A stretch of 21,893 bases of DNA from a virus, in the IMG/VR virus record IMGVR_UViG_3300045934_000208, positions 1-21,893 of that record. One strand, given 5' to 3'. Position 1 is the first letter of the stretch. Every line of letters starts with the position of its first letter. The notes beneath the pieces were generated by a model, which saw only the letters and a program-made list of their open reading frames with translations, searched no databases and had not been told where the DNA came from. The position numbers and the translations under genes are program-made. Shown here one piece after another: positions 1 to 21,893 of the stretch.

Positions 1-104
1 ATCTGCGCATCGGCGACGAGGGCCAGCTCGAGCTGGGCTTCGACCCGACGCCGCGCGACGAGGGCCAGGGCGACGGGGAGCACGAGGGCGCAGCCGCGCA
101 CTAA
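1..104 (+). CDS. C-terminal fragment of an unknown protein
   Basis: An open frame enters from the left edge (first full codon at position 3) and stops at TAA 102-104. It encodes about 33 residues that include LRIGDEGQLELGFDP and end in an acidic, Gly/Ala-rich tail (EHEGAAAH). The start lies outside the window and the visible part has no diagnostic motif, so no function is assigned. The hydrophilic low-complexity end is typical of a protein C-terminus, and codon composition matches the downstream genes. It is followed by a 127-base gap with strong inverted repeats, which fits the end of a transcription unit. Confidence 0.55.
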   Translation, partial: LRIGDEGQLELGFDPTPRDEGQGDGEHEGAAAH

Positions 105-114
105 AGCGAGGTTC

Positions 115-207
115 GGCGGCGCCGTCGGCACCCAACTCCTCCCCTCGCGATCTCGGGTCCCGCGCGGGGAGGAGGCTCTTCCACCGAAGAGCATCCGCGG
201 CGCCGCC
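115..207. repeat. Nested inverted repeats in the 105-231 gene gap
   Basis: The gap between the first two genes holds two nested inverted repeats. The outer arms are GGCGGCGCC at 115-123 and its reverse complement GGCGCCGCC at 199-207. The inner arms lie at 136-149 and 161-174. No open frame of useful size occupies the gap. It could be a transcription terminator, a protein-binding region or a structured leader of the 232-1449 gene. The fold is seen directly; the role is inferred. Confidence 0.5.
136..174 (+). terminator. Strong hairpin, possible terminator or leader structure
   Basis: CTCCTCCCC (136-144) pairs perfectly with GGGGAGGAG (166-174). After one T/C mismatch (145/165) the stem continues with CGCG (146-149) and CGCG (161-164), leaving an 11-base loop. 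The 3' side continues GCTCTTCC rather than a true T run, so Rho-independent termination is only possible. The hairpin lies 31 bases after a stop codon and about 60 bases before the next start. Confidence 0.4.
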
Positions 208-231
208 AACCAGCCGGACGGGGGGTGGGGC

Positions 232-1449
232 GTGGCGCGAAAGCGCTATCCGAGCGACGAAGCGCGGCTGCGCGTGCGGCCGCATGTCCGGGTTCACTTG
301 ACGGTGGCGACCCACCGCAAGATCGCCGCCACCTGGGCGCAGCCCGAGCTGCGCGGGATGCTCGTCGAGCTCTGGCGCATCGCCCGGGAGGCGCACGCGG
401 GGAAGACCCGGGACGTGGTCGCGCTCTCCCCGGCGGCAGTCCGTTCGATCACCGGGAAGGAGCGTCACGCCTTCGGCGTGCGGGCCCTCGTCGAGCTCTG
501 CGAGGGGGTCGGATACCAGGTCTCCACCGACCCGGCTGCGATCCCGTGCGGACCGGCACCGACCGCTCACCGGGTCGTCACCGATCCGCACCGCCTGCTC
601 ACCGCCTCTTCACCGATCCCGCACGGGGTCGGCGCCGTGTTCGTGTGGATTCGCAACTTCGCGAAAAAGCAAGACTTGGACTCCGCGCCTCGTGGAGTCA
701 CTCCGCGCAACTCCGCGCCCTCCGAGTCCGAGTCCGAGTCCGAGTCCGAGAGGAGTAGGAATACGGAGTATGAGCGCGGAGGCGGGGCGCACTCCGCGGA
801 GTCCCGGGACGCCGATCGGAGCGCCGCCGAGCCGGCGCGCACGCACCCGGGTTCGCCTTCGGCGGGGGAGGAGACGGAGCCGGATCGGACCGACCCGCCG
901 GAGGGCCGAGCCGCCGCACCGCCGGACCGGCAGCCGAGCCCCGAGCCCGAGACGCCGGAAGCCCGATCCGCTCTGGAGGACGAGGAGGATCCGACCCGGG
1001 GGATCGATCCGGCAAAGCTCGCTCGCCTCCTTGCCGGCCGTCCCGATCCCCCCGGCACGACCACGCGCGCGTGGATCGAGGCGCATCTTCCGCACCTGGT
1101 CGCCGCTGCGGAGCTCGAGCTCGTAGCGGCGGGCGTAGAGCCGACACGCCGCGCGCTCGAGGCGGCGGTGCGGGATCGGCTCTTCGCCTTCCACGCGCAG
1201 GAGCTGCGCAGCGGCGCACGGGACGCTTCGCGCGACCGTGATCGACCGAAGCCCGAGCGGCGGTTCGAGACCGCCGAGGAGACGAGCGCAGCGCTTGCAG
1301 CGCGCCGCGAGGAAGCGCGCGCATCCGAGGAGCCGCAGGTCTGCGCAGAGGCCAGTTGCGGCGCGTCGGCCACGCGCGTGCGCAAGCGGCGCTGGCTCTG
1401 CGATGAGCACTTCAACGCGGCTTCGGCCGCACAACCGGCGGCGGTGTAG
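232..1449 (+). CDS. Phage replication-type DNA-binding protein (putative), with disordered middle and C-terminal zinc knuckle
   Basis: The protein has 405 residues and starts at GTG 232 behind a G-rich stretch (GGGGGTGGGG, 221-230). Residues 1-150 look folded and basic and end in a segment containing VFVWIRNFAKKQ. That resembles the last strand-helix of the winged-helix N-termini of phage replisome-organiser/helicase-loader proteins; this is a resemblance, not a proven match. Residues about 150-255 are disordered, rich in Ser, Glu, Pro and Arg, and include five SE dipeptides encoded by a tandem repeat. Residues about 255-345 are predicted mostly helical. The C-terminus carries C371-X4-C376-X13-C390-X2-H393, a likely zinc knuckle. 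It may open and load proteins at the phage origin, but a regulator is equally possible. It heads a run of closely packed small genes. Confidence 0.6.
   Translation: MARKRYPSDEARLRVRPHVRVHLTVATHRKIAATWAQPELRGMLVELWRIAREAHAGKTRDVVALSPAAVRSITGKERHAFGVRALVELCEGVGYQVSTDPAAIPCGPAPTAHRVVTDPHRLLTASSPIPHGVGAVFVWIRNFAKKQDLDSAPRGVTPRNSAPSESESESESERSRNTEYERGGGAHSAESRDADRSAAEPARTHPGSPSAGEETEPDRTDPPEGRAAAPPDRQPSPEPETPEARSALEDEEDPTRGIDPAKLARLLAGRPDPPGTTTRAWIEAHLPHLVAAAELELVAAGVEPTRRALEAAVRDRLFAFHAQELRSGARDASRDRDRPKPERRFETAEETSAALAARREEARASEEPQVCAEASCGASATRVRKRRWLCDEHFNAASAAQPAAV
721..750 (+). repeat. Tandem hexamer repeat, (TCCGAG)x5
   Basis: Five perfect copies of TCCGAG run in frame inside the 232-1449 gene and encode Ser-Glu five times (residues 164-173) in the disordered linker. 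Gain or loss of one unit would keep the reading frame, so length can vary by strand slippage without breaking the gene. Loosely related ACTCCGCGC words lie just upstream, around 680-718. Confidence 0.9.
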
Positions 1450-1477
1450 GCCGCGCGCCATCGAAGTGAGCGAGCGA

Positions 1478-1666
1478 ATGGGAAGCTACGAGTTCAGTTA
1501 TAGCCTCGGGCAGCGCGTCCGAATCGTGGTGAGCGGCGAGGAAGGCGAGGTGATCGGCCTCGCGATCTATTCGAACGCGATGCCGAGTGCTCTCATACGG
1601 TACAAGGCCGCGGACGGGCGCGCGCTCGATTCCTGGTGGTGCTGCAGCGCACTGGAGGCCGCGTGA
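1478..1666 (+). CDS. Small KOW/SH3-like barrel protein (putative)
   Basis: The protein has 62 residues. The frame can start at ATG 1478 or at an upstream GTG 1466 (four residues longer). I prefer the ATG because GTGAG (1466-1470) sits at a workable distance as a weak ribosome binding site. The sequence alternates short hydrophobic strands (GQRVRIVVSGEEGEVIGLA, then ALIRYKAADGRA) and ends in a WW-containing segment. This pattern matches small phage proteins with a KOW/SH3-like barrel, often found among early genes with no known role. It ends at TGA 1664-1666, which overlaps the ATG of the next gene, so the two are likely translationally coupled. Confidence 0.6.
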   Translation: MGSYEFSYSLGQRVRIVVSGEEGEVIGLAIYSNAMPSALIRYKAADGRALDSWWCCSALEAA

Positions 1667-1842
1667 TGGTGGACGAAGGACCGTTCACGACCGCGCAGCA
1701 GATCGGCCTGGTGGGAGGTGCGCTGGTGCAGCTCGGCAAGAAGAAGGCCGACGGCACGGCGAGCAAGAGCGTGGTGGTGCCGACGCTCTCGGCGATCATC
1801 GCCGAGCTGCGCGAGATCCGCGCGCGGGTGAAGGCCGAGTAG
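1666..1842 (+). CDS. Small hypothetical protein (58 aa)
   Basis: The start ATG at 1666 shares one base with the preceding stop (TGATG), the usual sign of coupled translation. An in-frame GTG farther upstream (1636) would overlap the previous gene more heavily and is less likely. The product has a Gly-rich N-terminal half (QQIGLVGGALVQLG), a basic KKK stretch, and a C-terminal amphipathic helix (about residues 36-58, LSAIIAELREIRARVKAE). I recognise no family. The helix may mediate oligomerisation, but this is only inferred from heptad-like spacing. Confidence 0.55.
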   Translation: MVDEGPFTTAQQIGLVGGALVQLGKKKADGTASKSVVVPTLSAIIAELREIRARVKAE

Positions 1843-1843
1843 C

Positions 1844-2287
1844 GTGGCGCGCTCGGGCTTCACGCTCGAGGGGCTTGCAGCGCGGGAGCGGAGGCTCGGC
1901 CTCGGCGCCTCCGCGCTGCGGCCTGCGCACGTGGCGCCGGCGGTGCTCGCTGCGGCGAAGCCTCCGGCGCGGGGCCGCGCGCCGCACCGGATGAACGGCC
2001 TCGAGGCGGACTACGCGCGCCTCCTCGAGCTGCGGGTGCGCGCGGGAGAGGTGCTCTGGTGGAGCTTCGAGGGCTTCCGGCTGCGCCTGGCGGAAGGCAC
2101 GTGGTTCACGCCGGACTTCGCCGTGCTGCTCGCCACCGGCGTGCTCGAGTTCCACGAGACGAAGGGCTTCATGCGCGAGGCGGCGCGGGTGCGGCTGCGG
2201 GTGGCTGCGGGCATGTATCCCTGGGGCTTCGTGCTGGTGCGGCGTGGCAAGGGCGGCGGCTGGAGCTTCGAGCGGGTGCCGGCGTGA
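1844..2287 (+). CDS. PD-(D/E)XK phage endonuclease, DUF1064 type
   Basis: The protein has 147 residues, starting at GTG 1844 one base after the previous stop. After a basic, Ala-rich N-terminus (1-50), residues 52-135 follow the DUF1064 pattern. There is an acidic helix (E54 in GLEADYARLLE), then a Trp/Phe-rich strand (WWSFEGFRLRLA), then the catalytic core FTPDF (P90-D91) and HETKG (E105-X-K107), and a final helix with AAGMYP. These residues form the PD...(D/E)XK site that binds divalent metal and cuts DNA. Family members sit among phage replication or packaging genes and are thought to process DNA branches or act near terminase. Position upstream of the terminase genes agrees. The exact substrate is unknown. 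Confidence 0.78.
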   Translation: MARSGFTLEGLAARERRLGLGASALRPAHVAPAVLAAAKPPARGRAPHRMNGLEADYARLLELRVRAGEVLWWSFEGFRLRLAEGTWFTPDFAVLLATGVLEFHETKGFMREAARVRLRVAAGMYPWGFVLVRRGKGGGWSFERVPA

Positions 2288-2442
2288 AGGCGTGCGCGCG
2301 GCCTGGTTGCGAGAGCGCGCCGCGCACGGGCCAACGCTACTGCAAGGCGCACCACGCGGAGGCGGAGCGCGGCTATCGCGCGCGCATGCGCGCCGAGCTT
2401 CGGCGCCTGCGCCGGCTGCTTGCGGCGGTGAAGCAGCCGTGA
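2284..2442 (+). CDS. Small zinc-knuckle protein (52 aa)
   Basis: GTG 2284 overlaps the stop of the nuclease gene (GTGA), so the two are coupled. The first 23 residues hold C4-X4-C9-X10-C20-X2-H23, a CCCH arrangement that should bind one zinc ion. It resembles the short zinc-ribbon/HNH-associated segments found in small phage proteins. The rest is a strongly basic helix (RARMRAELRRLRRLLAAVK) suited to nucleic-acid contact. There is no catalytic HNH core, so I call it a binding protein and not a nuclease. The same CX4C...CX2H layout closes the 405-aa protein upstream. No regulation is visible beyond coupling. Confidence 0.6.
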   Translation: MKACARPGCESAPRTGQRYCKAHHAEAERGYRARMRAELRRLRRLLAAVKQP

Positions 2443-2654
2443 GCCCGGATCGCGCAGGAGCCACGATCTCGGCTCGGGCCGAGGCGCAGTACCTCTCGAC
2501 CCGAGATCTCGCGGCACTGCTCGGGCGGAGCACGACGAAGCGCGGGCTGGAGCGCCTTCGGGTGCAGCTACATCGCTTCCGCGTCGCGTACCGTGGTCAT
2601 GCGCTGCGGCCGCGCTGGCACGTGGACACGGCGCGCACGCTGCTCGCGCGCTGA
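2439..2654 (+). CDS. Small helix-turn-helix DNA-binding protein (putative)
   Basis: The protein has 71 residues, with GTG 2439 overlapping the previous stop as GTGA. Residues 18-45 (YLSTRDLAALLGRS, then a basic helix with RGLERLRVQLHRF) fit a MerR/excisionase-like helix-turn-helix. An RPRWHVD segment follows, where such proteins often place the wing. It is the last gene before a 98-base gap with a perfect palindrome and a possible promoter, so it could regulate the structural operon; that link is inference. The match is by pattern only. Confidence 0.55.
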   Translation: MSPDRAGATISARAEAQYLSTRDLAALLGRSTTKRGLERLRVQLHRFRVAYRGHALRPRWHVDTARTLLAR

Positions 2655-2677
2655 AGCGTTCCACGTGCAACCTAATC

Positions 2678-2697
2678 CCCCCTCCCGCGGGAGGGGG
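2678..2697. promoter_or_regulatory. 20-bp perfect palindrome, operator or terminator candidate
   Basis: CCCCCTCCCG at 2678-2687 is followed at once by its reverse complement CGGGAGGGGG at 2688-2697. It lies 23 bases after the stop of the small helix-turn-helix gene and just before a possible -35 box. There is no T run on either side, which argues against a simple intrinsic terminator. A dimeric regulator could bind it; no protein is demonstrated. Confidence 0.5.
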
Positions 2698-2699
2698 CG

Positions 2700-2727
2700 C
2701 TGACAAGCCCCCCGCGCTGGTGATACA
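2700..2727 (+). promoter_or_regulatory. Possible promoter of the packaging/structural operon
   Basis: CTGACA (2700-2705) matches five of six bases of the sigma70-type -35 box. After a 16-base spacer, GATACA (2722-2727) matches three of six bases of the -10 box. The pair lies in the only gap between the early-type genes and the terminase genes. In high-G+C DNA this A/T-containing pair stands out, but the -10 match is weak. Confidence 0.3.
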
Positions 2728-2737
2728 CGCTGCCCTC

Positions 2738-2746
2738 AGGGGGTGA
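2738..2746 (+). promoter_or_regulatory. Extended ribosome binding site AGGGGGTGA
   Basis: The nine bases match the full anti-Shine-Dalgarno complement AGGAGGTGA except for one G for A, which can still wobble-pair with U. It sits six bases before GTG 2753 and decides that start for the terminase small subunit over GTG 2751, which is out of frame. The same AGGGGGTG word precedes the starts at 9866 and 13257. Confidence 0.65.
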
Positions 2747-2752
2747 TCGAGT

Positions 2753-3235
2753 GTGTCGCGCTTCAGCGCGAGCGAGCTCGACCAGGAGGCGGCCGACCGG
2801 ATCCTCGAGCGGCTCGTCGAGGGCGTCCCGGGCGGCGACGGGAAGCCCGCTAGCCTCGCTTCGATCCTGCGCGCAGCGCGCGCGGCCGGCGAGGCGATGC
2901 CGAGCTGGCGGACGGTCTTTCGCTGGCTGCACGCGTTCCCCGAGTTCGCGGCCGCCTACGCCCGTGCTCGCGAAGAGCAGGCCGAGGCGATCTTCGACGA
3001 GATCCTCGACGTTGCGGACGACGCTGGGGACGATCCGCAGAGCCGGCGCGTGCGGATCGACGCGCGCAAGTGGGCCCTTGGCCGGATGCTTCCGAAGCGC
3101 TTCGGCGACCGGCTGGCGGTGACCGGTGGCGACGGCGGCCCCCTCGAGATCGAGCATGCCGTCGAGATCGACGCCCTCGACGCTCTCCTCGATCGTGTCC
3201 AGGCTCGCGAAGCTCCCGAAGGCGGCGCGCCGTGA
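2753..3235 (+). CDS. terS: Terminase small subunit
   Basis: The protein has 160 residues and starts at GTG 2753 behind an excellent ribosome binding site. Small subunits recognise the phage DNA and bring it to the large subunit for cutting and packaging. Residues about 33-62 (SILRAARAAG...SWRTVFRWLH) form the helix-turn-helix part. Residues 62-122 follow the Sf6-like terminase small subunit signature: FPEFAAAYARAREEQ, then an acidic helix FDEILDVADDA, then RIDARKWALGRMLPKRFGDR. The length is normal. The acidic tail (about 129-148) is the usual place for contact with the large subunit. The large subunit gene follows and overlaps its 3' end. Confidence 0.85.
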   Translation: MSRFSASELDQEAADRILERLVEGVPGGDGKPASLASILRAARAAGEAMPSWRTVFRWLHAFPEFAAAYARAREEQAEAIFDEILDVADDAGDDPQSRRVRIDARKWALGRMLPKRFGDRLAVTGGDGGPLEIEHAVEIDALDALLDRVQAREAPEGGAP

Positions 3236-4544
3236 GTTCCTCGCGCAGCTCAGCGAGCGCGAGCGCCTCGCGGTACTCGAGGAGCTGTACCGCTGGGAAC
3301 GCTGGGCGCGGTCCGAGCAGCTCGAGCCGCCGGGCGAGTGGTCGGTGTGGCTCAACCTGGCCGGCCGCGGCAACGGTAAGACGCGCACGCTCTGCGAGTG
3401 GGTCCGCTACCGCGTGGAGCGCTGCGGCGCGAGGCGCCTCGTGATCGCGGCGTCTACCTCGGCCGACGTCCGCGACACCGTCGTGGAGGGCGAGAGCGGC
3501 CTCCTGGCGGTCTTCCCGCCGCACCGCCGGCCGCTCTACGAGCCCTCGAAGCGGCGCGTCACCTTCGCGGGTGGCGCGCGGGCGGTGCTCCTCTCGGCCG
3601 ATCGGCCCGACCGCTTCCGCGGTCCCCAGTGCGACACGGCGGCGGCCGACGAGCTGGCGGCGTGGCGGTACTCCGAGGCCTGGGAGAACCTGCTGCTCGG
3701 CCTGCGGCTCGAGACGTCGAAGGGGGTCGGCCCGCGCGCCGGCGTCGCCACGACGCCGCGCCCGACGCGGCAGATTCGTGAGCTGAAGGCGGACCCGGCG
3801 ACGTGCACGACGGTGGGTCGCACCGTGGACAACCGGGGGAACCTGGCCCCCGCGTTCTTCGACCGGATCATCCGGCGCTACCAGGGGACGCGGCTCGGCC
3901 GGCAGGAACTCGATGCGGAGATCCTCGAGGAGATCGAGGGCGCGATCGTGACGTTGGCGATGATCGACGACGCGCGGGTGGCCGAGCTGCCCGAGCTCGG
4001 GCGCGTCGTCGTGGCGGTGGATCCGCCGGGCGGGCACAAGGCGACGAGTGCGGAGGCCGGCATCGTGGCGGCGGGGCGTGGTGCGGGCTCGGACGCCGAG
4101 CAAGGCTACGTGCTCGAGGACCGTTCGCTGCGCGGGACGCCGGACGAGTGGGCGCGCGCGGCGATCCGGCTGCACCGCGAGCTCGACGCCGACGCCATCG
4201 TGGCCGAGGTGAACCACGGCGGCGACATGGTGAAGGACGTGATCCGCTCGCGGGACCGGAGCGTGCGCGTGATCGAGGTGCGCGCGAGCCGCGCGAAACA
4301 CGTGCGCTTCGAGCCCATCGGCGCGCTCTACGAGCAGTTTCGAATCCATCACCTCGGCACCTTCGCTGCGCTGGAAGATCAGGTCTGCGGCTTCACCTCG
4401 ACCGGTTACGAGGGCGCCGGGTCCGAGGACTCCGAGAATCCGGCTTCGCCGGATCGCGCGGACGCGCTGGTCTGGGCGCTGACGGAGCTGCTCGTCTCGC
4501 GCGGCTCGGGCTTCGAGATCTACGCGGGGGAGGCGGCGGCGTGA
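3195..4544 (+). CDS. terL: Terminase large subunit (packaging ATPase/nuclease)
   Basis: With GTG 3195 as start the protein has 449 residues, normal for the family. The frame is open farther up, with alternative starts at GTG 3126 and ATG 3156, and none has a convincing ribosome binding site, so the start is uncertain. The N-terminal ATPase shows Walker A (LAGRGNGKT, residues 55-63) and Walker B with the catalytic acid (AAADELAAW, D152-E153). Motif III is near ATTPRPTRQ (185-193). The C-terminal RNase H-like nuclease shows VVVAVDPPGG (D276), AIVAEVNHGGD (E338) and SPDRADALVWA (D420/D423). The protein cuts concatemeric DNA and drives it into the prohead. The gene overlaps the small subunit gene at its 5' end and the portal gene (GTGA) at its 3' end. 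Confidence 0.92.
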   Translation: MSRLAKLPKAARREFLAQLSERERLAVLEELYRWERWARSEQLEPPGEWSVWLNLAGRGNGKTRTLCEWVRYRVERCGARRLVIAASTSADVRDTVVEGESGLLAVFPPHRRPLYEPSKRRVTFAGGARAVLLSADRPDRFRGPQCDTAAADELAAWRYSEAWENLLLGLRLETSKGVGPRAGVATTPRPTRQIRELKADPATCTTVGRTVDNRGNLAPAFFDRIIRRYQGTRLGRQELDAEILEEIEGAIVTLAMIDDARVAELPELGRVVVAVDPPGGHKATSAEAGIVAAGRGAGSDAEQGYVLEDRSLRGTPDEWARAAIRLHRELDADAIVAEVNHGGDMVKDVIRSRDRSVRVIEVRASRAKHVRFEPIGALYEQFRIHHLGTFAALEDQVCGFTSTGYEGAGSEDSENPASPDRADALVWALTELLVSRGSGFEIYAGEAAA

Positions 4545-6649
4545 GCGCAGCGCACGTGCAGCTCGGGGACCTCTACGTGCCGCGCAGCATGGTTGACGAC
4601 CTGGTGGCGCGGCGCGTGGAGTCGGAGCGCGCCGAGACTCCGATCACGTTCCACGGCCCGCGCGTCTCGCTGCGCGGGCTCGGGCGCCAGCCGAGTACAC
4701 AGAGCCTCCTCGAGGAGACGCGCTCCTGGGCGGCGATCGCAGCGAGCCGCGTCGCCTCGCGCGTGCAGTCGATCGAGCCGCTGCTCTTCGTGCGCCGGCG
4801 CGTGGCGGAGGGAACGCAGGAGGAGGAGCAGCTCGACGAGCACGTGGCGAAGGAGGTGCTCGACCGGCCGAATCCGATCTTCTCGCGGCGGCTTCTTGCC
4901 CGGCTCCAGGCGTTCCACTTCCTCCAGTGCGGGGAGTGGTACTTGCAGAAGCTGCGCGATGGGATCGGCGTCGTGCGCGAGCTCTGGCCGCTCCCGCCGC
5001 AGAATGTCGAGCCGATCTCCGATCCGCAGCGCGTGATTGGCGGCTACAAGGTGACGGACGGCTACGGGCGGCAGACGATGCTGCCGGCCGAGGACGTGAT
5101 CCGCTGCTGGTCTCCGGATCCGCTCACGCTCTTTACGGCGATGGGCGCGCTCGGTCCGCAGGCGGTCGAGTGGGACACGCTGCGCTTTCTCTCGGATCAC
5201 CTCCGCGCGTTCTTCGAGAGCGATGCGACGCCGCGCGTCGTCCTGACGGCCGACAAGGACGTGACGATGCCTTCGCCCGACGATGCGCAGGCGAAGGCGT
5301 TCTATGCGCACTGGCGAAACCGCTTCCACAAGGTCCGCGGCGATCTGCGCGGGCTGCCGGTGCTCTTGCCGAGCGGCGTCTCGCCCGAGGTGCTCGACGC
5401 GCACGGTGGCGATGCGGCGCTGGTCGAGCTGGACCGCCAGCGCAGCAAGCAGATCCTCTCGGCCTACGGCGTGCCGGAGTCGATCGCGGGGCTGACGGAG
5501 CACGTGAACCGCGCGAGCGCGGAGACGAACCTCTACGTCTTCGATCAGAACACGATCGCGCCGCTCCTCGACCTCTTCGCCGAGGCCTACACCGAAGGTC
5601 TGGCGCGCGAGTACGATCCGCAGCTCTTCGTTCGCTATGAGGACTTCGTTGCGCCCGACAAGACCTTCGACCTCCTGCGCGAGCAGCAGGACCTGGTGCA
5701 CAAGGTGCGCAGCGTGCAGCAGGTCTTGCGTGACCGCGGCGCGGATCCCGAGGACGCGCCCTGGGGTGAGCTGCCGGTGGGGACGCTGGCGGACGAGCCC
5801 TACACCGGCGAGGAGCGGGAGGATTCTCCCGAGGACGCGGCAGACCTCGCGATTTCTGGCGGCGTCAAGGTGGCGCCGTCGGCCTCGGTCCGAACCCCTT
5901 CCTACCAGCGGATCGAGGCCACTTCTCCAGACGCTGCCTGGGCGCGCCTCCTAGCTGCGGAGCGGCAGTTCGTCTCTCGCTTCGAGCGGGCGATGGCGAC
6001 GGTCTTCGATGCGCAGCGCAAGGCGGCGCTCGCGCGGCTTCGCGCGGTGACGCGGGCGCGCGTCTCGGCAACCGACGTCTTCGACCCGAACGCCTGGGGC
6101 GCGCTTTTCGAGCGTGTGGTGCAGCCGATCCGCCGGCGCGCGTTCGCTTCCTCGGGCCGTGAGGCGCTGCATGCGGTGGGGAGCGATGTCGGCTTCACGC
6201 TGAAGGACCACGCGGCGGCGCTGCTTGCGCGCCAAGGCGCGCAGCTCGTCTCGAAGGTGAATGCGGTGACGCTCGCGCGGCTGCGAGAGGAGCTGTCCGC
6301 GGGGACGCTCGAAGGCGAGGGCGTCGATCAGCTCGCCAAGCGGATCTCGGGCGTCTTCCAGAATCGAAAGCGCGCGCGCACGGTGGCGCGGACGGAGCTT
6401 TTGAAGGCGCACGAGTCAGGGCAGCTCGAGGGCTTCCGGCAGGGCGGCGTGCCCGGCAAGCAATGGAACACGTCGCGCGACGATGCGGTGCGCGACTCCC
6501 ACGAGATCGACGGCCAGGTGCAGGCGCTCGAAGAGGACTTCGAGTTGGCCTCGGGGAATCGCGCTGCGTACCCGGGCGACGACTCGCTGCCGGCCGACGA
6601 GGTAGTCAACTGCCGGTGCTTCGTGACACCGGTACTCGAGGAGGACTGA
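4541..6649 (+). CDS. Portal protein fused to Mu-F-type head morphogenesis protein
   Basis: The protein has 702 residues, starting at GTG 4541 overlapping the terminase stop (GTGA). The same frame is open far upstream, inside the terminase gene, but that part is antisense-like shadow. Residues about 55-415 match HK97-type portals: DRPNPIFSRRLLARLQAF (108-125), LPAEDVIRCWSPDP (181-194) and AYGVPESIAGL (308-318), followed by a long helix. A hydrophilic linker (about 418-465) leads to a helical region and then the MuF/SPP1 gp7 domain (about 595-698): QWNTSRDDAVRDSHEIDG (641-658) and the closing NCRC (690-693). The portal forms the DNA gate; MuF proteins sit inside the head near it. The usual phage portal has about 400-500 residues and MuF is a separate gene, so this is a fusion. 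No stop or frameshift separates the two. Confidence 0.88.
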   Translation: MSAAHVQLGDLYVPRSMVDDLVARRVESERAETPITFHGPRVSLRGLGRQPSTQSLLEETRSWAAIAASRVASRVQSIEPLLFVRRRVAEGTQEEEQLDEHVAKEVLDRPNPIFSRRLLARLQAFHFLQCGEWYLQKLRDGIGVVRELWPLPPQNVEPISDPQRVIGGYKVTDGYGRQTMLPAEDVIRCWSPDPLTLFTAMGALGPQAVEWDTLRFLSDHLRAFFESDATPRVVLTADKDVTMPSPDDAQAKAFYAHWRNRFHKVRGDLRGLPVLLPSGVSPEVLDAHGGDAALVELDRQRSKQILSAYGVPESIAGLTEHVNRASAETNLYVFDQNTIAPLLDLFAEAYTEGLAREYDPQLFVRYEDFVAPDKTFDLLREQQDLVHKVRSVQQVLRDRGADPEDAPWGELPVGTLADEPYTGEEREDSPEDAADLAISGGVKVAPSASVRTPSYQRIEATSPDAAWARLLAAERQFVSRFERAMATVFDAQRKAALARLRAVTRARVSATDVFDPNAWGALFERVVQPIRRRAFASSGREALHAVGSDVGFTLKDHAAALLARQGAQLVSKVNAVTLARLREELSAGTLEGEGVDQLAKRISGVFQNRKRARTVARTELLKAHESGQLEGFRQGGVPGKQWNTSRDDAVRDSHEIDGQVQALEEDFELASGNRAAYPGDDSLPADEVVNCRCFVTPVLEED

Positions 6650-6653
6650 AGTC

Positions 6654-6806
6654 ATGGGTCATCGACGCCAGCGCTTCGAGGACGAGGAGACGAAGCCGAT
6701 TCCGCAGGAGCCGACGGAGTCCGAGCCGGCGGAGCCCGAGCCGGCGCATCCGGCACGCGGCAAGCGGCGCGGCGCGGCTTCCGAGCCGACGCCCGAGGCC
6801 GGCTGA
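6654..6806 (+). CDS. Small Pro/Glu-rich protein (50 aa)
   Basis: ATG 6654 follows a strong GAGGAGGA ribosome binding site at 6638-6645, and the stop TGA 6804-6806 overlaps the next ATG (TGATG). The product starts basic and acidic (MGHRRQRFEDEETKP), then becomes Glu/Pro/Ala repeats such as EPTESEPAEPEPA, and ends Gly/Arg-rich. It should be disordered. I recognise no family. Its place between portal and protease fits a minor head or assembly factor, but this is position-based only. Confidence 0.6.
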   Translation: MGHRRQRFEDEETKPIPQEPTESEPAEPEPAHPARGKRRGAASEPTPEAG

Positions 6807-7336
6807 TGCGCCGCTCACCTTCAAGCCCGGCGAACGATCCGTTCGGCCTCTTCCTCGTCTCCGGTGCGACGGACGGGACGACGAACCCGCAGACGCTCGG
6901 CGGCGGCGGGTTCAACCTGATCGACTCGCTGGGGTTGAACGCCTATCCGGCGGAGCCGAAGACGGCGGCGGCGCTCGGGCTCTTCACGCTCGATCAGCTC
7001 TCGCGCGCCGTGCTGACGGCGTGGAAGACCGGCGGCACGGGCTCGTGGGCGCTGGCGATCGAGATGAGCCGCAACGCGGGCAGCAACTGGACGGCGGTCA
7101 CGCGGCTCGCGCTGGCGGCGATTCCGAGCCGTGCGGCTGCGCTGCCGCAGGTGATCGAGAACCCCTTCCCGGCGGATTTCATGCGCACGCTGGGCGTGGA
7201 CGTGAACGACGTGGTGAGCGTGCGCGCGCGGGTTACGCCTGGCCAGGCGGCGGCGCAGACGGTCGCGGTCGTACTGTCGCTTCAGCCTGGCCCCGGCTCG
7301 GGCTTCGGCGGCGATCGCGGCCGGATCTACGGCTAG
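6806..7336 (+). CDS. Hypothetical head-region protein (176 aa)
   Basis: ATG 6806 overlaps the preceding stop as TGATG. The sequence has a Gly-rich N-terminal part (SGATDGTTNPQTLGGGGFN). It then alternates strand-like segments (GSWALAIEMSRN, WTAVTRLALAAI, DVVSVRARVTPG, QTVAVVLSLQPG), suggesting a beta-sandwich, and ends in a Gly-rich tail. No membrane segment, signal peptide or catalytic motif is seen. It lies between portal and protease genes, where decoration, head-fibre or assembly proteins occur. I cannot name the family; structural use is inferred from position and the all-beta look. Confidence 0.65.
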   Translation: MRRSPSSPANDPFGLFLVSGATDGTTNPQTLGGGGFNLIDSLGLNAYPAEPKTAAALGLFTLDQLSRAVLTAWKTGGTGSWALAIEMSRNAGSNWTAVTRLALAAIPSRAAALPQVIENPFPADFMRTLGVDVNDVVSVRARVTPGQAAAQTVAVVLSLQPGPGSGFGGDRGRIYG

Positions 7337-7351
7337 CGGGGGAGGGCGGCG

Positions 7352-8422
7352 ATGCGCTTCAACCGGAACGTCGAGATCGAGCGCGCCGAGCTGGGCGAGG
7401 ATGCCAGCTTCCCGGTCACGCTCTTCACCGATGGCGAGGCGAGCGACGGGCACATCTTGCACGTGGCCGGCGCGCGCACCGCGCCGCGCATGCCGCTCTT
7501 CGTGAACCACTGGGCCGACCCGACCATGACCATGGGGAGCCTGACGGATCCCAAGCGCAGCGAGCACGCGATCCGCTACCGCGCGCAGATCGACCTCGGC
7601 GCACCCGAGAGCGCCGTGGCAGCGATCCGGCGCGACGTGGCCTACATGATCGGCCAGGGCCACGTGCGCAGCATGAGCGGCCGGTGGGACGCCGATCCGA
7701 AGGACGTCGTGCCGCGCACGGCGCTTCCGGCCGATCACCCGGCCTACGTCGACCCGGCGAAGGAGCCGGCAGGGCGCAAGCGCTGGGGACTCTACTTCAA
7801 GCGCTGGACCGCGCTCGAGGGCTCGATCGTCGGGCTGGGCGCCGATCCCAAGGCGCTGATCGGCCGGAGCGAGGATGCGAGTCTGCCGGAGCCGGTGCGG
7901 GCCTTCTGGCGCGCCGAGGCGCAGGCGCAGCCGCAGAGCGAGCTCGAGCACCTCTACGCGGAGCTGCGCCTCCGCTACCAGGCCATGCGCGGCGCGGGCG
8001 CGAGCTTCGCGGACGTGCTGAACGCGCTGCAGGGCGTGCTCGGGGCCGAGGAGGCCGGGACGCTCGAGCGCCTAGAGCGCGAGGGGCTGCCGGGCATCTG
8101 GCTTCCGGCCGCGCTCCTCGAGCGCCTCCATGGCGAGCGTGCAGCGTTCACCGATGCCATCGCCGCTCTCGAAGCGGTGCTCATTTCCCGGGAAGACGCC
8201 GATCATGCCGGCGCCGACCCTGCTGCCGAGCCGACGGAAGAGTCCGACCCGGCTCCGCCCGAGCGCGCAGCGCTCGAGGCTCTCTCGCATGCACGCGCTG
8301 GAAGTGTCGCCGCGATCTCCGCGGCGGAGTTCTTCGAGCGCCTCGAATCGAAGATGAAGAGCAGCAGTTCCGTCATCGCGGCCGACGTGGTTCGGCGGGT
8401 GACGGGGAGGGTTTCAGCATGA
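7352..8422 (+). CDS. Prohead serine protease with scaffold-like C-terminus
   Basis: The protein has 356 residues; ATG 7352 follows GGGGGAG (7338-7344). Residues 1-170 resemble the HK97-type prohead protease fold. There is PLFVNHWADPTMTMGSL with candidate catalytic H53, then a strand (AIRYRAQIDLG), a helix (AAIRRDVAYMIGQGHV), and RSMSGRW with S107 or S109 as candidate nucleophile, in place of the usual SVGF. Such enzymes clip scaffold and capsid N-termini after shell assembly. Residues about 190-356 are helical and charged, with Gln, Glu and Ala runs, as in protease genes that also carry the scaffold. ATGA overlap couples it to the capsid gene, as expected for a head module. The third member of the triad is not obvious to me. 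Confidence 0.68.
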   Translation: MRFNRNVEIERAELGEDASFPVTLFTDGEASDGHILHVAGARTAPRMPLFVNHWADPTMTMGSLTDPKRSEHAIRYRAQIDLGAPESAVAAIRRDVAYMIGQGHVRSMSGRWDADPKDVVPRTALPADHPAYVDPAKEPAGRKRWGLYFKRWTALEGSIVGLGADPKALIGRSEDASLPEPVRAFWRAEAQAQPQSELEHLYAELRLRYQAMRGAGASFADVLNALQGVLGAEEAGTLERLEREGLPGIWLPAALLERLHGERAAFTDAIAALEAVLISREDADHAGADPAAEPTEESDPAPPERAALEALSHARAGSVAAISAAEFFERLESKMKSSSSVIAADVVRRVTGRVSA

Positions 8423-9783
8423 AGATCAAGGTTCGACTCCGCGCCAGCGGCGCGGAGGTGGAGATCGAAGAGAGCGCCTTCGACACGGCGCTGCACGAGC
8501 GGATCACTCCGCGCTCGATCGGCGACATGCCGGCCGAGGAGTTCATGACGCAGCTGGCGACGGTCGGCGCGCGCCAGACGGGCGAGGTGGTGGGGCAGAT
8601 CCTCACGCAGCTTGGCGTCGGCCAGGTGAACCGCGGGAGCCTTGCGACCACGCCGGGCACGCAGCCGCGCCAGTCGGCCGATGCCGGCGCCGTCGAGGCG
8701 CAGCGGATCGAGCGGGTGCGACCGTCATGGGAGCGGCAGTACCTGACCCTGCCCGAGTCCGAGCGGAAGGTCCGCACGGTCGAGGGGGATCTCCTCGTGC
8801 TGCGCTGGGCGCAGGCGGTGGTCGACAAGGACTACGCGCGCGCCGAGCGGATCATCCGGGAGAGCGATCCCGTCTACTCGCGCGCGCCGCTCGCCGAGGG
8901 CGCGGCCGCGACGGGCGGGAACCTCGTCCCGACGCCGCTCGCGAGCGTGATCCTCATGAAGCGCGATGCCCACGAGCGGATCGCGCCGCGCAGCATGCGG
9001 TTCACGAGCCCCGCCGACACGCTCGACGTGCCGACCGAGGCGACCGTGGGCGACGTGGCGGCGACGGCCGAGGCGACCGCGCCGAGCGAGACCGACTCGA
9101 CGTTCGGGCTGGTGACGCTCACGAAGAAGAAGGTCATGCGGGCGTGCCGCGCGTCGCGCGAGCTCCTCGCGGACATCTCGCAGGCCTTCTCGCTGGTGAC
9201 GATCCTCTCCGATCAGGTGAGCCGGCGCCTGGCCGTCTTCAGCGACGGGCAGGCGGCGGTCAACGGGAACGGCACTCCGCCCAACTGGACGTCGGCCATC
9301 CAGGGCGCGTCCATCACGGCGGTCACCGGCAGCGGCGGCGCGATCACGCGGAAGAAGATCAAGGACCTGCTGCTCGGGCTGCCGTCCGAGTGGCGCAACG
9401 GTCCGGGCGTCTTCTTCTTCGGCAACGCCGCGGTGACGGGCTTCCTCTCCGACGTGGTCGACACGACGGGCCGGCCGATCTGGCTGAACCAGACCGACCC
9501 GGCTCGCCCGGTGGGTGACGTCGGCAACGCCGTGGGGCTCGTCGAGGGGATCCCGTACCTCGAGGTGGCGCCCTTCTCGACGAACATCCTGTACGTCGGC
9601 GTCCTCGCCGAGGGCTACGGGATCCTCGAGGACGAGGCGCTGCTCGTCGAGGCCTCGACCGAGGCGTCGGACGTCTTCCTGAAGCACCAGGTTCTGTGGA
9701 AGTTCATGCAGCGGCGCGACGGTGCGGTTCTCCGCACCGACTGCTTCCGCAAGACCGACGCGGCGGTCCTGGCCCCGGCCTGA
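8419..9783 (+). CDS. Major capsid protein, HK97 fold
   Basis: The protein has 454 residues; ATG 8419 overlaps the protease stop (ATGA) and follows GGGGAGG at 8404-8410, a strong site for a highly expressed product. The HK97-type shell part starts near residue 165 with ATGGNLVPTPLASVIL. It continues through the E-loop/beta region (SPADTLDVPTEATVGDV) and the spine helix (SRELLADISQAFSLVTILSD), and ends in a strand with DVFLKHQVLWKF. The long N-terminal part (about 1-150, helical and charged in its second half) resembles the delta domain that the protease removes in many HK97-like phages. That cleavage is inferred, and no site is pinned. A strong hairpin follows the stop. Confidence 0.88.
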   Translation: MKIKVRLRASGAEVEIEESAFDTALHERITPRSIGDMPAEEFMTQLATVGARQTGEVVGQILTQLGVGQVNRGSLATTPGTQPRQSADAGAVEAQRIERVRPSWERQYLTLPESERKVRTVEGDLLVLRWAQAVVDKDYARAERIIRESDPVYSRAPLAEGAAATGGNLVPTPLASVILMKRDAHERIAPRSMRFTSPADTLDVPTEATVGDVAATAEATAPSETDSTFGLVTLTKKKVMRACRASRELLADISQAFSLVTILSDQVSRRLAVFSDGQAAVNGNGTPPNWTSAIQGASITAVTGSGGAITRKKIKDLLLGLPSEWRNGPGVFFFGNAAVTGFLSDVVDTTGRPIWLNQTDPARPVGDVGNAVGLVEGIPYLEVAPFSTNILYVGVLAEGYGILEDEALLVEASTEASDVFLKHQVLWKFMQRRDGAVLRTDCFRKTDAAVLAPA

Positions 9784-9791
9784 TCCGAGGT

Positions 9792-9863
9792 GAGGGGGTG
9801 AGCTGACGGGTGCCCCGGGGAGGCGACTCCTCGGGGCACCCAAGGCGCTTTCGAGGGGGTGAG
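9792..9863. repeat. 11-bp direct repeat flanking the hairpin
   Basis: GAGGGGGTGAG occurs at 9792-9802 and again at 9853-9863, on either side of the hairpin at 9808-9841. The second copy is the ribosome binding site of the gene at 9866. The first is followed only by a two-codon frame (GTG AGC TGA) and has no gene to serve. Confidence 0.7.
9808..9841 (+). terminator. Strong hairpin after the capsid gene
   Basis: GGGTGCCCC (9808-9816) pairs with GGGGCACCC (9833-9841). The stem continues through G-C, G-T, two G-C and an A-T pair to a six-base loop (9822-9827), about 14 pairs in all. It starts 25 bases after the capsid stop. There is no T run after it, so it may be a partial terminator, a processing site or an mRNA 3'-end stabiliser that keeps capsid message abundant relative to downstream genes. 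Confidence 0.6.
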
Positions 9864-9865
9864 AG

Positions 9866-10078
9866 ATGGCGTGCCAGTTCCAGCGGGTCCTAAGCCTGGC
9901 GAGCGGCGTTCTCACTCTCTGCTCGGACTGCGGGCTGACGCGGGACGAGGTGCTCGCGAAGCCGGACGTGCCGGAGGCCTGCCGCGAGGCGGCGGGCGGC
10001 GGCGCGCGGACGCAGGAAGGCGGCTGGGATCGGCGCGAGCGCGGCGGCGCGACGCGCGGCGGAGGGCTGGCGGGGTGA
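9866..10078 (+). CDS. Small hypothetical protein (70 aa) after the capsid gene
   Basis: ATG 9866 is set by AGGGGGTGA at 9854-9862. The N-terminal half looks folded (MACQFQRVLSLASGVLTL) with C3, and then CSDCG (two cysteines two residues apart), which could bind a metal with the first cysteine. The C-terminal half is Gly/Arg-rich and low in complexity. GTGA overlap at 10075 couples it to the connector gene. I recognise no family. Its position suggests a small head-completion factor; function is not assigned. Confidence 0.5.
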   Translation: MACQFQRVLSLASGVLTLCSDCGLTRDEVLAKPDVPEACREAAGGGARTQEGGWDRRERGGATRGGGLAG

Positions 10079-10983
10079 GCGAGCGCCTGTCCGTCGCGAT
10101 CGTCGGCAACCTCTCGGCGCTGGTCGGGCTGCAAGACTTCGCGCTGGCAACGTTCGCCGAGGCGACGCGGGTCACGCGCGCGGATCTGAACCTGCAGGAT
10201 CTGGACCCGGGCGGCTCGTGCACGGTCCGGTTCGGCAACGCGACGGGAGGCGGTGGGGACGGCTTCTCCGTCACCTTCACCGCGCCTGCGCTGCTGGCGA
10301 GCGGCACGGGCGACTTCGTCGTTCCGGCGGGCGGGAAGCTCTACGCCCGCGTCATCTCGGCAAGCGGCGATCCGGGGAACCTCTCGGGCAACGTCGAGGT
10401 CTCCCCTGCACTCGTGGCCTCGGGCGCCTCGGCGCTCGTGACCGTCACGGCGGTGAAGGAGTTCGAGCGAATCACCAGCTCGGAGCATGACGCGCGGCTC
10501 TCGCTGCTGTGCGATGCGGTGACGCGGCTTTTCGAGCGCTACTGCCGGCGGCCGCTCCTGGCCGTGTCGATCGTCGGCGAGCGCCAGCTCGGCGCCGACT
10601 CCGAGGACCTCGTCCTCTCGCAAGAGATCAGCGACGTGGACGCAGTGCGGGAGAACGGCGCCACGCTTTCCGCTTCCGAGTACGCCTTCGAGGTGTCGGC
10701 CTTCGGGACGCAGCGCGTGCTGCGCCGCGTCGATCGCTGGTGGACGCGCGGCGTCGCCTACGAGGTGGACTACCAGACCGGCTTCGCGACGCCGCCGAAG
10801 GATCTCACCATGCTGGCGCTTAGCGAGGTGATCGCGGCGTGGCACCAGTTCAAGGTGTCGGGGCAGGCGCGCCTCGGCATGACGCAGCAGGTGCTCGACG
10901 CGGGCGGGACCGCGTCGTTCCTCGAGTGGGAGCTGACCAAGGTGACGCGCCTCGGCCTGGCTCCCTACCGGAGGCTCTTCTAG
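10075..10983 (+). CDS. Head-tail connector (gp6-like) with extra N-terminal beta domain
   Basis: The protein has 302 residues from GTG 10075, which overlaps the preceding stop. Residues about 126-302 match HK97 gp6/SPP1 gp15-type connectors. There is a helix pair (ARLSLLCDAVTRLFERYCRR), a central beta part (GERQLGADSEDLVLS, VDAVRENGATLSASEYAFE), YEVDYQTGFATPPKDL, a helix ALSEVIAAWHQFK, and a closing APYRRLF. These proteins form the ring below the portal. Residues 1-120 are an all-beta segment (CTVRFGNATGG, FSVTFTAPALL, KLYARVISASG) not usual in the family. An in-frame GTG at 10438 could produce the connector alone, but no ribosome binding site is seen there. An upstream extension to GTG 9859 would run through the small gene before it and is rejected. 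Confidence 0.78.
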   Translation: MSERLSVAIVGNLSALVGLQDFALATFAEATRVTRADLNLQDLDPGGSCTVRFGNATGGGGDGFSVTFTAPALLASGTGDFVVPAGGKLYARVISASGDPGNLSGNVEVSPALVASGASALVTVTAVKEFERITSSEHDARLSLLCDAVTRLFERYCRRPLLAVSIVGERQLGADSEDLVLSQEISDVDAVRENGATLSASEYAFEVSAFGTQRVLRRVDRWWTRGVAYEVDYQTGFATPPKDLTMLALSEVIAAWHQFKVSGQARLGMTQQVLDAGGTASFLEWELTKVTRLGLAPYRRLF

Positions 10984-11397
10984 ATGCCGCTCGCGGTGTC
11001 GGTGAAGCTGAAGGGGGATCGGCAGCTCGTGGCCGCGCTCGGGCGGCTCGACCCGCGCCGCAATCCCGAGCCGATTCGGCGCGCGCTTCTCCGCGGCGCC
11101 TTCCGGATCCAGCAGCAGGCTACGACGGTGCACATCATCGCGGGCGGGACCGGGCCGCCCGACCCGGTGCGCATCACGTCGCGCACGGGCACCGGGCGCC
11201 GCTCGATCGCGGTCGACCAGGCGGGCCTTCGCTCGCTGACGGTCGAGGTGGGGAGCGGCCTCCTCTACATGGCCGTTCATGAAGGCGGCGGCCAGTTCCA
11301 CCCGCCGCGGCCCTGGCTCGGGCCCGCGGTGGCGGACGTCGAGGCGGAGCTCCCGGAGATCTTCGCGACGGAATGGGAGCGGGGGGCGCTCTCGTGA
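10984..11397 (+). CDS. HK97 gp10-like head-tail joining/tail completion protein
   Basis: The protein has 137 residues; ATG 10984 follows the connector stop with no gap. The first half is basic with a long helix (EPIRRALLRGAFRIQQQA). The middle holds SRTGTGRRSIAV and a Gly-rich strand pair (VGSGLLYMAVHEGGG). The end has PPRPWLGPAVADVEAELPEI, the family's typical RPxLxPA motif followed by a C-terminal helix. Such proteins connect head and tail or complete the tail in siphophages. Length is normal. The next gene overlaps it (GTGA). Confidence 0.72.
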   Translation: MPLAVSVKLKGDRQLVAALGRLDPRRNPEPIRRALLRGAFRIQQQATTVHIIAGGTGPPDPVRITSRTGTGRRSIAVDQAGLRSLTVEVGSGLLYMAVHEGGGQFHPPRPWLGPAVADVEAELPEIFATEWERGALS

Positions 11398-11795
11398 GCG
11401 AGTGGGGCCAGGTGATCGACGCGGTGCTCGCGAAGGTGGTTGCAGCCGACTCGGCGGTGACCACGCGGCGCGGGCTCGTCGGACTCTCGCTGATTCCCTC
11501 GGATCAGTACCCGCACGCGATGGGTTACGTGCTCCAGGCGACGAGCGAGCTGCTCTCGGGCGGCTACCTGCAGGAGACGCGCCGCCTCGAGGTTGTCGTG
11601 CTCTTCGTCTCAAATGGTGAGAGCCAGGAGGCGGTCTACCAGCGCTTCGACGCGGTGCGCGAGGCGCTCTACGCCGACCGGACGCTCGGCGGCCTCGTGC
11701 GCCGGCTCTTCGTGTCGGATGGGCTGCCGCTAGAAGACGAGGCTTCGGCGGTGATGACGCTTCGCCTCGTCTGCACCTGCGAGAAGGTGGTGTAG
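11394..11795 (+). CDS. Tail terminator-like protein 1 (putative)
   Basis: The protein has 133 residues; GTG 11394 overlaps the preceding stop (GTGA). A longer frame to 11373 exists but would overlap more. An N-terminal helix (VIDAVLAKVVAADSAV) leads to strands LEVVVLFVS and VMTLRLVCTCE separated by a helix (AVYQRFDAVREALY), the alpha-beta pattern of lambda gpU-type tail terminators. Such proteins cap the tail tube and join it to the head connector. Identification rests on size, pattern and place. It could instead be the head-closure (stopper) protein, which is otherwise missing here. Confidence 0.5.
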   Translation: MSEWGQVIDAVLAKVVAADSAVTTRRGLVGLSLIPSDQYPHAMGYVLQATSELLSGGYLQETRRLEVVVLFVSNGESQEAVYQRFDAVREALYADRTLGGLVRRLFVSDGLPLEDEASAVMTLRLVCTCEKVV

Positions 11796-11797
11796 CC

Positions 11798-12208
11798 GTG
11801 GCGACGCTGCTCGACCTCGACAACCAGGTGGCGGCCGCGGTCGCGCTCTGGGCTGGCGCTCCGACGCGACTCGACTCCGACTACCTCGACGAGCACGAGG
11901 CGATCCCGGCTGGTGGCTCTCGCTTCCAACTCCGGGTCAACGCGGTGGGGAAGCTCAGCGATTCGAACGAGTTCTACCAGGTGGCCATCGTGGACCTCGT
12001 GTCGCTGCACCGGCTGGCGGATCCGGTCGACGAGCGCGCGTACACGCGCGGGGCGATGCAGACGAACCTCGCGCTCGCAACCTCGCTTTCGTGGTGGCGC
12101 GCGCTGGCTGCCGTCTACGCCGTCGAGGAGCCGCCCTCCGTCGAGACGGAGCGCGTGGGCAACGTGGTGTTCTTCAGCGTCGAGGCGCGCTTGCGCCTCG
12201 CGCCGTAG
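11798..12208 (+). CDS. Tail terminator-like protein 2 (putative)
   Basis: The protein has 136 residues; GTG 11798 comes two bases after the previous stop. An N-terminal helix (LLDLDNQVAAAVALWA) is followed by a strand (FQLRVNAVG), a central strand with EFYQVAIVDLVSL, a helix, and a final strand pair with NVVFFSVEARLRL. The layout is similar to its upstream neighbour, and its position just before the tail tube gene fits a tail terminator best. The sequence is not obviously homologous to the neighbour. One of the two may act as the stopper or completion protein; I cannot tell which. Confidence 0.5.
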   Translation: MATLLDLDNQVAAAVALWAGAPTRLDSDYLDEHEAIPAGGSRFQLRVNAVGKLSDSNEFYQVAIVDLVSLHRLADPVDERAYTRGAMQTNLALATSLSWWRALAAVYAVEEPPSVETERVGNVVFFSVEARLRLAP

Positions 12209-12220
12209 GGGGGATTCGGC

Positions 12221-13240
12221 ATGCCGAAGTTCGACGGGTCGCATTGCATCGCGGTGGCAACGCAGACGGGCGAGGGCACCTACAACGCGACGCTCGACGG
12301 GCTGACCACTTCGATCACCGCGGCGCAGGGGCTGCTGCTCCCGCGTGAGAACATCGAAGTCACCTTCGCGCGCGACGAGGAGGAGCCGGCGGCGGTGGCG
12401 GGCTCGCTCACGCTCCCGATGGGCGCGTTCAAGCGGCGGATCGTCGAGAGCCTGAAGCTGGTGGTCGACTTCTGCGGCAACCGCGCGTCGCCGGGCGGCG
12501 CGCCGGCGGATGGCGACTTCGTCCCGATCGCCGGGCTGCTGGCGCTCCTCGAAGGCCTCGGGGTCACGGTTGCCGCGTGGGGGAGCGGCGTGGGCCAGCT
12601 CGGCGTCTACGCGGCGCCGAACCCGGTTTCCGTGCTGCTGCACTACAACGGTGTCCGATACGAGCTGCTCGATTGCCGGGTGTCGGGGGAGGTGGAATTT
12701 GCCGCGGGCAGCCCGGCCAAGGCGACGTTCGAGATCGCGGTCGGTTCGATCAAGGACGTGGCCGAGGCGGCGCTGCCCTCGACGCTGACCTACGGCGTGC
12801 AGGCCACCGTCTCCCCTCCGATCGTCGAAGGCGTGGCGCACGCCTGGGGTGCGACGCGCGGCTTCGAGAAGCTGACTCTCGGCTTCGAGCAGGAGATCGA
12901 GGACATCGCCGATTCGAACGCCGTGACGGGCTTCGTGAAGGACAAGACCTCGCGGGTCACGAAGATCTCGATCGAGGGGCTTTACACCGACGACTCGGAC
13001 GAGGACTTCGCGGACACGCAGCTCGCGGTCACCTCTTCGGGCTCGCTCTCGCAGCTCTCCTTCCAGGTGGGAACCAACGGCGTCACCGGCCAGCCGGTGA
13101 AGGCGGTGCAGATCGTGGTTCCGCAGCCGGTCCTGCTCTCCGTCGAGAAGACGAAGCTCGGCAGCAAGGCGGCGGAGAACGTCGAGCTGGAAGCGCGGCA
13201 CGACACGGCCAACGCGGAGCTGCAGATCATCTTCCGCTAG
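12221..13240 (+). CDS. Major tail (tube) protein
   Basis: The protein has 339 residues; ATG 12221 follows AGGGGGG at 12207-12213. It is all-beta with many alternating strands, for example RENIEVTFARDEEEPA, a turn and SLTLPMGAF, KLVVDFCGN, VEFAAGSPAKATFEIAVGS, and a late domain with FEKLTLGFEQEIEDIAD and RVTKISIEGLY. This fits phage tail tube proteins, which stack in rings around the tape measure. The length exceeds the common 150-250, so it may hold two tube-type domains (roughly 1-175 and 200-339), as in T5 pb6. That split is an inference from pattern. No immunoglobulin-like repeat is clear. The tape measure gene starts 16 bases later. Confidence 0.75.
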   Translation: MPKFDGSHCIAVATQTGEGTYNATLDGLTTSITAAQGLLLPRENIEVTFARDEEEPAAVAGSLTLPMGAFKRRIVESLKLVVDFCGNRASPGGAPADGDFVPIAGLLALLEGLGVTVAAWGSGVGQLGVYAAPNPVSVLLHYNGVRYELLDCRVSGEVEFAAGSPAKATFEIAVGSIKDVAEAALPSTLTYGVQATVSPPIVEGVAHAWGATRGFEKLTLGFEQEIEDIADSNAVTGFVKDKTSRVTKISIEGLYTDDSDEDFADTQLAVTSSGSLSQLSFQVGTNGVTGQPVKAVQIVVPQPVLLSVEKTKLGSKAAENVELEARHDTANAELQIIFR

Positions 13241-13256
13241 AGGGGGTGCGCCCGCC

Positions 13257-14837
13257 GTGGCGGGAAACAAGAAGTTCACCGTTTCGGCCGAGATCCGCGC
13301 GGAGGACCGGGCGTCTCCGGTAGTTGGTCGGATCACGCGTTCCTTTCAGTCGCTTGGGAGTGAGCTGAAGGAACGGTTTGTGATCACCGCTGGTGACGTC
13401 GTGAACGCGGCGGGCAGCATCGTGAGAGCGGTGGGGTCCATGTTCGCAGCCGCGGCAGAGGCGGAACGCGGGCAGACTCGCCTTACACAAGCGCTGGAGC
13501 GCCAGGGTGCCGCTACGCCGCGCGTGGTGAGTGCGTTGAACGAGCAGGCGCAGGCGATCGCCCGCGTGACCGATCTTCAGGACGATCAGATCACGTCCGT
13601 TCAGACGTTACTTGCGCAGCTCGGGGTTCAGGCGTCGCAGATCCCGGAAGCAACGCAGGCGACGATTGATTTGGCCGCGGCGCTTGGAATCGACCTGAAC
13701 ACGGCCGCGCAGCAGGTCGGCGCCACGGTCAACGGCGTCACCGGACGCCTTGCGCGTGTGGCTCCCGAGCTGGCGAATCTCTCCGACGAAGCGCTGCGAA
13801 GCGGAGAGGGCATCCGGCTTCTTGGGGAGCGCTTCAAGGGGGCTGGCGAGGCGGCATCGGAGGACTTCGGGAAGCAGCTCGCGGGCCTGAAGAATGATCT
13901 TGGCGAGCTCGGCGAGGCGTTCGCAACCGGCGCGACGGGCACGGGTGATTTCGAGGAAGCGGTTCGGAGCGCACGAGAGGAAGTGCAGCAGTTCGGGCCT
14001 ACTGCAGAAATTTTGGGTCAGACGATGGGCAACGTCGTCTCGATTCTTGTTTCTGCTTTGGAGGGGTTGATCTCGGTTTCCAAGAAAGCCGGCGATTTCT
14101 TTGCTTCGGCGCTCCTTCCTGAGGTTGCGAACGCGGTTACGGTGACGGAGCAGTTTCGCGATGCCGCCAACGCATCGGTTGAGGCAATGCACGCTCAGGG
14201 CGAGGCTGCTGCGGAAGCTGCCGCTGCACATGGCGATTTGGCTGCGACTGCAGACGCTGCTGGGAATGCAATCGCTGGTGCTTCTGACAGCACCAACAAC
14301 TTGACGGCCAGCCAGCGCGAGGCGGCTGCATCTTCGACGGCTCTCGATACCGCGCTCAAGGCGGTTGGGATCACCGTCGAGGATCGAGCAGCGAAAGAAG
14401 CGGCGCTGCTGGCCATCCTCGAGCAGGCCGAGCTTGCGAACGTGCGCCGGCAGATCAGCGATGAGCGCTACGTGGCGATCGTCGCGGCGGTGAATGCGGA
14501 GCTGGAGAAGCTGCGGCTTACACAGGAGGGCGTCGTCGAGTCTACCGACGCTGCTACCGACGCTTTCTCCTTGCAGGCTGACAGCCTCTCGCGAGTGGCG
14601 ACGGCTGCGGGATCGGCTGCGGTTGCCATCGGGCAGCTCGAAGAGCGTCAGCGGAGCCTCGATGGTCTGCGGGGCCAGGCGGTCGGAATCTCGCTTGCGG
14701 AGGTCGAGGCGCTGGAGAGGTTCCCTCTCGGGCGCCCGAGTGGCCTCGGCCTTGGCGGTCACTCTTCAGGCCTCGGCTTCGGCGGTCGCCGCGGCGTCAC
14801 CGTCGATCCGAACGGCCGCCGGGTGCGGGCGGCGTAG
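13257..14837 (+). CDS. Tail tape measure protein (short)
   Basis: The protein has 526 residues; GTG 13257 follows AGGGGGTG at 13241-13248. It is largely helical and Ala/Gln/Glu-rich, with heptad-like stretches (ERGQTRLTQALERQGA, DLAAALGIDLNTAAQQVG, ERFKGAGEAASEDFGKQL) and a hydrophobic segment near residues 258-290 (NVVSILVSALEGLISVS). Tape measures set tail length and leave with the DNA. At about 1.5 angstrom per residue this predicts a tail near 80 nm. The C-terminus is a Gly/Arg tail with a repeated SGLG(L/F)GG. No peptidase motif is seen. Its G+C is lower than that of its neighbours. The N-terminal VGRITRSFQSLGSEL region matches many tape measures. Confidence 0.82.
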   Translation: MAGNKKFTVSAEIRAEDRASPVVGRITRSFQSLGSELKERFVITAGDVVNAAGSIVRAVGSMFAAAAEAERGQTRLTQALERQGAATPRVVSALNEQAQAIARVTDLQDDQITSVQTLLAQLGVQASQIPEATQATIDLAAALGIDLNTAAQQVGATVNGVTGRLARVAPELANLSDEALRSGEGIRLLGERFKGAGEAASEDFGKQLAGLKNDLGELGEAFATGATGTGDFEEAVRSAREEVQQFGPTAEILGQTMGNVVSILVSALEGLISVSKKAGDFFASALLPEVANAVTVTEQFRDAANASVEAMHAQGEAAAEAAAAHGDLAATADAAGNAIAGASDSTNNLTASQREAAASSTALDTALKAVGITVEDRAAKEAALLAILEQAELANVRRQISDERYVAIVAAVNAELEKLRLTQEGVVESTDAATDAFSLQADSLSRVATAAGSAAVAIGQLEERQRSLDGLRGQAVGISLAEVEALERFPLGRPSGLGLGGHSSGLGFGGRRGVTVDPNGRRVRAA

Positions 14838-14840
14838 CCG

Positions 14841-15620
14841 ATGGCCTGGCAGCCGCACCGCTGGGCCTACCTGCACGCCGCGGCCGACGCCGGCGCGGCC
14901 GCGCTGACCGTGTCCGTCGCGACGGCGACGGGCTTCGGGAAAGAGAACCTGATCGACTACCGGGCGCAGAGCCTCCTGCGCCTGAACGCCGCGCAAACGG
15001 CCTTCAACGTGATCCTCGACCGCGGCGCCGCGGGCCTCGAGGCGGTCGATCGGCTGGTGATCCCCTCCGGCCACAACCTCGGCGCCGCCACGCTCACCGT
15101 GCATCGGAGCACGACGGGCGCCTTCGGAGGCGAGGAGGTGCAGCTCGGGACCGTGGCTGCGCCGGGCGCCGGCGCCATCGACCTGGCGCTGACCTCGAGC
15201 ACGCACCGCTACCTCCGGCTCAGCGTCAGCGGGCCCTCGGCGGTCTACGAGTTCGGCGAGCTCTTCTTCACCCGCGTGCGGATCCCGACGCGCGGCTGGG
15301 ATCCTGGCTACGACGACCGGCCCGTCCGGAACGCCGAGACGCGCCGCACGGCGCGCAGCTACGTGACCACGCTCTACGGCGCGGCGCAGAGTGAGATCCG
15401 GGCGAAGGCGAGCCGCTACCGGGGCGCGGATCTCACGCTGCTCGACGAGCTGATCTCCTTCCTCGATCTCGGGCTCCCCCTGTGGTACTGGCGCCCCGAC
15501 TCGGCCGCGAAGCCGATCTATGTCCTCGGCGAGCTCGAGGGCCGGGTGCAGGACTCGCCGGCGCCGGCGTTCGCGGGCGAAGCCTTCGGGCCCTCCTTCG
15601 TCTTCCGGGAGACGGTCTGA
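14841..15620 (+). CDS. Distal-tail-like protein with discoidin-like domain
   Basis: The protein has 259 residues; ATG 14841 comes just after the tape measure stop. Residues about 33-147 read as a galactose-binding (F5/8 type C, discoidin-like) fold: KENLIDYRAQSLLRL, FNVILDRGAAGLEAVDRL, VIPSGHNLGAATLTVHRS and YLRLSVSGPSAVYEFGEL, the typical order of its strands. Residues 148-259 contain RTARSYVTTLYGAAQ and GLPLWYWRPDS, resembling C-terminal parts of distal tail proteins. The place directly after the tape measure is where Dit normally sits, forming the ring that links tube and hub. The lectin-like fold may help bind the host surface; binding is not shown. Confidence 0.65.
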   Translation: MAWQPHRWAYLHAAADAGAAALTVSVATATGFGKENLIDYRAQSLLRLNAAQTAFNVILDRGAAGLEAVDRLVIPSGHNLGAATLTVHRSTTGAFGGEEVQLGTVAAPGAGAIDLALTSSTHRYLRLSVSGPSAVYEFGELFFTRVRIPTRGWDPGYDDRPVRNAETRRTARSYVTTLYGAAQSEIRAKASRYRGADLTLLDELISFLDLGLPLWYWRPDSAAKPIYVLGELEGRVQDSPAPAFAGEAFGPSFVFRETV

Positions 15621-16672
15621 TGCTGGCGCTGAGCGCTACGCAGGCCGCGCTCGCTGCGCGCCCCGCGACGATCCCCGTCGTCTTCGCCGTGCTGCGCACC
15701 TGGACGAACAAGGCCGCCGGCACGGTCCAGGCGACCTACTACTGGTCGAGCTGGGAGGGGCACTACTCCTACGACGGCGCCGAGCGCTTCTTCCAGGCGC
15801 AGATCCTGCGCCAGGGGACCTCGAGGATTCTGCGGCAGCTGGGCGTCGTGGGCGGCGCGCGCTTCACCCTCGCGGTGACGAACGATCGCATCGGGAACCG
15901 GAAGACCGGGACGCGCACCTGGTCGGACCTGAAGACGAAGAACCTGCGCGGCGCTTCGATCGAGGTGTCCCGGATGCTCGTCGCGACGCCGGCGACGGCG
16001 CCGAAGCTCGCGGGCCCGGATCATACGTTTGTCTACCGGGGCGACCTGGTCAGCGCGAGCGAGGAGGGGGGCGTGATTTCCCTCGTCTTCGCGGCGCCGG
16101 CGCCGGACCTGCAGCTCCGCCACGCGTTCGGCGACCTAGTCGACCCGAAGGACGTCGGCGCCGTCTACCCCTACCCGATCGGGCGCTTCGAGAAGGTCCC
16201 CCTCCTCAACCTCGAATGTGGGGGCCAGACGACGCTCGCCGAGGCGATCACCGTCGGGCAGACGGGGAACGCGATCCTCTCCGATGCTACGCGCTTCCCG
16301 GCCGCGGGCACCTTCGATGCCTGGGTCGACGGGGAAGAGATCCGCTTCTCCGGGCGGACGGGGAACGTGGCGGCGATCAGCGCCCGGGCTCAGTCCGGGA
16401 CCAAGGCCTCGGCGCACCAGGCCGGCGCCTCCGTCGTCGAGCTGCGCGACCTGGTGCTCGGCGTCGCCGGCGCGCCGATCAAGGCCGTGGACAGCGTTTG
16501 GGTCGCCACGCCGGGCGGCCTGGTGCGCGTCGGGACGAACCTCTTCGAGTTCACGAGCACGGAGGCGGACGGCGCCACGCTCACCCTCCCGGCGGCAAAG
16601 CTGCGCGTCCTTTTCGCGAAGATCCGGCGCTCGACCACGGTCACCTCGCAGCCGGCCTTCGAGGCGACCTGA
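15620..16672 (+). CDS. Tail hub/baseplate protein, N-terminal part (putative)
   Basis: The protein has 350 residues; ATG 15620 overlaps the previous stop (TGATG) and has GGGAG at 15608-15612 as ribosome binding site. Strand-rich segments include VVFAVLRTWTN, FVYRGDLVSASEEGGVISLVF and YPYPIGRFEKVPLLNLE (183-199). The last is similar to the segment shared by tail hub/host-specificity proteins in which a P(I/L)xxGr...VPL pattern follows the first hub domains. Hub proteins sit at the tail tip and open at the host surface. The next gene carries what looks like the rest of the hub. Assignment rests on these patterns and position. Confidence 0.55.
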   Translation: MLALSATQAALAARPATIPVVFAVLRTWTNKAAGTVQATYYWSSWEGHYSYDGAERFFQAQILRQGTSRILRQLGVVGGARFTLAVTNDRIGNRKTGTRTWSDLKTKNLRGASIEVSRMLVATPATAPKLAGPDHTFVYRGDLVSASEEGGVISLVFAAPAPDLQLRHAFGDLVDPKDVGAVYPYPIGRFEKVPLLNLECGGQTTLAEAITVGQTGNAILSDATRFPAAGTFDAWVDGEEIRFSGRTGNVAAISARAQSGTKASAHQAGASVVELRDLVLGVAGAPIKAVDSVWVATPGGLVRVGTNLFEFTSTEADGATLTLPAAKLRVLFAKIRRSTTVTSQPAFEAT

Positions 16673-19272
16673 TGGCGTTCCACAAGCCGGACACGCAGGC
16701 GACCTTCACCGACCACGGCGCAGAAGACGGAACCTGGTCGAACACCGGGACGTCGACGCCGGACTGGTCGGGCCGCGAATACACCGGCGTCATCGCGTAT
16801 CTCTTCTCATGGCTCCGCAGCTCCTGGACGGGCGCCGGCAGCTACCCCTCGGGCGAGGTGAAGCGCTGGCGCGCCTTCGTCGATCTCGACGTTTCGCTGA
16901 ACGAAACGGGCGGGGCCGCCGGCGTGATCATGTACGTCCACGGCGTTCCCGGGATCACGAACGGCTACCAGGTGCACAACAAGGTGGACGGGACCGCGAC
17001 GGCGGTCCGGGTGTACGGAAGCTGGAAGACCCCTCCGTCGGGAACCGAGCTCGCCGACCTCTCGGGCGTCGCGAAGGTCGAGTTCGAGACGGCCACCGAC
17101 GACGGGAAGGGCGGAGCGTTCGCGCTCGAGCTGAACGACTGGGGCCTCGAGTACGAGCTCGTTACCGACGTCGGCGGCGGCGGCGGCGGCGGTCCCGGGG
17201 CGACGGATATCGACCAGACGGTCGAGGTCGAGGTCGAGGGCCCGGGCTCGGGCGAGGGGCTCTCCTTCTTCGGCTCGGGCCGCGGCCTCGTCGTGCCGCA
17301 GGTGCCGCTTGCGACCGAGCTGAAGGCAACGACGTCGGCCAGCGCGGCGAAGCTCGGCGACACGAGCGGGAAGCAATGGCGCGCCGCCAGCTTCACCCCG
17401 GCGGTCGACGACGACTACGGCCAGGTGAGCGCGTGGCTTCGGCGCGTGGGGAACCCGCGTGGCCTCATCACGGTGTACCTGCACACGAACAGCGGGGGCC
17501 TCCCGGTCGCCGGCGCGCCGGATCTCTTCGTCGGGCAGATCGTCGCGTCGGATCTCGAAACCACCTTCGAGGAGCGGGTGGCCTCGACGGCCAAGGTGCT
17601 CTCGTACCGGACGCGCATCCTCGAGGCCGGCCCGGCGCACTTCTACCGATTCAAGGAATTCGGCGGCTCGCCGGCGAACACGCAGCCCGAGCTACCGGGC
17701 GGCCGCGCGCTCGTCGGCACCGGGGTCACCGAGGTGACGGGGATCAACGTCTCGGATGCCTCGGGCGGCGCGCTCTCCTTCGACGGGTCTAACGACGAGC
17801 TCGCCTCCGTCCTCTCGCCGCTCACGACCCGGAATACGCTGGTTGCGGTCGAGTGCTGGGCCAAGCTTCTGTCGACGGACCAGGGCGTGATCTGGCACAA
17901 CGGGAGCCACGCCGGGAGCTCGGGCTTCGGGCTCAACGTCGGCGCCGCGAACGCTCTTCAGCTGCGGCGCAACGGGACGAACAGCGCGACGGGCTACACG
18001 ATGCCCGTCGGCTCCTGGGTTCACCTCGTCGTGACCCACGACGGGGTCAGCTGGGCGGTGTGGGCCGACGGCGTTCGCGTCTACCAGAACGCGACGGCGG
18101 TCACCTCCTACTCGGCCGGCGTGACGAGCTTCGGCTCCGACGGCTCGGCGGCGCAGTTCCTGAACGTGGCTGTCTCCGAGGTGGCGGTCTACGAGCATCA
18201 GCTCAGCGATGACGAGATCCGCGCTCACTACGCGATCGGGCGCTTTGGGCAGATGGACTCCGGCTTCCTGCAGCAATCCCTCGCGCTCGACAACGCACTG
18301 ACCTACTGGGTTCTCCTCTTCTCCGACCTGGTCGACGCCTCGCACCACGTCGAGATCGAGTACGGGACGAACGGCGGGCACGGCTCCGGGGAGGAGCTCG
18401 CCGAGTCAGCTCACGACTCCTTCCTGTTCGAGCCGGCCTCCTGGGGCGGCGCGGTGACGGGCGGCGCCCACCTTCGGATCGCGGAACAGGACGACCGCGG
18501 CTACCGGCAGGCCGCGGGCGAGATGATGGAAACGATCCCCGACGTGATGCGCTTCGTCGCCGGCGAGCTGGCCGGGATCCCTTACACCTCCCTCGACAAC
18601 GCGGCGCTCGACGCGGCGACGATCGCGGGCTTGGTGTTCGCCGGGAACCTGGTGGGGCTCGGCGAGAGCTTCGACGAGTGGTGGCAGGGCCTCGCCTTCG
18701 CGCAGCGCGCCGAGGCCTGCGTCTCCGAAGGGGCGGGCGCGACCCTGTACCGGCTCTTCGCCGCCAACCTGACGTTCGACTTCGGCGCCGCGGTGGCCGC
18801 GGTAGAGGACCTCCGCGAGCTCACGGAGACGCTGCGCGGCCGAGACGAGCTCGCGACCCGGCTCCGGGCCTTCTTCGACTTCGACGCGAGCCTCGGCTCC
18901 GACGAGCGGGCCTTCCGCCAGGTGGTGCGGGCGGACCCCGAGGAGAGCGACGTCCCGCTATTCCCGGAGTCGACCCTCGACGCCCTCGAGACGGCCGGCG
19001 GAGCGCGCACGCACCCGGCCTTTTTCCTCCTCCTCGTGCGCGACAAGGCGACGGCGATCGACTGGCTCGGGTGGCAGGCGAAGCTGCGCGCCGAAATGCG
19101 CAGCTCCTACGAAGGGCCCTGGCCGATGCCCGTCGCCTACGCCCTCGAGCCGGGCGACGTCGTGACAGTCTCCCCGCCCTCCGGCGGGAGCCCGGTCAAG
19201 TGCCAGGTGTTTTCCACGGAGCTCGACCTATGGAGCCCGGCGGTCGACGCCGTGGCCGCGGAGGTGACGTGA
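16672..19272 (+). CDS. Tail tip/hub protein with inserted LamG domain
   Basis: The protein has 866 residues; ATG 16672 overlaps the previous stop (TGATG). It holds an N-terminal beta domain (about 1-165); a seven-Gly hinge (168-174); the first half of a choice-of-anchor-R-like beta-sandwich (about 238-312, with VSAWLRRVGNPRGLITVYLH); a LamG/concanavalin-type domain (about 313-525, from SYRTRILEAGPAHFYRFKE to VAVYEHQLSDDEIRAHYA); the second half of the sandwich (about 526-575, with NALTYWVLLFSD); then a helical and beta C-terminal part (about 580-866) resembling tail hubs (IPDVMRFVAGELAGIPY, YALEPGDVVTVSPP). LamG folds bind sugars or proteins, so it probably touches the host envelope. Only three cysteines. 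Domains are called by pattern; LamG is the surest. Confidence 0.72.
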   Translation: MAFHKPDTQATFTDHGAEDGTWSNTGTSTPDWSGREYTGVIAYLFSWLRSSWTGAGSYPSGEVKRWRAFVDLDVSLNETGGAAGVIMYVHGVPGITNGYQVHNKVDGTATAVRVYGSWKTPPSGTELADLSGVAKVEFETATDDGKGGAFALELNDWGLEYELVTDVGGGGGGGPGATDIDQTVEVEVEGPGSGEGLSFFGSGRGLVVPQVPLATELKATTSASAAKLGDTSGKQWRAASFTPAVDDDYGQVSAWLRRVGNPRGLITVYLHTNSGGLPVAGAPDLFVGQIVASDLETTFEERVASTAKVLSYRTRILEAGPAHFYRFKEFGGSPANTQPELPGGRALVGTGVTEVTGINVSDASGGALSFDGSNDELASVLSPLTTRNTLVAVECWAKLLSTDQGVIWHNGSHAGSSGFGLNVGAANALQLRRNGTNSATGYTMPVGSWVHLVVTHDGVSWAVWADGVRVYQNATAVTSYSAGVTSFGSDGSAAQFLNVAVSEVAVYEHQLSDDEIRAHYAIGRFGQMDSGFLQQSLALDNALTYWVLLFSDLVDASHHVEIEYGTNGGHGSGEELAESAHDSFLFEPASWGGAVTGGAHLRIAEQDDRGYRQAAGEMMETIPDVMRFVAGELAGIPYTSLDNAALDAATIAGLVFAGNLVGLGESFDEWWQGLAFAQRAEACVSEGAGATLYRLFAANLTFDFGAAVAAVEDLRELTETLRGRDELATRLRAFFDFDASLGSDERAFRQVVRADPEESDVPLFPESTLDALETAGGARTHPAFFLLLVRDKATAIDWLGWQAKLRAEMRSSYEGPWPMPVAYALEPGDVVTVSPPSGGSPVKCQVFSTELDLWSPAVDAVAAEVT
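19260..19265 (+). promoter_or_regulatory. Ribosome binding site GGAGGT fixing the start at 19272
   Basis: GGAGGT at 19260-19265 is a consensus site and lies six bases before ATG 19272. It supports this start over an in-frame GTG at 19365 that would remove the signal peptide and has no such site. It therefore matters for the claim that the fibre-like product is exported. Confidence 0.75.
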
Positions 19273-21818
19273 TGTGGCGCGGTGCTCTCGCTTCTCTCTT
19301 CGCGGTCGCCGCGGCGCTGCTTCCGGTGGGCTCGCTTGCGAAGACGGAGTACGACGCTGACAAGGTGAAGATCGAGGCGCTCGACGACGACCTCGAATCT
19401 TCCTGGGCGAAGGGAGCGTTCTCCGAGATCCCGACGAGCACCTTCGCAAACCTCGGGACCGCGCCCTGCCTCGCGACCCCGGGCCGCACGTGCCGCATTT
19501 CCGACTCCGAGAGCTGCACGGCGCTCGACGCCCTCGAGGTCGGCGACCTGCCGGCAATCTGCATCTATGTCCCGGTGGACGGCGTCCCTCAGTGGCGCGC
19601 GTTCGGCGGCGGCACGCTCGGCGGCGGGGGGCTCTCGGACGGCGACAAGGGAGATATCACCGTCTCCGACTCGGGCGCGACCTTCAACGTCGACGCGAGC
19701 ACGATCGGCAGCGCCGAGCTCGTCAACACGACGACGGGCGCCACGTGCGGCAGCGCGACCGCGAGCTGCGTCCCGACCTACGACAATGACGGGCGGATCA
19801 CGGGGAAGACCGAGCCGACGATCACGCCGAGCGCCGCGAACGTGACCCTCCCGACGGCGGTCCAGGGCGTCAGCAACGCGTCGGATGCGCTGATCCAGCT
19901 GGGGAAGGATCAACGCGTCGCGATCGTCTCGACGGGGGTCACCCTCGCGAAGGGCGATCCGGTGGCGGTCAACTATGAAAGCGGCGCCGAGGGCGGCGCG
20001 GCCGGCGAGCCGCACGTGTGGAAGGCGGAAGCGCAGTATCCGCAAGCCGGGTTCATTTTCAATCAGGCGCTGCTCGGCGTATCCCTCGCGGCCTACACCG
20101 CGGGGCAGACGGCGCAAATCGTCACGCGCGGCTACCTCGACTCGCTCAATACCAGCGCCTACGAAGCCGGGGACTTTCTCTGCGTCGGTCAGACGGGGGG
20201 CCTCGCGGCGTGCACGTCGACGGCTCTCTCCCATCGAATGTGTGTGGCGCAGGTGGTTCGGAAGCACGCGAGCACCGGGAAAATTTGGGTCATGCCGCCG
20301 GGCTGCGAGCGCCTCGCGACCAACCGGGTTCGATACGAGACGAATTGCCAGGCGCCGAGCGGGACCATGCGCCGCGGGGATCTCTGCGTGGTGCAGAACA
20401 CCGGAGCACCGCATATCGACAGGACGTCGCTCTGGCTCTGCACCGCGGCGAATTGCAGCGACTCGACGACGATCCTCCGGGTCCGGCCGAACCTCGGAAC
20501 GCAGCCGGGCCGGGAGATCCTCGTCGTCGGCGACTCCTACGCGATGGGGAACCTGTTCGACGAGGCGGCCTTCGCTCCGAGCGCGTTCCCGAACGGGCTG
20601 CGCGGGCGCCTGGCCGGCCGGCTCACCGCGCAAAGTTCCATGCGCGTCGGCTACCTGTTCGCGACGACGACGGGCGAAATGTTCGGCTCGGGATCCGATA
20701 CCGACGTCCTTGAATACGTCGACACGCGTCCCGGCGTGACCGACGTCGTGCTCCTGATCGGGACAAATGACTGTGTGGTCGCGTGCGGACACGGCTCGGG
20801 CGGAAGCTTCAATCCTGCCGGCGCGCCCGTTGGCGCCTGCACCTTCGCGAACACCCTGGCAAATCTTCAATACGTGATGGCGGGCCTCGAGGCGCGCTCG
20901 ATCCGGGCATGGCACGTGACCAGCCCGGGCCTGATGGGGGTCTATGCCGGCTTCTCCGGGACCTACGCGAGCTGTGTCGAGGCCATCGTCGAAACGGGCG
21001 GCACGACGACCGACGGCCTAACCGCGGAGCTCAACGCGACTACCTGCGTCGGGACCGATTTCTGCGAATCGACGAACGCGGCCTATCAGGAGGCCTGCGC
21101 GGGGAGCGGAACCACGTACCCCGACCCGGGCGGCGTCGCGTGCGGCACCTCGAACCTGATCGACTATGGCGACGGCGCAGGGAAGGTAAATCGCGACAAC
21201 TCGAAAGTTTACATGGCGGAAGACCAGGTGCTGTCTTCCCGCGGCGGCTGGATTCCCTACCTGCACCTGTCGGGCATCGGTCATCAGGCGCTCTTCCGAA
21301 CCATCGTAAACTGGATGAAGACGACAACGGGCGTCTCAGGAAACAACGTTCTCGACGACGCGGAGTTCTACGGGCCGCTCTTCGTGCAGGATTTCGCGAA
21401 TCGTCCGGCGCGGCCGAGCTTCACCTACGCGAACCTGACCGCGACCTCCGTCGAGATCACGCCGAGCATTGGAACCTACGTCAACGGCGCCGACGGAACC
21501 CTCGGCTACTGCACGGGCGACGGTCAAGATTGCTACGCAGTTTGCTCGGCGCAATGTGTTGACGACGACAAGACGAGCACCGACCCGGCTTGCCCGACGG
21601 GGGCAGAGAGCGCCGTCGCGCGCAATCTCGGAACCCCGGACGGGGGGACACATCGCGCCGGCGAGATCGCTAACAAGCGTGGGACGGCCGTGATCCCATT
21701 CGGCTACACCGGGAAGCTGATCGGCCTTCATACCGCGACGGAATACGCGCTTCAATGCTACGCGGTGAGCCTAAACGGCGTTTCGCATCCCTTCGTCCAG
21801 CTGGTGACGACGCCGTGA
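19272..21818 (+). CDS. Tail-fibre-like SGNH hydrolase with signal peptide
   Basis: The protein has 848 residues; ATG 19272 overlaps the hub stop (TGATG) and is set by GGAGGT. Residues 1-23 form a signal peptide: basic MWR, a hydrophobic core (ALASLFAVAAALLPVG) and SLA before K24 as a signal-peptidase-I site. Residues 121-141 hold LSDGDKGDITVSDSGATF, a motif common in phage tail fibres. Residues 414-690 form an SGNH/GDSL hydrolase: ILVVGDSYAMG (nucleophile S422), LLIGTND (497-500) and LHLSGIGH (H665). The aspartate usually three residues before that histidine is P662. Residues about 710-848 look FN3-like. I count 28 cysteines, many more than in other genes here. It may deacetylate host-surface sugars as a fibre, or act as a secreted esterase. 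Confidence 0.72.
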   Translation: MWRGALASLFAVAAALLPVGSLAKTEYDADKVKIEALDDDLESSWAKGAFSEIPTSTFANLGTAPCLATPGRTCRISDSESCTALDALEVGDLPAICIYVPVDGVPQWRAFGGGTLGGGGLSDGDKGDITVSDSGATFNVDASTIGSAELVNTTTGATCGSATASCVPTYDNDGRITGKTEPTITPSAANVTLPTAVQGVSNASDALIQLGKDQRVAIVSTGVTLAKGDPVAVNYESGAEGGAAGEPHVWKAEAQYPQAGFIFNQALLGVSLAAYTAGQTAQIVTRGYLDSLNTSAYEAGDFLCVGQTGGLAACTSTALSHRMCVAQVVRKHASTGKIWVMPPGCERLATNRVRYETNCQAPSGTMRRGDLCVVQNTGAPHIDRTSLWLCTAANCSDSTTILRVRPNLGTQPGREILVVGDSYAMGNLFDEAAFAPSAFPNGLRGRLAGRLTAQSSMRVGYLFATTTGEMFGSGSDTDVLEYVDTRPGVTDVVLLIGTNDCVVACGHGSGGSFNPAGAPVGACTFANTLANLQYVMAGLEARSIRAWHVTSPGLMGVYAGFSGTYASCVEAIVETGGTTTDGLTAELNATTCVGTDFCESTNAAYQEACAGSGTTYPDPGGVACGTSNLIDYGDGAGKVNRDNSKVYMAEDQVLSSRGGWIPYLHLSGIGHQALFRTIVNWMKTTTGVSGNNVLDDAEFYGPLFVQDFANRPARPSFTYANLTATSVEITPSIGTYVNGADGTLGYCTGDGQDCYAVCSAQCVDDDKTSTDPACPTGAESAVARNLGTPDGGTHRAGEIANKRGTAVIPFGYTGKLIGLHTATEYALQCYAVSLNGVSHPFVQLVTTP

Positions 21819-21893
21819 GGCGCGCACCCTTCGCGCTCTTGGTCCTCGCCGCGGCGTTCCTGACGTCGGCCTCCCCGCCGCCGGTGCCGGGGC
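21815..21893 (+). CDS. Start of a second signal-peptide gene (partial)
   Basis: GTG 21815 overlaps the preceding stop (GTGA), and the frame stays open to the window edge (26 full codons). The visible residues read MRRAPFALLVLAAAFLTSA, then Ser and Pro/Val-rich sequence. This has a basic start, a hydrophobic core and TSA before a Ser as a possible signal-peptidase-I site. There is no cysteine in the visible part, so no lipobox. Function is unknown: it could be a secreted partner of the preceding protein, a lysis (spanin-type) protein or another fibre. Only translation context and the signal-like start support it. Confidence 0.5.
   Translation, partial: MRRAPFALLVLAAAFLTSASPPPVPG

Follow-up and report, generated by a model that had tools for sequence, protein, structure and literature searches.

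In the textbook account, tail fibres fold and attach in the cytoplasm. Phage G7C gp63.1 is reportedly an example of an SGNH/GDSL esterase carried on a phage tailspike. The adhesin pIII of filamentous phages is a virion adhesin with a signal peptide and disulfides that is assembled outside the cytoplasm; it shares the signal peptide with the protein described here and offers a parallel for a possible mode of action, but it belongs to an unrelated virus with another assembly route and is not a relative. In tailed phages, the endolysin Lys44 of phage fOg44 is Sec-exported via a signal peptide (PMC6116005), and Lom of phage lambda is also exported via a signal peptide (PMC12309495). Both are late or accessory proteins with a signal peptide, like the protein studied here, but they are lytic enzymes or membrane proteins and do not belong to the fibre-like proteins of tail operons. 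Signal peptides were lacking in a survey of phage DGR target proteins (PMC6199706), and no description of signal-bearing tail fibres, or of a cassette of such genes, was found in the literature searched.

The window analyzed here, a 21,893-base IMG/VR contig of an uncultured tailed phage, contains a gene for a fibre-like protein of 848 amino acids at the end of a run of tail genes, which extends up to position 19272. The genes and signals relevant to its context are:

3126-4544: terminase
4544-6649: portal fused to a MuF-like head morphogenesis domain in one reading frame (PF04860 and PF04233)
8419-9783: major head protein
13257-14837: tape measure
16672..19272, plus strand: upstream tail gene of 866 amino acids, probably tail hub or tip, with a LamG lectin domain (PF13385, E=7e-15)
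19260..19265, plus strand: ribosome binding site GGAGGT, a 6-base match to AAGGAGGT
19272..21818, plus strand: gene of the fibre-like protein with an SGNH-like domain, 848 amino acids and 28 cysteines (translation; cysteine test, p=2.5e-12)
19272..19340, plus strand: predicted Sec signal peptide, residues 1-23, cut after S-L-A (rule with error rates, see below)
21815..21893, plus strand: next gene, whose GTG start overlaps the stop of the fibre gene and which is cut by the contig end, with the signal peptide MRRAPFALLVLAAAFLTSASPPPVPG (translation and rule)

The original prediction placed the start of the 848-residue protein at 19272, which is corroborated by the ribosome binding site and by the TGATG overlap of the ATG with the stop codon of the tail gene before it. 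In-frame GTG codons further on (residues 19, 32 and 102) were rejected as alternative starts, as none of them has a ribosome binding site. Residues 1-23 read MWRGALASLFAVAAALLPVGSLA and are followed by K24. Signal peptides were scored with a home-made rule that asks for a positive n-region, a 10-residue uncharged core and small residues at -3/-1. With one arginine, a mean core hydrophobicity of 2.48 and S-L-A ahead of the cut, this N-terminus passes at the true start, so that the three-part signal peptide proposed earlier was recovered. The rule is passed by 1.9% of the 723 open start codons in the window, by 1.5% of random composition-matched N-termini and by 4.7% of shuffles of the protein's own N-terminal residues. 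A stricter core value of 2.0 was also applied, which is exceeded by this protein only among the 16 predicted genes of the window; the gene predicted at 6806 is a marginal pass (1.69), and the 866-residue tail protein has no signal peptide by the rule. The 26 residues of the next gene that precede the contig end are signal-like, with a core value of 2.94.

A second record (L002/G001) has a portal identical to that of the window, is identical over window positions 15,001-15,726, where it ends, and extends the phage by about 11.6 kb upstream. This upstream part carries a serine integrase, an SNF2-type helicase, an SLT-type lysozyme, which unlike Lys44 has no signal peptide, and a superinfection immunity gene, and the phage is therefore probably temperate. 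The immunity gene is located as follows:

L194:10413-10838, minus strand: superinfection immunity gene in the upstream part of the window's phage (PF14373, E=5.9e-15)

It begins with a signal-like N-terminus itself. The LamG (concanavalin-like lectin) domain of the 866-residue tail protein is a possible second receptor-binding part. For the two tail genes upstream of the fibre gene, no homologues were found in phages or IMG/VR.

A temperate phage may carry lysogenic conversion genes (morons), and the 848-residue protein could be a secreted esterase that is expressed from the prophage and alters the host surface; prophage-encoded changes of O-antigen acylation are known. However, the start of its gene overlaps the stop of a late tail gene and it should therefore be silent in a lysogen, and the same phage has a dedicated, signal-bearing superinfection immunity gene. 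A moron is thus the least probable of the readings weighed here. The dedicated PF14373 gene likewise weakens superinfection exclusion, a role that had been suggested for the protein; PF14373 itself gave no match to it in the profile search.

Along the 848-residue protein, the following regions were distinguished:

19443..19604, plus strand: cysteine-rich N-terminal stretch, residues 58-111 (FANLGT...C...C...C...C...W; translation)
19641..19685, plus strand: fibre motif GDKGDITVSDSGATF, residues 124-138 (phmmer matches to many phage ORFs with the motif)
20523..21290, plus strand: SGNH/GDSL hydrolase-like domain, residues 418-673 (PF13472, E=1.9e-4, below the curated cut-off)
20529..20537, plus strand: GDS motif, residues 420-422, with candidate catalytic Ser422 (sequence)
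20760..20771, plus strand: GTND motif (SGNH block III), residues 497-500 (sequence)
21264..21266, plus strand: candidate catalytic His665, with Pro662 in the usual place of the Asp (sequence)
21372..21815, plus strand: C-terminal region, residues 701-848, with 6 cysteines and no family match in the profile search

The fibre motif predicted for this protein is present, with GDKGDITV beginning at residue 124. Fibre-type repeats and the gene position after tail hub or tip genes both mark the protein as tail-fibre-like, and it has motif and position in common with the GDKGDITV phage tail fibres. It differs from them in two respects, as about 93-94% of 119 such fibres have no signal peptide and their median cysteine content is 0.3%. 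In one of them (L027) the motif lies inside a Pfam DUF5907 (PF19264) repeat, whereas PF19264 gave no score on the window protein. No attachment domain was identified in the 848 residues. Searches of phages, plasmids and both IMG/VR and GTDB contigs gave no homologue of the protein, and a sample of about 600 genomes from two phyla gave none either, the genome searches having been run without a positive control.

Cysteine accounts for 28 of the 848 residues (3.3%), compared to 23 of 5,446 (0.42%) in the 15 other predicted genes of the window (Fisher test, p=2.5e-12). These cysteines are spread over all regions, with 4, 2, 8, 8 and 6 in five consecutive stretches. Among the matches listed, none of 181 other GDKGDITV ORFs of at least 200 residues reaches 3.3%. 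The next-highest value (3.0%) belongs to an ORF of L159 with the motif at 3035-3060 (minus strand), which has a signal peptide by the rule. L159, which carries this phage fibre motif, is a contig binned as a Diapherotrites archaeon.

The SGNH hydrolase that had been predicted in the protein can be upheld in part. On the isolated region the whole PF13472 profile (1-178) is matched with E=1.9e-4, and the GDS and GTND blocks occur in the order found in SGNH/GDSL hydrolases. The score of 22.4 bits is below the curated cut-off of 32.9, for which reason the domain is named SGNH-like here, and a classical triad is not demonstrated, since the Asp normally found three residues before the His (DxxH) is replaced by Pro662. 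Further differences from the family are a large cysteine-bearing insertion and the signal peptide. The SGNH assignment is likely, and an esterase activity is presumed. An AlphaFold model of the region computed without an alignment was unusable (pLDDT 31).

For comparison, phage contigs were gathered by fibre motifs and blind to signal peptides, which gives a motif-based, non-exhaustive sample. Among the matches listed, a signal peptide was found by the rule in 7 of 119 GDKGDITV ORFs with a defined 5′ end (L018, L020, L027, L053, L064, L118 and L128) and, at the stricter core value of 2.0, in none of 118 fibres with PIVQGGVT, another common fibre motif (p=0.014 between the two classes). The premise that fibres normally lack export signals was thus borne out. 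These counts are modest, and related contigs were counted separately (L064, L118 and L018 are alike). In bacterial genomes, a Sphingomonadaceae sequence (L133) is a further clear signal-bearing GDKGDITV case, and one from Thermoanaerobaculia (L175) has a signal-like start by eye, unscored by the rule. Weak rule positives (L145, L168, L173, L183, L190, L225 and L236) were judged false by eye. Across all phage loci retrieved, the rule picked out 2.7% of 2,207 predicted genes.

A second signal-bearing gene directly follows the GDKGDITV fibre gene in 5 of 11 cases with a signal by the rule, but in only 1 of 113 signal-less ones (p=1.2e-5); of the 7 signal-bearing fibres judged clear, 5 directly precede such a gene. 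The same arrangement of a signal-bearing fibre after tail genes, followed by a signal-bearing gene, is present in the window through the gene at 21815. In one contig it comprises three genes:

L053:8336-13964, plus strand: three successive signal-bearing genes for a GDKGDITV fibre, a beta-helix protein (PF13229, 1.4e-12) and a GH10-like protein of 997 residues (PF00331, 3e-4, below cut-off)

Genes for a terminase, portal, tape measure or tail terminator are present on the contigs L053, L064, L118 and L128, which are therefore phages and not host islands. In L128, the second signal-bearing protein has a domain in common (42% identity over 32%) with an ORF that lacks a signal and adjoins the capsid gene of phage MW202795.

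These data bear on the possibility that the N-terminus is not used for export and forms a chance signal-like helix or an uncleaved tail or membrane anchor of an ordinary cytoplasmic fibre. Such a chance match is conceivable, as the rule lets through 1.5-4.7% of random or shuffled N-termini and, among the matches listed, 93% of the fibres with the GDKGDITV motif have no signal, but the cysteine excess, the signal of the next gene and the recurrence in pairs would not be expected by chance, which makes this reading improbable.

A complete counterpart was reached by similarity search with one of the signal-bearing fibres. The phage genome MW202444.1 (Bacteriophage sp. ctLpZ231) is circular and complete and includes genes for an integrase, a terminase, a portal and tail proteins. 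Its signal-bearing fibre gene at 36356 codes for 1,253 residues beginning with MRKILLVLTLLFATIPALA and is located between the tail hub (32671-35481) and a lysis peptidase, where it is the only separate fibre candidate. Downstream come, in this order, a gene whose signal follows an internal Met, a nuclease-like gene (by annotation) with a hydrophobic N-terminus, a signal-bearing gene and the peptidase. The fibre and its signal-bearing neighbours were deposited as hypothetical proteins (CDS UOF76952 and UOF76953). Like the window, this temperate phage encodes, after the tail hub, a fibre that bears a signal and a repeat of the GDKGE(I)TV type, and directly after the fibre another signal-bearing protein; in MW202444 both precede the lysis genes. 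Its fibre differs in that an SGNH domain was not seen, the cysteine content is 0.3% and the C-terminus bears a YCSDCTIA tag, and it has no overall sequence similarity to the window protein.

The best-supported explanation is a late cassette of Sec-exported adhesion or depolymerase proteins, which some environmental phages encode between their tail and lysis genes and which would replace or supplement the usual cytoplasmic tail-fibre genes. The 848-residue protein would be translated in step with the preceding tail gene, whose stop overlaps its start, and presumably late. The host Sec system would then carry it across the inner membrane, residues 1-23 are predicted to be removed, and its 28 cysteines suggest that disulfides form outside the cytoplasm. 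Most likely, the exported protein would join the tails of virions as these leave the cell at lysis, and during adsorption the SGNH-like domain would deacylate a surface glycan. Export by Sec is probable, with good support from the signal peptide, the cysteine excess and the arrangement of the cassette. The chain as a whole, with late joining of the virion included, is given a probability of roughly 0.42. Of the original prediction, the premise about normal fibres stands, export is probable and superinfection exclusion has lost ground; the second signal gene at 21815, the cysteine excess and the recurrence of the cassette, in place of a one-off case, go beyond it.

Nearly as likely, the protein is exported but remains free, as a secreted esterase that is made of fibre parts, modifies surfaces or matrix and never joins the virion. 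It might strip or mask receptors or loosen polysaccharide, which would free the progeny and keep them from adhering to debris. The signal and the paired genes fit this reading equally well, and enzyme-like domains recur in the cassettes (SGNH-like in the window, GH10-like in L053, a nuclease-like annotation in MW202444). Furthermore, the preceding 866-residue tail protein has its own LamG domain, which could be the receptor binder and argues against late joining. Yet a free enzyme would not need the long fibre part, and MW202444 would be left with no other separate fibre gene for adsorption. Late joining is slightly favoured over a free surface enzyme because of this gap in MW202444 and because several signal-bearing proteins have the form of long repeat fibres, of 1,253-2,000 residues. 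Against late joining, no chaperone or docking site for fibre assembly outside the cytoplasm is known.

The recurrence of secreted fibre-like genes in unrelated environmental phages suggests, as far as can be read from their sequences, that some phages export adhesion or surface-cutting proteins rather than assemble them inside the cell. It is a bolder and doubtful proposal that several unrelated lineages of environmental tailed phages possess a Sec-routed receptor-binding or depolymerase cassette whose disulfide-bonded fibres are completed beyond the cytoplasm and fitted to tails only at lysis. If some phages export their fibres, these phages would differ in fibre assembly, in the moment at which virions become infective and in the use of disulfides, and virion assembly would depend on Sec, signal peptidase and Dsb proteins as host factors. 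Receptor-binding proteins would be overlooked where signal-bearing genes of phages are annotated as morons or left as hypothetical proteins, and the clearest complete example is deposited as the latter. Even if the proteins act free, it would be of interest, and easy to test, that surface-active fibre enzymes recur as a secreted cassette where tail operons end.

The C-terminal end of the MW202444 fibre is FANLGAPSNGKFIYCSDCTIASPCASGGTGALAKRLNGAWVCN. A scan of IMG/VR for YC[ST]DCTIA gave at least 19 stretches, nearly all of which have a 46-residue tag with four invariant cysteines at the C-terminal end (consensus FANLGTPANG...YCSDCTIANPCAG.GTGA.AKRLNGVWVCN). The tag was located on fibre-like proteins of environmental phages in L317 and in L320-L338, for example:

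L317:7464-7601, plus strand: 46-residue tag
L338:3783-3920, minus strand: 46-residue tag
L323:5908-6045, plus strand: 46-residue tag

Of the tagged ORFs with a defined 5′ end, 10 of 15 have a signal peptide by the rule and 12 of 15 by eye; the former compares to the 7 of 119 GDKGDITV ORFs among the matches listed (p=1.2e-7). The tag, which ends in VWVCN, is not present in the window protein, as the tag HMM scored it no better than shuffles and its C-terminus differs; the window protein and the tagged fibres therefore share an arrangement and not a family. Residues 58-111 were considered as kin of the tag and rejected, as the HMM gave no support. No paper with the tag string was found in the literature searched. 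Modelled with 17 sequences, the tag is predicted to form a short helix and three strands (pLDDT 67).

Two or three signal-bearing genes in a run also occur in L323, L336, L337 and L338. In L337 (7066-8837, plus strand), two adjacent signal-bearing paralogues have nearly identical mature N-termini (QTFTAQIQQFWNLLRTGS), which is a sign of a duplication inside such a cassette.
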